Origin: Solitalea canadensis DSM 3403
GTDB lineage: Bacteria; Bacteroidota; Bacteroidia; Sphingobacteriales; Sphingobacteriaceae
Length of the DNA: 64,000 nucleotides
NCBI RefSeq assembly: GCF_000242635.2
Contig: NC_017770.1
Span: 2,058,669-2,122,668 of the forward strand
Reading direction: 5' to 3'
The position numbers and the translations under genes are program-made. Shown in pieces: positions 1 to 64,000 of this stretch (position 1 is its first letter; every line of letters starts with the position of its first letter). Under the pieces are notes generated by a model. It saw only the letters and a list, made by a program, of their open reading frames with translations. It was not told the origin of the DNA and did not search any database.

Positions 1-432
1 TACAAAACCTGGTACTTTGGTCAGACTTTGTAATTTTTCATCCAGAAAAACAGTATGTGGATAAGATAATTGTCCGCCCAATAAAGCTACTGCGATTTCA
101 TTGCATCTGTACTCCGGACGGTAATTATAGGTAGTGCCCATAAATGTAATCGCATCTTTATTTTCCGCATTCAGTTTTACTGCATAATAGTTTTTATTGA
201 TGATACTTACTACATTGGGATTGGCATAGGTCTTTTTGTCCATCGTTTTACACCACCCACACCAATCTGTATAAACATCAATTAAGAGTTTTTTAGGCGT
301 TTTTTTCATTAAAATTTCAGCTTGTTCGATGTTTAACCATCTAATTTCATCGTTAGATTGACTGTAACAAAAATTAAACATTCCCAAAAAAATGCATACA
401 AGACCCGTTAAAGCCGTTTTTTTAATAATCAT
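1..432 (-). CDS. Thioredoxin-family exported protein (3' end outside window)
   Basis: The reading frame starts at ATG 432-430 on the minus strand and stays open for 144 codons to the window edge, so the C-terminus is missing. Residues 1-25 look like a Sec signal (MIIKK followed by a hydrophobic stretch, possible cleavage after CYSQ). A thioredoxin active site WCGWC follows, with cysteines at 58 and 61, preceded by LLIDVYTD, the usual beta strand. Around residue 100-140 there is the expected PHTVFLDE strand containing the cis-Pro region. This fits a periplasmic DUF255/TlpA-like thiol-disulfide protein of the kind common in Bacteroidota. The exact partner is unknown. It is transcribed divergently from ubiX. 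Confidence 0.85.
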   Translation of the reverse strand, partial: MIIKKTALTGLVCIFLGMFNFCYSQSNDEIRWLNIEQAEILMKKTPKKLLIDVYTDWCGWCKTMDKKTYANPNVVSIINKNYYAVKLNAENKDAITFMGTTYNYRPEYRCNEIAVALLGGQLSYPHTVFLDEKLQSLTKVPGFV

Positions 433-486
433 ATGTGTGGTGTTAATTTTTTTTCAAAAATATTTTAATAACCTATTAAATCTTCC

Positions 487-494
487 TACTTTTG
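487..494 (+). promoter_or_regulatory. -7 box TACTTTTG of a short transcript
   Basis: TACTTTTG matches the Bacteroidota primary-sigma -7 consensus TAnnTTTG exactly. No good TTG lies at the usual 19-base distance. Transcription would begin near 500, just before a compact hairpin and a terminator. Confidence 0.5.
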
Positions 495-499
495 TAGTG

Positions 500-566
500 C
501 CCACCCAGGGCATGTTTTTCATAGGTAGATGTGGGGTCGATTAAGAGATTAATCGGCCCTTTTTTT
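500..566 (+). ncRNA. Putative small terminated RNA or leader attenuator
   Basis: A perfect -7 box at 487-494 is followed by a 5-bp hairpin (TGCCC 498-502 with GGGCA 508-512, loop ACCCA). The loop CCCA can pair with TGGG near 532-535. A strong intrinsic terminator ends the unit at 566, only about 67 bases from the expected start. A second perfect -7 box (572-579) lies directly behind it and can serve ubiX independently. The unit could be a stand-alone small RNA or a premature-termination leader. I do not recognise a known riboswitch family. Identification is by layout only. Confidence 0.4.
533..566 (+). terminator. Intrinsic terminator ending the short transcript
   Basis: GGG-bulge-TCGATTAA (533-544) pairs with TTAATCGG-CCC (549-559) around a GAGA loop and is followed by seven T residues (560-566). 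Confidence 0.7.
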
Positions 567-571
567 ATTCT

Positions 572-579
572 TACATTTG
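572..579 (+). promoter_or_regulatory. -7 box TACATTTG for ubiX
   Basis: Exact TAnnTTTG match immediately after the terminator at 533-566. It would give ubiX a leader of about 100 bases. No clear -33 TTG. Confidence 0.5.
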
Positions 580-687
580 CAGCACATTTTATTATCGATG
601 ATCCTAGGATAAGTATAAGAAAACCGAATGTATTTATAAACTGCAAACTGAACATACTTGAACTTATCTTAAAAAAATTTTATACGA

Positions 688-1257
688 ATGAAACACAGAA
701 TTGTTGTCGCAATTACAGGAGCAAGCGGATCTATTTATGCCAAAGTATTATTGGATAAGTTACAACAGCTTAAAGATCAAATTGATGCTATAGGAATCGT
801 TATGTCCGACAATGCAAAAGATGTTTGGAAATTTGAATTGGGAAATGAATCATACAAAGATTATGACTTTCCATTTTATAGCAAAAAAGATTTTATGGCC
901 CCTTTTGCGTCCGGATCTGCAAAATACAATACAATGATTATTTCTCCTTGTTCAATGGGAACATTGGCAAGGATAGCAACGGGCGTATCAGACGATCTTA
1001 TTACACGATCAGCTGATGTTGTCCTCAAGGAACGAAGGAAACTTGTATTGGTAACTCGCGATACCCCGATAAGTCTTATTCATATCAATAACATGAAAAC
1101 TGTAACCGAAGCAGGAGGGATCATTTGCCCGGCCAGTCCATCGTTCTATAGCAGACCCCAAACTCACGAAGAAATAGCACTAACAGTTATTAATCGTGTA
1201 ATTGATCTGGCTGGATTAGTAAACAGATCATACGAGTGGGGAAACGAGAAAATTTGA
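688..1257 (+). CDS. ubiX: Flavin prenyltransferase UbiX
   Basis: A 189-residue protein of the UbiX/Pad1 family. It joins dimethylallyl phosphate to reduced FMN and so supplies the prenylated flavin cofactor for UbiD-type decarboxylases. The N-terminal IVVAITGASGS loop is the FMN-binding Rossmann signature, and the ISPCSMGTLA segment near residue 85 and the LVTRDTPIS segment near 130 are family hallmarks. Length is normal (about 190). A UbiD partner is not in this window. In Bacteroidota this enzyme usually supports quinone synthesis. ATG 688 leaves a normal N-terminus with the glycine loop near residue 10. There is no Shine-Dalgarno sequence. Confidence 0.92.
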   Translation: MKHRIVVAITGASGSIYAKVLLDKLQQLKDQIDAIGIVMSDNAKDVWKFELGNESYKDYDFPFYSKKDFMAPFASGSAKYNTMIISPCSMGTLARIATGVSDDLITRSADVVLKERRKLVLVTRDTPISLIHINNMKTVTEAGGIICPASPSFYSRPQTHEEIALTVINRVIDLAGLVNRSYEWGNEKI

Positions 1258-1353
1258 GAATTTGAAAATTTAAAAAATTTGTAACCGATGTAATTGTATT
1301 AATTTCAGCAGTTTACTTAATTCTCAAATTTACAAATTCTCACATTCTCAAAT
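1254..1353. repeat. AT-rich intergenic inverted repeat (gagaatttgaaaattt type)
   Basis: The unit gagaatttgaaaattt just after ubiX (1257 on) is repeated in inverted form as aaatttacaaattctc and cattctcaaatt at 1325-1353. The two arms can form a long imperfect hairpin between ubiX and mtaB. It resembles the short degenerate repeats that fill intergenic gaps in sphingobacteria. It may also end ubiX transcription. Confidence 0.5.
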
Positions 1354-1363
1354 TAAAAATCAG

Positions 1364-1371
1364 TATCTTTG
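1364..1371 (+). promoter_or_regulatory. -7 box TATCTTTG for mtaB
   Basis: Exact TAnnTTTG. Only seven bases separate the final G from the mtaB ATG (1379), so transcription should start at or beside the start codon and give a leaderless mRNA. Confidence 0.65.
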
Positions 1372-1378
1372 CGCCCTT

Positions 1379-2713
1379 ATGAATTCGCCCAAAAAAGTTA
1401 GTTTTTATACGTTAGGATGTAAGTTGAACTTCTCTGAAACCTCAACAATAGGCCGTATGTTTGCCGACAGCGGTTATCAAACTGTAGAGTTTCAGGAAGG
1501 TGCCGATGTTTATGTGATCAATACTTGTTCTGTAACTGAAAATGCTGACAAGAAGTGCAAGCGAGTAGTTAAAGAAGCTCTTAAATATTCTTCCAACGCA
1601 TATGTAGTGATTATTGGCTGTTATGCACAGCTAAAGCCTACAGAAATTGCCGAAATTCCAGGAGTTGACCTTGTATTGGGTGCCGCTGAAAAGTTTCGTT
1701 TGCTTGAATTCATTAATGACCTTACGAAAAAACCTAAAGCTGAGATTCATAACAAACCTATCGAAGAAGCTAATACGTTTATTTCATCGTATTCTTACGG
1801 CGATCGTACCCGTACATTCTTGAAAGTCCAGGATGGATGTGATTACTCTTGTTCATTTTGTACCATCCCACTCGCGCGTGGTGCCAGTCGTAGCGATACT
1901 GTAGCCAATATTGTAAAATCAGCTCATGATATAGCTGCTTCAGGCGTTAAAGAAATTGTATTAACAGGAGTAAATATCGGCGATTACGGTAAAGGTGAAC
2001 ATGGAAATAAAAAACATGAGAATACGTTCCTGGAACTAGTACAGGCTTTAGATAAAGTGGAGGGGATAGACCGTATTCGTATTTCATCAATTGAACCTAA
2101 TTTGCTTTCGAATGAAGTAATTGAATTTGTTGCTTCTTCAACTAGATTTGTACCCCATTTCCATATTCCATTACAATCTGGAAACAACAAGATATTAGGA
2201 TTAATGCGCAGGAGATATAAACGAGAGTTGTATGCAGAGCGCGTTGCAAAGATTAAATCATTAATGCCAGATTGCTGTATTGGTGTTGACGTTATTGTAG
2301 GTTTTCCAGGCGAAACAAAAGAAGATTTCCTTGATACATACAATTTCCTGAATGAGCTTGACATTTCTTATTTGCACGTATTTACTTATTCAGAAAGAGA
2401 AAACACACCGGCTGCAACATACGATGGTGTAATAGGTGGTTCAGAGCGTGCCGACAGAAGTAAAATGCTCCATATATTATCGGAGAAAAAACGTCGTTAT
2501 TTCTATGAGCAAAATTTAAATAAGAACTTCCAGGTATTGTTTGAAGCTGATAGTAAAGAAGGTAAAATGCATGGTTTTACCCGCAATTACATAAAAGTTT
2601 CGGTAAAATATGACCCTGTATTGGTAAATGAGTTAAAAGATGTTCAGTTATTGCATATAAACAATGAAGGTGACGTGGAAGTAAAAGAAGCTGAAGAAAT
2701 ATTAACACATTAA
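1379..2713 (+). CDS. mtaB: tRNA t6A37 methylthiotransferase MtaB
   Basis: A 444-residue radical SAM methylthiotransferase of the MiaB/RimO/MtaB superfamily. It converts t6A at position 37 of ANN-decoding tRNAs to ms2t6A. The N-terminal UPF0004 domain carries the auxiliary-cluster cysteines C14, C50 and C81. The radical SAM motif is DGCDYSCSFC (C154, C158, C161), followed by TIPLARG. A TRAM-like region ends the protein. The short N-terminus (KKVSFYTLGCKLN) and the GCKLNFSE motif favour MtaB over MiaB. The start codon sits directly behind a -7 box, so the message is probably leaderless. The next gene follows after 56 bases. Confidence 0.92.
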   Translation: MNSPKKVSFYTLGCKLNFSETSTIGRMFADSGYQTVEFQEGADVYVINTCSVTENADKKCKRVVKEALKYSSNAYVVIIGCYAQLKPTEIAEIPGVDLVLGAAEKFRLLEFINDLTKKPKAEIHNKPIEEANTFISSYSYGDRTRTFLKVQDGCDYSCSFCTIPLARGASRSDTVANIVKSAHDIAASGVKEIVLTGVNIGDYGKGEHGNKKHENTFLELVQALDKVEGIDRIRISSIEPNLLSNEVIEFVASSTRFVPHFHIPLQSGNNKILGLMRRRYKRELYAERVAKIKSLMPDCCIGVDVIVGFPGETKEDFLDTYNFLNELDISYLHVFTYSERENTPAATYDGVIGGSERADRSKMLHILSEKKRRYFYEQNLNKNFQVLFEADSKEGKMHGFTRNYIKVSVKYDPVLVNELKDVQLLHINNEGDVEVKEAEEILTH

Positions 2714-2769
2714 ATCATAAAACTTACTAAAAGTAATTAGTCAATCATTTAAACCGCCCCTTAATCAAT

Positions 2770-3240
2770 ATGGCCGACAATCAGCGCCGAAAAAAGATAA
2801 TAGACCTATCCAAAAACATATTTGAAAACAAAGCTTTCCGTTTTTTAATTTCAGGTGGCACCTCAACAGCTGTTGATATAGGTGTATACTTTGTCTTTTT
2901 CAATTTTGTAATACAGAAACAACCTGTTTACTTCTTGAACTCACAAGTAAGTGCTCACATAGCATCTTTATGTGTTTCCTTTACGGCTGGGTTTATCACT
3001 AATTTTTTTATTAGCAAATATTTTGTCTTTAATAGTTCAAACTTAAGAACAAGAGTACAGCTATTCAGATACGTTATTGTGGCGGCCATAAATTTTTCTG
3101 CCAACTATTTTCTGTTAAAATTCTTTGTAGAGTTTATGCACTGGTTCCCTACATTATCAAGAGCAGTTGCTGCTATGATCGTTGCTGTACTTAGCTTTTT
3201 CCTGGGAAAATACTTTGCATTCAGAGTAAAAACGGCATAA
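2770..3240 (+). CDS. GtrA-like membrane protein
   Basis: A 156-residue protein with four predicted membrane helices (about residues 22-45, 62-85, 95-117 and 125-150), matching the GtrA/DPMS3 family. Members help move or supply lipid-linked sugars for cell-surface glycan modification. The FLISGGTSTAVDIGVYF start and the GFITNFFISKYFVF segment are typical for the family. The N-terminal 22 residues are basic and cytoplasmic. No glycosyltransferase partner is adjacent. The family is clear, the substrate is not. Confidence 0.82.
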   Translation: MADNQRRKKIIDLSKNIFENKAFRFLISGGTSTAVDIGVYFVFFNFVIQKQPVYFLNSQVSAHIASLCVSFTAGFITNFFISKYFVFNSSNLRTRVQLFRYVIVAAINFSANYFLLKFFVEFMHWFPTLSRAVAAMIVAVLSFFLGKYFAFRVKTA

Positions 3241-3292
3241 ATGAATTTCAAGTTTTTTGTGAGTACTTAATTCACAAAAAATATGAATTCAT
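3241..3292 (+). terminator. Hairpin after the GtrA-like gene
   Basis: TTTTTTGTGA (3253-3262) pairs with TCACAAAAAA (about 3272-3281), with an outer ATGAATT/AATTCAT pair (3241-3247 and 3286-3292). The stem is AT-rich and the 3' side lacks a clean T-run, so it may be a weak terminator. Confidence 0.4.
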
Positions 3293-3340
3293 GCCATTTT
3301 CTATCAATTTAAATTTTGCAACACGTAACTCGTAAATAAT

Positions 3341-4129
3341 ATGGAATTATCGAAGATATTTGAAGCTGTAAAAGAAGTAACCCTGCAAGCAGGTGCTTTT
3401 ATAAAAACGGAACGAGAAAAATTCGATTCGAGCAAAATTGAATACAAGGGATTAAACAACCTGGTTTCATACGTCGATAAAACTGCTGAAGAAATGATTG
3501 TAAAAGGACTGCAGGTAATTATTCCGGAAGCAGGTTTTGTTACAGAAGAAGAAACGATCAATAAGCAGGGAGAAATTTACAACTGGATTGTAGACCCACT
3601 CGACGGTACTACTAATTTCATCCACGGTATTCCGGCTTTTTCAATCAGCATTGCTTTGTACAGAAAGAATGAGCCCGTTTTAGGAGTTGTTTACGAGGTT
3701 AACTCAGGAGAACTATTTTACAGTTGGGAAGGAGAGAAGGCCTATTTAAACGGAACTCCTATACAAGTTTCAAAAAATGAAACCCTTGGCCAATCATTAA
3801 TTGCAACAGGTTTTCCGTATTACGATTTTGAAAAACTGGAAAAATACATGCAGGTATTCAAAGAATTAATTCCACAAACACATGGAATCAGGCGAATAGG
3901 ATCTGCTGCTATAGATTTAGCTTATGTAGCCTGCGGTCGCTTTGAAGGCTTCTTTGAATATAATTTAAACTCTTATGATGTAGCTGCAGGAGCATTTCTT
4001 GTGCAGCAAGCCGGTGGAACCATCACAAATTTTACCGGAGGACCTGAATTTATCAACACAAGAGAAATTGTAGCAGGAAACGGTATTATTGGAAATGAAA
4101 TAATAAAAATTACGGAAAAGTATTTTTAA
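3341..4129 (+). CDS. Inositol monophosphatase family phosphatase
   Basis: A 262-residue member of the Mg2+-dependent, lithium-sensitive phosphatase superfamily (IMPase/SuhB/CysQ). Metal and substrate residues are visible: GFVTEEE (E69-E70), the WIVDPLDGTTNF motif (D85, D88, T90) and the C-terminal NSYDVAAGAFLVQQAGG motif with its metal-binding Asp. Length is normal (about 260-270). IMPase or SuhB-type activity on inositol-1-phosphate or a related sugar phosphate is most likely. A 3',5'-bisphosphate nucleotidase (CysQ) cannot be excluded, but CysQ neighbours are absent. It is followed by the susC regulatory region. Confidence 0.85.
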   Translation: MELSKIFEAVKEVTLQAGAFIKTEREKFDSSKIEYKGLNNLVSYVDKTAEEMIVKGLQVIIPEAGFVTEEETINKQGEIYNWIVDPLDGTTNFIHGIPAFSISIALYRKNEPVLGVVYEVNSGELFYSWEGEKAYLNGTPIQVSKNETLGQSLIATGFPYYDFEKLEKYMQVFKELIPQTHGIRRIGSAAIDLAYVACGRFEGFFEYNLNSYDVAAGAFLVQQAGGTITNFTGGPEFINTREIVAGNGIIGNEIIKITEKYF

Positions 4130-4188
4130 TAATTTAACAAAATTTCCATTAATTAAATATAATATTCATAATTATACTTCCCAAAGTA

Positions 4189-4225
4189 TTTACAATTAAT
4201 CAGCTTTTAGTTGATTAATTGTAAA
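4189..4225. promoter_or_regulatory. Long inverted repeat upstream of susC
   Basis: A perfect 14-bp dyad (4189-4202 TTTACAATTAATCA with 4212-4225) extends through a G-T and a C-G pair to a 5-base loop. No T-run follows at once, so it is not a classic terminator. It lies 30 bases upstream of the susC -33 box and could be an operator for a sugar-responsive activator or a weak terminator for the phosphatase gene. Confidence 0.4.
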
Positions 4226-4253
4226 ATTAAAGTTAACTATTCGAAACTTTTTT

Positions 4254-4283
4254 TTGACAATATCAATACTGGTTTTATATTAG
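4254..4283 (+). promoter_or_regulatory. Promoter of the susC operon
   Basis: TTG at 4254-4256 (within TTGACA) and TATATTAG at 4276-4283 (one mismatch to TAnnTTTG) are separated by 19 bases, the preferred Bacteroidota spacing. The start would be near 4290, giving a leader of about 58 bases. Confidence 0.55.
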
Positions 4284-4347
4284 TGTCGAATTACGCGTAT
4301 AGTGTAATATGTACGCATTGATTTGAAAGAATAAAACAGCCAGTATT

Positions 4348-7300
4348 ATGAAAAAAAAATTACCTTTAAGGCTATGCTATGCTTTATTGTTAGCGACAGC
4401 TGCGCAAAGTGCTTTAGCATTACCCTCTACAACACCCCCACTTATTTCTAAAGAATTAAGAAAAGCAGATGTTAAAGTAACAGGTACTGTTACTGATGAC
4501 AACGGAGAACCACTTCCCGGAGTATCCATCATTATTAAGGGAACATCAAAAGGTACGACCACTGATGCAAATGGTAATTATAGTATTACCGTTCCTGAAA
4601 ACAATGTGCTGGTATTCCAATACGTTGGTTTTCTACAACGTGAAGTAACAGTTACCGGAGCTACACCAAAAATCAATATTAAATTACAATCTGATAATAA
4701 GATACTTGAAGAGGTTGTAGTTATTGGTTACGGTAGCAAAACCAAAAAAGACCTTACCGGTTCAATTGCTGCAGTTGGCGAGAAAGATTTCTTGAAAGGT
4801 CCTATAACTTCACCAGAACAATTATTAACTGGTAAAGTTGCCGGTGTTCAAATTGTATCATCAGGAGGAGCTCCAGGAGCAGCCTCAGAGATTTTAATTC
4901 GTGGAGGAAATTCTATTTCTGCTGGTAACTCACCATTAATCGTTATTGATGGAGTACCAATGGATACTTATAGAAACCCGGATGGAACTTCTAGTTTAGC
5001 CGGTTCACCTAACCCGATGAATATTATTGATCCAAAGGATATTGAATCGTTTAGTATTCTTAAAGATGCATCTTCAGCTGCTATTTATGGTTCGAGAGCG
5101 TCTAATGGTGTAATTTTAATAACTACAAAAAAGGGAAGCAGCGATAAGTTGAAATTAAATTTCACTACATCAAATGGTATACAACAAGTAAACAAGCACG
5201 TTGATGTATTAACAGCTGATCAATTCCGTGATTATGTAAATGCCAATGGCACCCCACAACAAATTGCAAAATTAGGAACAGCCAATACTAATTGGCAAGA
5301 TGAGATTTATAAAAGCGCATTTGTTACCGACAATAGTTTTAATGTTTCTGGTGGTATTAAAAAACTACCATATCGTATGTCATTTGGCTATTTGAACCAA
5401 GATGGTGTGGTTAAAACGGATAAAATGAAGCGTTTTACTACGGCTTTATCCCTTAACCCTAAGTTTTTCAACAATAGCCTTGCAGTTGACATGAATGCAC
5501 GCTATTCTAATAGTAAAACCACATTTTCTGATGCCGGTGCTATTGGAAGTGCTATTGCTTTTGACCCAACACAGTCGATTTACTCTGGCGATAATAGTAA
5601 ATACGGTGGTTATTTTCAATGGCTTGACAATTCTGGAATTTGGAATAACCAAGCAACAGCAAATCCAGTTGCACAGTTAAATCAAAATTCTAATAACAGT
5701 ACGGTTAACAGAGTTTTAGGAAATATCAAATTGGATTATAAGATGCCTTTCTTGCCGGAGTTAAAAGCTAATTTAAATATGGGCTATGACTACAGTAAAG
5801 GTGAGGGTGTGCAAATTTACACTGTTGATGCTGCACCACAATCATTAAATAAGCTGCAAAACATTCCTTACTCTCAGGAGAAAACAAACAAGTTATTTGA
5901 TTTTTATTTAAACTATAATAAAGATCTTAAATCAATTGAAAGTAATGTTGATGCAACTGCTGGTTATACTTATCAGGATTTTTATAGCAACATTGGCAAT
6001 TATCCTGCCTACAATACGGATGGAACTGTAGTTACCAGAGAAGCATCTCCATTCCCTAATAAACAGCAAAATACATTAATATCTTTCTTTGGTCGTTTAA
6101 ATTACACCTTTAAAGAGAAATATCTATTACAGGCAAGTATGCGTGCCGATGGTTCTTCTAAATTTTCTAAAGATAATCGTTGGGGTTATTTCCCTACTGT
6201 GTCTGGTGCATGGAAAATTAATTTGGAGAACTTCATGAAGGATTCAAAAACCTTTAGTGATTTAAAATTACGGGCAGGATGGGGTATTACCGGACAACAG
6301 GATGGAATTGCTAACTATGGCTATATTCCTGTTTACGCACTTTCAACCCCAACAGCTGAATACCAATTTGGAGATACATTCTATCAAATGTACCGTCCGG
6401 TAGCTTATGATGCTAACATTAAATGGGAGCAAACAGAATCTGTGAATATCGGATTGGATTTTGGAGTATTGAATAACCGAATCACAGGTACTCTTGATTT
6501 CTACAATAAGAATACATCTAATTTGTTAAATAACATCCCAATCTCTGCTGGTTCGAACTTTAGCAATATGCTAACTACCAATGTTGGTTCTTTACGTAAC
6601 CAAGGTGTTGAGTTAACAGTTAACACTGTACCGGTTAAACAAAAAGATTTATCATGGAATCTGGGCTTCAACGTTTCTTATAATAAAAACGATGTTACCA
6701 AACTTACCAATGTAACAGATCCAAACTATCCAGGTGTTGCTCAAGGAGGTATTACTGGTGGAACTGGTTCTAATATCCAAATGATTAGTGTTGGACATAA
6801 GGTAAGAGCATTCTATGTATACCAACAAGCATATACCAGCGATGGTAAACCAATTGAGGGTGCATATGTAGACAGAAATAACGATGGTATTTTAAATGAG
6901 AAAGATCTATATCACTATAAATCAGCTATTCCAGCTGTTAACTATGGTATTAATACTTCGTTAAACTATAAGAAATGGACAGCATCAATGGCATTCCACG
7001 GATCAGCTGGTAACTATATGTATAACAACGTATTCTCTAACAGAGGAGTAAAAACTACCATTTTAAATCCTTTAGAGTATTTAGCGAATGGTTCACCAAA
7101 TGTACTGCAAACCAATTTCAATGGAACTCAGTTGTTATCTGATTACTATATTCAGAATGCTACGTTCTTCCGTATGGACAACTTAAATATTGGTTATAAT
7201 TTTGGAAAAATAGGTAAAGGCATAGCCAATTTAAATCTTACAGCAAACGTGCAGAATGTATTTGTGATTACTGACTATAAGGGCTTAGATCCGGAAATTA

Positions 7301-7371
7301 ACAATGGTATAGATAATAATTTCTACCCTCGCCCACGTACTTTCACATTAGGAGTAGCAGTAGATTTTTAA
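4348..7371 (+). CDS. SusC-like TonB-dependent outer-membrane transporter
   Basis: A 1007-residue SusC/RagA protein that imports oligosaccharides through the outer membrane with TonB energy. Visible parts are a signal peptide (residues 1-25), a carboxypeptidase-regulatory-like beta-sandwich (about 42-115, with VTGTVTDDNGEPLPGVSI), the TonB-box region LEEVVVIGYG, the plug (about 130-260, with SFSILKDASSAAIYGSRASNG), and a 22-strand barrel ending in the aromatic residue F1007 (LGVAVDF). Length is typical. susD, susE-like and GH13 genes follow, so the ligand is probably a starch-type alpha-glucan. No SusR, hybrid two-component regulator or anti-sigma gene lies next to it. The protein lacks the N-terminal signalling extension of sigma-controlled receptors. 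Confidence 0.95.
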   Translation: MKKKLPLRLCYALLLATAAQSALALPSTTPPLISKELRKADVKVTGTVTDDNGEPLPGVSIIIKGTSKGTTTDANGNYSITVPENNVLVFQYVGFLQREVTVTGATPKINIKLQSDNKILEEVVVIGYGSKTKKDLTGSIAAVGEKDFLKGPITSPEQLLTGKVAGVQIVSSGGAPGAASEILIRGGNSISAGNSPLIVIDGVPMDTYRNPDGTSSLAGSPNPMNIIDPKDIESFSILKDASSAAIYGSRASNGVILITTKKGSSDKLKLNFTTSNGIQQVNKHVDVLTADQFRDYVNANGTPQQIAKLGTANTNWQDEIYKSAFVTDNSFNVSGGIKKLPYRMSFGYLNQDGVVKTDKMKRFTTALSLNPKFFNNSLAVDMNARYSNSKTTFSDAGAIGSAIAFDPTQSIYSGDNSKYGGYFQWLDNSGIWNNQATANPVAQLNQNSNNSTVNRVLGNIKLDYKMPFLPELKANLNMGYDYSKGEGVQIYTVDAAPQSLNKLQNIPYSQEKTNKLFDFYLNYNKDLKSIESNVDATAGYTYQDFYSNIGNYPAYNTDGTVVTREASPFPNKQQNTLISFFGRLNYTFKEKYLLQASMRADGSSKFSKDNRWGYFPTVSGAWKINLENFMKDSKTFSDLKLRAGWGITGQQDGIANYGYIPVYALSTPTAEYQFGDTFYQMYRPVAYDANIKWEQTESVNIGLDFGVLNNRITGTLDFYNKNTSNLLNNIPISAGSNFSNMLTTNVGSLRNQGVELTVNTVPVKQKDLSWNLGFNVSYNKNDVTKLTNVTDPNYPGVAQGGITGGTGSNIQMISVGHKVRAFYVYQQAYTSDGKPIEGAYVDRNNDGILNEKDLYHYKSAIPAVNYGINTSLNYKKWTASMAFHGSAGNYMYNNVFSNRGVKTTILNPLEYLANGSPNVLQTNFNGTQLLSDYYIQNATFFRMDNLNIGYNFGKIGKGIANLNLTANVQNVFVITDYKGLDPEINNGIDNNFYPRPRTFTLGVAVDF

Positions 7372-7391
7372 ATTATAAATAGAAAAACATC

Positions 7392-8978
7392 ATGATTTCA
7401 ACATATTTAAAGAAGATATCATTAGCAAGTTTAATGGCTATAGCATTAACATCTTGTATTAATGATTTGGATAGAGAGCCGTTTTACGATGTTACAGCAA
7501 ATGTTGTTTATAAAACACCAGCAGGCTACAAACAAGCTCTGGCAAAAGTATACGGTAGTTTTGCAACAACAGGAAACCAGGGTCCTGCTGGTCAGGGTGA
7601 CTTAGGTGGAATTGACGAAGGTACGTCTGATTTCTTACGATTATTTTGGAACGCTCAGCAGTTACCAACAGATGAATCGATTACAGCTTGGAATGGAGAT
7701 GCTGGTTTGCAGGACTTCCATTTGATGAATTGGTCTTCAGATAACCCATTCTTAAAAGGTCTTTACAATCGTTCTTATTATCAAATTACTGTTGCAAATG
7801 AGTTTATCAGAGAGTCAACAGATCAAAAATTAAGTTCGAGAGGAATATCCGGAAATGACGCAACTGAAATTAAGTATCAGGCTGCTGAAGCCCGCTTTTT
7901 AAGAGCTTACCAATATTGGGTTTTGGTTGACTTGTTTGGCAATGTGCCTTTTGTGGATGAAAATAGTGCTATCGGAGCTGATCTTCCTATCCAGAAAGAC
8001 AGAATAGCATTATTCAATTATGTCGAGAGTGAATTAAAAGCTGTTGAAGGTTTACTTAAGGATCCACGTACAAATGAATACGGTCGTGCTGATAAAGCTG
8101 CAGCATGGGCTTTACTTGCCCGCTTATATCTAAATGCAGAGGTTTATACAGGTACTGCTAAATACGCGGAGGCTGCAGTTTATGCAAAAAAAGTAATTGA
8201 TGCAGGTTACTCACTAATTCCTAAATACAAAAACTTATTTGTTGCAGATAATAATGTTGCGGCTAAAAATGAGATCATTTTAAGTATTAACTACGATGGA
8301 GCAAAAACTCAGGGCTATGGAGGTACAACATTCCTTGTAAATGGTTCTGTTGGTGGTGCTATGGATAAAACTAAGTCAGGAACAAGTGCCGGATGGGGTG
8401 GACACAGAACTACCAAGAATTTACCGTTACAGTTCCCAACTCCATTAAATTCACCTGACACCCGTGCAATGTTTGTTGAAAATGACGGGATGGAGATTAA
8501 CAGCATTATCACCTTTACACAAGGATACGCTAGTATTAAATTCAAAAATTTAAGAGCTGACGGATCCGACTCGCCAAATATGAATCTTGGTTTTTCAGAT
8601 ACTGATTTTCCGTTATTCCGTTTAGGTGAAATGTATTTAATTGTTGCCGAAGTTGCTGTAAGAGCTGGTAATCAATCAGAAGCACTTGCAGCAGTTAACA
8701 CCTTGCGTGCCAGAGCATATGAAAGCTCTACAGCCGGAAAATTAACAAGTATCAATTTACAGGAAGTATTAAACGAACGTTCGCGTGAATTGTATTGGGA
8801 AGGTTTCAGAAGAACCGACCTGATTCGCTTCAATCAATTTGTTGAAGGTTCATATTTATGGCCTTGGAAAGGCGGAGCATCTGCAGGGGCAAGCGTACAG
8901 GATTTCAGAAAATTGTATCCGATTCCATCATCTGATGTTACAGCTAATCCTAACATTACACAAAACAAAGGTTATTAA
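7392..8978 (+). CDS. SusD-like starch-binding lipoprotein
   Basis: A 528-residue RagB/SusD family protein that forms the glycan-capturing lid on the SusC channel. Signal peptidase II processing is indicated by ALTSC with the lipidated cysteine at 22. The central part carries the TPR-like segments of the family (for example AARFLRAYQYWVLVDLFGNVPF near residue 165 and AWALLARLYLNAEVYTG near 240). The C-terminal half has NERSRELYWEGFRRTDLIRF, a strongly conserved SusD motif. It begins 20 bases after susC and is surely cotranscribed. Ligand specificity is inferred from neighbours. Confidence 0.95.
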   Translation: MISTYLKKISLASLMAIALTSCINDLDREPFYDVTANVVYKTPAGYKQALAKVYGSFATTGNQGPAGQGDLGGIDEGTSDFLRLFWNAQQLPTDESITAWNGDAGLQDFHLMNWSSDNPFLKGLYNRSYYQITVANEFIRESTDQKLSSRGISGNDATEIKYQAAEARFLRAYQYWVLVDLFGNVPFVDENSAIGADLPIQKDRIALFNYVESELKAVEGLLKDPRTNEYGRADKAAAWALLARLYLNAEVYTGTAKYAEAAVYAKKVIDAGYSLIPKYKNLFVADNNVAAKNEIILSINYDGAKTQGYGGTTFLVNGSVGGAMDKTKSGTSAGWGGHRTTKNLPLQFPTPLNSPDTRAMFVENDGMEINSIITFTQGYASIKFKNLRADGSDSPNMNLGFSDTDFPLFRLGEMYLIVAEVAVRAGNQSEALAAVNTLRARAYESSTAGKLTSINLQEVLNERSRELYWEGFRRTDLIRFNQFVEGSYLWPWKGGASAGASVQDFRKLYPIPSSDVTANPNITQNKGY

Positions 8979-8999
8979 TTCAGTAGATTGAAAGATATT

Positions 9000-10082
9000 A
9001 TGAAAAATACATTCAAAAAAATATTGGTTTGCAGTAGTGCATTGCTATTCATGCTTTCTTCTTGTAAGAAAGATGAAACAATGGCAATTGCAACCGAAGG
9101 CAAACCATCTGCATTATCTGCTTCAAGCCAGGATGTAGTACTATTGGAAGCAAATGCAACTAAAGAAGCCGTTAAGTTTAGCTGGACTAAAGCTGATTAT
9201 GGATACGAAGCTGTCGTAAAGTATACGCTTCAAGCAGATAAGAAAGGCAATAATTTTGCAAAACCTGCTAGTTTCGTTCTTACAGTACCGGGAGGTGGTA
9301 ATTCGTATGAGCAAGCCTTAACTGTTCTCCAATTTAACACCCTTTTAACCGATTTGCAATTAGAGCCGACGGAAGTATCTGAAATCGAATTGAGAGTAGC
9401 TTCTCAAATAAGTACTACAATTGATGCTATCTATTCTTCTTCTATTCCAATGAAGGTGGTTACGTATGCGGGAAAACCTAAAGAAATGTACTTAGTAGGA
9501 GGTTCAACATCTATTGGATGGAGTGAAGCCGCTGCATTACCTTTCACATCACTAGGTGATGGTAAATTTGAAAGCTATCAATATTTAACAGTAATTGGCG
9601 ATGGATTTAAAATATTACCTACTAAAGGAAGCTGGAGTGGCGACATGGGAATGAAAGATGGATCTCCGGGTACCTTAACAGAACAGAATGAGAAAAATAT
9701 TCCTGTTACGGCTGATGGCTACTATAGAATCTACCTGGAAATGACCACTATCAGTAAAGGTATCTATACATTAAAACCAAGTTCATGGGGTGTAATTGGT
9801 GATGCAACACCTGGAAGCTGGGATACGGACACCAATATGACATATGACCCTGCATCTAAAACTTGGAAAGTGACTATGAATCTTACCGCAGGTAAACAGT
9901 TCAAATTCAGATTGAATGATGAATGGACTACAAACTACGGTTCTACTGCTGCAAGCGACGGAGATACTGCTCTTTCTGGATCATTAAGCCCAGGAGGTAA
10001 AAACTTCGGTGTAGCAGCTGGAGGAAGTTATACCATTACATTAGATGCAATAAATCAAACCTATAGCATGGTTAAAAACTAA
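9000..10082 (+). CDS. SusE/SusF-like starch-binding outer-membrane lipoprotein
   Basis: A 360-residue lipoprotein (lipobox MLSSC, lipidated C22). I place the start at ATG 9000 instead of an in-frame TTG 12 bases upstream, because ATG gives a proper short signal peptide. The N-terminal domain (about 30-160) is an Ig-like SusE domain beginning SALSASSQDVVLLE. Two carbohydrate-binding modules follow, about 165-260 (MYLVGGSTSIGWSE) and 265-360 (WGVIGDATPGSWDTD), both with aromatic residues on exposed strands. These surface lipoproteins hold alpha-glucan for the amylase. It lies 21 bases after susD and ends with a strong terminator. Confidence 0.88.
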   Translation: MKNTFKKILVCSSALLFMLSSCKKDETMAIATEGKPSALSASSQDVVLLEANATKEAVKFSWTKADYGYEAVVKYTLQADKKGNNFAKPASFVLTVPGGGNSYEQALTVLQFNTLLTDLQLEPTEVSEIELRVASQISTTIDAIYSSSIPMKVVTYAGKPKEMYLVGGSTSIGWSEAAALPFTSLGDGKFESYQYLTVIGDGFKILPTKGSWSGDMGMKDGSPGTLTEQNEKNIPVTADGYYRIYLEMTTISKGIYTLKPSSWGVIGDATPGSWDTDTNMTYDPASKTWKVTMNLTAGKQFKFRLNDEWTTNYGSTAASDGDTALSGSLSPGGKNFGVAAGGSYTITLDAINQTYSMVKN

Positions 10083-10105
10083 TTTTTCATTAATGTAATT
10101 ATACA

Positions 10106-10144
10106 AAAAGCCGCCATTCTTAAGCAAATTGGCGGCTTTTTTAT
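10106..10144 (+). terminator. Intrinsic terminator inside the starch locus
   Basis: AAAAGCCGCCA (10106-10116) pairs with TGGCGGCTTTT (10130-10140) and a T-run follows. It separates the SusCDE genes from the amylase gene. Confidence 0.85.
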
Positions 10145-10159
10145 TGTTTTCTAACCTTG
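10129..10159 (+). promoter_or_regulatory. Possible promoter of the GH13 gene
   Basis: TTG at 10129-10131, inside the right arm of the terminator, and TAACCTTG at 10152-10159 (one mismatch to TAnnTTTG) are 20 bases apart. This would start transcription about 15 bases before the ATG. It is weak but would explain expression beyond the terminator. Confidence 0.3.
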
Positions 10160-10179
10160 AATTATCTACTACTAACAAC

Positions 10180-12813
10180 ATGAAACTATATAAATGGTTA
10201 TTATTTTTATTGGCTTTAGTGATAATTAGTGCCTGTAAAAAATCAACCGATGATCCGGAACCGACACCAACGCCTCCTGTAACCGAACAGTCTAATTCCT
10301 TAGATGAAAAAGCTGTTATTGCTTACAGTCCGGCATTTCCAACAGACGACAAAGAAGTTACCTTGATTTTTAATGCTGATAAAGGAAATGCGGGTCTAAA
10401 GAGTTTTGGAGGAGATGTTTACATATGGACTGGTGTTATTACTGATAAAAGTACCGGTGCAACTGATTGGAAATATGGAAAGAGTCCTAAGTTTGGTGAG
10501 GCAGATCCTAACGCCAAGTTAACTCGACTTTCTGAAAATAAATACCAGATAAAATTAACACCTCGAACTTTTTACAATGTTCCTGTAGGAGAGAAAATAC
10601 TAAAGCTGGCGATGCTCTTTAAAAATTCAGACGGTTCAATTTCGGGTAGAAACATTGATGCAAGTGATATCTATCTTCCTATAAATCCTTCCGGAAATTT
10701 AGGCATCAGGTTTATTGATCCTGAATTTAACCCATTTTATAATCCTGAAATTGCGAGCCCTCTTAAAACAATTGGTGAAAGCGTTAAAATGACAGCTGTA
10801 GCCTCTGCAGCAGGTAAAATAACTATTTCAGTAAACGGTACAGAAGTAAAATCAGCGGAAAATGTATCTACTTTGACTACTGATGTTGCATTGACCAAGT
10901 CAGGACAAAATGAGATCAAAGCTGTAATTAGTTCAGGTGGAAAATCAGCTGAACAGAAATTTGCAATTACTGTTAAAGGACAAGTTGAAGTTGCTGCACT
11001 TCCTTCAGGAGCTAATCCTGATGGTGTTACTTATCTGAATGGGGGAACGTCTGCGATCTTTACTTTGTTTGCTCCAGGAAAACAAAATGTGTTTGTTACC
11101 GGTGACTTTACCGACTGGAAATTGGATGTAAAAGGTTTTATGAAAAAGACTCCGGATGGTAAACGCTGGTGGGTTCAGGTTGATGGGTTAACTGCGGGTG
11201 AAAAATATGGTTATCAATTCATGGTAGACGGATCATTGAAAATAGCCGATCCATATTCAGAACTTACCCTTGATCCATATAACGATAAAGATATACCAAT
11301 AGGGGTATTTCCCTCCTTAAAAGCTTATCCATCAGGCAAAACTACTGGTATAGTAAGTGTGGCTCAAAGTAACGTTCCGGCTTATGTATGGAAGAATACA
11401 ACATTTACTCGTCCAGAAAAATCAAAACTGGTAATTTATGAATTACACATGCGCGATTTTCTGTCGAGCCATAGTTACTCAACCTTGCGTGATACATTAA
11501 ATTATTTTTCAAGTTTGGGGGTAAATGCCATTGAATTAATGCCTGTAAATGAATTTGAAAATAATTCAAGTTGGGGATACAATCCTAGCTTTTATTTCTC
11601 GCCAGATAAATATTACGGAACCAAAAATATGTTGAAGGAAGTAATTGATGAATGTCACAAACGAGGCATTGCGGTTATCCTGGATATGGTGCTGAATCAC
11701 TCGTTTGGGCAGTCGCCAATGGTTCAGTTATATTTTGATACTAAAGCAGGCAAGCCAACAATAGAAAGTCCATGGTTTAACCAGGTTGCTACTCATCCAT
11801 TCAACGTAGGATATGATTTTAACCACGAAAGCGCCGATACAAAATATTTCACTAAGAATGTAATGAAATTCTGGATGGAAGAGTATAAAGTGGATGGTTT
11901 CCGTTTCGACCTTTCTAAAGGATTTACGCAGAAAAACTCAGGAACAGACGATTCTCATTCCAATGTTACTGCCTGGAGTGCTTATGATGCAAGTCGTACC
12001 GCAATCTGGAAAGATTATAACAATTATATCAAAAGCATTGATCCTAACTTTTATGTGATCCTTGAACATCTTGGTGTAGATCAGGAAGAAAAGGAATTAG
12101 CTAATGAAGGTATAATATTGTGGAATAATATGAATCATCAGTATAACCAAAATTCAATGGGGTATTACAATGATAATGCTGATCTATCAAGAGCTAATTA
12201 TATTTCACATGGTTTTAGTCAGCCTAACCTTGTTACTTACATGGAAAGTCATGATGAAGAACGCTTAATGTTTAAAAACAAAAGTTATGGTGCTTCCAAT
12301 GGAACTTATAATGTAAAAAACATAGCAACAGGATTAAAGCGACAAGAAGCAGCTGCTTCATTTTTGTTTACAGTTCCGGGTCCAAATATGCTATGGCAGT
12401 TTGGTGAGTTAGGTTATGATATAAGTATTGGAGAAAATGGGAGAACTGGAGAGAAGCCAATTCTCTGGAACTACTACAGTGATCCAAACAGAAAAGCATT
12501 GCGGAATGTATTTGCAAAACTGATAAAGCTAAAAACAAAAACAGATGCTTTGCAAAATGCAACCTATACATCTGCAGTTAACAATACGGCTGTAAAATAC
12601 CTGATTATCCAGTCTGCTACTACCAAAATGGTTGTAATTGCAAATTTTGATGTTGTAGAGCAGCAGGCAAATGTAACGTTCCCGGCAGCAGGAACCTGGT
12701 ATGAATATGTTGGTTCCGGATCAGGGACAATTAACCTGCCAACAACCACCTATAATACCGTGTTACAGCCAGGAGAGTATCATGTGTATACCAGTACCGT
12801 TATTAATCTTTAA
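10180..12813 (+). CDS. GH13 alpha-amylase/pullulanase-type lipoprotein
   Basis: An 877-residue surface enzyme for alpha-glucans. The ATG at 10180 gives a lipoprotein signal (IISAC, C19); an in-frame TTG further upstream lies inside the terminator and is rejected. Domain order: an N-terminal beta domain (about 40-175), an Ig-like segment (about 195-265), a CBM48-like domain (about 275-375, with VFVTGDFTDWKLD), the GH13 barrel (about 400-770) and a short C-terminal beta domain. Conserved regions are DMVLNH (D502-H507), GFRFDL with nucleophile D577, the acid/base E629 in ILEHLG, and SHDEE with D692. It should cut starch or branched oligosaccharides at the cell surface. Endo-amylase versus debranching specificity cannot be read from sequence alone. 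Confidence 0.9.
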   Translation: MKLYKWLLFLLALVIISACKKSTDDPEPTPTPPVTEQSNSLDEKAVIAYSPAFPTDDKEVTLIFNADKGNAGLKSFGGDVYIWTGVITDKSTGATDWKYGKSPKFGEADPNAKLTRLSENKYQIKLTPRTFYNVPVGEKILKLAMLFKNSDGSISGRNIDASDIYLPINPSGNLGIRFIDPEFNPFYNPEIASPLKTIGESVKMTAVASAAGKITISVNGTEVKSAENVSTLTTDVALTKSGQNEIKAVISSGGKSAEQKFAITVKGQVEVAALPSGANPDGVTYLNGGTSAIFTLFAPGKQNVFVTGDFTDWKLDVKGFMKKTPDGKRWWVQVDGLTAGEKYGYQFMVDGSLKIADPYSELTLDPYNDKDIPIGVFPSLKAYPSGKTTGIVSVAQSNVPAYVWKNTTFTRPEKSKLVIYELHMRDFLSSHSYSTLRDTLNYFSSLGVNAIELMPVNEFENNSSWGYNPSFYFSPDKYYGTKNMLKEVIDECHKRGIAVILDMVLNHSFGQSPMVQLYFDTKAGKPTIESPWFNQVATHPFNVGYDFNHESADTKYFTKNVMKFWMEEYKVDGFRFDLSKGFTQKNSGTDDSHSNVTAWSAYDASRTAIWKDYNNYIKSIDPNFYVILEHLGVDQEEKELANEGIILWNNMNHQYNQNSMGYYNDNADLSRANYISHGFSQPNLVTYMESHDEERLMFKNKSYGASNGTYNVKNIATGLKRQEAAASFLFTVPGPNMLWQFGELGYDISIGENGRTGEKPILWNYYSDPNRKALRNVFAKLIKLKTKTDALQNATYTSAVNNTAVKYLIIQSATTKMVVIANFDVVEQQANVTFPAAGTWYEYVGSGSGTINLPTTTYNTVLQPGEYHVYTSTVINL

Positions 12814-12900
12814 GTCGAATTAATTGGATGAATGATCTTTCATATAGTTAACTCTTGTTGTGTCAACTTATTTCAGGACGGAACAGGAAATAAAAAAAGA

Positions 12901-12924
12901 AAAGCCCTGCATGCAGGGCTTTTC
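12901..12924. terminator. Bidirectional terminator between GH13 gene and nfuA
   Basis: A perfect palindrome, AAAAGCCCTGCA / TGCAGGGCTTTT, sits between convergent genes and provides a T-run on both strands. Confidence 0.8.
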
Positions 12925-12981
12925 AATTAAAGGTCTTTTTGCAACAGAACCTTTTATATTATTAAGTTAAACTATTCGGTA

Positions 12982-13542
12982 TTACATTGATTCAGCAACA
13001 ACTTCTGTTACATCAGGTACCATACGTTTTAGTAAGTTTTCAATACCAGCTTTTAAAGTAATGGTTGATGACGGACAACCGCTACACGAACCTTTTAAAA
13101 CAACTGTTACCACACCTTCGTCATAAGATTTAAAGTGGATCGCACCTCCGTCTTGCTCTACGGCCGGACGAACATAATCGTGTAAAATTTGCTGAATTTT
13201 CTTTTCGATTTCAGTTCCTTCAAACGCAACTTCTTCTTTATGATCATCAACAATTTTCAGTTCTGACTCAACAGCACCTTTCACAAATTCCTTGAGAATT
13301 GGAATCAAGTCTTCCCAGTCAGACCCTGCAACTTTAGTAACGGTTACAAAATTACTTGCGAAGAAAACACCATCTACAAATGAGAATTTATACAATTCAC
13401 GTGCGAAAGGAGAATCTTCAGCACTCTCTTTTGTGGCAAAATCTTTACTTCCGTTTATCAATAACTTATTGGTGATAAACTTCATGGTTGCCGGATTCGG
13501 CGTTATTTCAGTATATACGTTTACAGTGGCTGTTAAACTCAT
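12982..13542 (-). CDS. nfuA: NfuA-type iron-sulfur cluster carrier (NifU domain)
   Basis: A 186-residue protein with an N-terminal Nfu/NifU-N domain (about 8-95, TEITPNPATMKF) and a C-terminal NifU domain (about 112-182) that holds the cluster-binding motif CSGC (C153, C156). It carries Fe-S clusters to target enzymes in the cytoplasm. The domain order matches mitochondrial NFU1 and many bacterial homologues. A perfect minus-strand -7 box lies 28 bases upstream. The gene is monocistronic between a bidirectional terminator and the purB-side repeat region. Confidence 0.9.
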   Translation of the reverse strand: MSLTATVNVYTEITPNPATMKFITNKLLINGSKDFATKESAEDSPFARELYKFSFVDGVFFASNFVTVTKVAGSDWEDLIPILKEFVKGAVESELKIVDDHKEEVAFEGTEIEKKIQQILHDYVRPAVEQDGGAIHFKSYDEGVVTVVLKGSCSGCPSSTITLKAGIENLLKRMVPDVTEVVAESM

Positions 13543-13570
13543 TGCACATGGATTTTATTTAGAATAAGTA

Positions 13571-13578
13571 CAAAGATA
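13571..13578 (-). promoter_or_regulatory. -7 box TATCTTTG for nfuA
   Basis: Exact TAnnTTTG on the minus strand. The expected start is near 13564, giving a leader of about 20 bases. No clear TTG at -33. Confidence 0.55.
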
Positions 13579-13613
13579 AACAAAAAAGGTTTTAAGAAAT
13601 TTAAAAATTCTGT

Positions 13614-13741
13614 TTAACCGCAAAGACGCAGAGACGCCAAGAAGTTTTTAATCATTACGGTTTGCAAAAAAAAAAGCAGCTTCTTGCTAATGAAACTGCT
13701 TCTCATAATATTAAAACCTTCTATACCTTTGCGGTTAAAAA
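13614..13741. repeat. Intergenic repeat with accgcaaagacgc unit in inverted orientation
   Basis: TTTAACCGCAAAGACGCAGAG begins at 13613 and its inverted partner CCTTTGCGGTTAAAA closes the gap at 13727-13741. The same unit recurs several times at 50934-51058. It is a member of a short degenerate intergenic repeat family and frames the purB terminator. Confidence 0.6.
13666..13702 (-). terminator. Intrinsic terminator of purB
   Basis: Read on the minus strand, GAAGCAG pairs with CTGCTT and is followed by nine T residues. Confidence 0.75.
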
Positions 13742-15085
13742 TTAGTACCCTGTATAAGAATGCGGACTAAACTGTCTCAATTCCTCTTTAACAGCATCAT
13801 TAACATTTAATGTTTCGATAAATGCTTTGATGCTTTGCTCGTTAATTTGCTCGTTGGTGCGGGTTAATTCTTTTAACGCTTCATAAGGTTTTGGATAACC
13901 TTCACGACGTAATACGGTTTGAATAGCTTCAGCAACTACAGCCCAGTTATTATCTAAATCTGCATCGATGGTAGCCTTGTCTAACAATAGTTTATTTAAG
14001 CCTTTTAAAGTGGCCTTAAATGCAATTACACTATGTGCTAATGGAACACCAATATTACGCAGTACAGTTGAGTCTGTTAAATCACGCTGTAAACGAGAAA
14101 TAGGCAATTTGGCAGCAAAGTGTTCCAATAATGCATTGGCAATACCCAAATTTCCTTCAGAGTTTTCAAAATCAATCGGGTTCACTTTATGTGGCATTGC
14201 TGATGATCCAATTTCGCCTGCTTTAATTTTCTGACGGAAGTAATTCATCGAAATATAGGTCCAAAAATCTCGGTCAAGGTCAATCAAAATATTATTGATA
14301 CGCTTTAAATTATCGCAATGAGCAGCAAAATTATCGTAATGTTCAATCTGGGTAGTTAATTGTGAACGGGTTAATCCTAATTGTTCGTTCACAAACTTAT
14401 TTCCAAAAGCAATCCAATCAGATTTAGGGTATGCTGCCTTGTGAGCATTAAAATTACCGGTGGCACCACCAAATTTTGCTGAAAAAGGAATTGTTTTCAG
14501 TAAATTAAGCTGGGCTTCAAAACGCTCTATAAAAACACCAATCTCTTTACCTAATTTGGTAGGAGAGGCCGGTTGCCCATGCGTACGAGCCATCATTGAA
14601 ACACCATGCCATTCGGCACGGAGTTCTTTCAAGCGATCGAGCATTTTAGTGAGCTCAGGAAGATATACTCGTTCAATGGCATGCTTAAATAATAGCGGTG
14701 TAGCTGTATTATTGATATCCTGAGAGGTTAATCCAAAATGGATAAACTCTTTATAGTTCTCCAGGTCAAGTTCATCAAATTGCTCCTTAATGAAGTATTC
14801 AACAGCCTTAACATCATGATTGGTTGTTTTTTCAATCTCTTTTATCTGTTCAGCATCATCCTCACTAAAATCCCTGTAAATATCACGTAATGATTCATAG
14901 TGTGATTTGTCGAAATCAGCTAACTGAGGTAGCGGTAATTCGCAAAGAGCAATAAAGTACTCAATTTCAATGCGAACACGGTATTCGATCAGTGCGGCTT
15001 CAGAAAAATAAGCAGCCAGTTCATGAGTAGCATTTCTGTATCTGCCATCAACCGGAGATATTGCTGTAAGTGTATTAACCAACAT
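13742..15085 (-). CDS. purB: Adenylosuccinate lyase PurB
   Basis: A 447-residue fumarase/aspartase-superfamily enzyme acting twice in purine synthesis: on SAICAR to AICAR and on adenylosuccinate to AMP. The signature loop GSSAMPHKVNP is near residue 270. The N-terminus TLTAISPVDGRY matches the family when the start is placed at ATG 15085; the open frame reaches further upstream but the extra 23 residues (LFYSKNLPVFW...) are foreign to PurB. TSQDINNTA and ARTHGQPASPT are the other two conserved regions. Length fits the E. coli-type enzyme (456). A one-mismatch -7 box, CATCTTTG, lies at 15111-15118. purK and purE lie elsewhere in this window. Confidence 0.95.
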   Translation of the reverse strand: MLVNTLTAISPVDGRYRNATHELAAYFSEAALIEYRVRIEIEYFIALCELPLPQLADFDKSHYESLRDIYRDFSEDDAEQIKEIEKTTNHDVKAVEYFIKEQFDELDLENYKEFIHFGLTSQDINNTATPLLFKHAIERVYLPELTKMLDRLKELRAEWHGVSMMARTHGQPASPTKLGKEIGVFIERFEAQLNLLKTIPFSAKFGGATGNFNAHKAAYPKSDWIAFGNKFVNEQLGLTRSQLTTQIEHYDNFAAHCDNLKRINNILIDLDRDFWTYISMNYFRQKIKAGEIGSSAMPHKVNPIDFENSEGNLGIANALLEHFAAKLPISRLQRDLTDSTVLRNIGVPLAHSVIAFKATLKGLNKLLLDKATIDADLDNNWAVVAEAIQTVLRREGYPKPYEALKELTRTNEQINEQSIKAFIETLNVNDAVKEELRQFSPHSYTGY

Positions 15086-15219
15086 AATAAGGAAGAAATT
15101 TTTGAAGATGCAAAGATGCCAAAAAACTGGCAGATTCTTGCTATAAAATAGCAAAAGCTGCTTTAGTGTTTAAACAAGTAATTTGTTTTATTGTGCAAAA
15201 GATGTAAAAATCACGTTAC

Positions 15220-15265
15220 GGAAACTAAGGAAACTTTTGAAGTTGAAAATGTTTCCATAGTTTTG
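15220..15265 (+). promoter_or_regulatory. tetR promoter with overlapping operator
   Basis: TTG at 15237-15239 and an exact TAGTTTTG -7 box at 15258-15265 are 18 bases apart. A dyad GGAAAC (15229-15234) / GTTTCC (15251-15256), each flanked by T4/A4 on the inside, spans the -33 box and most of the spacer. A further GGAAAC half-site lies at 15220-15225. This is the expected place for autorepression by the adjacent TetR protein. Confidence 0.6.
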
Positions 15266-15279
15266 GTATACAATAGCAC

Positions 15280-15906
15280 ATGGAAAAAGAAGAAGTACAA
15301 CGTCAGCGCATACTTGAAGCTTCGTATAAACTGTTCAGTACTTACGGAGTGAAAAGTATCACTATGGACGACATCGCTAAGGAGTTGGCAATGTCAAAAA
15401 AAACAATTTATCTCTATTATAATGATAAGGATGATTTGCTTACTCAATTAATGCAAACCGTTTTAACGCAGCATCAAAATGAGTTGAAAGTAGCATCTGA
15501 TAAAGCAAAAGATCCAATCCATGAGATATTTCTTGTTTTAGAACAAATAGAGAAAATGCTTAAGCCTATAAATCCAAGCATGTTTTATGATCTGCAGAAA
15601 TATTATCCGCATGCATGGGCTTTATTCGAAACCTTTAAGAATGATTGTATGATGCAAAATTTGCTCGACAATCTGGAGAAAGGAGTGGACTTAGGGATCT
15701 ATCGTAAAGGAATGAACCATGAAGTACTAGCACACATGAGGGTTATCCAGATTTCAAATGTCTTTAATCCGATGTATTATCCTTCAGGCAAATTCGATAT
15801 AACTGAAACGATGTTTCATCTTACTAATCACTACATGCATGGCATTGTAACACTGAAAGGACATAAACTAATAAATAAATACCTACAAGTTAACGAAGAC
15901 GAATAA
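15280..15906 (+). CDS. TetR/AcrR-family transcriptional regulator
   Basis: A 208-residue regulator with the N-terminal three-helix DNA-binding domain (residues 8-55). The HTH is ITMDDIAKELAMSKKTIYLYYNDKDDLL. The C-terminal ligand domain is not conserved enough to name an inducer. It is the first gene of an operon with outer-membrane factor, adaptor and RND pump (spacing 7 bases to the next gene), so it probably represses this efflux system and itself. A dyad sits across its promoter. Confidence 0.88.
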   Translation: MEKEEVQRQRILEASYKLFSTYGVKSITMDDIAKELAMSKKTIYLYYNDKDDLLTQLMQTVLTQHQNELKVASDKAKDPIHEIFLVLEQIEKMLKPINPSMFYDLQKYYPHAWALFETFKNDCMMQNLLDNLEKGVDLGIYRKGMNHEVLAHMRVIQISNVFNPMYYPSGKFDITETMFHLTNHYMHGIVTLKGHKLINKYLQVNEDE

Positions 15907-15913
15907 CAATTAT

Positions 15914-17317
15914 ATGAAACCTATATTAACACTTATTGTTGCAGGTGTTTTAACAGCCGGAAACGTATGGGCACAGGAGCAACCCAAAACTCATGTGTTC
16001 AAGCTGGAGGATTGCCTCAATTACGCGTATGAACATCAGAATGCACTTCTGAATGCAAAATTGGATGAAGAGATCGCCAAGTCAAAAGTTAAGGAAACTA
16101 TTGGAATTGGTTTACCACAGATAGAAGGTTCTGCTAACTTCCAACACTTTATAGATATACCTACTACCTATATTCCCGACTTTATAAGTCCGGCTGTATA
16201 CGGGGTATTAGAAAAAGAAGGTGTTAAAGACGGAAGTGGAAGCGCCATTACCATGCCTAATGATCTTAGCCAAACTTTTCCGGCAAAATTCGGTACTAAA
16301 AACACCTTTACTGCTAGTTTAACCATTTCACAACTTTTGTTTGACGGTACCTATTTAATGGGACTGAAAGCAGCTGGTGTTTATAAAGAGTTATCTACAA
16401 AAAATGTAAAACGCACTCAAATAGATACACGTATTGAAGTATCAAAAGCTTACTATAACGTGATCGTTTATAATGCTTATCAAAATACTTTAGCATCTAC
16501 CATTGAACGCTTAACAGAGACTTTAAAACAAACTGATGCATTGAATAAATCTGGAATGGCAGAAAAAATTGATGTGGATCGATTGCAGGTACTTTTAAAT
16601 AACGCTGAAACGCAAAAGAAAAACATTGATCGCTTGTCTGAATTCAACACAAACCTGTTAAAATTTCAGATGGGCATGCCGATTACAGAAACGCTTATCG
16701 TTGATCAAAAACTGGAAGATATGGCGTTAGATGCTGTACTTCCTGATTTAGCAGAAGTTAAAGTGGAAAACCGTATTGAATATTCTTTGCTGGAAACCCA
16801 AAAAAGATTATTGGAGTATGATCTTAAACGCTATAAATTAGCCTATGTTCCGAGTGTAGGAGCTTTTGCAAGCTTTGGCCAAACAGGTCAAAATGACGCT
16901 TTTTATGAAACATTTAAAAAGTTTTTCCCAACCAATATTGTTGGTGTAAACTTTACTATTCCAATCTGGAGTAGTGGTCAGCGTCAGCAACGTATTAATC
17001 AGGCTAAATTTAATCTTCGCAAAACCGAGAATGACTTGGTTAATCTGAAAAATACACTTGCATTGGATCTAAGAACCAACGCAATTACTTTTCAGAATAA
17101 TAAAGACCAGGTAGAAAACCAGAAGAAAAATATGGACCTGGCGTCAGAGGTAGTACGGGTAAGCAAAATTAAATACAACCAGGGAGTTGGCTCAAGTTTA
17201 GAGGTAACCACCGCCGAATCTGATTTACGAACCGCTCAAAACAATTACTACACTGCAATTTACGATGCAATTCTATCATACATCGAATTGCAAAAGGCAA
17301 TGGGAAATTTTAATTAA
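15914..17317 (+). CDS. TolC-family outer-membrane efflux factor
   Basis: A 467-residue outer-membrane channel protein with a signal peptide (about 1-20, ending VWAQ). Two repeated OEP domains are present, each with long coiled-coil helices (about 25-240 and 255-465). The segment LEDCLNYAYEHQNALLNAKLDEEIAKSKV is the typical first helix. It would form the exit duct for the adaptor and RND pump encoded just downstream. Part of one operon with tetR (7 bases before) and the adaptor gene (21 bases after). Confidence 0.9.
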   Translation: MKPILTLIVAGVLTAGNVWAQEQPKTHVFKLEDCLNYAYEHQNALLNAKLDEEIAKSKVKETIGIGLPQIEGSANFQHFIDIPTTYIPDFISPAVYGVLEKEGVKDGSGSAITMPNDLSQTFPAKFGTKNTFTASLTISQLLFDGTYLMGLKAAGVYKELSTKNVKRTQIDTRIEVSKAYYNVIVYNAYQNTLASTIERLTETLKQTDALNKSGMAEKIDVDRLQVLLNNAETQKKNIDRLSEFNTNLLKFQMGMPITETLIVDQKLEDMALDAVLPDLAEVKVENRIEYSLLETQKRLLEYDLKRYKLAYVPSVGAFASFGQTGQNDAFYETFKKFFPTNIVGVNFTIPIWSSGQRQQRINQAKFNLRKTENDLVNLKNTLALDLRTNAITFQNNKDQVENQKKNMDLASEVVRVSKIKYNQGVGSSLEVTTAESDLRTAQNNYYTAIYDAILSYIELQKAMGNFN

Positions 17318-17338
17318 TCACTTAGAAAAGCTACACAA

Positions 17339-18457
17339 ATGAATACATATAAATCTTTATCGGTTATTGCTCTGGCAGGCTTAATGGCCGCTTGTGGAAG
17401 TAAAACTCCAGACAAAAAAACTCAATTAGAGGATCTTAGAAAAGAACAGTCAGAAATTTCTGCAAAAATTAAAAAAATAGAAGAGGAGTTAGCTAAAACA
17501 GATACCACTGCTAACAAAAAAGTTCGCTATGTAGAAATCGCAAATGTTGCTACGTCTAACTTCAAACATTATATCGATATTCAGGGTAAAGTTGAAGCAA
17601 TTGAAAACGTGAACGTTTCAGCTCAAGCTCCAGGAACTGTTACCAATATATACGTAACTGAAGGTCAATCTGTTAAAAAAGGACAAGTTTTGGCTCAGTT
17701 AAATAATGCCGTTTTATTAAGTCAGATTGAGGTTATTAAAACCAATTTAGCATTAGCTAATACCGTTTACAATCGCCAAAAAGCATTATGGGATCAGAAA
17801 ATAGGTACTGAAATTCAATATTTACAAGCAAAAAGTGCTAAAGAAGGATTGGAACGTCAGCTGTCCGCTATGAATGATCAGATTGATTTAACGAAAATTA
17901 AATCACCGATTAATGGTACTGTTGATGCGGTAATTGCGAAATTAGGTGATGCTGCTTCACCTGGTGTACCAGCATTTAGAGTCGTAAATGCTTCTAACTT
18001 AAAGGCAAGAGCGACAGTTGCTGAAAGTTATGCGTCAAATGTAAAACAGGGAGATGAAGTTGTTGTGTTGTTTCCGGACTTAAATAAAGAAATCAATGCG
18101 AAAGTTAGTTTCGTAAGTCGTTCAATCGATCCATTAACTCGCTCGTTTACCGTTGAAGCTAAACTTCCTTCAGATGCTGCCTACAGAGCAAATATGGTTG
18201 CTGTAATGAAAATTGTCGACTATTCAGTTAAAGATGCAATTGCTGTTCCGGTAAACTCCGTTCAAAACGTTAATAACGAAACATTTGTGCTTGTGGCGGA
18301 AAAAGATAAGGGAAAAGATGTGGCGAAGAAAAAAGCAGTAAAGGTTGGTAAAATTTACAATAGCCAGGCTGAAATCCTTAGTGGATTAACAGAAGGTGAA
18401 AAATTAATTACAGTTGGTTACCAAGGCTTAAATAACGACGAAGCCATTAAATTTTAA
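17339..18457 (+). CDS. RND efflux periplasmic adaptor lipoprotein
   Basis: A 372-residue membrane-fusion protein. Lipobox MAAC gives a lipidated C19. Residues 28-55 form a short charged coiled coil not found in AcrA. A barrel-sandwich/biotinyl-lipoyl domain follows (NVSAQAPGTVTNIYVTEGQSVKKGQVLAQL, about 92-125), then an alpha-hairpin (about 130-180), the returning lipoyl half (SPINGTVDAVIAKLGDAASPG), a beta-barrel and a membrane-proximal domain. It links the pump to the TolC-like protein. Confidence 0.9.
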   Translation: MNTYKSLSVIALAGLMAACGSKTPDKKTQLEDLRKEQSEISAKIKKIEEELAKTDTTANKKVRYVEIANVATSNFKHYIDIQGKVEAIENVNVSAQAPGTVTNIYVTEGQSVKKGQVLAQLNNAVLLSQIEVIKTNLALANTVYNRQKALWDQKIGTEIQYLQAKSAKEGLERQLSAMNDQIDLTKIKSPINGTVDAVIAKLGDAASPGVPAFRVVNASNLKARATVAESYASNVKQGDEVVVLFPDLNKEINAKVSFVSRSIDPLTRSFTVEAKLPSDAAYRANMVAVMKIVDYSVKDAIAVPVNSVQNVNNETFVLVAEKDKGKDVAKKKAVKVGKIYNSQAEILSGLTEGEKLITVGYQGLNNDEAIKF

Positions 18458-18496
18458 TCATTTTGTCTGAGTATTTGAAATATGGAACTCTGTATA

Positions 18497-18531
18497 GATC
18501 TCATGTCTCATATCTCACATCCAAAATCTCA
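18497..18531. repeat. tctcatatctcac-type intergenic repeat
   Basis: A run of related units (atctcatgtctcat, atctcacatcc, aaatctcaag) fills the gap between adaptor and pump genes. Similar units in both orientations frame the gap at 28290-28382. It interrupts the operon without a terminator. Confidence 0.45.
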
Positions 18532-18536
18532 AGAAA

Positions 18537-21500
18537 ATGAAAGACGTATTTAAAGAATTTAAGCCTTCAAGCTGGGCTATTGATAACAAAACGAGTATTT
18601 ATGTACTCACCGTTATCATTTCCCTTGCAGGTATTTTCGCCTATATGAAATTGCCAAAAGAGCAATTCCCGGAGGTAGTATTTCCACAAATGTATATAGC
18701 AACTGTTTACCAGGGAGTTTCTCCAGTTAATATGGAGAATCTGGTAACCAAGCAAATTGAGAAACAAGTTAAATCGATTTCAGGTGTTAAAAAAGTAACC
18801 AGTAATTCAGTACAGGACTTTTCTAACGTGATTGTCGAATTTAATACTGATGTCGACGTCGATGATGCCCAACAAAAAGTTAAAGACGCAGTAGACAAAG
18901 CAGGAGATGACCTTCCTAATGACCTAACACGTCAACCACAAGTTATCCGGATTGATGTTTCTGAGATTCCGATCATGAACGTCAATATCTCAGGCGATTA
19001 TGATTTGGTTACTTTGAAACAATACGCCGAAGACTTACAAGACCGAATTGAAGGGCTGAATGAGATTACCCGTGTCGATCTTGTTGGTGCGCTTGATCGT
19101 GAAATACAGATCAATGTAGATATGTATAAGATGCAAGCGGCTAATATTACCTTTGATGATATTAACGTAGCGGTTGCTCGCGAAAATGCAAATATTACGG
19201 GTGGTTTAATGGCCATGGACGGCATGAAACGCACCTTGAGTGTTAACGGTCAGTTTAAAGATGCTGAAACAATAAGCAATATTATTATCAGAGGTGCTTC
19301 CGGTGCTACTGTTTTCTTAAAGGATATTGCTGATGTGAAGGATGATTACAAGGAAAAAGAGAGTTATGCACGCTTAGATGGCAAAAACGTTATCACGCTG
19401 AACGTTATCAAACGAAGTGGAGAAAATCTTATTAATGCATCAGATAAGATCAACGAGATCGTTAAGGATATGGAAAAAAACAATTTTCCTCCAGGCCTTA
19501 AGGTTGTAATTACCGGTGATCAGTCTGATCAGACTCGTGTGACATTACACGACCTTATCAATACCATTATCATCGGTTTTATCCTGGTAACGGTAATTCT
19601 GATGTTCTTTATGGGAACTACCAATGCGATATTCGTTGCATCATCAGTTCCATTATCAATGTTCATCGCATTTCTTTTTATGCCGTGGATTGGTTTCACC
19701 TTAAACATGATCGTATTATTCTCCTTCCTGCTTGCGCTGGGAATTGTTGTTGACGATGCGATTGTGGTAATTGAAAATACACACAGGATCTTTGATAATG
19801 GGCGAATACCGATCAAACAGGCCGCTAAAATGGCCACAGGAGAAGTATTCTTACCTGTATTATCAGGTACATTAACTACGCTTGCTCCGTTTATTCCATT
19901 GGCATTTTGGCAAGGGGTAATTGGAAAATTCATGTTCTATTTGCCTATTACACTAATTGTAACGCTCCTGGCGTCGCTAGTAGTAGCTTATATTATCAAC
20001 CCTGTTTTTGCTGTTGATTTTATGAAGCCTCATACAGACGAACATCATGAAGAATCTAAGAAATTAACCAAAGGCTATAAAATTACAGCCGCTATTTTTG
20101 TGGCACTTGCAATATCGTTCTACTTGGGTGGTTCAATGGGAATGGGTAACTTTATCCTGACTCTGTTTGCATTGTATTCTTTAAACAGATTTGTTTTAAC
20201 TGGAGTAATTAAAACATTCCAGGAAAAACGCTGGCCTGCTGTTCAAGATAAGTATAAAAACCTGGTAACATGGGCTCTTCAGGGTTCTAAACCTGCATTA
20301 TTGCTAATTGGAACTTTAGCATTACTTGTATTTTCTTTCGTTTTCACAGGCATTAGAAAACCTAAAGTGGTGTTTTTCCCGCAAAGTGATCCTAATTTCA
20401 TCTATACTTATATTCGAATGCCTATAGGTACCGATCAGAAATATACTGACTCTATTACGAATGTTGTAGAAAAGCGAATCTTTAAAGTACTGGACAAAGG
20501 TGGCAAGATGGACCCAATTGTTGAATCGGTTATTTCAAACGTTTCAATCGGTGCTAATGAAGATCAGATGTCAGGGAATAATGCACAACCACACTTGGGT
20601 AAAGTTGGAATCGCATTTGTTGAATTTGCGAAACGTAACGGGCAATCGACTCGTGAATACATGGACAAAATCCGTAACGCAGTAAAAGGGATTCCGGGAG
20701 CAGAAATATCTGTAGATCAGGAACAAAGCGGTCCACCAACCGGTAAACCTATCAATATTGAAATTGCTGGTGATAATTTTGATGAATTGACATCAACTGC
20801 AGGTAATCTTAAGAAATATCTCGATCAAAAACAGATCGGCGGTGTTGAAGAATTAAAGTCGGATTTTGAAAGCGATAAACCGGAGATTGTGGTTGATATC
20901 AATCGTGAAAGAGCTGGTAGGGAAGGAATTACAACCGGGCAAATTGGACTTGCACTTCGTACCGCAATCTTTGGTTATGAAGCCTCTAAATTCAGAGATG
21001 ACAAGGATGACTACCCAATTCAAATCCGGGTAAGAGAAGATCAGCGAAATAATATCAACTCATTGATGAATATGAAGATCACTTACCGTGATATGAATAT
21101 GGGAGGAGCTGTCAGACAAATTCCATTGTCATCTGTTGCTGATATTCGTTATTCAACTTCATATGCGGGTATTAAACGTAAAGATCAGAAACGTTTGGTA
21201 ACTCTTGCCTCAAACGTTTTAAGTGAGTACAATGCCAATGAGGTGGTTGGCGAAATTAAAAATGCAATTGCTGATTTCGATACGCCACAGGGAATTACCA
21301 TCAAAATGACCGGTGAACAGGAAGATCAGGCTGAAACAGGAGCATTCTTAATGACTGCAATGGCGGTATCATTAGGTTTGATCTTTTTAATTCTGGTAAC
21401 TCAGTTTAACTCGGTAGGAAAACCTGCTATCATTCTTTCAGAGATCTTATTCAGTATCACTGGTGTGTTATTAGGATTCTCGTTATTTAAGATGGATATC

Positions 21501-21944
21501 TCCATCGTAATGACAGGTATTGGTATCGTAGCCTTAGCCGGTATTGTGGTTCGTAACGGTATCTTATTGGTTGAGTTTACTGATCTATTGTTAGAACAAG
21601 GCATGGAACTCAAAGAGGCAATTATTGAAGCAGGAAGAACTCGTATGACTCCTGTTATTCTTACTGCATGTGCAACCATGTTAGGTTTGGTTCCATTAGC
21701 AGTAGGTTTTAACATTGATTTTGTAACCTTGTTTACGGAGCTTAATCCTAAAATCTTCTTCGGAGGAGATAGTGTTGCCTTCTGGGGACCTTTATCATGG
21801 ACAATGATCTTCGGATTAGCATTTGCAACCTTCCTTACCTTGATCTTGGTGCCGGTTATGTACTACCTTGTTTACAGTGCTAAAGCACGGATCAAAGGAA
21901 AAATGAAGAAAAATAGAAAAGAAGAATTTGAATTAGCTGAGTAA
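18537..21944 (+). CDS. RND-family efflux permease
   Basis: A 1135-residue inner-membrane proton antiporter of the AcrB/HAE-like RND class. It has the internal duplication, twelve core membrane helices and two large periplasmic loops (about 40-330 and 615-900). The proton-relay motif in TM4 is LGIVVDDAIVVIEN with D406 and D407. Between TM6 and TM7 (about 500-580) there is an insertion with two additional hydrophobic stretches (ITAAIFVALAISFYLGG and FILTLFALYSLNRFVL), longer than the cytoplasmic helix of AcrB. The substrate is unknown. It ends in a charged cytoplasmic tail and a strong terminator. Confidence 0.93.
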   Translation: MKDVFKEFKPSSWAIDNKTSIYVLTVIISLAGIFAYMKLPKEQFPEVVFPQMYIATVYQGVSPVNMENLVTKQIEKQVKSISGVKKVTSNSVQDFSNVIVEFNTDVDVDDAQQKVKDAVDKAGDDLPNDLTRQPQVIRIDVSEIPIMNVNISGDYDLVTLKQYAEDLQDRIEGLNEITRVDLVGALDREIQINVDMYKMQAANITFDDINVAVARENANITGGLMAMDGMKRTLSVNGQFKDAETISNIIIRGASGATVFLKDIADVKDDYKEKESYARLDGKNVITLNVIKRSGENLINASDKINEIVKDMEKNNFPPGLKVVITGDQSDQTRVTLHDLINTIIIGFILVTVILMFFMGTTNAIFVASSVPLSMFIAFLFMPWIGFTLNMIVLFSFLLALGIVVDDAIVVIENTHRIFDNGRIPIKQAAKMATGEVFLPVLSGTLTTLAPFIPLAFWQGVIGKFMFYLPITLIVTLLASLVVAYIINPVFAVDFMKPHTDEHHEESKKLTKGYKITAAIFVALAISFYLGGSMGMGNFILTLFALYSLNRFVLTGVIKTFQEKRWPAVQDKYKNLVTWALQGSKPALLLIGTLALLVFSFVFTGIRKPKVVFFPQSDPNFIYTYIRMPIGTDQKYTDSITNVVEKRIFKVLDKGGKMDPIVESVISNVSIGANEDQMSGNNAQPHLGKVGIAFVEFAKRNGQSTREYMDKIRNAVKGIPGAEISVDQEQSGPPTGKPINIEIAGDNFDELTSTAGNLKKYLDQKQIGGVEELKSDFESDKPEIVVDINRERAGREGITTGQIGLALRTAIFGYEASKFRDDKDDYPIQIRVREDQRNNINSLMNMKITYRDMNMGGAVRQIPLSSVADIRYSTSYAGIKRKDQKRLVTLASNVLSEYNANEVVGEIKNAIADFDTPQGITIKMTGEQEDQAETGAFLMTAMAVSLGLIFLILVTQFNSVGKPAIILSEILFSITGVLLGFSLFKMDISIVMTGIGIVALAGIVVRNGILLVEFTDLLLEQGMELKEAIIEAGRTRMTPVILTACATMLGLVPLAVGFNIDFVTLFTELNPKIFFGGDSVAFWGPLSWTMIFGLAFATFLTLILVPVMYYLVYSAKARIKGKMKKNRKEEFELAE

Positions 21945-21985
21945 GCGAATCAATTCACTTAATAAATTATTTTTTGTGTTTGTCG

Positions 21986-22016
21986 GCCTTCCCGTGTATG
22001 CGGGAGGGCTTTTTTT
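21986..22016 (+). terminator. Intrinsic terminator of the efflux operon
   Basis: GCCTTCCCG (21987 on) pairs with CGGGAGGGC and is followed by seven T residues. The T-run overlaps the stop codon of the convergent hxlR gene. Confidence 0.85.
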
Positions 22017-22383
22017 ATCCTTCAGATTTGTTGTAAAGAGCATTTCGGTAGGCAATTCCCCATTTGGCAATTTCGTCTATAATAGGACGTAACGTTTTAC
22101 CGTATTCAGTAATTTCGTATTCCACCGTTACAGGTTTGGTATTGAACACAGTTCGGCTAATAAGATGGTTCATTTCCATATCTTGTAATTCCTTGGAAAG
22201 CATTTTCGCCCCAATACCATCAACTTCTCGCAGCAAATCCATAAAACGCAATTTATCCCCTAACAGTAATGTGCCGAGTATATGGAACTTCCATTTGCCT
22301 GAAAGTATTTCCATCGTGTCTTTAATAGCATTAATTCGTGCTTTGCAAATCGTATTGTTGTTTAATATAGCTTCCTTTTTCAT
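22015..22383 (-). CDS. HxlR-family transcriptional regulator
   Basis: A 122-residue winged-helix regulator. The family core is clear: CKARINAIKDTMEILSGKWKFHILGTLLLGDKLRFMDLLREVDGIGAKMLSKELQDME, followed by the wing. HxlR proteins often have redox-active or electrophile-sensing N-terminal cysteines; here one is found at C13. It is divergent from a DsbA-family thiol protein and two dyads lie between them, so control of that gene is likely. Confidence 0.9.
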   Translation of the reverse strand: MKKEAILNNNTICKARINAIKDTMEILSGKWKFHILGTLLLGDKLRFMDLLREVDGIGAKMLSKELQDMEMNHLISRTVFNTKPVTVEYEITEYGKTLRPIIDEIAKWGIAYRNALYNKSEG

Positions 22384-22430
22384 ACAATTCGTAATCTAAT
22401 ACTCTACAAAGAAATAGAATTGCCAGTTGG

Positions 22431-22462
22431 TTTCCTATTGGAAAGTAGTTTCTAAAAGGAAA
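22431..22462. promoter_or_regulatory. Two tandem dyads, likely HxlR operators
   Basis: TTTCC-tatt-GGAAA (22431-22444) and TTTCT-aaaa-GGAAA (22449-22462) have the same architecture and centres 18 bp apart, close to two helical turns. They lie between hxlR and the divergent dsbA-like gene, upstream of that gene's -7 box. Confidence 0.5.
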
Positions 22463-22490
22463 TCGATAGCAATTGTAAACTAATTGCCTT

Positions 22491-22498
22491 TAGCTTTG
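22491..22498 (+). promoter_or_regulatory. -7 box TAGCTTTG for the DsbA-family gene
   Basis: Exact TAnnTTTG. The nearest TTG (22473) is 15 bases upstream, shorter than ideal, which would fit a promoter needing an activator or one that is tightly repressed. Confidence 0.5.
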
Positions 22499-22556
22499 CA
22501 TCGTCCTTACAATTTAAAAGGAACTAATACCTAATTCTCCACATAACTTGTTTAAA

Positions 22557-23567
22557 ATGATAAAAAGCAAATTACTATGTACACTTTTTTTGTTCCCCTC
22601 ATTATACAGTTGTATGGCACAAACAAACATTAACAACAATATGACAACAGATTCAGTAAAAAACAATCCGCTAATTTGCGATCCGGTAGAGGGTATTTGC
22701 GGAATACCAGATAATACTTCACTACAAAAAATATCAACTCAAAAAGCGAAGAAACCTGTAAAACTCATCTATTTTACCGATCCAATTTGTTCATCTTGCT
22801 GGGGGATTGAACCTCAATTAAGAAAATTGAAATTAGAGTACGGTAACCATATCGAAGTAGACTACCACATGGGAGGCTTATTGCCGGATTGGAGTTATAA
22901 CAGTGGAGGAATAAGTAAACCTTCAGATGTGGCCCACCATTGGGACGAAGTAAGTATTTATTATGATATGCCTATTGACGGTGATGTATGGTTAGAAGAT
23001 CCGTTATATTCTTCCTATCCACCTTCTATTGCATTCAAGGCTGCTCAACTTCAAAGTAACGAGAAAGCAATCTTGTTTATGAGAGAAATGAGGGAGATGG
23101 TTTTCTTACAAAAGAAAAACATTTCCAAATGGGAACAAATTTCTATGGCAGCAGAAAAGACAGGTCTTGATGTAAATAAACTAAAAACAGACTTTGAAGG
23201 TCAAGCAAAAAACCTTTTTGAGGAAGACTTGAAATTAGCAAGAGCGTACAACGTTCGGGGATTTCCAACACTATTTTTTTTAAATGGAGAAGGAAAAACA
23301 GAGGTTGTTTATGGTTCCAAACCCTATACATTATATGAAAATTCACTGTTAAAATTGTTTCCTCAGGCTGAAAAAAGTGTATATAACCAAGATTGGAAAG
23401 CGCTTTTTACCAACTACCATTCACTCACTGCAAAAGAGTTTTCTGAGCTTTCTAATACTCCCAGGGTAAAATGTGAAAATGTATTGGATGAACTTGTAGT
23501 AAAAGGATATTTGAAAAAACACACTACTAAAAATGGTTCTATCTGGACTTTAATTACCAGCAATTAG
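22557..23567 (+). CDS. DsbA-family thiol protein with extra C-terminal domain
   Basis: A 336-residue protein starting at ATG 22557; an upstream in-frame TTG adds only three residues. A lipobox-like SLYSC places a possible lipidated C19. Residues 41-48 hold a second cysteine pair in the pattern C-x6-C followed by GIP. The thioredoxin-like core (about 66-265) has the active site DPICSSCWG with C78 and C81 and the cis-Pro segment RGFPTLFF, resembling the DsbA/FrnE/SpxH branch. The last 55 residues (LTAKEFSELSNTPRV, then LDELVVKGYLKK) read like a small winged-helix fold, unusual in an exported protein. It is divergent from hxlR with paired dyads between. Oxidoreductase versus isomerase role is open. 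Confidence 0.75.
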   Translation: MIKSKLLCTLFLFPSLYSCMAQTNINNNMTTDSVKNNPLICDPVEGICGIPDNTSLQKISTQKAKKPVKLIYFTDPICSSCWGIEPQLRKLKLEYGNHIEVDYHMGGLLPDWSYNSGGISKPSDVAHHWDEVSIYYDMPIDGDVWLEDPLYSSYPPSIAFKAAQLQSNEKAILFMREMREMVFLQKKNISKWEQISMAAEKTGLDVNKLKTDFEGQAKNLFEEDLKLARAYNVRGFPTLFFLNGEGKTEVVYGSKPYTLYENSLLKLFPQAEKSVYNQDWKALFTNYHSLTAKEFSELSNTPRVKCENVLDELVVKGYLKKHTTKNGSIWTLITSN

Positions 23568-23600
23568 GGGGGATTCTCAAAAGATTATGAGCTAAAAAGA

Positions 23601-23626
23601 AAGCGGAAAGTATACACCTTCCGCTT
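23601..23626. terminator. Bidirectional terminator
   Basis: AAGCGGAA (23601-23608) pairs with TTCCGCTT (23619-23626). It separates the convergent DsbA-family and GNAT genes and carries T-runs on both strands. Confidence 0.75.
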
Positions 23627-23650
23627 TTGTATTGAATTAATTAGTCCTTT

Positions 23651-24094
23651 CTATTGATCAGCAAACTTAATATACATGGTTTGATGCATACCTATTCCTT
23701 CAACCTCAAATTCATCACCAATTGGTGTGAATCCTAATTTCTCATAAAAGCCTACCGCCGAAACCCGCGCATTACACCATAAAAGTTCAATTCCTTTATC
23801 TTGTAAATGCTTAAATGCATATTTCATTAATTCGCTGCCTGCATGCCTGCCCCTGTGAGCATTTGATGTAGCCATTCCCTTAAGGTTATATTGCACCGTC
23901 TCCCCGAAAAAAGGCAAATTACATCGATTAAAAGAACCAATGCTTATAACCTCCTCATTTTCAATTACAGCCAAATGAAATGTTCCTGGCTCATTATCTT
24001 TTGGAAAATAGCACGAAGTCAGGGCACAACCTGGCTTCAAAATTTGTTGGCGAAGAGGAAATGTCTCTTCTGCCTGAATGAATTTTACACGCAT
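23651..24094 (-). CDS. GNAT-family N-acetyltransferase
   Basis: A 147-residue acetyltransferase. The acetyl-CoA-binding motif A is AHRGRHAGSELMKYAF, with the R/Q-x-x-G-x-G/A pattern in a variant form, and VGFYEKLGFTPIGDEF closes the fold. The start is set at ATG 24094 because the -7 box at 24155-24162 lies beyond it and a longer frame would start inside the promoter. Substrate unknown. It is monocistronic. Confidence 0.8.
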   Translation of the reverse strand: MRVKFIQAEETFPLRQQILKPGCALTSCYFPKDNEPGTFHLAVIENEEVISIGSFNRCNLPFFGETVQYNLKGMATSNAHRGRHAGSELMKYAFKHLQDKGIELLWCNARVSAVGFYEKLGFTPIGDEFEVEGIGMHQTMYIKFADQ

Positions 24095-24154
24095 GACGCC
24101 GTACAGTTCAAATCTTAAATTATTCAACCGAGAGAGCGAAAAATTTAGGCGGCG

Positions 24155-24162
24155 CAAAGATA
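24155..24162 (-). promoter_or_regulatory. -7 box TATCTTTG for the GNAT gene
   Basis: Exact TAnnTTTG on the minus strand, with the expected start near 24148 and a leader of about 54 bases. It decides the GNAT start codon. Confidence 0.55.
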
Positions 24163-24249
24163 AAATTATTTTAGATTTTAATCCAATTTTAATGTTTAGT
24201 TGATTTACATCAAGTTCCTGATCTTCTTCATACTAAAAAATCATAACTA

Positions 24250-24642
24250 TTATTTCAAACTTGCGCCTTTTTGACTCATCCACGGATGTACCTCCATGAT
24301 CAATCGTCCTGCTTTTACCGCCGGATCTGCTTCTGTAAGTGCTTTAGCTTCTTCTAAACTTGTCACATTCAGAATAAAGATTCCGCGTAAATCGCTATCA
24401 TCTAAACAAGGGCCTGCTATATTTAGTTTTCCATCAGCAGCCATTTTGTTAATATGTGCCATGTGACCCGTCTGAATTTGCATCGCTGTTACAGAATCCT
24501 GAGACCGATTATTCCCCTTTTTTAATAAAACGAGGTAATAAGTTTTCATTTCACCATCCGTTAGTTTTTTGGTTTCCTGAGCAAAGGTGTTGATTGTCAA
24601 AAACGATAAAAGTAATATCGATAAGGTCATAATCTTTTTCAT
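24250..24642 (-). CDS. Exported YCII-related protein
   Basis: A 130-residue protein with a signal peptide (residues 1-21, INTFAQ). The rest fits the YCII/dimeric alpha-beta barrel family: KTYYLVLLKKG, HMAHINKMAADGKLNIAGPC, LRGIFILNVTSLEEAKALTEADPAVKAGRL. YciI proteins are usually cytoplasmic, but exported versions are common in Bacteroidota. The His in TGHMAHI and the Asp of EADPA are the residues generally conserved in the fold. Function not established. The radical SAM gene lies 77 bases upstream on the same strand without an obvious terminator between them. Confidence 0.75.
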   Translation of the reverse strand: MKKIMTLSILLLSFLTINTFAQETKKLTDGEMKTYYLVLLKKGNNRSQDSVTAMQIQTGHMAHINKMAADGKLNIAGPCLDDSDLRGIFILNVTSLEEAKALTEADPAVKAGRLIMEVHPWMSQKGASLK

Positions 24643-24719
24643 AACATCATTAATTAGGTTGATTTTGAAACTAGTAACTTACCTATAAAATACAAAAGAT
24701 ATTGCACACAACCGAGTAC

Positions 24720-25781
24720 TTAAAACATTGATAACTGACTATTATGATCATTTATAAAATGTGAAAGATCAAACTCTCTGAGATCTTTTTCCTTGAAATA
24801 TTTTTTAACTGATATTTTGAACAAATTGGCAATAGCCTCTGCTACTTCACCGTCACCATGCATCCGGAGCCCCCAGCGACTATCGTTGATCGTTCCACCA
24901 TGACATTGAGCGATCAGACTCAGTACTTTTTCAGCCCTGTCCGGAAAACTTTTATAAATCCAATCTGTAAAAATTTCACCAATAGCTCCATTTAGGCGCA
25001 CAATCGTAAATCCGGCTCCTAATGCGCCCGCCTTTGCAGCTTGCTTTATTATAGAAGGCATTTCGTCGCTATTTAATCCGGGAATAATGGGAGCAACCAT
25101 CACTCTTGTAGGAATATTTAATTGAGCTAGTTTCTCAATAATCTGTAAACGCCCGTTAGCTGTAACCGTTCGTGGTTCCAATAATTGCCTGAGATCTTCA
25201 TTTAAAGTTGTAATGGAAATGCTAACATGTACAAGATTCAGCTCATTAAGCTCTGTAAGCAGATCTGTATCACGAAGAATCAGGTTGTTTTTTGTAATGA
25301 TACTGACCGGATTTCTATATTTTAAAAGAACCTTTAACATCGATCGTGTTATTTTTAGCTTTCGTTCTATTGGCTGATAACAATCTGTATTACCGGAAAG
25401 TACAATAGGAGAGGGCAGCCAATTTTTACTTTGAAAAGTTTTTTCTAGCAATTGAGCGGCATTGTGCTTAACAATGATTTTTCGTTCAAAATCCAGACCT
25501 GCACTGAAGCCCCAATATTGGTGTGCATTTCTGGCATAACAATAAATACAACCATGCTCGCAGCCCTGGTAGGGGTTCATTGAATACATAAAAGGCAGAT
25601 CCTGACTCTCTACCTTGTTCACTATTTTTTTTGCTGTTTCTTTGAAAAGTTGTGTAGCGGAGTTTTCTAATAACGGTTCATCTAAGCCCTCAATATGCTC
25701 AGTTACATATTCTTGCTTTAAATATGGATTTTTAGTGTTTAACTGAGCACCTCTTCCTTTAAAATATTCCTTCTCTTCCAT
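24720..25781 (-). CDS. PA0069/SplB-like radical SAM protein
   Basis: A 353-residue radical SAM enzyme with the motif GCEHGCIYCYAR (C74, C78, C81). It lacks the DNA-photoproduct-binding features of true spore photoproduct lyase and fits the PA0069 family of unknown substrate. KGRGAQLNTKNPYLKQ at the N-terminus and SMNPYQGCEHGC before the cluster motif are characteristic of that family. FTDWIYKSFPDRAEKVLSLI near residue 255 is also typical. Three bases upstream of the ATG lies a one-mismatch -7 box, TATATTTA (25785-25792 on the minus strand), which would give a nearly leaderless mRNA. Confidence 0.82.
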   Translation of the reverse strand: MEEKEYFKGRGAQLNTKNPYLKQEYVTEHIEGLDEPLLENSATQLFKETAKKIVNKVESQDLPFMYSMNPYQGCEHGCIYCYARNAHQYWGFSAGLDFERKIIVKHNAAQLLEKTFQSKNWLPSPIVLSGNTDCYQPIERKLKITRSMLKVLLKYRNPVSIITKNNLILRDTDLLTELNELNLVHVSISITTLNEDLRQLLEPRTVTANGRLQIIEKLAQLNIPTRVMVAPIIPGLNSDEMPSIIKQAAKAGALGAGFTIVRLNGAIGEIFTDWIYKSFPDRAEKVLSLIAQCHGGTINDSRWGLRMHGDGEVAEAIANLFKISVKKYFKEKDLREFDLSHFINDHNSQLSMF

Positions 25782-25854
25782 ACTTAAATATACTAATATT
25801 TTTAGTATTCATGATATGGAATTTAGTAAAAAAGCAATGCCTCTTTCTCTAAGC

Positions 25855-26190
25855 GTTTTGTCCTTAACAGGACAATGAAAAAGGCTTTATGATTTTTTTC
25901 CGACATGTAGTCCCTAACGGGACTGCCCGATTATTCACCGATCTATATATCCATGGCAGACAATCGAAAAAGCGACACAATAATCGGTAGAGATAATAAA
26001 TAATAAAAAGAAAATCGACCCGTAGGGGCACCCTATCATGAGTTTTGTCCTTAACAGGACAACAAAAAGGAGATTCAAGTTTTACCGAAATGTAGTCCCT
26101 AACGGGACTGCTTAAATAATAATCCCCAATGGATTTTAAATTGTAGAAGCGAATAGAAATGTCCCGTAGGGACAATACATCGGTAGGACG
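25855..26190. repeat. Composite tandem/inverted repeat island
   Basis: This 472-base gene-free stretch (25782-26253) holds two copies of a roughly 186-bp composite unit. Element A, GTTTTGTCC-ttaaca-GGACAA, is at 25855-25875 and 26042-26062. Element B, ATGTAGTCCC-taac-GGGACTGC, is at 25905-25926 and 26090-26111. Element C, CCCGTAGGG(G/A)CA, is at about 26018 and 26162 and is accompanied by ATCGGTAG at 25982 and 26180. Each element is itself a short hairpin. It resembles REP-like sequences found between genes in Bacteroidota. No transposase is present in the window. Confidence 0.7.
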
Positions 26191-26197
26191 GTTAAAA

Positions 26198-26231
26198 ATA
26201 AAAAGGCCATCCCGGTAAAACCAGGACGGCC
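26198..26231 (-). terminator. Intrinsic terminator of the heptad lipoprotein gene
   Basis: On the minus strand GGCCGTCC pairs with GGGATGGCC (one A-C mismatch) and is followed by TTTTT. It lies 23 bases after the stop codon. Confidence 0.75.
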
Positions 26232-26253
26232 AATCTAATTAAGTAAGAATTAA

Positions 26254-26463
26254 TTACTTTTTCAATGAATCAACTTTAGCAGCAGCTGAATCAACGTGTG
26301 CAGCAGCTGAGTCTACATGAGCAGCAGCTGAATCAACAACAGCAGCAGCTGAATCTACAGCTACAGCAGCTGAATCAGCAGAACCTTCTGCTTTTTTACC
26401 TTCACCACAAGCAACAACTGCGAATACACCAGCAGCTAACATTAATGCAAATACTTTTTTCAT
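26254..26463 (-). CDS. Small heptad-repeat lipoprotein
   Basis: A 69-residue protein from ATG 26463. The lipobox FAVVAC gives a lipidated C19, so the mature chain is only 51 residues. It consists almost wholly of a strict seven-residue repeat with aspartate at 30, 37, 44, 51, 58 and 65 (unit V-D-S-A-A-A-x), and ends in lysine. This should form one continuous helix or coiled coil, in outline like Braun's lipoprotein Lpp, though there is no clear sequence homology. The DNA repeats with a 21-base period. It is divergent from an ECF sigma gene and has the same two-part promoter. Function unknown; a structural or signalling envelope role is inference. Confidence 0.75.
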   Translation of the reverse strand: MKKVFALMLAAGVFAVVACGEGKKAEGSADSAAVAVDSAAAVVDSAAAHVDSAAAHVDSAAAKVDSLKK

Positions 26464-26500
26464 TTTTGTTTTAGTTTTAAAATTTTTAAGATTCAATACG

Positions 26501-26534
26501 ACATTAATACCCCATCCGTTAAAAGGTAACCCAA
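26501..26534 (-). promoter_or_regulatory. Predicted ECF-sigma promoter of the lipoprotein gene
   Basis: On the minus strand TTGGGTTACC (26534-26525), 14 bases, then GTATTAATGT (26510-26501). The same two blocks at the same spacing precede the sigma gene on the other strand. They do not fit the TTG/TAnnTTTG housekeeping pattern. Confidence 0.6.
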
Positions 26535-26572
26535 CTAATTGAAAATTTTTTTAAAATATTTTTTTCCTAATA

Positions 26573-26604
26573 TTGGGTTACCATTTCCGTTTAAAAGTAT
26601 TAAT
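26573..26604 (+). promoter_or_regulatory. Predicted autoregulatory ECF-sigma promoter
   Basis: TTGGGTTACC (26573-26582), 14 bases, then GTATTAAT (26597-26604). It is the mirror image of the promoter at 26501-26534; the two -35-like blocks form a perfect 10-bp inverted repeat 48 bp apart. The start of transcription would be near 26610, within a few bases of the sigma start codon. Confidence 0.6.
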
Positions 26605-26614
26605 AGTGCACAGA

Positions 26615-27208
26615 GTGATAAAGAATTCATACTCATCGGATAATGAAATCATCCAGGGAATACTGAAAGATTCTGAAGAAGCGTTGCGTCAACTTTATAA
26701 GCAACATTTCCCGGTAATTCTTCAGTTTATTCTGAACAACAATGGCGACGAAGAGGAAGCCAAAGATGTTTACCAGGAGGCAATCATTATCTTATATGAC
26801 AAAGTAAAATCAGGCTCGTTTGAGCTTAACAGTAAATTAAAAACATTCATATACTCTGTGTGCAGGCGTTTATGGCTAAAGCGATTAAAATCGATGAGCC
26901 GTAAAGCAGGGAATATAGCCGATTATGAGGAGTTTCTTCCGATTGAGGATGATCTGGAACACCACGAAGCAAAAGATGCCCAGTTAAATTTAATGGAAGG
27001 CTCACTTGCTAAACTTGGAGAACCATGTAAAACGATTATCGAAGATTATTATCTACACAATCAGTCGATGCAAGATATTGCAGAGAAATTTGGTTATACA
27101 AATGCAGAAAACGCCAAAAATCAAAAGTATAAATGTTTAATGCGTCTGAAGAAGATTTTCTTTCAGGCAAATATAAAAACGGAAGAAGAATATGTACGGC
27201 GATCTTAA
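26615..27208 (+). CDS. ECF-type RNA polymerase sigma factor
   Basis: A roughly 197-residue sigma-70-family protein. Region 2 (about 15-85) has EEALRQLYKQHFPVILQFI and the DVYQEAIIILYDKV helix used to melt the -10 element. Region 4 (about 125-185) has CKTIIEDYYLHNQSMQDIAEKFGYTNAENAKNQKYKCLMRLK, an HTH for the -35 element. No ATG is available before region 2. The longer frame would start inside the promoter, so GTG 26615 is chosen (GTG 26606 is the alternative). The gene overlaps the next one by 17 bases, pointing to translational coupling with its anti-sigma partner. Confidence 0.85.
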   Translation: MIKNSYSSDNEIIQGILKDSEEALRQLYKQHFPVILQFILNNNGDEEEAKDVYQEAIIILYDKVKSGSFELNSKLKTFIYSVCRRLWLKRLKSMSRKAGNIADYEEFLPIEDDLEHHEAKDAQLNLMEGSLAKLGEPCKTIIEDYYLHNQSMQDIAEKFGYTNAENAKNQKYKCLMRLKKIFFQANIKTEEEYVRRS

Positions 27209-28289
27209 CTTATTTAACGAAATTGAACGCTACCTTAAAGGGGAAATGACGGAGACGGAGCGTGCGAATTTCGATATGTTACGTAAAGAAGATGCTGATT
27301 TGGATCACAAGGTAGTTGAACAAGAGCAATTTGTTCAGCGACTAACTAATGTGGGTAATAGAAGAGCTTTACGTACTCAATTAAATGCAATCCATTCAGA
27401 AATTGACGTTAATGAACTGAAAGGATCAATTCAACCTAAAGAAGGTAAAATCATTCAGTTATTCAGACGTTACCGCGCTAATATTGCTGTTGCAGCAACT
27501 GTGGCTTTCTTTACGGTTATTGGAACTTTATTGATCACTAAAAATACAGGTTCTGAAAAACAAAATTCATCTTATAGTGCATTAAGAAGAGATATGGAAT
27601 CAATCAAGCGTTCGCAGAATGCATTGATTCGTAATATCAATAGTACAAAAACTAAAATGCCTGCTACACCAGGTTCATTTGGAGGAACCAGTTTTGTATT
27701 AAGTACCGACGGTTTCCTGATTACAAATTACCACGTAATTAATGGAGCCGATTCGATTTATATTCAAAATGAGAAAGGTGAAGCTTATAAAGTTAAAACT
27801 GTTTACAGCGATCCTTCGTTTGATTTGGCCGTACTAAAAATCGATGATCCTTCCTTCAAATCATTTGGATCATTGCCTTATACATTCAAAAAGTCTAAAT
27901 CTGATCTAGGAGAAGAAGTATTTACCTTAGGTTTCCCTCGTGATGAAATGGTTTATGGTAAAGGTTACCTGAGTGCAGCTACTGGTTTTGGTGGAGATAC
28001 TATTGCGTACCAGGTTTCTATTCCTGCAAACCCAGGTAATAGTGGAGGCCCGGTTGTTGATAATAAAGGAAATGTAGTAGGTGTGATCAGTGGTAAACAA
28101 ACCTTAACGGAAGGTGCTACATTTGCTGTCCGTTCGCAAAGTGTGTTGAAATTTATCAATTCAATCCCTCAGGATTCCCTAAAAAGCAAGATTACAGTAA
28201 CTAAGAAAAATACTTTATCAGGCTTAAGCCGTACACAACAGATCAAAAAACTACAAGATTATGTGTACATGGTAAAAGTGTATAATTAG
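27192..28289 (+). CDS. Membrane anti-sigma/trypsin-like protease fusion
   Basis: A 365-residue protein with three parts. Residues 1-92 are cytoplasmic and begin NEIERYLKGEMTETERANF, the pattern seen at the N-terminus of Bacteroidota anti-sigma factors. One membrane helix follows at about 97-116, preceded by RRYR, so the rest lies in the periplasm. Residues 155-335 are an S1C (HtrA/DegS-like) serine protease with H181 (NYHVINGAD), D211 (SFDLAVLKI) and S284 (PGNSGGP); the full catalytic triad is present. There is no PDZ domain. The ATG lies inside the sigma gene. In the E. coli sigma-E pathway anti-sigma (RseA) and protease (DegS) are separate proteins; here they appear joined. The anti-sigma role is inferred from position and the N-terminal motif. 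Confidence 0.78.
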   Translation: MYGDLNLFNEIERYLKGEMTETERANFDMLRKEDADLDHKVVEQEQFVQRLTNVGNRRALRTQLNAIHSEIDVNELKGSIQPKEGKIIQLFRRYRANIAVAATVAFFTVIGTLLITKNTGSEKQNSSYSALRRDMESIKRSQNALIRNINSTKTKMPATPGSFGGTSFVLSTDGFLITNYHVINGADSIYIQNEKGEAYKVKTVYSDPSFDLAVLKIDDPSFKSFGSLPYTFKKSKSDLGEEVFTLGFPRDEMVYGKGYLSAATGFGGDTIAYQVSIPANPGNSGGPVVDNKGNVVGVISGKQTLTEGATFAVRSQSVLKFINSIPQDSLKSKITVTKKNTLSGLSRTQQIKKLQDYVYMVKVYN

Positions 28290-28328
28290 ATTTTAGATGT
28301 GAGATTTCTTATAACACGTTCTAAAATG

Positions 28329-28364
28329 AAAAATGGATATAATAGACTTATATCCATTTTTTTT
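28329..28364. terminator. Terminator after the sigma/protease operon
   Basis: AAATGGATATAA (28331-28342) pairs with TTATATCCATTT (28348-28359) and a T-run follows. It can serve both converging genes. Repeats of the atctcatatctcac type flank it (28290-28382). Confidence 0.75.
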
Positions 28365-28382
28365 ATATCCTATATCTCATAT

Positions 28383-29744
28383 CTAACCTACATATACAGT
28401 TTTAATATTTACAAATTCATGGATTCCGAATAAGCCTAGTTCACGGCCATAGCCGGATTCTTTAATGCCTCCGAATGGTAAACGAGGATCTGATTTTACT
28501 TGTGCGTTTACAAAACATGAACCGGCTTGCAGTTTAGTTTCGGCAATCTGTTCACCACGAACTTGATCTTTTGTAAATATGGCACTACCCAATCCGAAGG
28601 ATGTATCGTTCGCAATATCAATTGCTTGTTCTTCATTCTCCGCAATAAACAACAAGGCAACAGGCCCGAAAAACTCTTCAAGGTAAGCTGGATTACTCTT
28701 TGAAATACCTGTTAAAATAGTAGGAGGGTAGAAAGCTCCTGTTCCTTCAGGAAGGAAGCCACCCAACGTGCATTTAGCACCCTTAGCCACCGCTTGATGT
28801 ACTTGAGTATGTAATTGATCACGAAGATCATGCCTTGCCAACGGGCCCAAAGAAGAACCTTTTTGAAGTGGATCTCCATAGTGCTTATTTTTCATTAATG
28901 CATGAAATTTGGAAGAAAACTCTTCAGCAATTTCCTTGACCACAATAAAGCGTTTAGCAGCAATACAACTTTGCCCGCTATTAATTAAACGGCTGTTAAC
29001 ACATATTTCAACCGCTTTATCAATGTCAGCATCTGCTAAAACAATGTAGGCATCGCTTCCACCTAATTCAAGAACTGTTTTCTTTATAAGACTTCCAGCT
29101 TTTGCAGCCACCTGTTTTCCTGCTTCCGTACTTCCTGTTAAAGTAACCGCCTTTATCAATGGATGTTCAATTACTGCGTCCACTTCTTTTGAGCCAATTA
29201 ATATGGTGTGAAACAACCCTTCAGGAAAACCGGCTTCACGAACAACGGATTCAATTGCCATTGCACAACCCGGAACATTGGAAGCATGTTTGAGAACAGC
29301 TGCATTACCCGCCATTATAGCTGGACAGAAAAAGCGTAATACTTGCCAAAAGGGGAAATTCCACGGCATAATAGCCAAAACAACACCTACAGGCTGAAAG
29401 CTAACAAAGCTTTTAGATGCATCGGTATCAATTAGTTGTTTTTGAAGAAATGAAGTAGCATTTTTTGCATAGTAATCGCAGCAAAAAGCACATTTTTCAA
29501 CTTCTGCAATTCCTTGCTCCAATGGTTTCCCCATTTCTAGCGCCATTAATTCAGCTAGTTCTTCTTTTCTATGCCTTAATACTTCTCCTAATTTTATAAG
29601 ATAAGCTGAACGAGTTTCAAAAGATGTATTTTCCCAGCTTTTAAATGCTTTGTTAGCTGATTGTATTTTATTGTTTACTTCAGTAGCAGTATGAGGAATG
29701 TAATCCTTAATTACTTCTCCATTTAAGGGATTTACAGATTGCAT
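28383..29744 (-). CDS. NAD(P)-dependent succinate-semialdehyde dehydrogenase
   Basis: A 453-residue aldehyde dehydrogenase. The general-base glutamate is E226 in VLELGGSD and the catalytic cysteine is C260 in NSGQSC. The cofactor segment AIMPWNFPFWQ (about 124-134) and the C-terminal SCFVNAQVKSDPRLPFGGIKESGYGRELG are diagnostic for the YneI/GabD branch. Length is close to E. coli Sad (462). It would oxidise succinate semialdehyde to succinate. No GABA transaminase is adjacent, so substrate is from family resemblance. Confidence 0.85.
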   Translation of the reverse strand: MQSVNPLNGEVIKDYIPHTATEVNNKIQSANKAFKSWENTSFETRSAYLIKLGEVLRHRKEELAELMALEMGKPLEQGIAEVEKCAFCCDYYAKNATSFLQKQLIDTDASKSFVSFQPVGVVLAIMPWNFPFWQVLRFFCPAIMAGNAAVLKHASNVPGCAMAIESVVREAGFPEGLFHTILIGSKEVDAVIEHPLIKAVTLTGSTEAGKQVAAKAGSLIKKTVLELGGSDAYIVLADADIDKAVEICVNSRLINSGQSCIAAKRFIVVKEIAEEFSSKFHALMKNKHYGDPLQKGSSLGPLARHDLRDQLHTQVHQAVAKGAKCTLGGFLPEGTGAFYPPTILTGISKSNPAYLEEFFGPVALLFIAENEEQAIDIANDTSFGLGSAIFTKDQVRGEQIAETKLQAGSCFVNAQVKSDPRLPFGGIKESGYGRELGLFGIHEFVNIKTVYVG

Positions 29745-29861
29745 AATAGATTAGATTTGAGGTATATAAATAGATAATAAAAACAGTTTTTGAAAATCAA
29801 CCTGGATAAATGATCAATTATAAAAAACCTACTAACACGAAACCCGTAACACTCAATCAGC

Positions 29862-31043
29862 TTACCTATCTACTTCACCTAACACAATGTCTATAGAACC
29901 TAAAATAGCCACCACATCCGCCACCATTGCACCTCTCGATATTTCGGAAAGAACGGAAAGATTATTGAAACTCGGTCCACGTGATTTTACCCTGAATGGT
30001 ATTTCTCGCTTACCATCAGCAATAAAATAAAAGCCTAATTCGCCTTTAGGATTTTCTGCGCGTACATAAAAATCTTGAGCTTTAGGTGTGCATTTTCGAG
30101 GTAGTTTTGCTCTTGGATCAAATTCTTTATCACGTTTTAACTCTTTGGTTAATCGCTCGAGACATTGCTCAATGATGCGAACCGATTGCACAACTTCATC
30201 AACTCTTACTTTATAACGATCCCAGCAATCGCCAATACTTCCCATTTCGCCTTTACCAACCGGAATATCAAATTCAATTTCGGGGTAAACTGAATATTCA
30301 TCCACCCGGCGCAAATCATATTTCAGTCCGGAAGCACGTAGCATAGGTCCAGAAACACCATAGTTTATAGCAACATCCAACGGTAAAACCCCTACATTGG
30401 CCGTACGGTCTATAAAAATTCGGTTTTGCGTCAGCAATTCATCCAATTCAACCAATTTTGGTTTAAAGTAATCGATAAATTCTTTGCAACGCTCTTCAAA
30501 ACCTACCGGAAGATCGTAAAACAATCCACCTACCCAGATATAGTTATACAACATACGCGCTCCTGAAGCCCACTCCAGCATGTTCATAATGTGTTCCCGA
30601 TCACGAAAACACCACATAAAAGGGGTAAAGGCTCCAATATCAATTCCGTATGTTCCGATGGCAATAAGATGCGAAGCAATTCGATTTAACTCACAAACCA
30701 ACACTCGTATATACTCCACACGTTTAGGTATCTCTTTATCGATTCCCAACATTCGCTCAACGCCCATTACAAATGCATGATTATTATTCATGGATGCCAT
30801 GTAATCCATACGATCCGTATAAGGAATAATCTGCGGATAGGTGAGTGATTCGCAGTGTTTCTCAAAACAACGGTGTAAGTAACCCAAATGCGGAATTACA
30901 TCAACTACAATTTCACCATTGGTGATCAGTTCTAACCGTAATACACCATGGGTGGAAGGATGCTGAGGCCCCATATTGAGGATCATTTCTTCCGACTTTA
31001 AATTAGTGATCCGATCGTAATATTTTTCGAGTGCTTTTGTCAA
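29862..31043 (-). CDS. nuoD: NADH-quinone oxidoreductase subunit D
   Basis: A 393-residue 49-kDa-type subunit of respiratory complex I, part of the quinone-binding cavity. The N-terminal [16 protein letters not shown] loop that touches the quinone is intact. The family motifs [10 protein letters not shown] and [32 protein letters not shown] follow, and the C-terminus [11 protein letters not shown] is the standard ending. It follows nuoC after 33 bases. The remaining nuo genes are not in this window, and an aldehyde dehydrogenase gene follows instead, so this is an isolated nuoCD pair. Confidence 0.95.
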
Positions 31044-31076
31044 GGTTCGTAAGTTATGTTATGCCGACAATCCTAC

Positions 31077-31577
31077 TTAATAATCTATCTTAATGCCTTT
31101 GTATGTTTCTGCAGTTTTATAATCCTTTCGGAGTGGATACCCTTCCCAATCATCCGGAAGTAATATTCTACGCAAATCAGGATGACCTTCGAAATCAATT
31201 CCTAGAAGGTCAAAAGCTTCCCGTTCATGCCAATCGGCTGTACGCCAAACGGTAGAAACAGTTGGAAAAGATGGAAGCTTTGACGAATTGCGATCAAAAG
31301 CTTTTTCAACCTTCAATACCAATTGTTTTTTGAAGGGAATGGAAGATAAATGGTAAACGACACCTATTTTGGATTGTTCTTCGCCATAATCAACTCCTGA
31401 CAGACAAGAGAGAAAATCAAAGTAAGTCTGCTCATTATCTCTTAATTCCAGGCATACTTCGGCTATTAATTCAGGCTTAATGGTCAGCGAAGGTTGAAGT
31501 CCGTCAGATTGTTCCGAAACAATAACCGCTTCACCGAATTTATCCGTTAATAAGCGTTTGATGTCGTTAAATTCCAT
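31077..31577 (-). CDS. nuoC: NADH-quinone oxidoreductase subunit C
   Basis: A 166-residue 30-kDa subunit of complex I. The signature WRTADWHEREAFDLLGIDFEGHPDLRRILLPDDWEGYPLRKDY is complete. It pairs with NuoD in the peripheral arm. The promoter's -7 box ends five bases before the ATG, suggesting a leaderless message. The gene upstream on the same strand is pdxH, separated by its own terminator, so nuoC begins a transcription unit. Confidence 0.95.
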   Translation of the reverse strand: MEFNDIKRLLTDKFGEAVIVSEQSDGLQPSLTIKPELIAEVCLELRDNEQTYFDFLSCLSGVDYGEEQSKIGVVYHLSSIPFKKQLVLKVEKAFDRNSSKLPSFPTVSTVWRTADWHEREAFDLLGIDFEGHPDLRRILLPDDWEGYPLRKDYKTAETYKGIKIDY

Positions 31578-31582
31578 ATTTT

Positions 31583-31590
31583 CAAAAATA
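31583..31590 (-). promoter_or_regulatory. -7 box TATTTTTG for nuoC
   Basis: Exact TAnnTTTG on the minus strand, five bases before ATG 31577. No TTG at the expected distance. Confidence 0.5.
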
Positions 31591-31626
31591 ATGTTTTAAC
31601 AGCAAAGACGTGAAGTAATGGTTAAA

Positions 31627-31673
31627 ATAAAAAAGAGAAAATGATGCTCACATTGCTGTGAGATCATTTTCTC
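31627..31673 (-). terminator. Intrinsic terminator of pdxH
   Basis: GAGAAAATGAT (31635-31645) pairs with ATCATTTTCTC (31663-31673) and an inner CTCACA/TGTGAG pair extends the stem. On the minus strand the stem is followed by TTTTTTATTTT. Confidence 0.8.
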
Positions 31674-31718
31674 CAGGTTATTATATGGAAACGACTCTTA
31701 AGTCGAGATTGCACTTAA

Positions 31719-32375
31719 TTATGGCGCCACACGCTGTATTTTCCAGCTTTTATCCGCTTGTCCGATATATTGAATACGGTCGTGCAAACGGCTTGGACGT
31801 CCTTGCCAAAACTCAAAAGACGTTGGTTTTAATAGATATCCACCCCAATGTTCAGGACGAGGAAGTACATCATGGTCGGCATATTCTTTTTCTAATCCTG
31901 CAAGTTTTTCTTCCAGCATCTCTCTACTGGTGATTACCTCGCTCTGAGGAGAGGTCCACGCACCAAGTTGACTTCCTTTAGGTCGACTTTGATAATAACG
32001 TGTAGATTCATCAGCTGAAACCTTTTCTATTATTCCTTCAATTATTACCTGGCGTTGCAATTCAAGCCAAAAAAAGGAAATACATGCGTAAGGGTTTTGA
32101 GCTAATTCATGCCCCTTCCTGCTATTATAGTTAGTATAAAAAGTAAAGCCTTCAGCATCAAAACCTTTTAATAAAACAACACGAGAGGAGGGTTTTCCAT
32201 CAGGAGTAGCGGTTGCGAGTGTTAAAGCATTAGGTTCAATAATTCCTGAATCCATGGCTTCTTTAAACCATACTTCAAATTGATCAAAAGGATTTAATTT
32301 AACATCGGTTTCAGAAAGCGATTTGGCACTATAATCCTGACGTAAATTTTCGAGAGTTGTTTTTTCGAGGCTCAT
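31719..32375 (-). CDS. pdxH: Pyridoxamine 5'-phosphate oxidase
   Basis: A 218-residue FMN-dependent enzyme converting pyridoxine or pyridoxamine 5'-phosphate to pyridoxal 5'-phosphate. FMN-binding segments SRVVLLKGFDAEGFTFYTNYNSRKG (about 64-88) and SFFWLELQRQVIIEG (about 97-111) are typical, and the C-terminus FWQGRPSRLHDRIQY...WKIQRVAP is the PdxH signature. Length is normal. The promoter has perfect -33 and -7 boxes and the ATG follows after four bases, so it is probably leaderless. Confidence 0.94.
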   Translation of the reverse strand: MSLEKTTLENLRQDYSAKSLSETDVKLNPFDQFEVWFKEAMDSGIIEPNALTLATATPDGKPSSRVVLLKGFDAEGFTFYTNYNSRKGHELAQNPYACISFFWLELQRQVIIEGIIEKVSADESTRYYQSRPKGSQLGAWTSPQSEVITSREMLEEKLAGLEKEYADHDVLPRPEHWGGYLLKPTSFEFWQGRPSRLHDRIQYIGQADKSWKIQRVAP

Positions 32376-32379
32376 ACAA

Positions 32380-32409
32380 CAAAATTAGGTATTCGACAGT
32401 TCTTAACAA
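32380..32409 (-). promoter_or_regulatory. Consensus promoter of pdxH
   Basis: TTG (32409-32407) and TAATTTTG (32387-32380) are exactly 19 bases apart on the minus strand, a full match to the Bacteroidota consensus. Only four bases separate the box from ATG 32375. Confidence 0.75.
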
Positions 32410-32537
32410 TGACAATTGTCATGAAAATAAGTTTCAAAAGAGGATCATCAGGTAAGTCGCTTTTATTAAGCAAGTTGTTAATTGATTCTCTAATTTTAAT
32501 TCTATTTAGTATCTTAAAGTAAGCAACAGCTATTAAT

Positions 32538-33095
32538 ATGTTGAACACAATAAAACCCACCGCAGGCAAATTATTGATTTCGGAACCCTTTATGGCCGAC
32601 CCGAATTTCAAACGCTCGGTTGTGTATATTACGGAACACAACGAAAATGGAACCGTGGGTTTTGTACTTAATCAGAAAACTGAATTAACACTTGATAACC
32701 TTGTCGATGATGTTGAAGATACTGATTTTCCGGTATATATTGGCGGTCCGGTAGGGAATGATAGTTTGCATTATATTCATACTCTTGAAAATTTAGAAGG
32801 TGGTGTACCGGTAGGTAATGACGTATTTTGGGGTGGCAATTTTGAACTGTTGAAAATAATGATTCAGGCAGGGCAGGTTGAACGTGGACAAATTCGTTTT
32901 TTCATTGGCTATTCAGGTTGGGGAGAAACTCAGCTTCAAAACGAACTGGATGAAAATGCTTGGTTAGTTGCTGAATCAAAAAAAGAGTTTCTGTTCGGTG
33001 ATAATGAAAGTGCTTTATGGGCACATGCTGTGAAAAGCTTAGGAGAAAAATTTGCGGTAATCGTTAATTTTCCGGAAAATCCACGATTTAATTGA
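32538..33095 (+). CDS. YqgE/AlgH family protein
   Basis: A 185-residue protein of the UPF0301 family. Characteristic segments are GKLLISEPFMADPNFKRSVVYITEHNENGTVGFVLN at the N-terminus, YIGGPVGNDSLHYIH in the middle and RFFIGYSGWGETQLQNEL near residue 120. The fold is known, but the molecular function is not settled; the AlgH name comes from an alginate-regulation link in Pseudomonas. It is divergent from pdxH with 162 bases between, and purK follows after a separate promoter. Confidence 0.88.
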   Translation: MLNTIKPTAGKLLISEPFMADPNFKRSVVYITEHNENGTVGFVLNQKTELTLDNLVDDVEDTDFPVYIGGPVGNDSLHYIHTLENLEGGVPVGNDVFWGGNFELLKIMIQAGQVERGQIRFFIGYSGWGETQLQNELDENAWLVAESKKEFLFGDNESALWAHAVKSLGEKFAVIVNFPENPRFN

Positions 33096-33177
33096 TCAAC
33101 TTTTCATAAATACTTCTTTTTCGCTTTCTTTTTACTAAAATAATCCGACTAAAATCGTAGTTCTTAAATTGTATTCC

Positions 33178-33185
33178 TATTTTTG
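33178..33185 (+). promoter_or_regulatory. -7 box TATTTTTG for purK
   Basis: Exact TAnnTTTG, with the expected start near 33192 and a leader of about 13 bases before GTG 33205. No clear TTG. Confidence 0.5.
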
Positions 33186-33204
33186 AGGAATTAAATCCCA
33201 GTGA

Positions 33205-34347
33205 GTGAAAACATTCAATTCGTCAAACTTTAAATTAGGAATATTAGGTGGTGGCCAGTTAGGCAAAATGTTACTTCAACCCGCTATGAATTACGGAGTT
33301 GATGTTTCAATATTAGATCCGGATCCGGCATCTCCCTGCAGCTATTTTTGTAAGAATTTTCATTTAGGCAGTTTTAATGATTACAATACCGTTTACAACT
33401 TTGGTCGTAATTTAGATTTAATTACCATTGAGATTGAAAATGTAAATGTTGAGGCATTAAAACGTTTGGAATCAGAAGGAGTAACTGTTTATCCGCAACC
33501 TCATATTATTGAGCTTATACAAGATAAAGGACTTCAGAAAGATTTTTATAAGAACAATGGTATTCCAACCTCTCCATATGCAAAAATTCAAAACCGTGAG
33601 GAGTTAAAGCTCTATGCAGAGAAATTCCCTGCAATGCAGAAACTACGCAAAGCAGGTTATGATGGCCGCGGAGTTTTTAAAGTTAAATCGGTTGATGATC
33701 TACCCAAATCTTTTAATGACCCAAGTATATTAGAAGACTTGGTTGATTTTGATAAGGAATTAGCAGTATTAGTTGCCCGCAATGCATCTGGCGAGATTAG
33801 AGCTTTTGATGTGGTTGAAATGGAGTTTGATCCACAGGCCAACCTGGTTGATATACTGTTTACTCCGGCCAAAATCGAAACTGAAATTGAGAAACGTGCA
33901 AAAGAAATAGCCATAGATGTAGTTGAGAAACTGAAAATAGTAGGTTTGTTGGCAGTTGAGTTATTTCTTACAAAGAGTGGTGAACTATTGGTTAATGAAT
34001 TGGCACCTCGTCCGCATAACAGCGGTCACCACACGATTGAAGCTTGCATTACTTCTCAGTATGAACAACATTTACGTGCCATCCTTAATCTTCCTTTGGG
34101 TTCAACTGAATTACTGCAACCAGCTGTAATGGTTAATTTATTGGGGGAGAAGAACTTTGTGGGAGAAGCTAAATATATTGGGGTGAATGAGATTACCCGC
34201 TTGGATGGTGTTTACCTGCACTTGTACGGTAAGAAAATAACGAAACCTATGCGTAAAATGGGTCACGTTACTATCATTGATCACAATCTCGACAATGCTT
34301 TTGAAAAGGCAAAATTTGTAAAAGATACATTTAAGATACAAGCATAA
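33205..34347 (+). CDS. purK: 5-(carboxyamino)imidazole ribonucleotide synthase
   Basis: A 380-residue ATP-grasp enzyme that makes N5-CAIR from AIR, ATP and bicarbonate in purine synthesis. The N-terminal LGILGGGQLGKMLLQPA loop is diagnostic for PurK. The ATP-grasp core includes MQKLRKAGYDGRGVFKV (about 143-159), and NELAPRPHNSGHHTIEAC (about 269-286) contains metal-binding residues. The start is a GTG; no in-frame ATG precedes the glycine loop. purE, which uses its product, follows after a 119-base repeat-bearing gap. Confidence 0.95.
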   Translation: MKTFNSSNFKLGILGGGQLGKMLLQPAMNYGVDVSILDPDPASPCSYFCKNFHLGSFNDYNTVYNFGRNLDLITIEIENVNVEALKRLESEGVTVYPQPHIIELIQDKGLQKDFYKNNGIPTSPYAKIQNREELKLYAEKFPAMQKLRKAGYDGRGVFKVKSVDDLPKSFNDPSILEDLVDFDKELAVLVARNASGEIRAFDVVEMEFDPQANLVDILFTPAKIETEIEKRAKEIAIDVVEKLKIVGLLAVELFLTKSGELLVNELAPRPHNSGHHTIEACITSQYEQHLRAILNLPLGSTELLQPAVMVNLLGEKNFVGEAKYIGVNEITRLDGVYLHLYGKKITKPMRKMGHVTIIDHNLDNAFEKAKFVKDTFKIQA

Positions 34348-34349
34348 AT

Positions 34350-34455
34350 CAGCTGTTAGGAGTTAGCTATTAACAGTTATAATCGCTATCTGTAATAAGA
34401 CTCTGGCTAAAAACCAAAAGCTAACCGCTAATTGCTACTGTCTAATAGCCAATCA
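34350..34455. repeat. agctgttagctatta-type intergenic repeat
   Basis: Units such as GCTGTTAGGAGTTAGC and CTAACCGCTAATTGCT occur in both orientations between purK and purE. This is another short repeat family of intergenic gaps. It could form hairpins but has no T-run. Confidence 0.4.
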
Positions 34456-34466
34456 CAAAAAAAACT

Positions 34467-35000
34467 ATGAATCCACAAGTTGGTATTATAATGGGCAGCG
34501 ACTCCGATTTAAAAGTTATGTCGGCTGCTGCAGAAATACTTGAAAAGTTTGATATTCCTTTTGAATTAACCATCGTTTCGGCTCACCGCACTCCACACCG
34601 TATGATTGAATATGGGGAACAAGCCGCAGCAAGAGGAATTAAAGTAATAATTGCCGGAGCGGGAGGAGCAGCGCACTTACCTGGAATGGTTGCTTCTATT
34701 ACCACATTACCTGTAATTGGAGTACCCGTAAAGTCAAGTAATTCAATTGATGGTTGGGATTCTGTTTTATCAATTTTACAAATGCCAAGTGGCATTCCGG
34801 TAGCAACAGTAGCCTTAAACGGTGCAGCAAACGCAGGCATACTTGCCACAAACATCATTGGTGCTTTTGATAATACAGTGGCCGAAAAATTAAAATCTTA
34901 TAAAGAAGAGCTACGCGATAAAGTACTGCACAACGTCGAAAAAATTGACCGATTAGGCTATAAGAAAGTCCTTGAACACAAATTGAATATACACCCGTAG
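34467..35000 (+). CDS. purE: N5-carboxyaminoimidazole ribonucleotide mutase
   Basis: A 177-residue class I PurE that shifts the carboxylate of N5-CAIR to give [17 protein letters not shown] (about 7-19) and SAHRTPHRM (about 40-48, with the catalytic histidine) are complete, and [14 protein letters not shown] follows. Pairing with purK confirms the two-step bacterial route. Length is a little longer than E. coli PurE (169). Confidence 0.95.
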
Positions 35001-35005
35001 GTTTT

Positions 35006-35048
35006 CGAATTACGAGTTACGTGTTTCGGGTTACGAGTTACGAGTTAT
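35006..35048. repeat. cgggttacgagttacg-type intergenic repeat
   Basis: Several copies of the unit TTACGAGTTACG occur in tandem (35010-35045). Inverted relatives follow at 35128-35153 (AACCCGCAACCCGTAATC), and others lie at 3319-3336 and 29838-29855. They frame the purE terminator. Confidence 0.5.
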
Positions 35049-35096
35049 AAAAAAACAGATGGGGTTAATTGAATAATTAACCCCATCTGTTTTTTA
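35048..35096. terminator. Bidirectional terminator between purE and the FabH-like gene
   Basis: AAACAGATGGGGTTAATT pairs perfectly with its complement around a GAATA loop, with A-run and T-run on the two sides. Confidence 0.9.
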
Positions 35097-35155
35097 TAAT
35101 TACTAATTATTTTATTCTAGAAAAAACCCGCAACCCGTAATCCTCAATCAAAAAA

Positions 35156-36238
35156 TCAAACCCGGTAACAAACGGCATTAATATTCATCCCTGCACCAAC
35201 AGAGGCAAATAATACCACATCACCCGGTTCAATTCCATGCTCTTCACCCATTTTGCCTTTTTTAACAAGATCGTATAAAGTTGGAATTGTAGCAACTGAG
35301 CTATTACCCAATTTATGAATACTCATAGGCATAATATGTGGAGGAATCTCTTTTATACCGTATAATTTATACAACTCCTTAGTGAATCCTTCATCCATCT
35401 TTTCATTTGCCTGGTGAAGAAAGATCTTTTTTACTTCATGAATATCGACACCCGCCTTGTCTAAACAAGCTTTCATTGCCGAGGGAACATGTCGCATTGC
35501 ATATTCAAAAACCTTACGGCCCTTCATTTTGATATAACGTACACGAGGATCGCTTCCGGGAAAGTTTCCTTTGCCGATATATATATAATAAGCCTCATCT
35601 ATACAATGACTTACAACGCTGCTGGCAAGGATGCCGCTATTGGTTTTATCTGAATCAACAGCATCAATAATACAGGCTCCGGCTCCGTCAGAAAAGATCA
35701 TGCTGTCTCTGTCGTATACATCAATTACACGACTCAATGTTTCTGTTCCGATTACGAGGCAACGTTTGGCAATACCAGCCTTAATAAAGGCATCTGCCTG
35801 AATTACACCTTGTAACCAGCCCGGACAACCAAAAAGCAGATCATAAGGTACACAAGCAGGATTGCGTATTCCTAAAGAATGCTTTACTCTGCTTGCAAGT
35901 GAAGGAACTGCATCGGTTTGAATGGAGTGTTTTACAACGTTTCCAAAATTATGCGCAACAATTATTTGATCAATTGTTTCTGGATCAATACCCGCGTCTT
36001 CAATTGCTTCTTTAGCTGCCAAAACTGCTAAATCAGAAGAATTCATATCACATGGCGCATAACGACGCTCTTCAATACCGGTTATCTGTTTAAACTTTTC
36101 AGCAACAAGGGCCGGCGGTTGATTTATATGACCATGAAACTCATCATAAAAATCATGTGCAGCAAAATCTCGGTTGGTTTTAACTAATTCAGGAATATAT
36201 GATCCCGTTCCTGTAATAACGGTGTGCAGCAATGTCAT
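35156..36238 (-). CDS. 3-oxoacyl-ACP synthase III-like (FabH family) thiolase-fold enzyme
   Basis: A 360-residue condensing enzyme. The catalytic triad is C138 (LLFGCPGWLQG), H275 (FLHQAN) and N312 (KLGNSS). The start is set at ATG 36238; an in-frame TTG lies six codons upstream. It is longer than E. coli FabH (317), with additions near residues 25-60 and 220-245, and no acpP or fab genes are nearby. It may prime fatty acid synthesis or act in a branched, aryl polyene or other secondary lipid route. The fold and chemistry are certain, the substrate is not. Confidence 0.8.
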   Translation of the reverse strand: MTLLHTVITGTGSYIPELVKTNRDFAAHDFYDEFHGHINQPPALVAEKFKQITGIEERRYAPCDMNSSDLAVLAAKEAIEDAGIDPETIDQIIVAHNFGNVVKHSIQTDAVPSLASRVKHSLGIRNPACVPYDLLFGCPGWLQGVIQADAFIKAGIAKRCLVIGTETLSRVIDVYDRDSMIFSDGAGACIIDAVDSDKTNSGILASSVVSHCIDEAYYIYIGKGNFPGSDPRVRYIKMKGRKVFEYAMRHVPSAMKACLDKAGVDIHEVKKIFLHQANEKMDEGFTKELYKLYGIKEIPPHIMPMSIHKLGNSSVATIPTLYDLVKKGKMGEEHGIEPGDVVLFASVGAGMNINAVCYRV

Positions 36239-36585
36239 TTTATCTATATTATTCAAACGTTATAAATTATCTTTTCAATAATAAATACCAAATTAGTTTT
36301 TAGTACAAAAACAACGAAAATGATATTCATAACTCATTTGCAATGTAAACAAACTTGTTACACAGCGTTAATTCAAATCGCATTTTTTTATGATGCCCAA
36401 AGCTAAAAACGATCCTCAAAAAAGGAGTATCTGCTTATCCTTATTCCAGTAATAATACGCATTAAGGTGTCACAATGCAAATAATAGACTGAAAGCAGCA
36501 AAATGAAAAAAAATGATAGTCAAGGGGAGGGAACAGCGCAATAAAAAAGGGAGCATTGTCTATTCTGCTCCCTTAGTTTTATTAT
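36239..36585. other. Gene-free stretch
   Basis: This 347-base gap lies between two minus-strand genes. It holds the terminator of the SRPBCC gene at 36543-36574 and, at its other end, presumably the promoter of the FabH-like gene. A near match TAACGTTTG lies at about 36246-36254 on the minus strand, but its inner spacing is one base too long. I see no convincing coding frame, tRNA or repeat in the rest. Confidence 0.6.
36543..36574 (-). terminator. Terminator upstream in the gap, for incoming minus-strand transcription
   Basis: AAGGGAGCA (36547-36555) pairs with TGCTCCCTT (36566-36574). On the minus strand the stem is followed by TTTTTT. It lies 12 bases after the SRPBCC stop codon and ends the ABC-F/SRPBCC unit. 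Confidence 0.8.
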
Positions 36586-36966
36586 TTATTCATCAAAGTA
36601 ATCTTCAATAGCGCCAAAATAATAATTATTCCAGCCGTATAACATATCCTCTAATTCAGTATCAGGAATATTTGTATGCCTCAATTCAACTGAAGTTCCA
36701 TGTTTATCAGGATGAAGTTTGATCGTTACAATGGACTCTTCCTGCTGATCGCCAAAGTACCATTGCTGAACAATCTTTTTATTTTCTTCAAACTCAACAT
36801 TTTTACCTGCAATACTATCATCCCATAGTGAAAACTCTGAACCCGGCTCTGTACTCATTATTGCCGGATATCCACTCCATAGTTCAATGGTAAGTGGATT
36901 GGTAAGAGCAGTATATACTTCTTCCGGATCCGCATGAATAAGGTAATACTTTTTAATATCCTTCAT
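36586..36966 (-). CDS. SRPBCC/AHSA1-like START-fold protein
   Basis: A 126-residue protein of the SRPBCC (AHA1/START-like) superfamily. IHADPEEVYTALTNPLTIELWSGYPAIMS is the usual start with the A-x-x-V-W/Y-x-A-L-T-x-P pattern, and ELEDMLYGWNNYYFGAIEDYF forms the long C-terminal helix over the cavity. Ligand unknown. It begins 12 bases after the ABC-F gene and is probably cotranscribed with it. Confidence 0.8.
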   Translation of the reverse strand: MKDIKKYYLIHADPEEVYTALTNPLTIELWSGYPAIMSTEPGSEFSLWDDSIAGKNVEFEENKKIVQQWYFGDQQEESIVTIKLHPDKHGTSVELRHTNIPDTELEDMLYGWNNYYFGAIEDYFDE

Positions 36967-36978
36967 TTGGAATACAAA

Positions 36979-38613
<1,635 letters not shown>

Positions 38614-38701
38614 TTAATTTTCAGCGAGAAAAGCCAGTTTATTTTTATTAAATCTAAATTTTTGACAAGAGGGTGAGAATTGGTTAATATTGAAGAAAAA
38701 A

Positions 38702-39298
38702 ATGAAAAAATATCTACTTCTTCTTGTTATAGTTATCACTCCATATTTAGCTATTTCCCAATCAAAAGAAAAAAATCCTATTCCTCGAGCTCCCACCAGA
38801 GAGAGTTGGAAAGAAGAACAAAAGAAACATGAATGCATCACAAGAGCTGTTTATTCAGAATCTGAACGAACCAGTTTTTATCCGTTCAATAAAGCGTCCA
38901 ATATTTTATTTGTTTCATTCATAAATCAGGATGACTCTATTATTCAGGATGAATTACCGATGGAAAGAGGTAAAGTTGCCTTAAACAAATTAAAGGAAAT
39001 AGTTTATCTGAACGATGAACAAAAAAATGCGCTTACAAATGTTCTCTACAATATAGGCTATAAAGGAAAACCGACAATAAATACTGGAGCAGCGTGTTAT
39101 AATCCTCACAATGCTATACTTTTCATGAATGACAAAAAACAGGTTTTTGAATACATTGAACTATGTTTTGATTGTTCAAGACATGAATTAAGCTCTAAAA
39201 AAATAAACACAGGTGATTTTTGCACTCAAAAGTATGACCTGTTGAAACAGCTATTTCAAAAGGTGGGTATAAAGCTTACAGAATTGGAATTTGACTAA
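38702..39298 (+). CDS. Exported protein of unknown function
   Basis: A 198-residue protein from ATG 38702 (an upstream in-frame TTG adds four residues). The N-terminus is a signal peptide (MKKYLLLLVIVITPYLAISQ). The mature part is charged and carries cysteines in ITGAACYNPHNA-like and FDCSRHEL contexts (HEC, ACY, CFDC, FCT), possibly disulfide-bonded. NAILFMNDKKQVFEYIELCFDCSRHELSS looks like a beta-rich core. I do not recognise the family. Neighbours are an ABC-F gene (divergent) and two RDD genes. Confidence 0.6.
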   Translation: MKKYLLLLVIVITPYLAISQSKEKNPIPRAPTRESWKEEQKKHECITRAVYSESERTSFYPFNKASNILFVSFINQDDSIIQDELPMERGKVALNKLKEIVYLNDEQKNALTNVLYNIGYKGKPTINTGAACYNPHNAILFMNDKKQVFEYIELCFDCSRHELSSKKINTGDFCTQKYDLLKQLFQKVGIKLTELEFD

Positions 39299-39382
39299 TC
39301 TTTACTTATTAATTATTGCGAAAGAAGTACTCATTTTACAATAACTTCCTTAAACTTGTGGTCTTAAACTGTCATTAAAAAC

Positions 39383-39880
39383 ATGAGTGAGTATTTGAAA
39401 GAAATCAATCCGGAGGAACCTGTAAAAGAATTGCATATTGCACCATCATGGACAAGGTTTCTTAATTATTTCTTGGATTATATGGTCTTAGGCTTGATCA
39501 TGTCGTTTTTTGTTTCTCCAGCTGCCGAGTCTAAAGAAGTCAATCCAACCGATTTAAAATCAGTAATGGATGAAGTGCAGAAAATGTTTGAAGATCCCAA
39601 AATTTTACTACTAAACATGGCCATTACACTTGGCTATTATATAGTCATGGAATCGTTGACAGGACAAACAATTGGCAAGATCATCACCAGAACAGAAGTT
39701 GTTGACGAATATGGTCATCGTCCCACGTTTTTGCGTATTTTAGGAAGAACACTATGCAGAATGATACCTTTCGAAGCATTCTCCTTTCTGTTTACACCCA
39801 TTGGCTGGCACGACTCCATTTCGAAGACATTAGTAATAAAAAAAGAACTTCCGGTTTCAGGAACCAAAACAATAAAATAA
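39383..39880 (+). CDS. RDD-family membrane protein
   Basis: A 165-residue integral membrane protein with three hydrophobic segments (about 27-45, 72-92 and 118-138). The RDD-type features are TRFLNYFLDYMVLG at the start of the first helix and LTGQTIGKIITRTEVVDEYGHRPTFLRILGRTLCRMIPFEAFSF. RDD proteins are linked to ion transport or salt tolerance in some bacteria, but the role here is unknown. It is followed after 39 bases by a paralogue. Confidence 0.82.
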   Translation: MSEYLKEINPEEPVKELHIAPSWTRFLNYFLDYMVLGLIMSFFVSPAAESKEVNPTDLKSVMDEVQKMFEDPKILLLNMAITLGYYIVMESLTGQTIGKIITRTEVVDEYGHRPTFLRILGRTLCRMIPFEAFSFLFTPIGWHDSISKTLVIKKELPVSGTKTIK

Positions 39881-39919
39881 TCGTATAACTATGTTAGCAG
39901 CTAATTTAAACTAACATAT

Positions 39920-40375
39920 ATGAACACTGAAACTTTTGAAATAGAAGAAATCGTTAAACCTAAAAGTGTTTTTGAAGATTTTGTCCCTGAATTCTTTGAA
40001 TATGCAACAGCATGGCAACGATTTGCAAACATGATTATTGACTGCATTTGCTATTATTTATTTGCAATTGGCACTTTATCCATACTGTATTTAACTGATA
40101 AAGAAACATTTGAAGGCGAAGGTATGGCTCAATTAAGCATTATTCTCTGCATGTTCCTTTATTTTGTATTCTTTGAAGCTTTAATTGGTCAAACAATAGG
40201 TAAAGTAATTACCCGAACAAAAGTGGTAGACCATTTTAATAACAAGCCTTCATTTTCAAGAGTTATGGGAAGAACTTTATGCAGGTTGATACCATTTGAT
40301 GGACTTTCATTTTTCTCTGGAGGAGAGGGATGGCATGATTCTATCTCAAAAACCAGAGTAATAAAGATTCAATAA
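39920..40375 (+). CDS. RDD-family membrane protein, paralogue
   Basis: A 151-residue paralogue of the preceding gene. It shares W-Q/T-RF-N, IGQTIGKVITRTKVVDHFNNKPSFSRVMGRTLCRLIPFDGLSF and the C-terminal GWHDSISKTRVIK ending. Two acidic N-terminal segments differ. The tandem arrangement points to duplication and perhaps a hetero-oligomer. It ends at a very strong terminator. Confidence 0.82.
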   Translation: MNTETFEIEEIVKPKSVFEDFVPEFFEYATAWQRFANMIIDCICYYLFAIGTLSILYLTDKETFEGEGMAQLSIILCMFLYFVFFEALIGQTIGKVITRTKVVDHFNNKPSFSRVMGRTLCRLIPFDGLSFFSGGEGWHDSISKTRVIKIQ

Positions 40376-40378
40376 TTT

Positions 40379-40418
40379 AAAAGAAAAAGAGGAATGTAAA
40401 CATTCCTCTTTTTCTTTT
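40379..40418. terminator. Bidirectional terminator after the RDD pair
   Basis: AAAAGAAAAAGAGGAATG pairs perfectly with its complement around TAAA. It overlaps the stop codon of the convergent gene. Confidence 0.85.
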
Positions 40419-40884
40419 ATTTAGTTGAGATAAAAATTTCCACGTGGGCATCCTCAGAAACAAAGGAATCAGGTGAGTACGCCTCTAAATCAAATGTATA
40501 ACTTCTGTCTATATCTGAGTTCCAAATATCTACCCAAGTATCAATTATACAATCAGGCATTTTCCCTCTTGCAATAAATTCGGCATAATTCGAAGCCGGA
40601 ATTTTCAAAGCAATCAAACCCTCAGGAACAACGTCAATGTTATCGACTCTGCAGCCAATGGCAAATGAATATGGTTTTGTAAAATCCCCTTCGTAATCAT
40701 AATAAAGGCCGAGGATTCTATTTCCGGATTTGTGCTCTACCTGCTCAATCCAGTTTTGTTGCAGAAATTGAGCCCAAAAGTTCCCAATATCGGTTTCGGC
40801 CGTTTCGTTTGATGTTCGAATTGATTTCCCAACAAAATAGAAATCAGTAAAATGAGTTAATACATAACCGTTTTGACTACTCAT
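40417..40884 (-). CDS. GyrI-like/AraC effector-binding domain protein
   Basis: A 155-residue stand-alone small-molecule-binding domain (GyrI-like). Typical parts are a first strand with FYFVGKSIRTSNE, the ILGLYYDYEGDFTKPYSFAIGCRVDN core and the closing WNSDIDRSYTFDLEAYSPD...HVEIFISTK, which matches the bacterial effector-binding domain with its conserved acidic residue. It lacks any DNA-binding domain. Ligand unknown. It lies downstream of the acyl-CoA dehydrogenase gene, 70 bases away on the same strand. Confidence 0.8.
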   Translation of the reverse strand: MSSQNGYVLTHFTDFYFVGKSIRTSNETAETDIGNFWAQFLQQNWIEQVEHKSGNRILGLYYDYEGDFTKPYSFAIGCRVDNIDVVPEGLIALKIPASNYAEFIARGKMPDCIIDTWVDIWNSDIDRSYTFDLEAYSPDSFVSEDAHVEIFISTK

Positions 40885-40954
40885 ATATCTTTGTGATTTA
40901 TCATACCCAAAGAAAAATAGGTTATTGACAATAGTATGTCAACAGCATCAATTA

Positions 40955-42172
40955 TTATTTAAATGCATTAAATCCGGTAACATCCATACCAGTGATTAAC
41001 AAGTGAATGTCGTGCGTGCCTTCGTAAGTAACTACAGACTCAAGATTCATCATATGACGCATGATCGGATATTCACCTGTAATACCCATACCACCCAACA
41101 TCTGACGAGCCTCACGCGCAATGTTTAAAGCCGTTTCTACACTATTACGTTTGGCCATCGAAATTTGGGCAGCAGTAGCACGATTTTCGCTTTTTAATAC
41201 GCCCAAACGCCATACCAATAATTGACCTTTAGTAATCTCAGAGATCATCTCCGCTAGTTTCTTCTGTTGCAGCTGGAATGCTCCGATTGGCTTATCAAAC
41301 TGAATACGTTCTTTTGAATAGCGAAGGGCTGTATCATAACAATCCATTGCCGCGCCTAAAGCACCCCATGCAATTCCGTAACGAGCTTGATTTAAACAAC
41401 CTAAAGGACCTTTTAATCCTTGTACATTAGGAAAAACGTTTTCTTTAGGAACCTTCACATTATCAAACACTAATTCGCCGGTTGCCGAAGCACGAAGCGA
41501 CCATTTATTATGAGTTTCAGGAGTTGAAAAACCTTCCATACCACGTTCAACCACCATACCTCTGATTATGCCCTGCTCATCTTTGGCCCAAACAACAGCC
41601 AAATCAGCAAAAGGAGCATTGGAAATCCACATTTTAGCTCCATTTAGGATATAATGATCTCCCGCATCTTTAATATTAGTGATCATGCCTGATGGATTGG
41701 AACCAAAATCCGGTTCAGTTAACCCGAAACAACCTAACCACTCTCCGGAACCCAACTTTGGCAAATATTTACGGCGTTGCTCTTCCGAACCATATGCGTA
41801 GATAGGATACATCACTAAAGAACCCTGTACAGAAGCAGTTGAACGGATACCAGAATCACCACGCTCCAATTCCTGCATAATGATACCATAAGCAATATAA
41901 TCCATTCCACCACCACCGTATTCAACAGGAATGGTAGGTCCGAATGCACCGATCTCTCCTAAACTTTTTACTAAATGTCTTGGAAATTGGGATTTCTGAG
42001 CATATTCTTCAATAATTGGAGAGATCTCTTTCTTTACATATTCTCTAACCGAACTACGCACAAGTTTGTGCTCTTCGGTAAGCAGTTCATCTAACAAATA
42101 ATAATCAGGAGATTCATACAAATCCTGTTTTGCTGAACGTTTAACTTGTTCTTCTGTTGAAAGTAATGACAT
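40955..42172 (-). CDS. Acyl-CoA dehydrogenase, glutaryl-CoA dehydrogenase-like
   Basis: A 405-residue FAD enzyme. FAD/substrate motifs are GCFGLTEPDFGSNP (147-160), WISNAPFADLAVVWAK and QMLGGMGITGEYP. The catalytic base is E384 in TYEGTHDIH, the position and context seen in glutaryl-CoA dehydrogenases (with R-x-x-A-S-A-TGEL before it). The start is set at ATG 42172, which is supported by a perfect -7 box 22-29 bases upstream. Role in lysine/tryptophan or dicarboxylate breakdown is inference. Confidence 0.85.
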   Translation of the reverse strand: MSLLSTEEQVKRSAKQDLYESPDYYLLDELLTEEHKLVRSSVREYVKKEISPIIEEYAQKSQFPRHLVKSLGEIGAFGPTIPVEYGGGGMDYIAYGIIMQELERGDSGIRSTASVQGSLVMYPIYAYGSEEQRRKYLPKLGSGEWLGCFGLTEPDFGSNPSGMITNIKDAGDHYILNGAKMWISNAPFADLAVVWAKDEQGIIRGMVVERGMEGFSTPETHNKWSLRASATGELVFDNVKVPKENVFPNVQGLKGPLGCLNQARYGIAWGALGAAMDCYDTALRYSKERIQFDKPIGAFQLQQKKLAEMISEITKGQLLVWRLGVLKSENRATAAQISMAKRNSVETALNIAREARQMLGGMGITGEYPIMRHMMNLESVVTYEGTHDIHLLITGMDVTGFNAFK

Positions 42173-42193
42173 AATTGATTGGTGTTGATCTAT

Positions 42194-42221
42194 CAAAAAT
42201 AGAAAATTGAAGCTATTTTTG
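42194..42221. promoter_or_regulatory. Back-to-back divergent promoters
   Basis: Two perfect TATTTTTG -7 boxes face away from each other: 42201-42194 on the minus strand for the acyl-CoA dehydrogenase gene and 42214-42221 on the plus strand for folB. Only 12 bases lie between them. Neither has a clear TTG at -33. The folB ATG begins four bases after its box. Confidence 0.65.
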
Positions 42222-42225
42222 TGTC

Positions 42226-42612
42226 ATGTCATTTCAAAAGATTCACACAATTGCCCTAAATGGGCTCGAAATCTTCGCTCATCATGGTTATTACCCTGAA
42301 GAACAGCTAATTGGTGGAAAATTTAAGATAGAAGCAAGGGTTGAAACCGATTTTTCAGGGGCAGCAATCAGTGACGATTTAGGGGCAACTGTTAACTATG
42401 AGTCAATTTTTGCAATTATTAAAGAAGAAATGAAGATCTCTTCTAAATTGCTAGAACATGTAGCTCAGCGCATTGTTGATAGAATAGCGATGCTTTCGGT
42501 TAAGATTCAACGAATTGAGGTACAGATTCAAAAGCTGAACCCACCGTTTTCATCAAAAATTCAAAGTTCATCCATTACTATTACATATTTAAAGCCAAAC
42601 CATGTACTTTAA
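42226..42612 (+). CDS. folB: Dihydroneopterin aldolase
   Basis: A 128-residue enzyme of folate synthesis that releases glycolaldehyde from dihydroneopterin. The family pattern IALNGLEIFAHHGYYPEEQLIGGKFKIEARVETDF is complete, and LEHVAQRIVDRI and VQIQKLNPPF follow. Length is typical (about 120). Other folate genes are absent. The ORF overlaps the next gene by 11 bases, so the two are translationally linked. The message is probably leaderless. Confidence 0.93.
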   Translation: MSFQKIHTIALNGLEIFAHHGYYPEEQLIGGKFKIEARVETDFSGAAISDDLGATVNYESIFAIIKEEMKISSKLLEHVAQRIVDRIAMLSVKIQRIEVQIQKLNPPFSSKIQSSSITITYLKPNHVL

Positions 42613-44002
42613 TAAAGTAAGTTCGGCACATCTTGAACAGTTAAAATCATTAGTAGGCAGCCAGAATATATTCGTAGATCAGGTAACGTTGCAGAACTAT
42701 TCACATGACGAGACTGAAAATCTTTCTTATTTACCGGAAGTAGTTATCAAACCGGAAAATACGCAGCAAGTTTCTGTCTTATTAAAATTTTGCAATGAAA
42801 ACAATATTCCGGTAACCCCACGAGGAGCGGGAACAGGCTTAAGTGGTGGCTCATTACCGGTATATGGCGGAATTTCTCTTTCGATGGAAAAGATGAACAA
42901 GATCATTAAGCTTGATGAGCGTAACTTACAGGCTCATGTAGAACCGGGAGTTATTACAGAAGTGTTGATGGAGGAGGCAGCAAAACTCAATTTACTATAC
43001 CCGGTTGATCCCTCTAGTAAAGGTTCTTGTTTTATCGGAGGAAATGTTGCTCATGGTTCTGGCGGCCCACGCGTGGTTAAATATGGTACATTACGTGATT
43101 ATATCCTGAATCTTGAAATTGTATTACCAAATGGTGATGTTATCTGGACAGGTGCGAATACCTTGAAATATGCATCGGGTTATAACCTTACCCAATTAAT
43201 GATTGGTAGTGAAGGTACTTTAGCTGTAATCACCAAAATCGTTGTAAAACTTATCCCTAAACCGCAGTATAACCTGGTAATGTTAGCCTCCTTTCCTTCA
43301 GCAGAAAGTGCATGTGAGGCAGTATCTGCCGTTTTCAGAGCGGGGATGACTCCTTCAGCATTAGAATTTATGGAGCGTGCCGGAATGGAGTGGGTAGTGA
43401 AATATGAGGGTATTAAATTTGAAATTAAGGATCATGTTAAGGCCTATTTATTAGTGGAAGTAGACGGGAATAACCTTGATTTATTGCGTTCTGACTGCGA
43501 AAAAATAGGAGAGGTGCTATTCGGTTATGAGTGTGATGATATTTTATTGGGCGAATCCGCAAGTGAGAAAGATGAGCTATGGATGATGCGCCGGAAAATG
43601 CCATTATCGGTAAAAGCTAATTCGGTTTATAAAGAGGAGGACACCGTAGTGCCACGTGCTGAGTTGCCTGTCTTATTAAAAGGCATTAAGGATATTGGAG
43701 CAAAATATGGCTTTAAGTCAGTATGTTATGGTCATGCCGGTGATGGGAATCTGCACGTTAACATCATCAAAGATTCTATGAGTGAGGAAGATTGGAAAAA
43801 CAAACTTCCTTTAGGCATCCATGAAATTATGGAATTAGCGGTTAAGCTTGGTGGAACTTTATCGGGCGAACATGGTATCGGTTTAATCCAGCAACCTTTC
43901 ATGAATATAAAATTCAGTGAAGTGAGTCTCCAGCTAATGCGAAGTATTAAGAATGTATTTGACCCGAAAGGTATTTTGAATCCGGGTAAGATGATTAATT
44001 AA
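42602..44002 (+). CDS. FAD-linked oxidase, GlcD-like D-2-hydroxyacid dehydrogenase
   Basis: A 466-residue enzyme of the VAO/FAD_binding_4 type. The FAD domain carries PVTPRGAGTGLSGGSLPV (about 74-91) and DPSSKGSCFIGGNVAHGSGGPRVVKYGTLRDYI. The C-terminal FAD-oxidase domain has YGHAGDGNLHVNI (about 379-391), with metal- or substrate-binding histidines, and LGGTLSGEHGIGLIQ. Glycolate or D-lactate are the commonest substrates; GlcE and GlcF partners are not nearby, which favours a stand-alone D-lactate type. The start overlaps folB. Confidence 0.87.
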   Translation: MYFNKVSSAHLEQLKSLVGSQNIFVDQVTLQNYSHDETENLSYLPEVVIKPENTQQVSVLLKFCNENNIPVTPRGAGTGLSGGSLPVYGGISLSMEKMNKIIKLDERNLQAHVEPGVITEVLMEEAAKLNLLYPVDPSSKGSCFIGGNVAHGSGGPRVVKYGTLRDYILNLEIVLPNGDVIWTGANTLKYASGYNLTQLMIGSEGTLAVITKIVVKLIPKPQYNLVMLASFPSAESACEAVSAVFRAGMTPSALEFMERAGMEWVVKYEGIKFEIKDHVKAYLLVEVDGNNLDLLRSDCEKIGEVLFGYECDDILLGESASEKDELWMMRRKMPLSVKANSVYKEEDTVVPRAELPVLLKGIKDIGAKYGFKSVCYGHAGDGNLHVNIIKDSMSEEDWKNKLPLGIHEIMELAVKLGGTLSGEHGIGLIQQPFMNIKFSEVSLQLMRSIKNVFDPKGILNPGKMIN

Positions 44003-44011
44003 TACATGTAT

Positions 44012-44044
44012 AAAAAAGGAAAACCATTACTGATTTTCCTTTTC
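44012..44044. terminator. Bidirectional terminator
   Basis: AAAAGGAAAA (44014-44023) pairs with TTTTCCTTTT (44034-44043) between convergent genes. Confidence 0.65.
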
Positions 44045-44055
44045 CTTTATTGAAC

Positions 44056-45804
44056 CTATTGTTTTGAGTTGTAGACTGAATAGTATCCCTGAGCCTGACT
44101 GTTATCATACTTAAGGCTTGGATAATAGAATTTTCCCACGTGAACAACACCCCAACGTTGATCCCAATAACTCATCGTACAACCTTCTCCAGCCTTCCAA
44201 TTTGCTGTCCAAACGATCTCATAAAACGGATCGGTTCCCCATAAACCAGTATGATCTACATACTTACCATCAGCATAGGTGGTTGAAGTACGCTTTCCTG
44301 TTCCATCAGCATAAAGAATTATTTCATCTTTTTGAGCAAACTTGCCATCGCTCGTTGTGTACCAGTTTGTTACCCATTTACCGGCGATCGCATTTTTGTA
44401 AAACGCAGTTGAATCAAAATTTTTGGCTTTGACTTTTAACGTAGTTATCAACGGTTTCTGAAGTTGATCGTTATAGTTTAATTCAACCGTAACATAATCA
44501 TCAAAGTCTTTAGGAACATTATTCAATTTAAGTTTGAGGTTAGTTACAGTTCCTGATAGTGAAGCAGTTATTGCATCTGATCCGGAAATTACCTTAACTT
44601 TTAAATTTTCAAAAGTTTCAACAGCTTTAGCCTTTATTTTTCGCGGACTTAAAGAAGGAATTTTAAAAGAGGTAAAGCTTGCAAATTTTTGAAATACAGA
44701 AGTTAACGAATTATATCCACTAACCAGGGTAGCAGCAATCGCATTAGAACCGGCTTCCTCGGCACTTGCATTTGCATAGTTACCTTTAAAATAAATAGAT
44801 CCGTCGGTATCATTCATGAAAACCTGCTCTGTTGTACCAGCAGCTGCGTCAACCGTAATAAATGCCACATTTTGTAATGCTACATGATTCTGATAGGCTT
44901 CAATTCCTGCTTCAATTATATAAGCAACGCTCACACCAGCAACCGCTACATTGAATGGAAATGGTAGGGCAGTGGATGCATATAATACCACAGCCCATTT
45001 TCCAAGCTTTTTAATTGACTCCATGTGCTGGGTTACAAGACATTTCATCTGGTTAAACAGAATCCGCTCCTGGCAAGCATTTAGCATACTTTCTATTCCT
45101 ACAGACTCAACAGATCTTGTTCTTAATTTATTAATCTGTTCATTAAGCTTAATAATTTCTTTGGTTTGAAGTGAAATTTGACGGAGAGATTCCTTTACTT
45201 CGGCATAATAAGCTGCATTTGCTTTTAAAAATATTGCAGCTTTAGCCTGATCAGCTGAATTAGCTTTAAGCAATATTCCTTTATACTTAGTTAGCGAATC
45301 TGTTAATGAACTCAGAGCTGCCTTTGTATTGTTAAAATCATAGCCCTGTACAAACGCTAATGAATCAGCGTTGTCTGAAGCTATTTCTACCTGACTTATT
45401 ACACTATTAATTTGATCCGAAATTATAGTACTGGCCGGTTTATCTAATTGTGTTACTAGAACTGTAAGCGGATAGGAGAACGATTTATTATCCAACTTTA
45501 AATCAATTTTTTGCGCCCCAGATGGTGCATCAGTCGGAACTATAAGATTTACAGTTGTATCATTTTGTTTAACAGCATAACAATTTATTCCGGCTATTGA
45601 GGCTGACACATTTGCCAAAGAATAACCTTTAACTGATACCACCAATGATTCACCTTGTCTTGCTTCATTATTAAAAGCGACAGTAGGTTCCTTATCGGGG
45701 TTTACATTTTCTTCATCAGAAGACTTTTTACAGGAAGAAATAATTAATAGAGAGAAGAGCATTAATAAAGAAACTGAGTAAAACTTAAGTAAAAGTCTTT
45801 TCAT
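44056..45804 (-). CDS. Large lipoprotein with helical region and hydrophobic hairpin, unknown function
   Basis: A 582-residue lipoprotein (IISSC, C25). Residues 40-118 look like an IPT/TIG-type beta domain (VVSVKGYSLANVSASIAG). Residues 120-265 are predicted largely helical with heptad-like runs. A hydrophobic stretch at 270-299 (VVLYASTAL, FNVAVAGVSVAYII) could form a membrane hairpin. Residues 480-582 look like a lipocalin-type module (GKWVTNWYTTSDGKF, ILYADGTGKRTSTTY). I do not recognise the whole protein. It stands alone between convergent glcD-like and divergent hsp20 genes. Confidence 0.65.
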   Translation of the reverse strand: MKRLLLKFYSVSLLMLFSLLIISSCKKSSDEENVNPDKEPTVAFNNEARQGESLVVSVKGYSLANVSASIAGINCYAVKQNDTTVNLIVPTDAPSGAQKIDLKLDNKSFSYPLTVLVTQLDKPASTIISDQINSVISQVEIASDNADSLAFVQGYDFNNTKAALSSLTDSLTKYKGILLKANSADQAKAAIFLKANAAYYAEVKESLRQISLQTKEIIKLNEQINKLRTRSVESVGIESMLNACQERILFNQMKCLVTQHMESIKKLGKWAVVLYASTALPFPFNVAVAGVSVAYIIEAGIEAYQNHVALQNVAFITVDAAAGTTEQVFMNDTDGSIYFKGNYANASAEEAGSNAIAATLVSGYNSLTSVFQKFASFTSFKIPSLSPRKIKAKAVETFENLKVKVISGSDAITASLSGTVTNLKLKLNNVPKDFDDYVTVELNYNDQLQKPLITTLKVKAKNFDSTAFYKNAIAGKWVTNWYTTSDGKFAQKDEIILYADGTGKRTSTTYADGKYVDHTGLWGTDPFYEIVWTANWKAGEGCTMSYWDQRWGVVHVGKFYYPSLKYDNSQAQGYYSVYNSKQ

Positions 45805-46092
45805 ACATTTTTTATTGAATAGTTAAGAGGTTAAACGTGCAATGTTAACTAAGGAAGTGAAACCATCCAATACCAAGAAGAGAGTATTTTAAATTAAGGG
45901 ATAGCGAAGTTGCTGCCGTTTTGAACGCATAATCTTGAGTAACTATGACTTTTTGGCATTTTTAAATTAAAGTAAGTGTCATTTTGTCTTATGAAGTTAT
46001 CGAAACTCATCAAAATAGGCATTGGTACATCCCTTGATGAATAGTAAACATCAAACAATAAAAAATTTAAAAACAATTAGGAGGATAAAACA
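45805..46092. promoter_or_regulatory. hsp20 upstream region with strong Shine-Dalgarno
   Basis: This 288-base gap separates two divergent genes. I see no coding frame I trust. Near its right end AGGAGG (46079-46084) stands eight bases before the hsp20 ATG, a perfect Shine-Dalgarno sequence, rare in this phylum and not seen before any other gene in the window. No convincing TAnnTTTG box precedes it. Confidence 0.6.
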
Positions 46093-46539
46093 ATGACACT
46101 TATCAAATGGAATAACCCAAGAAACATTGAACGAGTTAACCCTTTTGCACCATCGTTTAATGAGTTTTTTGAGAATATGTTTAACGGTAACTTACCTACA
46201 GAAAACGCACTTAAAGTACCGGCAGTAAATGTTTCTGAAACAGAAACCAGCTATACTGTTGAGTTAGCTGCTCCGGGCTTAACAAAAGAAGATTTTAAAA
46301 TTGATTTAGAAAAAAATACGCTTACGATTTCAGCTCAAAAAGAAACTGAACAAAAAGAAGAAGGCAAAAACTATCATCGTAAAGAGTTTAGTTTTTCAAG
46401 CTTTAAACGTTCATTCACCTTGCCTGAAACCGTAGATCGTGAAAATATTGGTGCCGAATACAAAGACGGCGTTTTATCACTGAGTATTCCCAAAAAAGCG
46501 GAAGCTCAGTTAAAAGCAAAACAAATTAAGGTTTCATAA
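46093..46539 (+). CDS. Small heat shock protein Hsp20
   Basis: A 148-residue alpha-crystallin-type chaperone that holds unfolding proteins. The alpha-crystallin domain covers about 43-135: VPAVNVSETETSYTVELAAPGLTKEDFKIDLEKNTLTISAQKE and the later SFTLPETVDRENIGAEYKDGVLSLSIPKK with the G-V-L motif. The C-terminal tail contains a variant IxI-type anchor (KQIKVS). It is monocistronic with its own terminator and an unusually strong ribosome binding site, consistent with high induced synthesis. Confidence 0.92.
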   Translation: MTLIKWNNPRNIERVNPFAPSFNEFFENMFNGNLPTENALKVPAVNVSETETSYTVELAAPGLTKEDFKIDLEKNTLTISAQKETEQKEEGKNYHRKEFSFSSFKRSFTLPETVDRENIGAEYKDGVLSLSIPKKAEAQLKAKQIKVS

Positions 46540-46570
46540 GTAGAGTAGTTGTTAGTTAGATTTAGTGTTA

Positions 46571-46597
46571 AGGGAGGCAATTGCCTCCCTTTTTTTA
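46571..46597 (+). terminator. Intrinsic terminator of hsp20
   Basis: AGGGAGGCAA pairs with TTGCCTCCCT, followed by T7. Confidence 0.88.
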
Positions 46598-46636
46598 TTT
46601 TTGAATAAATTCCTCAGCTGATAGCAAGTAATCTAT

Positions 46637-47128
46637 TTATGCCCTCATATTAATGTATTGTAATGGCTGTTCCAGATCTTCACCCCGCATTAATGAAATA
46701 ACCGCTTGTAAATCATCTATTTTTTTACCCTGAACACGCACTTGATCATCCATAATAGAAGCCTGTACTTTTAAGCCACTATCCTTGATTTTCTTTACGA
46801 TCTTTTTTGCCAATTCTTTATCAATACCTTCACGCACTTTAATATCCTTGCGGATCATGTTTCCGGCTGCATAATGCTCGTCGCCAAAGTCAAGGCAGTT
46901 TGCATCCAAATGTTGTTTCACCATTCTGCTGATGATCACATCTTGAATGGCTTTCATGCGCATATCATTCTCGGTAACAATTTTTACAATATTCGTTTTT
47001 TTATCCAGATCGATTTCCGTTTTAGAATCATGAAAATCATAACGGTTTACAATTTCTTTTTTGGCATTATTAATGGCATTATCAAGGGTTTGACCATCAA
47101 CTTTACTTACAATATCAAAAGAAGGCAT
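46637..47128 (-). CDS. YajQ-family nucleotide-binding protein
   Basis: A 163-residue protein of the UPF0234/YajQ family. The N-terminus PSFDIVSKVDGQTLDNAINNAKKEIVNRYDF is the family signature, with a two-lobed ferredoxin-like fold; KIVKKIKDSGLKVQASIMDDQVRVQGKKIDDLQAVI closes the chain. In Xanthomonas a homologue binds cyclic di-GMP; whether this one does is unknown. Confidence 0.9.
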   Translation of the reverse strand: MPSFDIVSKVDGQTLDNAINNAKKEIVNRYDFHDSKTEIDLDKKTNIVKIVTENDMRMKAIQDVIISRMVKQHLDANCLDFGDEHYAAGNMIRKDIKVREGIDKELAKKIVKKIKDSGLKVQASIMDDQVRVQGKKIDDLQAVISLMRGEDLEQPLQYINMRA

Positions 47129-47169
47129 ATGTTTAAAGCTTTAATAAAAATTATTTAATATAAAATTAT

Positions 47170-47199
47170 TTGAATACTAAGTAATTGTAAATAACTTTA
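47170..47199 (+). promoter_or_regulatory. Promoter of the H1-like gene
   Basis: TTG at 47170-47172 and TAACTTTA at 47192-47199 (one mismatch to TAnnTTTG) are 19 bases apart. Confidence 0.5.
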
Positions 47200-47229
47200 A
47201 GAAGAACCATTTAGCATCACACTTATCGT

Positions 47230-47730
47230 ATGACTCCATCAAACAAAGACGCTAAAAAAACTTCTAAGAAAATATTAGAAACAAATATAGCGTTAAAAAT
47301 CAAAGAAGCCTTAAAAGACATTGAACACGGCGATTCAAAAAAAGTGGTTAAAACTATTCAGGATGCAAGTAAAAAACTGGCAAGAAGAATACTCAAAGCC
47401 GCAAAGGAAATTGACAGGGAACTCACTAAAAAAGTAGTAGCGAAGCCACCGGAAAGTCAGCCAAAACTTTCGAAAGCTAAGGCAACAAAAGTTGTTGAAC
47501 GTGTAAAAAAGGTGGTAGCAAAAACCGAAGGAGGTGATGTTGCTAAAGAAAAGCCTAAAATTACTTCGGCCACCATACCGCCTGTAAAACAAATAAAAAA
47601 AGTCGTTAAAAAATCACCTGCAAAAGTAAAAAGTAGTACTGTTGCAAACGGCAAAACAGCTGCAGTAAAGAAAACTGTAAAGCCAGGATCTGTTAACCAG
47701 GAAGAGGAGCAGGAAAAAGGACATTCATAA
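47230..47730 (+). CDS. Lysine-rich histone H1-like protein
   Basis: A 166-residue very basic protein. Residues 15-70 form an amphipathic helical part (NIALKIKEALKDIEHGDSKKVV, ASKKLARRILKAAKEIDREL). Residues 71-155 are a low-complexity tail rich in Lys, Val, Ala, Pro and Ser (KKVVKKSPAKVKSS, AAVKKTVKP) resembling eukaryotic H1 tails and bacterial H1-like proteins. A short acidic end (QEEEQEKGHS) closes it. It probably binds nucleic acid. It precedes ppk by about 100 bases on the same strand. Confidence 0.7.
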   Translation: MTPSNKDAKKTSKKILETNIALKIKEALKDIEHGDSKKVVKTIQDASKKLARRILKAAKEIDRELTKKVVAKPPESQPKLSKAKATKVVERVKKVVAKTEGGDVAKEKPKITSATIPPVKQIKKVVKKSPAKVKSSTVANGKTAAVKKTVKPGSVNQEEEQEKGHS

Positions 47731-47832
47731 TGTTACCAGTTAAATCAATTCCTGCCTGTTAATAATTATTTAACAATTATTTAACTGCGAAAATAGTTCC
47801 GTTTGCACGAATGGAGCTATTTTTATTTTTTA

Positions 47833-49968
47833 ATGGAACTGGCATTAACACCAACAAAAACATCATTATTTGCGAAGATAGAGCGTATGACCGGAAAGAA
47901 AATGCCATTGGTTAACAGGGAATTGAGCTGGCTGGCTTTTAATGACCGTGTGCTCCAGGAAGCCTGTGATCCAACAGTTCCCCTGATTGACCGTATTCGT
48001 TTTTTAGCTATTTTCTCTAATAACCTTGATGAATTTTTTAGAGTAAGAGTTGCTACTATCGCCAGACTCACTAAAATTAAGAACGCCGAACGTTTTAATA
48101 TGGGGTTTAATCCTCGTAAAATCTTAATTGAAATTCAGGAAATAGGGAAGAAGCAACAGATCAGATTTGATAATATTTATAATGATGTTATTATGCCTGA
48201 ACTTGCCGAACAAAAAATATTCATTATCAATGATAAACAACTTAATGTTTCTCGTGGCCAGTTTGTGCGTAATTATTTCCAGGAAAAACTATTATCAACA
48301 TTAGTTCCGATTATGTTGGATGGACTTTCTGAGTTCCCTCAATTAAAAGATGAATCGATTTACCTTGTTGTTCAACTTTCAAATTCGAAGGGAAATGCAA
48401 AACCTAAGCGGGCGTTGATTGAGATTCCTACGGATGTACACTCACGGTTTTTGATCTTGCCGGAAACCAATAGTCTCAAATACATTATTCTTTTAGACGA
48501 TGTAATCAGGTATTGTCTTGATGACTTGTTTTCTATATTTAAATACGATGTATTCCAGGCTTATAGTATCAAATTAACACGTGATGCAGAAATGGATCTC
48601 GACAATGACATGACTTTAAGCATTGTCGACAACATATCTAAAAACCTGAAACTGAGAAGAAAAGGTAATCCGGTGCGTTTTGTATACGATTCGGATATGC
48701 CAGATGATCTTTTAGCTTACCTGGTTCGTCGAATTGGTTTAAAGCCTACCAACCTGATTCCAGGCGGTCATTATCATAACTTTAAAGATTTCATGTCGTT
48801 TCCTAATGTTGGAAGCAAGGAATTGGAATACCCGAAAACACCTGCATTACCGATAGCTGGAATTGATATTGGAGAAAGCATGTTAGAGATCATCTCAAAA
48901 AAGAACATCTTGGTAAATCTCCCATATCAGTCTTTTGATTATGTTATTCATTTCCTTCGAGAAGCAGCAATCGATCCTAAGGTGTTATCGATCAAAATTA
49001 CATTGTATCGTTTGGCTCAAAATTCTCGCATTATCAATGCATTAATCAATGCTGCCCGAAATGGCAAACATGTATTGGTGCTATTGGAACTAAAAGCTCG
49101 CTTTGATGAAGAAAACAATATTTTTTGGACAAGAAAGTTAGAGGATGAAGGTATAAAAGTGCTGTATGGAATTTCTCAATTGAAAGTCCACTCCAAAATT
49201 TGCCTGGTAACCCGTAAAGAAAACAACAAACTGGTACATTATGGAAATCTGGCAACAGGGAACTTTAATGAGAAAACGGCAAATATCTATGCAGACCACA
49301 GCTATTTTACAGCCGATCAGGCCATAACCAAAGATATGGACAACCTTTTCTATGATCTGGAAAAAGGCATCCTTGTTTCTACCTACAAAAGCTTATTGGT
49401 AGCGCCATTGGAAATGCGTAAAAAGATTGTTCGGTTAGTTGATAAAGAAATAAGCAATGCCAGAAAAGGTTTGACCAGCTACATGATCTTAAAGATGAAT
49501 AGCCTGAATGATGAACGCATGATTGCCAAACTTTATGAAGCAAACAAAGCGGGCGTTAAGATTCAGCTGATTGTAAGGGGCATTTGCTGTCTTGTCCCGG
49601 GAATGAAAGGTTACAGTGAAAATATTGAAGTAATTAGTATCGTTGATAAATATCTCGAACATGCTCGTGTGTTTATCTTTGCCAATAATGGAAAAGAACA
49701 GATATACCTGTCGTCAGCAGATTTAATGAACAGAAACCTTGATAACAGAGTAGAGGTAGCTTTTCCAATATTGGACAGAGAAAGTAAGCACACCATCCGA
49801 GAAATCATCAATATACAGCTTGCTGATAATCTGAAAGCCAGAATTGTCGACAAGCAACAAAAGAATATTTATAAGGAAAAGCAGTCGGAGGATGAACCCA
49901 ACGTTCGGTCTCAGATTGCGACTTATAATTTCTTGAAAAGCAAAGTAATTAATACTATTAACAAATAA
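47833..49968 (+). CDS. ppk1: Polyphosphate kinase Ppk1
   Basis: A 711-residue enzyme that builds polyphosphate from ATP. The family start LVNRELSWLAFNDRVLQEA is near residue 25; ATG 47833 is preferred over an in-frame TTG 30 bases upstream. The catalytic PLD-like domains have H453 (LKVHSKICLV, the expected phospho-histidine) and H610 (YLEHARVF). GNLATGNFNEKTA lies between them. It is followed after 47 bases by ppx, so synthesis and degradation of polyphosphate are coupled in one operon. Confidence 0.95.
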   Translation: MELALTPTKTSLFAKIERMTGKKMPLVNRELSWLAFNDRVLQEACDPTVPLIDRIRFLAIFSNNLDEFFRVRVATIARLTKIKNAERFNMGFNPRKILIEIQEIGKKQQIRFDNIYNDVIMPELAEQKIFIINDKQLNVSRGQFVRNYFQEKLLSTLVPIMLDGLSEFPQLKDESIYLVVQLSNSKGNAKPKRALIEIPTDVHSRFLILPETNSLKYIILLDDVIRYCLDDLFSIFKYDVFQAYSIKLTRDAEMDLDNDMTLSIVDNISKNLKLRRKGNPVRFVYDSDMPDDLLAYLVRRIGLKPTNLIPGGHYHNFKDFMSFPNVGSKELEYPKTPALPIAGIDIGESMLEIISKKNILVNLPYQSFDYVIHFLREAAIDPKVLSIKITLYRLAQNSRIINALINAARNGKHVLVLLELKARFDEENNIFWTRKLEDEGIKVLYGISQLKVHSKICLVTRKENNKLVHYGNLATGNFNEKTANIYADHSYFTADQAITKDMDNLFYDLEKGILVSTYKSLLVAPLEMRKKIVRLVDKEISNARKGLTSYMILKMNSLNDERMIAKLYEANKAGVKIQLIVRGICCLVPGMKGYSENIEVISIVDKYLEHARVFIFANNGKEQIYLSSADLMNRNLDNRVEVAFPILDRESKHTIREIINIQLADNLKARIVDKQQKNIYKEKQSEDEPNVRSQIATYNFLKSKVINTINK

Positions 49969-50015
49969 CCAATTTATACCAATTAGTTAATTGGAAACCT
50001 TTAAACGTTAAGATC

Positions 50016-50933
50016 TTGAGATACGCTGCTATTGATATTGGGTCAAACGCCGTAAGGCTGCTAATCGCCGACATTGTTGAGATCAATGACGAGGTTAGCT
50101 TTAAGAAAAACACCTTGGTTCGTGTTCCGCTCCGGCTGGGCGATGATGCATTCTTGGATAAACATATTTCTCCAAGAAAAGTAAACGATCTGCTGAAATC
50201 GATGTCGGCATTCAGAAACCTGATGGATGTTTACAAAGTACAAGACTATATGGCTTGCGCTACATCGGCGATGCGCGAAGCCGACAACGGTCCGGAAGTA
50301 GTTGAACGCGTTTTAAATGAAACCGGTGTTCAGTTGCAGATCGTTGACGGCAAAAGAGAAGCTAATATTATCTATTCGAGTCATATCGAAAAGTACCTCG
50401 ACTCACGACGGACCTATCTGTACATTGATGTAGGAGGAGGTAGCACCGAAGTTTCTGTATTTTCAAATGGCGTTTTAATCGACTCCAACTCCTTTAATAT
50501 CGGAACAATCCGCATGCTGGATAACCAGGATACCGAAGAAACCTGGCGCGACCTGAAAAACTGGATAAAAGAGAACACCAAAAACTATAAAACCATTTTT
50601 GGGATAGGAACCGGTGGAAACATCAACAAGATCTTTAAGATTTCAGGAGAAAAAGCGGGTACACCATTAACTTTCACCAAACTGAAAGCAATGTATGATT
50701 ACCTTAATTCATTCTCATTGAAAGACAGGATCAATGTTTTGGGGCTTAAAGAAGACCGTGCCGATGTAATTATCCCTGCATCCGAAATATACCTTACCCT
50801 AATGCGTTGGGCAGGTATTAAGCAATTGTATGTTCCCAAAGTAGGTTTAGTAGATGGAATTATACATCTGCTGATCGAAAAGAATTTCCCAAAAGCAATT
50901 TCAATTACAGAACGAAAAGAAGAATCCGTGTAA
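50016..50933 (+). CDS. Ppx/GppA-family exopolyphosphatase
   Basis: A 305-residue actin-fold phosphatase. AAIDIGSNAVRLLIAD (5-20) and YIDVGGGSTEVSVFSNG are the two phosphate-binding loops. It is short compared with E. coli Ppx (513), lacking the C-terminal HD-like domain, as in the two-domain Ppx/GppA proteins of Bacteroidota. The start is TTG 50016, since no in-frame ATG precedes the first loop and TTG gives the standard RYAAIDIGSN start. Exopolyphosphatase or pppGpp phosphatase activity are both possible; the ppk1 neighbour favours the first. Confidence 0.9.
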   Translation: MRYAAIDIGSNAVRLLIADIVEINDEVSFKKNTLVRVPLRLGDDAFLDKHISPRKVNDLLKSMSAFRNLMDVYKVQDYMACATSAMREADNGPEVVERVLNETGVQLQIVDGKREANIIYSSHIEKYLDSRRTYLYIDVGGGSTEVSVFSNGVLIDSNSFNIGTIRMLDNQDTEETWRDLKNWIKENTKNYKTIFGIGTGGNINKIFKISGEKAGTPLTFTKLKAMYDYLNSFSLKDRINVLGLKEDRADVIIPASEIYLTLMRWAGIKQLYVPKVGLVDGIIHLLIEKNFPKAISITERKEESV

Positions 50934-51054
50934 CACCGCAAAGACGCGGAGACGCAAAGGAGTATCTGTATAAACCGCAAAGACGCAGAGACGCTAAGAG
51001 ATTATTTCTTTGTGTCTTTGCGCCTTTTCGGTTATTTTCTTTGTGTCTTGGCGG
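50934..51054. repeat. accgcaaagacgc repeats, two direct and two inverted copies
   Basis: Direct copies of CCGCAAAGACGC(G/A)GAGACGC start at 50936 and 50975. Inverted copies, CTTTGTGTCTTTGCGCC and CTTTGTGTCTTGGCGG, end at about 51023 and 51054. The pair can fold into a long hairpin between convergent ppx and the next gene. The same family occurs at 13614-13741. Confidence 0.7.
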
Positions 51055-51360
51055 TTATTTACTTTCTTCCTGAATCGTGAAAATCTCTCTTCTACCACTT
51101 TTGCATAAGGGTATAAACTTTTGATACCAGCTTTTCCATTCCAAAGAAGCCATATTTTCCTGAGCAGAAGTTTCAAAATGTGCCAGGCTATCAAAGGTCA
51201 TTTCCAAGACCATCGTATAGGAATCTCCTGTAAGGTCAAACAATACTCTGTAAGGTTGTTTGTTAGAAGAAACGATAAGCATTTTTCCTTCTTTCCAAAG
51301 CTCTTTTGCCTCCCTGGCTTTACCAAATTCCAATTGGAAGATATTTCTGACAAGTATCAT
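51055..51360 (-). CDS. Small NIPSNAP/alpha-beta-barrel-like protein
   Basis: A 101-residue protein with the beta-alpha-beta pattern of dimeric ferredoxin-like barrels: ILVRNIFQLEFGKAREAKELWKEG, then YRVLFDLTGDSYTMVLEMTFDSLAHFE, then a helix and WYQKFIPLCKSGRREIFTI. This resembles NIPSNAP and similar small proteins. Function unknown. It abuts the repeat region. Confidence 0.6.
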   Translation of the reverse strand: MILVRNIFQLEFGKAREAKELWKEGKMLIVSSNKQPYRVLFDLTGDSYTMVLEMTFDSLAHFETSAQENMASLEWKSWYQKFIPLCKSGRREIFTIQEESK

Positions 51361-51426
51361 AACTAATTAAAAATTAGATTGGTTGTGAATTAAATTTACT
51401 TAAAAATTTATCAATAAAACAATTAC

Positions 51427-51457
51427 TTGCTTATATGTAGTTAACTACGTATTTTTA
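51427..51457 (+). promoter_or_regulatory. Promoter of the GNAT-marR unit with embedded operator
   Basis: TTG at 51427-51429 and TATTTTTA at 51450-51457 (one mismatch) are 20 bases apart. The spacer holds the perfect palindrome GTAGTTAACTAC (51437-51448), extended to 20 bp by matching ATA/TAT flanks with one mismatched pair. A MarR dimer bound here would block RNA polymerase. Confidence 0.6.
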
Positions 51458-51476
51458 TACATAAATAGATCAAAAT

Positions 51477-51971
51477 ATGGAAACAACTTTTCAAATTGAA
51501 CTACTCAGTAATAGAGATAGCAATAAAATAATAGACCTAATATTGCCAATCCAGCAAATTGAACATAACGTTCCGGTTACTTTGTCCGATCAACCTGATC
51601 TGTTAGACATCGAGTCATTTTATCATAAAGATGGGGGAGGTTTCTGGGGTGTTAAGTACAATGATGAAATAATCGGAACTATTGCATTAATCGCAATAGC
51701 AGGTAATGGAGGAGCGATCCGGAAAATGTTTGTGAAAAAAGAATTCAGAGGCAAAGAACTTGGTTTGGCCCAGCATTTATTGGAAAAACTAATAGAATAC
51801 TGCAAAACCAAGAATATTACCGATTTGTATTTAGGCACTTTTGATACACTGAAAGCAGCTATTCGTTTTTATGAACGAAATGGGTTTGAAGAAATAGCTA
51901 AAGAAAATTTACCTGCATCGTTTCCGGTAATGCAAGTTGATAATCGTTTTTATCACTTTAAGATTCATTAA
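51477..51971 (+). CDS. GNAT-family N-acetyltransferase
   Basis: A 164-residue acetyltransferase. GGGFWGVKYNDEIIGTIALIAIAGNGGAIRKMFVKKEFRGKELGLAQHLLEKL holds the acetyl-CoA-binding motif A, and TLKAAIRFYERNGFEEIAKENLPASFPVMQVDNRFYHF is the closing part, typical for GNATs cotranscribed or fused with MarR regulators. The next gene is a marR starting within the stop codon (TAATG). Substrate unknown. Confidence 0.85.
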   Translation: METTFQIELLSNRDSNKIIDLILPIQQIEHNVPVTLSDQPDLLDIESFYHKDGGGFWGVKYNDEIIGTIALIAIAGNGGAIRKMFVKKEFRGKELGLAQHLLEKLIEYCKTKNITDLYLGTFDTLKAAIRFYERNGFEEIAKENLPASFPVMQVDNRFYHFKIH

Positions 51972-52456
51972 TGATGAAGAATATAATTGATGAATCAGGT
52001 TTACTGGCCATCTCCACCAGATTGCAGCGTTTGAGCGACCAGTTGCGTAAAGATGGGCAGTTGATCTATAAAGCATATGGCATTGATTTCGAACCTAAAT
52101 GGTTTCCTGTAATTTATACGCTGCACCATAAATCACCACTTAGTGTAATGGATATTTCAATGGAGATTGGCTATACGCATCCTTCAACCATTAGCTTATT
52201 AAAGGAACTAGAAAAACTAAAGCTGATTGAGTCCAAACGGGACAAGAAAGATGACCGGAAACGCTTAATTCAACTAACCACAAAAGGGAAAGACTTAGTC
52301 AATCAGATCGAACCTATCTGGAAGGTAATGGTTGCTGCGTTAGAAACCCTTACCGCTACGACTAATAATATTATGAAGGCAATTGATGAAGTCGAAAATA
52401 ATATGAAGCAACAAGGATTTTATAATAGGGCCGAACAGATAAAACAAGGGTATTAA
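51971..52456 (+). CDS. MarR-family transcriptional regulator
   Basis: A 161-residue winged-helix regulator. The HTH and wing are MDISMEIGYTHPSTISLLKELEKLKLIESKRDKKDDRKRLIQLTTKGKDL with the D-x-R-D-x-R-wing pattern. The start codon overlaps the GNAT stop by one base. The palindrome in the upstream promoter is its likely autoregulatory operator. Confidence 0.87.
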   Translation: MMKNIIDESGLLAISTRLQRLSDQLRKDGQLIYKAYGIDFEPKWFPVIYTLHHKSPLSVMDISMEIGYTHPSTISLLKELEKLKLIESKRDKKDDRKRLIQLTTKGKDLVNQIEPIWKVMVAALETLTATTNNIMKAIDEVENNMKQQGFYNRAEQIKQGY

Positions 52457-52533
52457 TCAATTTCCGGACACCAAACTGTGTTCTTTTCACACTAAGATTT
52501 AGCAAAAAAAAAATTACTTAATTAACTGATAAC

Positions 52534-52564
52534 AAACTCAATAGCACCAACACTATTGAGTTTT
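52534..52564 (+). terminator. Intrinsic terminator of the GNAT-marR unit
   Basis: AAACTCAATAG (52534-52544) pairs with CTATTGAGTTT (52553-52563) and T residues follow. Confidence 0.7.
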
Positions 52565-52680
52565 CGTGTTTTAAGTTGATCATTATCATTTTAATTATTC
52601 ATTTAATATGTTCATTTTAGGCTGCGATATAATTGCTGAATAGCAGTTAAGGATAACCCTAAACCATTAATTAGTAAAGG

Positions 52681-55320
52681 ATGAAAAAGCTCTTTTTCTT
52701 TCTGGCTATAGTTCTTACGCATTTAAAAATCTATGCCCAACGGACAGAAGAAACCATAAATGATAACTGGAGCTTTTCTATTTCGGATGAACAAAGTTAT
52801 TCTTCAAAAGACTTTGACGATCAGAAATGGGCACTTGTAAACCTTCCTCATACATGGAATACAGATGCCTATTCTAAAAAAGACTATTTCAGGGGAAATT
52901 GCTGGTACAGGAAAAGATTAATGATACCAGAGCGCCTGAAAACAAAGGAAATATTTATCCGATTTGAAGCAGTAAACTCCCAGGCTGAATTATTCATCAA
53001 CGGAAAAAGAAAAACTATTCACTCTGGAGGTTATAATGCATTTACTATTGATATTACCAATGACGTTGACTTTGGCAAGTACAATACTATTGCGGTTAAA
53101 GTTAATAACGAAAACAAGAATATACCACCTCTGTCCGGAGACTTTACCATTTTTGGGGGCATTTACAGGGATGTTTGGCTTATCTCCACAGAAAAACAAC
53201 ATTTTAACCTATCTGACTACGGTTCTGACGGGATTTATGTATCAACACCGTTGGTTTCTAATGAACTTGCCCAACTTAACCTAAAGGGTTCTGTAATCAA
53301 TAGGGATAAGGCTGCTAAAAACGAAACAAAGCTCTTGATTAAAATTTTTAATCCGGGTAAAAAACTGGTTTATCAGCAGGAGGAAAAACTTAAAACTCCA
53401 TTTAACACACCTTATCAGTTTAGCAAAGCTATTTCCATTACAAAACCGGAATTATGGTCGCCGGATCGTCCATCACTATATACTGCTGAAATTACCTTAA
53501 CAGAAAGCCGGACTAATAAAGTAGTTGATCAACTCAGCATTCCAATCGGTTTAAGGTGGTTTAGTGTGGATACTAAAAATGGTTTTATGCTTAACGGAAA
53601 AAGCTTAAAGCTAATTGGGGTTTGTCGTCACCAAGATCAAGCACCATTAAGCATTGCTTTGACTGACGAAATGCATCGACGAGATATTCAATTGATTAAG
53701 GAGATGGGAGCAAATTTCATCCGCATTTCTCACTATCCGCAAGATAAAGCCCTACTTGAAGCATGTGACCGTTTAGGATTATTGGCTTGGGAAGAAATTC
53801 CTATTGTTGATTTAATCTCAAAAGCTCCGGAGTTTGAAGAAAACTGCAAAACGGCACTTATAGAAATGATTCGCCAACATTATAATCATCCGTCGGTGGT
53901 TATGTGGGGGTACATGAACGAAGCATTGATTCAGTTACCCTACCGCTATAAAAAAGAAGAATTACCTGTTTATTATGATAAAACAGTTGAACTGGCACAA
54001 AAACTTGAAAAACTACTAAAGCAGGAAGACCCTGGAAGGTTAAGTGTGATGGCTTTTCATGGCAGCCAGGTCTATAATGAAACCGGACTCTCATCAATAG
54101 CAGATATTGCCGGATGGAATTTATACCAGGGCTGGTATGAAAGTGACATTACAGGCTTCGAGCGTTTTGTGGATAAAGAACATGAAAAATATCCCAACCG
54201 TCCATTGTTTATCAGTGAATTTGGAGCAGGTTCCGATCGTCGCCTCCAAACACTATCACCTGAAGTTTTTGATTTCTCTATGCAATGGCAGCAAAATTAC
54301 CTGGAGCATTATTTGCCAGAAATTCAAAAACGAAACTTTATTGTAGGCGCCACTGAATGGAATTTCATTGATTTTAACGTCGCAACCCGCCAAGAATCAA
54401 TGCCGCGAGTTAACAATAAAGGTTTAGCCTATAATAACCGGTCATTAAAAGATGTCTACTATTATTTTAAGGCCTTTTTAAGAAAAGATGAACCTGTATT
54501 ACATATTGCTGTTAATGACTGGCCGGTGCGTACCGTTGTTTCTGATTCGAGCACAACCGTTCATCCTGTAAAAGTTTATAGTAATTGTGCATCCATAAGT
54601 CTTACTGTTAATGATCAATTAATTGAAACAAAAGAGCCTGCGAATTACAATGCGATATGGAATGTTCCATTAAAAGAGGGACGTAACTCCATTAAAGCTA
54701 CTTCTGTATGGAATAATCAAACAGTAGCAACTGAATCAGTAATAGTTTTAAAGGTAGTACCAGGTGAAATTACTGAGCAAAACAGTAATGGGTTAGAACT
54801 GGCAATTAATGCAGGCAGCAACTGTTATTTTATAGATGAATTAAGCAATTTATGCTGGCAACCCGACAGACCTTACCAACAGGGGGGCTGGGGATATATA
54901 GGAGGCACAGTTTTTCGAAAAAGCCCGGGAAGGATAGGCACTACTGCAGAAGTTACAGGAACTCACAATACTCCGCTTTTCCAAACAAAAAGAGAAAATC
55001 CGGACGCTTATCGTTTTGACCTTCCCAACGGACAATACGAGGTGGAATTATCATTCGCAGATTTATATGGAAATACCTCAAAATCCGCTTACGATCTTGC
55101 AAAAACACAGAATGAATCTGCATTCCAAGGAAACGTGTTTAATGTATTGATCAATAATGAATTGGTACTTGAAAAGTTCAATCCAGCTACCGATGCCGGA
55201 AATAACTTTGCCCTTAAAAAGAAGTACATCATTAAGGTAACAAACGGAGCATTAACGGTTAACTTTAAAAGCATTACAGGAAACAGCTTTATCAACGCGC
55301 TAAAAATCAGAAAAATATAA
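52681..55320 (+). CDS. GH2 beta-galactosidase-type glycoside hydrolase
   Basis: An 879-residue exported enzyme (signal peptide 1-19, KIYAQ). Domain order: sugar-binding jelly roll (about 25-170), Ig-like domain (185-285), TIM barrel (290-590), then a Big4/DUF4982-like Ig domain (about 600-700) and a C-terminal malectin-like domain (about 700-875). The acid/base is E414 (YMNEA) and the nucleophile E513 (FISEFGAG). Substrate may be a beta-galactoside or a related beta-glycoside; the malectin domain suggests carbohydrate binding. It heads a cluster with a sulfatase and a GH43-like enzyme, 24 and 17 bases apart. Confidence 0.87.
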   Translation: MKKLFFFLAIVLTHLKIYAQRTEETINDNWSFSISDEQSYSSKDFDDQKWALVNLPHTWNTDAYSKKDYFRGNCWYRKRLMIPERLKTKEIFIRFEAVNSQAELFINGKRKTIHSGGYNAFTIDITNDVDFGKYNTIAVKVNNENKNIPPLSGDFTIFGGIYRDVWLISTEKQHFNLSDYGSDGIYVSTPLVSNELAQLNLKGSVINRDKAAKNETKLLIKIFNPGKKLVYQQEEKLKTPFNTPYQFSKAISITKPELWSPDRPSLYTAEITLTESRTNKVVDQLSIPIGLRWFSVDTKNGFMLNGKSLKLIGVCRHQDQAPLSIALTDEMHRRDIQLIKEMGANFIRISHYPQDKALLEACDRLGLLAWEEIPIVDLISKAPEFEENCKTALIEMIRQHYNHPSVVMWGYMNEALIQLPYRYKKEELPVYYDKTVELAQKLEKLLKQEDPGRLSVMAFHGSQVYNETGLSSIADIAGWNLYQGWYESDITGFERFVDKEHEKYPNRPLFISEFGAGSDRRLQTLSPEVFDFSMQWQQNYLEHYLPEIQKRNFIVGATEWNFIDFNVATRQESMPRVNNKGLAYNNRSLKDVYYYFKAFLRKDEPVLHIAVNDWPVRTVVSDSSTTVHPVKVYSNCASISLTVNDQLIETKEPANYNAIWNVPLKEGRNSIKATSVWNNQTVATESVIVLKVVPGEITEQNSNGLELAINAGSNCYFIDELSNLCWQPDRPYQQGGWGYIGGTVFRKSPGRIGTTAEVTGTHNTPLFQTKRENPDAYRFDLPNGQYEVELSFADLYGNTSKSAYDLAKTQNESAFQGNVFNVLINNELVLEKFNPATDAGNNFALKKKYIIKVTNGALTVNFKSITGNSFINALKIRKI

Positions 55321-55344
55321 ATACCTAACCATCCATCCATCAAA

Positions 55345-56895
55345 ATGACAAGAAAAAAATCATTGTTCAGTTGTTTACTTATGCTTTTAGCTTTTGCAAG
55401 CTGCAAAAAGGCTGAACAACATCAACGACCCAACATTGTTTTTATCATGAGTGATGATCATGCGGCACAAGCCATTAGTGCGTATGGTCACCCAGTTTCA
55501 AGATTAGCGCCAACACCCAATATTGACCGAATTGCTGAAGAAGGGGCTATTTTTTTAGATAATTATTGTGCCAACTCCATTTGTGGCCCAAGCCGGGCCT
55601 CTGTGCTTACAGGAAAGCACAGCCATAAAAATGGCTTTATGCGTAATTGGGCAAAGGGTTTTGATGGCACGCAACAAACCATTTCAAAGATCCTTCAGCA
55701 AAATGGTTACCAGACAGCAGTAATAGGTAAATGGCATTTAATATCAAAACCAACAGGTTTTGATTACTGGAAGATTTTGAATGATCAGGGTGAATACAAT
55801 AACCCGGATTTCATTACGGAGAAAGACACTGTAAAGAGTATGGGGTATGTTACTGATTTGATTACCAAATACACCAAAGAATGGCTCGAACATCGCGATA
55901 AGAATAAACCTTTTTTCTTAATGATGAATCATAAAGCTCCGCATCGTAATTGGGTGCCTGCTGAGAAGTATTATCATCTTTATGAGCATGTAAAATTCCC
56001 TGTGCCGGATAATTATTTTGATGATTATAAGGGAAGATTTGCCGCATCAAAGCAAAAAATGAACATCTATCGTGACATGTATGAAGGTCACGATCTTAAA
56101 ATGGTTAAAGGGATCAATAGTGATTCTTTATTGTACGATCCGTGGCCTCAGGTTCTTGGACGCATGACTCCTGAAGAAAGAAAACGTTTTATTGAAGCCT
56201 ATCGCGACCGAAATAATGACTTCTATAAAACAAAAATGACTGATAAGGAAATTGCTGAATGGAAATACCAACGTTATATGCAAGATTACCTGGCAACTGT
56301 TAAGTCTGTTGATGAAAGTGTAGGAGAGCTATTGGATTATCTTAAAAGAGAGGGATTAGATAAAAATACAATTGTTATTTATACCTCCGATCAAGGGTTC
56401 TATTTAGGTGAGCATGGCTGGTTCGACAAGCGTTTTATGTATGAAGAATCAATGGGAATGCCATTATTGATGAAATACCCCGGACATATTGAGCCCGGAA
56501 CCAAGGTACGCGAACTGACACAAAACATTGACTTTGCACCCAGTTTATTAAGTTTCTGTGGCATTAGTGCGCCGGCAGATATGCAAGGAGTAACGTTTAA
56601 ACCGCTTGTAACCGGCAAAAAGCCTAAACAATGGCGAGATGCCCTTTACTATCATTATTATGAATTCCCTGGTTTTCACGATGTCAGAGCACATTATGGT
56701 ATTAAAACCAAACGTTATAAACTAATGTGCTTCTACAAAGAAAAAATTTGGGAGCTGTATGATCTGGAAAAGGACCCACATGAAATGAATAATATCATCG
56801 ATGACCCACAAATGAAACCGGTTATCAATCAGTTAAAAGAAGAACTGGCGCAGCTTCAACAGCAGTATGAAGTGCCGGAAAGTGCAAAGAATTAG
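55345..56895 (+). CDS. Type I sulfatase lipoprotein
   Basis: A 516-residue lipoprotein (FASC, C20). The formylglycine site is C80 in ICGPSRASVLTG (C-x-P-S-R), so activation by a formylglycine-generating enzyme or anaerobic sulfatase maturase encoded elsewhere is needed. D37 and D38 in MSDDH bind calcium. GKWHL and SDQGFYLGEHGWFDK are further catalytic parts. It resembles S1 sulfatases acting on N-acetylglucosamine-6-sulfate (the S1_11 kind), which would suit the GH20 hexosaminidase nearby, but the subfamily is inference. Confidence 0.9.
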   Translation: MTRKKSLFSCLLMLLAFASCKKAEQHQRPNIVFIMSDDHAAQAISAYGHPVSRLAPTPNIDRIAEEGAIFLDNYCANSICGPSRASVLTGKHSHKNGFMRNWAKGFDGTQQTISKILQQNGYQTAVIGKWHLISKPTGFDYWKILNDQGEYNNPDFITEKDTVKSMGYVTDLITKYTKEWLEHRDKNKPFFLMMNHKAPHRNWVPAEKYYHLYEHVKFPVPDNYFDDYKGRFAASKQKMNIYRDMYEGHDLKMVKGINSDSLLYDPWPQVLGRMTPEERKRFIEAYRDRNNDFYKTKMTDKEIAEWKYQRYMQDYLATVKSVDESVGELLDYLKREGLDKNTIVIYTSDQGFYLGEHGWFDKRFMYEESMGMPLLMKYPGHIEPGTKVRELTQNIDFAPSLLSFCGISAPADMQGVTFKPLVTGKKPKQWRDALYYHYYEFPGFHDVRAHYGIKTKRYKLMCFYKEKIWELYDLEKDPHEMNNIIDDPQMKPVINQLKEELAQLQQQYEVPESAKN

Positions 56896-56912
56896 AGTTA
56901 GATTGGATAGAA

Positions 56913-58649
56913 ATGAAGAAATCAAATTTACACGCCCTTATTGCAAGCTTATTAGTTATTACGTTTGCAACAACCTCAGCATTTGCCCAGCAAATGCGCA
57001 TGGATACTTATTGTAACCCCATTAACCTGGATTATACTTATATGATCTATAATTCAGATAAAGGAATTTCATATCGCTCGGGGGCAGACCCTGCGGTTGT
57101 TGAATTCAGGGGTGAATATTACATGTTTGTAACCCGCTCAATGGGTTATTGGCATTCTAATGATCTTCAAAATTGGGATTTTATTACACCAGAGAAGTGG
57201 TATTTCCAGGGATCAAATGCTCCAGCCGCTCATAACTATAAAGATTCTGTATTATATGTTACAGGAGATCCTTCCGGACAAATGAGTATTTTATATACTG
57301 ATAATCCTAAAAAAGGCGATTGGAAAACAGTGCCTTCTATCTTAAATAATTTACAAGACCCGAATCTTTTCATTGATGACGACGGAAAAGCTTATATGTT
57401 TTGGGGCTCGTCTAATGTTTACCCTATAAGAGGTAAAGAATTAGATCGTGAAAAACGCTTTATTGCCGGTCCGGAAAAAGAATTATTTAACCTTGACTCA
57501 ACTAAACATGGTTGGGAACGTTTCGGCGAAAACCATTCGGATACTAAATTGGGCGGCTATATTGAAGGCCCTTGGCTTACAAAGTATAACGGAAAATATT
57601 ACATGCAATATGCTGCTCCTGGCACCGAATTTAATGTATATGGAGATGGTGTTTACATCGCTGACCATCCGATGGGGCCTTACACCTATCAGAAACATAA
57701 TCCGGTTTCTTATAAACCTGGAGGTTTTATGAATGGGGCAGGGCACGGAAGCACAGTTTTGGGTCCGGGTAATCAATATTGGCATTTCTCTTCGATGGCT
57801 TTATCATCTAACGTAAATTGGGAGAGAAGACTAGCCATATTCCCATTGGGATTTGATAAAGACGGTATTATGTATTGTGATACCCGTTTTGGAGATTATC
57901 CGCATTATGCACCAACCGTACAGGGCGAAAAAGGGAAATTTAGAGGATGGATGTTACTGTCTTATAATAAACCGGTAAAAGTTTCTTCATCTGTTGATGA
58001 TCATAAAGCTGCAAACCTTACCGATGAGAATGTAAAATCGTTCTGGTTGGCTGAGAAAAATGATGACAAGCAATGGGTGGAGATTGACCTGGGAAAGGTA
58101 AGTTCAGTTGCTGCTGTACAGATTAATTACTTTGATTATAAAACCGATCTGTACGGTAGGGTTCCCGGTTTACATCACCGTTACCTGATGGAGGGTTCTG
58201 TAGACGGCAAAAGCTGGATCACTTTGGTTGACCGAAGCAATAATTACAAGGATGTTCCGAATGATTATGTTGAATTGGAAAGTAAAAAGGATGTAAGATA
58301 CGTTCGTTATAAACATATCAGCCTGGCTACACCAAATCTGGCCATCTCAGATATTCGGGTTTTCGGTAATGGTAGTGGTGCTGTACCAGCACAAGTGAAA
58401 ACTGTTGAAATGAAACGTCATAAAGATGGAAAAGACATCAACATCAAGTGGGAAAAAATTGCAGGGATCCAGGGCTATAATGTTCTATGGGGAATTGCAC
58501 CTGATAAATTATACAGCTCATGGATGGTTTACGGAGAAAACAGCTTATTGCTTAAAAGCTTAACTGCCGGACAGAAATATTACTTCGCCATTGAGTCATT
58601 TAATGAGAACGGCGTTTCTAAATTGTCGAAAATATATGAGGTGCAATAG
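56913..58649 (+). CDS. GH43-like hydrolase with discoidin and Fn3 domains
   Basis: A 578-residue exported protein (signal 1-25, ending SAFA). The five-bladed beta-propeller covers about 30-345. Catalytic residues of the GH43/GH117-like fold can be assigned to D59 (GADPAV), D149 (LQDPNLF) and E218 (YIEGPWL). A discoidin (F5/8 type C) domain covers about 350-480 and a fibronectin type III domain about 490-578. It would cut arabinose-, xylose- or galactose-type links. It ends the GH2-sulfatase-GH43 unit. Confidence 0.8.
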   Translation: MKKSNLHALIASLLVITFATTSAFAQQMRMDTYCNPINLDYTYMIYNSDKGISYRSGADPAVVEFRGEYYMFVTRSMGYWHSNDLQNWDFITPEKWYFQGSNAPAAHNYKDSVLYVTGDPSGQMSILYTDNPKKGDWKTVPSILNNLQDPNLFIDDDGKAYMFWGSSNVYPIRGKELDREKRFIAGPEKELFNLDSTKHGWERFGENHSDTKLGGYIEGPWLTKYNGKYYMQYAAPGTEFNVYGDGVYIADHPMGPYTYQKHNPVSYKPGGFMNGAGHGSTVLGPGNQYWHFSSMALSSNVNWERRLAIFPLGFDKDGIMYCDTRFGDYPHYAPTVQGEKGKFRGWMLLSYNKPVKVSSSVDDHKAANLTDENVKSFWLAEKNDDKQWVEIDLGKVSSVAAVQINYFDYKTDLYGRVPGLHHRYLMEGSVDGKSWITLVDRSNNYKDVPNDYVELESKKDVRYVRYKHISLATPNLAISDIRVFGNGSGAVPAQVKTVEMKRHKDGKDINIKWEKIAGIQGYNVLWGIAPDKLYSSWMVYGENSLLLKSLTAGQKYYFAIESFNENGVSKLSKIYEVQ

Positions 58650-58690
58650 TTAAGATAGTCCCTTGCCAGTTGCATCAAAAATTACTAAAC

Positions 58691-58728
58691 AAAAACACCC
58701 GGATTCTTTTAGAATTCGGGTGTTTTTT
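58691..58728. terminator. Bidirectional terminator between the GH43-like and GH20 genes
   Basis: AAAAACACCCGGATTC pairs with GAATTCGGGTGTTTTT around TTTTA. Confidence 0.85.
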
Positions 58729-58756
58729 ACTCAGATTACTCGCCCTTTATCGACAC

Positions 58757-60418
58757 CTAATCTGTTAATATGTGCTTTGCATAATTTACTTTCATTTGGT
58801 CTAAACGTAATGCTTGTAGCTTAAAGCGCTTAATAAAGTCTTCGTAGTTCTTCTTTTCTTTTGAAGTCCAGGTTACTTCGGCTAATGCAAGTGCTCTTGG
58901 AAAAACCATATACTCAACATGCGAACCGGTTTTCATGTATTCCGACCAAACGTTGGCCTGTGCACCAATAATATATTTCGCTTCATCAGCAGAAAGCTCT
59001 TGCGGAATAGGTTCATAAGCATAAACCTTCTCAAGCGTTGTTGGCGTTTTTCCAATTGCCATTGGTTCATTTTTTGGATCAGCCTGGTAATAATCAAAAT
59101 AACAAACATCACCAGGAGTCATAATTACATTATGCTTTTGCTTTGCAGCAGCAATACCACCTTCGGTACCTCTCCATGACATCACTGTAGCATTAGGAGC
59201 TAGTCCACCTTCCAATATTTCATCCCAGCCAATTATTTGTCGCCCTTTGGAGTTGATAAATTTTTCAATTCGTTGAATAAAATAGCTTTGCAGAGCGTGC
59301 TCATCCTTAATACCATTTTCCTTCATGAATGTCTGGCAATGGAAGCAATTTTGCCAACGTAACTTTGGACATTCATCGCCACCAATATGAATATACTTAC
59401 TTGGGAACAAATCGATTACTTCAGTTAATACATCCTGCAAGAATATAAATGTTGAATCGCGGGTACAAAAAACATCTTTAAAAACACCCCAACGAGTTGC
59501 CACCTCATAAGGTCCTTTGGTACAACCTAAGTCCGGGTATGCAGCAAGAGCAGCCAAAGCATGGCCAGGCATTTCAATTTCAGGAATGATCGTTATAAAC
59601 CGATCCTGAGCATATTTTATTACATCTTTTATTTCTTCCTGTGTGTAAAATCCTTCGTAAGGAGTATTATCATACACACGCTCCATAACAGGTGTACGAG
59701 ATGTATGCCTTCCTACACAGGTTTCTTTTCTCCATTGCCCCAGGGTGCTTAACTTTGGATATTTCTTTATTTCTATTCTCCAACCCTGATCTTCCGTAAG
59801 GTGCCAATGAAAGGTGTTATATTTAAATAAGGCCAATAAGTTGATGTATCGCTTAATAAACTCGGGAGGGAAGAAGTGTCTGCAAACATCTAAATGAGCT
59901 CCACGGTATTGAAAACGAGGTTCGTCTTCTATAACAGCACAAGGAACCGACCATTTAACTGATGATACTTGCTGCTTTTGTTCAATTTCAGCAGGCATTA
60001 ACTGACGTAAAGTCTGTATTCCCCTGAAAATACCTGCAGCCGTTTTAGCACGTATGGTAATTGCTTTATCAGTAATACTTAGATAATAAGCTTCCTCACT
60101 TTTAATAGATGGATCTAATGCTACTATCAATGCATTTTTAGCCTGACTTTTTGCATACCCTAATTTATATCCTGTCGAGGGAGCTAACAGATCAACCAAA
60201 AAACTTACCGCTTTTTGTACTTGCTCATCGCTGGTTTTAACAACTATTTTAGTTTCCTTGTTGAAAATAAAATCACCTTTCTGTTCAATTAATGAAAGCG
60301 GCTTGGGAATGATGGGATAACGCTCGGGACTTAAAGTGGATTGGGCGAGGTTTGATTCAATAGATAGTAAAAAACATACCACCACCATGAAAAAAAACTT
60401 TATTCTGTACATATTCAT
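58757..60418 (-). CDS. GH20 beta-N-acetylhexosaminidase
   Basis: A 553-residue exported enzyme from ATG 60418, which gives a normal signal peptide (ending SNLAQ). The GH20b domain is about 35-165, then the catalytic barrel. The substrate-assisted pair is D348-E349 in HIGGDECPK. HLDVCRHFFP and FHWHLTEDQGWRIEIKKYP are typical. It releases terminal GlcNAc or GalNAc. It converges on the GH2/sulfatase/GH43 unit, suggesting a shared host-like or sulfated glycan substrate. Confidence 0.93.
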   Translation of the reverse strand: MNMYRIKFFFMVVVCFLLSIESNLAQSTLSPERYPIIPKPLSLIEQKGDFIFNKETKIVVKTSDEQVQKAVSFLVDLLAPSTGYKLGYAKSQAKNALIVALDPSIKSEEAYYLSITDKAITIRAKTAAGIFRGIQTLRQLMPAEIEQKQQVSSVKWSVPCAVIEDEPRFQYRGAHLDVCRHFFPPEFIKRYINLLALFKYNTFHWHLTEDQGWRIEIKKYPKLSTLGQWRKETCVGRHTSRTPVMERVYDNTPYEGFYTQEEIKDVIKYAQDRFITIIPEIEMPGHALAALAAYPDLGCTKGPYEVATRWGVFKDVFCTRDSTFIFLQDVLTEVIDLFPSKYIHIGGDECPKLRWQNCFHCQTFMKENGIKDEHALQSYFIQRIEKFINSKGRQIIGWDEILEGGLAPNATVMSWRGTEGGIAAAKQKHNVIMTPGDVCYFDYYQADPKNEPMAIGKTPTTLEKVYAYEPIPQELSADEAKYIIGAQANVWSEYMKTGSHVEYMVFPRALALAEVTWTSKEKKNYEDFIKRFKLQALRLDQMKVNYAKHILTD

Positions 60419-60618
60419 AAAAACTGGTATAAATTGGAAAATTAAAAATAGGCAAAAGTGTAGTAACAATAATACCAAAATTATATTACTTCATCTATAA
60501 TAATGTCAAAAACACATATATACAGTCAATTTATTATAATATTATTGATTATTTTTTCCAAACTATGCTTAGTTCATTGCTGCAAAAACAATTATTTCGA
60601 CAGAATTAAGCTATCTAA

Positions 60619-61275
60619 TTACCTATAGTTAGGAATATTCATTCCTAATATTATGTTCCGGTTGAAGGTTAATATACCATCTTGAGATTTCGGCAAACCA
60701 ACTCCTGAGCCACCACGATTCTGCAAGCGTTGTCTTTTCTCTTTCGTCAAAAGTGGATCGTCATCAAAAAGAAAATCATCTAAATAATATTCTTTTCGCT
60801 CTGGTTCTTTTACAATAATGTGTATATGCTCAGGTATTGAGGAGTTAGGGTAATGTGCTGGTCTGAACGTATAGAATGTATACTTGCCATTGTTATTTGT
60901 TTTTACCCATCCACGGATATAGCCATGCCGTCTCGACCAATCTGTTTCGCCTCCTTTTTTGGGATAGATCCCTTTTCGATTGGTATGATAAATATAGAGT
61001 ATCACACCCCCTGCGGGCGTTTTTCCGTCATTTTTAAACACGGTTCCCGTAACTTTCAACTTCGGACTATTAGCTGAAAAATCAGGAAGGGTATCTACAG
61101 CAAGAAGGTTTCTGCTTCCGTATTCATAGATAGCCTCACATCCCTCACAAGGTCCTCCTAATAAACTATCTGGCTCAGATTTCGAACTTGTTTGGGCTTT
61201 ACTTTTCGAGGGTTCACCACAGCTACCTAACAATATACTTATTCCCAGCAGACAAATTAGCTTCTTCGAATGCAT
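60619..61275 (-). CDS. Intradiol-dioxygenase-like lipoprotein
   Basis: A 218-residue lipoprotein (LLGSC, C19) with the beta-sandwich of intradiol ring-cleavage dioxygenases. LKVTGTVFKNDGKTPAGGVILYIYHTNRKGIY contains a possible Tyr ligand and HGYIRGWVKTNNNGKYTFYTFRPAHYP another. HIHIIV supplies the two histidines of the usual iron site. Exported intradiol-like proteins exist in Bacteroidota and fungi; their substrates are not established. Confidence 0.8.
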   Translation of the reverse strand: MHSKKLICLLGISILLGSCGEPSKSKAQTSSKSEPDSLLGGPCEGCEAIYEYGSRNLLAVDTLPDFSANSPKLKVTGTVFKNDGKTPAGGVILYIYHTNRKGIYPKKGGETDWSRRHGYIRGWVKTNNNGKYTFYTFRPAHYPNSSIPEHIHIIVKEPERKEYYLDDFLFDDDPLLTKEKRQRLQNRGGSGVGLPKSQDGILTFNRNIILGMNIPNYR

Positions 61276-61420
61276 AACATATCCTATTAAAACAAAACAA
61301 TCTAATTTAATTAACTCAAATAGAATTAATTACAAACAAAAATAGTAAATACATGCATATCAGTTGCAGAAGAGAGGAGCGAACAAGAGCTAAAAGGGAA
61401 AGATAAATATTATAATAAAT

Positions 61421-61451
61421 TTGGTTTGTACTACAAACTACATTACTTTTA
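61421..61451 (+). promoter_or_regulatory. Promoter with palindromic operator for the winged-helix regulon
   Basis: TTG at 61421-61423 and TACTTTTA at 61444-61451 (one mismatch to TAnnTTTG), 20 bases apart. GTTTGTA-c-TACAAAC (61424-61438) fills the spacer. A matching site lies at 62357-62375. Confidence 0.62.
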
Positions 61452-61472
61452 TAAAGCAATTAGCAACTTAAG

Positions 61473-62042
61473 ATGGAAACTGAGAAATTATTATCACCGC
61501 AGGAGAGCCTGAATATTATTACCGAAGCCATAGCAAAAACAAAAGATAACTTCCGCGAAAACAGTTTTTGCTTTTTGCTATGGGGATGGCTGATTGCCAT
61601 TGCCAGTATTCTATTTTTTATTCTGGAGAAATTTACTGCGGTTAGCTATTATTTTATTCCGTTCCCTGTGTTAGGCGGGATAGGCATAATCATAACATTC
61701 ATGTATTATCAAAAAAAGAAGGCTTCAACCCAAACCCACCTAAATAATTTTCTCCTAAAACTATGGGCAGTTTTGGCAGTTGCATTTATTATTACCGTTT
61801 TCATAAATGTTTCTCATAAACAACTTCCATTTACTGATACATTGATAATTGCAGGTATTGGAACGTTGCTTTCGGGATGGGTGATGAAGTTTAAGCCTTT
61901 AGTTATTGGTGGTATTATATTTCTGTTAATGGCAATTGCAAGTGTGTACATTGAAAACGAGTATAAAGCCTTGATACATGGCCTCGCCATTTTAACGGGT
62001 TATTTAATTCCAGGGTATTTACTGAAACAATCGAAGGTATAA
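61473..62042 (+). CDS. Multi-pass membrane protein, unknown function
   Basis: A 189-residue protein with five or six hydrophobic segments after a 30-residue soluble start (SPQESLNIITEAIAKTKDN). I do not recognise the family. It overlaps the next gene, a winged-helix regulator, by one base (TAATG). Such pairs recur in Bacteroidota (from general knowledge), which suggests that the membrane protein is controlled by or acts with the regulator. Confidence 0.65.
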   Translation: METEKLLSPQESLNIITEAIAKTKDNFRENSFCFLLWGWLIAIASILFFILEKFTAVSYYFIPFPVLGGIGIIITFMYYQKKKASTQTHLNNFLLKLWAVLAVAFIITVFINVSHKQLPFTDTLIIAGIGTLLSGWVMKFKPLVIGGIIFLLMAIASVYIENEYKALIHGLAILTGYLIPGYLLKQSKV

Positions 62043-62335
62043 TGGCAGAGAAATTTGAAGAGCTGGATCCGGTATTGAATACACCGGTTCGTTTGGCCAT
62101 TATTTCCATCCTTATTAAAGTTGAGCAAGCTGATTTTAGCCATCTGATGGAAGCGACTCAAACAACACAGGGAAATATGAGTCATCAGCTTAAACGCTTA
62201 AACGAAGAGGAGTACGTAATTATAGAGAAAACGTTTAAAGGTAATTATCCTCAAACGATTTGTCGGATTACGATGAAGGGGAGAGAAGCATTTGAAAAAT
62301 ACGTGGAATCAATAAAGAAATATTTGCATCTATGA
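62042..62335 (+). CDS. Winged-helix transcriptional regulator (HTH_34/ArsR-like)
   Basis: A 97-residue DNA-binding protein. DPVLNTPVRLAIISILIKVEQADFSHLMEATQTTQGNMSHQLKRLNEEEYVIIEKTFKGNYPQTICRITMKGREAFEKY is a full winged helix with a recognition helix TTQGNMSHQLKRL. No effector domain or metal-binding cysteines are seen. The two palindromes at 61424-61438 and 62357-62375 are its likely operators. Confidence 0.85.
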   Translation: MAEKFEELDPVLNTPVRLAIISILIKVEQADFSHLMEATQTTQGNMSHQLKRLNEEEYVIIEKTFKGNYPQTICRITMKGREAFEKYVESIKKYLHL

Positions 62336-62349
62336 TGCATATATTTTTT
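62324..62349 (+). terminator. Weak hairpin at the end of the regulator gene
   Basis: GCATC-tat-GATGC (62326-62338) overlaps the stop codon and is followed by TTTTTT at 62343-62349. Confidence 0.35.
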
Positions 62350-62356
62350 ACCAGTT

Positions 62357-62375
62357 TAGTTTGCAACGCAAACTA
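62357..62375. promoter_or_regulatory. Second palindromic operator, upstream of 62422
   Basis: TAGTTTGC-aac-GCAAACTA has perfect 8-bp arms. It matches the site at 61422-61440 in 14 of 19 positions, and one differing pair is complementary in both (T/A there, C/G here), so dyad symmetry is kept. Confidence 0.6.
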
Positions 62376-62421
62376 GATTAATATAAACATATATCGGAAA
62401 AATCTTTAAACAACAAATAAT

Positions 62422-62898
62422 ATGAAAACTAAATTAGCAACACCAATTTTGATAGTTTGCGCATTGCTCTTAGCAATCGGAAATGGGACAGGAGTTTATG
62501 AACATTTATTCGGACTTCCAAAAATGCTTAGTACTGTAACTTCACTTAATGAAACCATCCACAGCACTACTAGTCAGCCACAAAAATTCTGGATACCATT
62601 ACATGCAATGATCTTCATCACGCTGATATTGTCTATGGTAATGAACTGGAAGAACGAAGGTCGGAAAAAACTGATACTTACTGTTTTTATCAGTTATCTC
62701 TACATTTCTATTGTAAGTATAGTGTTTGCCAAAATGCTCTTTACATTTCCGGATATAACTGATGCTGGTGAGTTTGCCAAACAAACGCACAGATGGATAT
62801 TATTATCATGGCATCGACCATTAATTGGTTTAGCAGGTGCTATTCTTTTGATGATCGCTATCTCTCGTCCGGCATTAACTTCGTCTAAATCATCATGA
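62422..62898 (+). CDS. Four-helix membrane protein, unknown function
   Basis: A 158-residue protein with hydrophobic segments at about 8-28, 54-75, 80-105 and 130-150. It has the look of DUF1772-like integral proteins (LNETIHSTTSQPQKFWIPLHAMIFITLIL, then HRWILLSWHRPLIGLAGAILL). Function unknown. It overlaps the next gene by four bases (ATGA) and is preceded by a palindromic operator. Confidence 0.65.
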   Translation: MKTKLATPILIVCALLLAIGNGTGVYEHLFGLPKMLSTVTSLNETIHSTTSQPQKFWIPLHAMIFITLILSMVMNWKNEGRKKLILTVFISYLYISIVSIVFAKMLFTFPDITDAGEFAKQTHRWILLSWHRPLIGLAGAILLMIAISRPALTSSKSS

Positions 62899-63119
62899 AA
62901 GCATCAACAGAAAGAAAAATAATTCGTTGGATACATATTATATTGGGTATTCCAATAATTGGCTTTATTTATGGACCGGTATCTCAAATTCCACAAGCCA
63001 CGTTTATGGTAAGAGTTGTGTTCTTTCCGTTGATAATTTTATCAGGGCTTTGGTTGTGGAAAGGTCATATTATTAAGAAATGGAGCAAACAGCCATCGAT
63101 AAAGCCGAAAAAGCTATAG
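62895..63119 (+). CDS. Small membrane protein
   Basis: A 74-residue protein with two hydrophobic segments (about 11-28 and 38-56) and a basic C-terminal tail (KKWSKQPSIKPKKL). The start codon overlaps the stop of the previous gene, so coupling is likely. Family not recognised. Confidence 0.6.
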   Translation: MKASTERKIIRWIHIILGIPIIGFIYGPVSQIPQATFMVRVVFFPLIILSGLWLWKGHIIKKWSKQPSIKPKKL

Positions 63120-63134
63120 ATTTATAATTAAAAG

Positions 63135-63158
63135 CACCTTTTAACGAGGTGTTTTTTT
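63135..63158 (+). terminator. Intrinsic terminator
   Basis: CACCT (63135-63139) pairs with AGGTG (63147-63151), followed by seven T residues. Confidence 0.65.
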
Positions 63159-63210
63159 TATTGTTGGGGAGGATCATCCAAAAAGAAAAATAACTTTTAT
63201 GTTATATGAC

Positions 63211-63240
63211 TTGTTTGAAAGTGCTGAATCACTATCTTTA
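63211..63240 (+). promoter_or_regulatory. Promoter of the NUMOD4 gene
   Basis: TTG at 63211-63213 and TATCTTTA at 63233-63240 (one mismatch) are 19 bases apart; ATG 63245 follows after four bases, so the message is probably leaderless. Confidence 0.55.
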
Positions 63241-63244
63241 ATAT

Positions 63245-63943
63245 ATGCCACAACAACAAACAATAGAACCTTATTTAGATAGATCTTTAATAGATAGAAT
63301 AGACGAAGTGTGGAAAGATATTCCTGGGTTTGAAGGCTTTTATCAGGTGTCTAATCAGGGACGAGTAAAATCTTTAGACCGAACAGTAGAACATCCACGT
63401 TTATATAGCCAGTTTGTAAAAGGACAGGTATTAAGACATTCTATTGCAAAGAACCTGAATATAAAAACAGGAGAGCCGATGATTGATTTGAGGGTATGTC
63501 TCAACAAATACGGTAAATCGTATTATTTTAATACACGGAGAATTGTTTATGCCACGTTTATTGATCCAACGCTAGATTTTACGAAAGATGGAATGTATGT
63601 AATCAATGCGAACGGTAATGGATACGATTGTTCTGTAGGTAATTTGAAACTTGCTAGCAAAAGCGAAAAGCAACAACGTGTAATTAAACGCGACAGGCAT
63701 CATAATTACCTGGCAATTGCCGATCGTTCAGGTTGGACCAAAGCCTACGGGGGGGCTACCCGTCGAAAACCTATAGATAAGTACTCGCTGGAAGGAGAAT
63801 TAATAGCCAGTTATGAGAGTATCTCTCAGGCGTCGAAATTGAATAGTTTGGATGAAAAAAGTATCATCGCTGTTGCTAAAGGTCGTTACCGGCAATGGAA
63901 TGGATTTATTTGGAAGTACTCAACCGATATGCAGGACAAGTAA
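63245..63943 (+). CDS. NUMOD4-domain protein with degenerate HNH region
   Basis: A 232-residue protein resembling HNH homing-endonuclease-type proteins. The NUMOD4 motif is EVWKDIPGFEGFYQVSNQGRVKSLDR (about 21-46). The central region (about 95-145) has the outline of the HNH fold (RRIVYATFID, then YDCSVGNLKLASKSEKQQ), but the catalytic histidine position appears replaced (VINANGNGYD). A NUMOD1-like DNA-binding repeat follows (PIDKYSLEGELIASYESISQASKLNSLDEKSIIAVAKGRYRQWNGFIWKY, about 175-225). It could be a DNA-binding remnant of a selfish element or a repurposed regulator. Confidence 0.75.
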   Translation: MPQQQTIEPYLDRSLIDRIDEVWKDIPGFEGFYQVSNQGRVKSLDRTVEHPRLYSQFVKGQVLRHSIAKNLNIKTGEPMIDLRVCLNKYGKSYYFNTRRIVYATFIDPTLDFTKDGMYVINANGNGYDCSVGNLKLASKSEKQQRVIKRDRHHNYLAIADRSGWTKAYGGATRRKPIDKYSLEGELIASYESISQASKLNSLDEKSIIAVAKGRYRQWNGFIWKYSTDMQDK

Positions 63944-64000
63944 AAAACTTTTCGGAAATACTAAGGATACTCTCAATCATAATAAAACAAAGCCCCTTAA

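Follow-up and report, generated by a model that had tools for sequence, protein, structure and literature searches.

An autoregulated circuit, in which an ECF sigma factor is held by an anti-sigma factor bearing its own periplasmic protease of the HtrA/DegS type, is the probable product of a three-gene module of Solitalea canadensis DSM 3403. The parts of the module are known; as far as literature searches show, their combination, the promoter pair that joins them and their spread are new. The searches, which were light on subscription papers and leave absence unproven, turned up no account of an anti-sigma factor fused to a protease, nor of such a three-part module. The module lies within a window of 64,000 nt, the whole stretch of DNA analysed. 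Its three genes, for the sigma factor, the protease and a divergent lipoprotein, are found where a first-pass annotation had placed them. The genes of the sigma factor and the fusion protein, both on the plus strand, overlap by 17 bases, as also noted there. The locus is organized as follows.

26205-26231, minus strand: intrinsic-terminator-like hairpin 3' of the lipoprotein gene, with a 12-pair stem and a T run (consensus match only)
26254-26463, minus strand: lipoprotein gene, 69 aa, with a lipobox-like VVAC, VDSAAA heptads and a match to the PG1828 family
26504-26532, minus strand: GGGTTAC-N15-GTATTAA, predicted promoter of the lipoprotein gene, the motif ending 40 nt before the ATG
26575-26603, plus strand: GGGTTAC-N15-GTATTAA, predicted promoter of the sigma operon, divergent from the preceding one
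26615-27208, plus strand: ECF sigma factor gene, 197 aa, with a GTG start 11 nt past the promoter motif
27192-28289, plus strand: gene of the anti-sigma/protease fusion protein, 365 aa

The hairpin 3' of the lipoprotein gene suggests, at the sequence level, a one-gene transcript.

The earlier observation is correct, and understated. Conserved linkage in other genomes had been set beforehand as a check on the module reading; the check was run, such linkage was found and the module reading is not refuted. A first search covered 60 genomes (that of the window and 59 relatives), 37 in the window's family and 23 from other families of the class. Thirty of the 37 family genomes, including that of the window, encode a full-length fusion protein, with the sigma gene directly upstream on the same strand in all 30; close relatives, with their fusion-protein identity, are Solitalea agri (84%) and S. 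longa (82%). A profile search across the phylum (395 genomes, window included) gave matches starting within model positions 1-80 in 29 genomes and mainly-protease matches in ten more. The 56 non-redundant loci retained comprise 30 from the family, 23 new ones from the phylum, one from Rufibacter and the class-level G047 and G052. Left out were L102, L132-L141 (nine phylum genomes; L132 and L139 are the same place), G194 and weaker matches, while L032 (of L003), L033 (of L004), L103-L107 and L110 were dropped as duplicates. The sigma gene is directly upstream of the protease gene, on the same strand, at all 56 loci and in at least six families, which rules out a chance or lineage-local pairing. 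A small divergent lipoprotein gene adjoins the pair at 49 of the 56 loci; 48 were found by pattern scan, and the overlooked one, in G168, has a weak promoter site (3/14 mismatches). Linkage to sigma goes with the fused form of the protease, because the mainly-protease homologues (L102 and nine phylum genomes) have no sigma match in the stretch examined (0/10). Six of the seven family genomes devoid of the fusion protein have no sigma match at E 1e-10 and one has a match of 91 bits, as against 320-326 bits in three module-bearing genomes; two of these seven assemblies are only 76 and 85% complete. Of the family genomes sampled, 30 have sigma, protease and promoter together and 7 have none of the three.

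The gap between the lipoprotein and sigma genes carries two back-to-back, near-identical promoter motifs, which are missing from the first-pass annotation. In the 5.2-Mb genome, GGGTTAC-N14-17-GTATTAA occurs exactly at two sites, both at the module (one for sigma, one for the lipoprotein), and the reversed-pattern control gave 0 matches in the same genome. Across the 56 loci, the best motif before sigma shows 0 mismatches of 14 in 48, 1 in 6, 2 in 1 and 5 in L118, a locus that does carry an exact site and owes its scan score to a long open frame that displaced the search zone. Before the lipoprotein (48 loci, best adjacent copy), 32 motifs have 0 mismatches, 13 have 1 and 3 have 2. Dinucleotide shuffles reached at most one mismatch in no case, and two mismatches in 9 of 1120 on the sigma side and 10 of 960 on the lipoprotein side. 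Best-match spacers measure 15 nt at 44/56 sigma and 45/48 lipoprotein sites. An exact site is present in 30/30 module-bearing family genomes, 0/7 module-less ones and 1/23 genomes from the rest of the class. Two of these 23, G047 and G052, carry sigma and protease side by side but lack an exact site, their best motifs upstream of sigma having 2 and 1 mismatches, respectively. The local sigma site has 1 mismatch in G065, G074, G168 and G090. Among the 395 phylum genomes, 26/29 with the fusion protein have an exact site versus 13/366 others, with a Fisher p of 8e-28 that is optimistic because the species are related; 25 of these 26 have the site at the locus, that of G090 lying elsewhere. Housekeeping promoters in the gap were discarded, as a sigma-70-type scan, with Bacteroidota consensus promoters outside its coverage, gave 7 sites, against 9.2 on average in shuffles, with no site in the gap itself.

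In seven genomes the lipoprotein gene is not found next to the module. G006, G018, G021 and G030 have an exact site elsewhere that precedes a lipoprotein of the same kind, G410 has tandem lipoprotein copies behind one-mismatch sites, in G052 a two-mismatch site precedes a lipoprotein of 76 aa, and G047 has only a DUF4349 lipoprotein (298 aa) behind a one-mismatch site. The inexact cases (G410, G052 and G047) are weaker evidence because the motif was searched first in these seven genomes. The promoter accompanies the lipoprotein gene when this gene is relocated, since the motif precedes lipoproteins elsewhere in module genomes. Because the promoters are shared, are present or absent together with sigma and, in exact form, precede relocated lipoproteins, sigma very probably controls both itself and the lipoprotein. 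The proposal that the lipoprotein is a sigma target is thereby very probable, from matching promoters at the module and before relocated genes. Direct recognition of the predicted promoters by sigma is supported but not proven. The window genome encodes another lipoprotein of the same family, which is ruled out as a target (5 mismatches). Sixteen VDSAA lipoproteins of one genus of another family (f26 g51, presumably Flavobacterium-like), at module-less loci, are preceded by shuffle-like sequences with 4-6 mismatches.

The sigma factor belongs to the ECF group, with regions 2 and 4 and no region 3. It scores over the cut-off of the NCBIfam sigma70-ECF model (TIGR02937, E 1.1e-21); in Pfam, region 2 is over and region 4 under the cut-off, and SigW is the PDB sequence nearest to the profile of its family. 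Four parts are distinguished in the fusion protein encoded downstream.

27192-27431, plus strand, residues 1-80: putative cytoplasmic anti-sigma-like helical domain, with weak family and fold matches to anti-sigma factors
27480-27545, plus strand, residues 97-118: likely membrane-spanning helix that contains the Ala-rich motif VAATVA, the span being read from the sequence
27675-28166, plus strand, residues 162-325: serine protease domain, HtrA/DegS-like, with the triad H181/D211/S284 and without PDZ
28230-28283, plus strand, residues 347-364: helix and strand at the C-terminus, beyond the protease domain, conserved (QDYVYMVKVY type)

The N-terminus is taken as an anti-sigma domain because of the gene position together with matches that are weak and concordant, none being significant singly; this assignment, built on sequences and models, is supported but not proven. 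A class I anti-sigma domain (ASD) consists of an N-terminal three-helix bundle and a further helix, in the product of a gene adjoining its ECF sigma gene. Here, four helices are predicted (about 4-16, 21-33, 35-70 and 73-80 in the whole-protein AlphaFold2 model), the same four appear when the N-terminus is modelled alone from 54 of the 56 sequences (mean pLDDT 76), and the gene adjoins its ECF sigma gene at 56/56 loci. The anti-sigma-like motif of the first-pass annotation is not significant in the window's protein alone, the N-terminus of which has as its only Pfam match an unrelated family (E 0.076), and finds support across the family, where zf-HC2 (23/54 N-termini, best 1.9e-4) and an NCBIfam anti-sigma factor model (NF052375, 11/54, best 8.6e-5) are the commonest matches. 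Five of the 13 PDB matches of this domain in Foldseek come from three sigma/anti-sigma complexes, all 13 having E above 5. Among them, 6in7_A is the MucA side of its complex since 6in7_B is sigma, 4nqw_B is RskA as judged from its length of 73, and the three 3hug chains may be either partner, sigma or anti-sigma. A PDB profile search with the N-domain gave unrelated proteins only among the best 60 of 129 matches. Residues 1-94 contain no Cys and therefore no Hx3Cx2C zinc motif, an optional feature present, according to PMC7406223, in ~56% of class I ASDs. The same source associates a recognised class I ASD with only 6% of Bacteroidetes ECF sigma factors.

The C-terminal part is more clearly defined. 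It matches Trypsin_2 (E 9e-24), and HtrA-type proteases are the nearest PDB sequences of the fusion protein. The His-Asp-Ser triad first read in the window's protein is intact and invariant in 30/30 aligned homologues and at 56/56 loci. The trypsin-like domain typical of HtrA/DegS proteases is present and the C-terminal PDZ domain is absent, with no match in a profile search of the fusion protein, in which the protease is followed by no more than a short helix and strand. The AlphaFold2 model (30 homologues, mean pLDDT 75) runs from a helical N-domain through a long helix and a coil to the protease, and ends in a helix and a strand predicted with confidence; its helix 86-116 covers the membrane span at low confidence (pLDDT mostly below 50), and the coil that links it to the protease is likewise of low confidence. 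In Foldseek, the best matches of the whole model are to DegS without its PDZ domain (DegS-deltaPDZ, 3e-13), so that the comparison with the sigma-E pathway made at first pass is apt. Within the membrane helix, A101 and A102 are invariant (30/30 homologues), which would suit a site-2 cut in this helix, and the window genome encodes an RseP-family protein with a match over the cut-off (3.9e-78). The anti-sigma-like part and the protease form one chain in the 30 aligned homologues and at the 56 loci, two of which (L114 and L118) have a late-starting open frame with ~40 N-terminal residues missing. Alignment A1 has 30 rows, with L021 excluded, and A3 has 54, with L114 and L118 excluded.

Together, these features can be ordered into a mechanism, the membrane topology, self-cleavage, RseP involvement and signal of which we infer. 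At rest, the N-terminal helical domain would keep sigma at the inner membrane. An envelope signal would turn on the protease domain, which would cut the stalk in the periplasm, on its own chain or on a sister chain, and so replace a separate DegS; by analogy with sigma-E, the fused protease is most likely the site-1 protease. An RseP-type site-2 protease would then cut the Ala-rich membrane helix and free sigma. The freed sigma would drive both GGGTTAC-N15-GTATTAA promoters, one renewing sigma and its inhibitor and the other making the small lipoprotein, its main target.

Several known systems share parts of this scheme. In autoproteolytic anti-sigma factors, such as RsgI of C. thermocellum and the cell-surface-signalling regulators, an extracytoplasmic self-cut precedes site-2 cleavage. 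These proteins are likewise cut in their own extracytoplasmic part, as would be the fusion protein, and neither RsgI nor the cell-surface-signalling regulators are known to contain a classical serine protease domain. As in the sigma-E/RseA/DegS/RseP system of E. coli, the module and its genome comprise an ECF sigma factor, a single-pass anti-sigma-like protein, a protease domain of the DegS type and an RseP-family protease. Unlike in that pathway, which has separate anti-sigma and site-1 protease proteins, the anti-sigma-like domain and the protease are one chain without PDZ domain, the module has no further partner gene and the target is a small lipoprotein. Cleavage of RsgI by RseP is reported in PMC12203970, and autoproteolysis of cell-surface-signalling regulators is the subject of a reference cited in PMC10202637. 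DegS is described as a dedicated signalling protease of E. coli in PMC8103513. Within Bacteroidota, Dma anti-sigma factors span both membranes (PMC13088901), and a P. vulgatus sigma/anti-sigma pair includes an anti-sigma protein with a predicted outer-membrane beta-barrel (PMC9308784). The likeness lies in a Bacteroidota ECF sigma factor paired with an anti-sigma protein of unusually large extra-cytoplasmic part; unlike the Dma and P. vulgatus proteins, which reach the outer membrane, the fusion protein bears a serine protease. Its C-terminal part is this protease and not the beta-barrel extension to the outer membrane that characterizes Dma.

It is rather unlikely that the protease domain is a tethered effector or housekeeping protease, the anti-sigma and promoter parts operating as above, with the release of sigma left to a different site-1 protease or to a change in conformation, and the fusion serving only to tie protease dose to the response. 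HtrA-type domains usually degrade misfolded periplasmic proteins, which fits such a role, as do the mainly-protease homologues devoid of a sigma neighbour (10/10 loci) and the fact that no self-cleavage site is evident in the fusion protein, of which the membrane helix and stalk are poorly predicted. However, the fused form is linked to sigma at 56/56 loci, no PDZ match is found and the nearest fold is that of DegS, the signalling protease of E. coli.

The VVAC of the lipoprotein we take to be a lipobox-like motif, and the protein may serve either to protect the envelope, as one of its components, or as a signal that feeds back. Six heptads had been counted in the window's lipoprotein; five are complete, the sixth is shortened, and they are lineage-specific rather than conserved. 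At least two VDSAA units occur in just 7 of the 48 nearest lipoproteins, which rules out the heptads as the functional feature, and the lipoproteins of other lineages have tails rich in Thr, Asp and Ser. Like PG1828 family lipoproteins, that of the window passes the cut-off of the NCBIfam model (56.7 bits, cut-off 50), as does one of the five relatives tried. This model matches in 174/395 genomes at E 0.001 (21 over cut-off), so that the match is ruled out as proof of a module-specific lipoprotein. In P. gingivalis, PG1827 is the ECF sigma factor SigH (PMC5607195) and its number neighbours PG1828.

Compatible with the favoured mechanism of a self-cutting anti-sigma factor, albeit doubtful, is a closed homeostat, in which the lipoprotein would be both target and feedback signal. 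Its probably disordered tail, rich in Ala, Thr, Ser and Asp, would occupy or inhibit the protease, such that low lipoprotein would turn sigma on and high lipoprotein would turn it off. HtrA proteases prefer disordered chains with small aliphatic residues. In agreement with a homeostat, the exact sites of the window genome are confined to the module and the lipoprotein is the most constant target, often in tandem (2 or 3 copies at 14/56 loci); it fits less well with the lipoproteins of the same kind present in another family without the module, and with the further targets in other genomes. Taken whole, the combined scheme is unlikely: a one-protein, self-cutting anti-sigma factor that would use its own protease to sense how much lipoprotein there is, or where it is placed, and adjust the lipoprotein through private divergent promoters, the lipoprotein being nearly the sole target in the window genome and a separate site-1 protease being unneeded. 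Finally, a reading in which an unrelated transcription factor uses the paired motif as its operator, and the downstream protein is no anti-sigma factor, draws something from the weak N-domain matches. It is very improbable given a spacing of 15-17 nt in all 104 best matches counted, a lipoprotein ATG that follows the end of the motif by 27-47 nt at 46/48 loci and the joint presence or absence of motif and sigma.

The module suggests a mode of control for one group of Bacteroidota ECF sigma factors, in which a divergent anti-sigma-like domain is joined to a DegS-like protease. Its promoter and main target, both defined, together with a predicted regulon, make it open to testing. Should self-cleavage be true, the module would amount to a condensed sigma-E pathway, simple enough for studying how an HtrA protease turns on.

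The promoter motif also points to candidate targets beyond the module. Forty exact non-module sites were read, 20 from the first genome set and 20 from the phylum set, with module-less genomes excluded except G043. Twenty-two lie before diverse genes, within long frames or before nothing, and many of these look like chance. The window genome has three further one-mismatch sites, none convincingly placed: one precedes a 303-residue frame, the sequence of which looks internal to a larger protein, and two have no downstream frame of at least 45 residues; all three are probably due to chance. Nine of the 40 precede small lipoproteins (G006, G018, G021, G030, G024, G035, G320, G438 and G300) and one a DUF4349 lipoprotein (G011). 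Three precede a DUF4294 protein (G013, G023 and G027; Pfam on two of three), and five a 96-aa protein of the glycogen-binding type (AMPK1_CBM; G145, G178, G201, G434 and G090; Pfam on two).

Lipoproteins with VDSAA heptad repeats almost the same as those of the window occur in 16 genomes, all from a single other genus (f26 g51), which we take to be Flavobacterium-like. At these 16 loci (L206-L215, L217, L218, L220, L223, L227 and L233), the sigma gene, the protease gene and the promoter are all absent, so this type of lipoprotein is older or more widespread than the sigma/protease circuit.

At the module itself, 14 of the 56 non-redundant loci hold two or three lipoprotein copies. Tandem copies adjoin the module at L098/L103 (genome G023), L106 (G036), L111 (G414) and L112 (G312), and several of them have their own copy of the promoter. 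The genome of the window also encodes an unlinked second lipoprotein (L235, G000:C1:3762508-3762684), with a signal sequence almost identical to that of the module lipoprotein; the promoter is absent there.

Promoters of the module type also precede other genes. In five genomes, all of one family, the downstream gene encodes a 96-residue protein of glycogen-binding type (AMPK1_CBM by Pfam, run on two of the five; L182, L184, L188, L191 and L197). In three genomes, it encodes a protein of the DUF4294 family whose start resembles a signal sequence (Pfam, run on two of the three; L076, L079 and L085).

The GTG start of the sigma gene lies so close downstream of the promoter motif that the transcript is predicted to have little or no leader. 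The distance is 11 nt in the window (at 26598-26617), where a second in-frame GTG lies 2 nt past the motif, and ∼3 nt in most other genera.

P. gingivalis may have a distant counterpart of the sigma/lipoprotein pair, judging from locus numbers: PG1827 is described as the ECF sigma factor SigH (PMC5607195), and PG1828, namesake of the family matched by the window lipoprotein, bears the neighboring number.

Three repeat features lie downstream of the lipoprotein gene:

25910-25924, inverted repeat GTCCCTAACGGGACT, first exact copy
26095-26109, inverted repeat GTCCCTAACGGGACT, second exact copy
26160-26174, hairpin related to GTCCCTAACGGGACT

Allowing up to 2 mismatches, none of 100 shuffles matched the pair of exact copies, and the repeats possibly represent a REP-like element.
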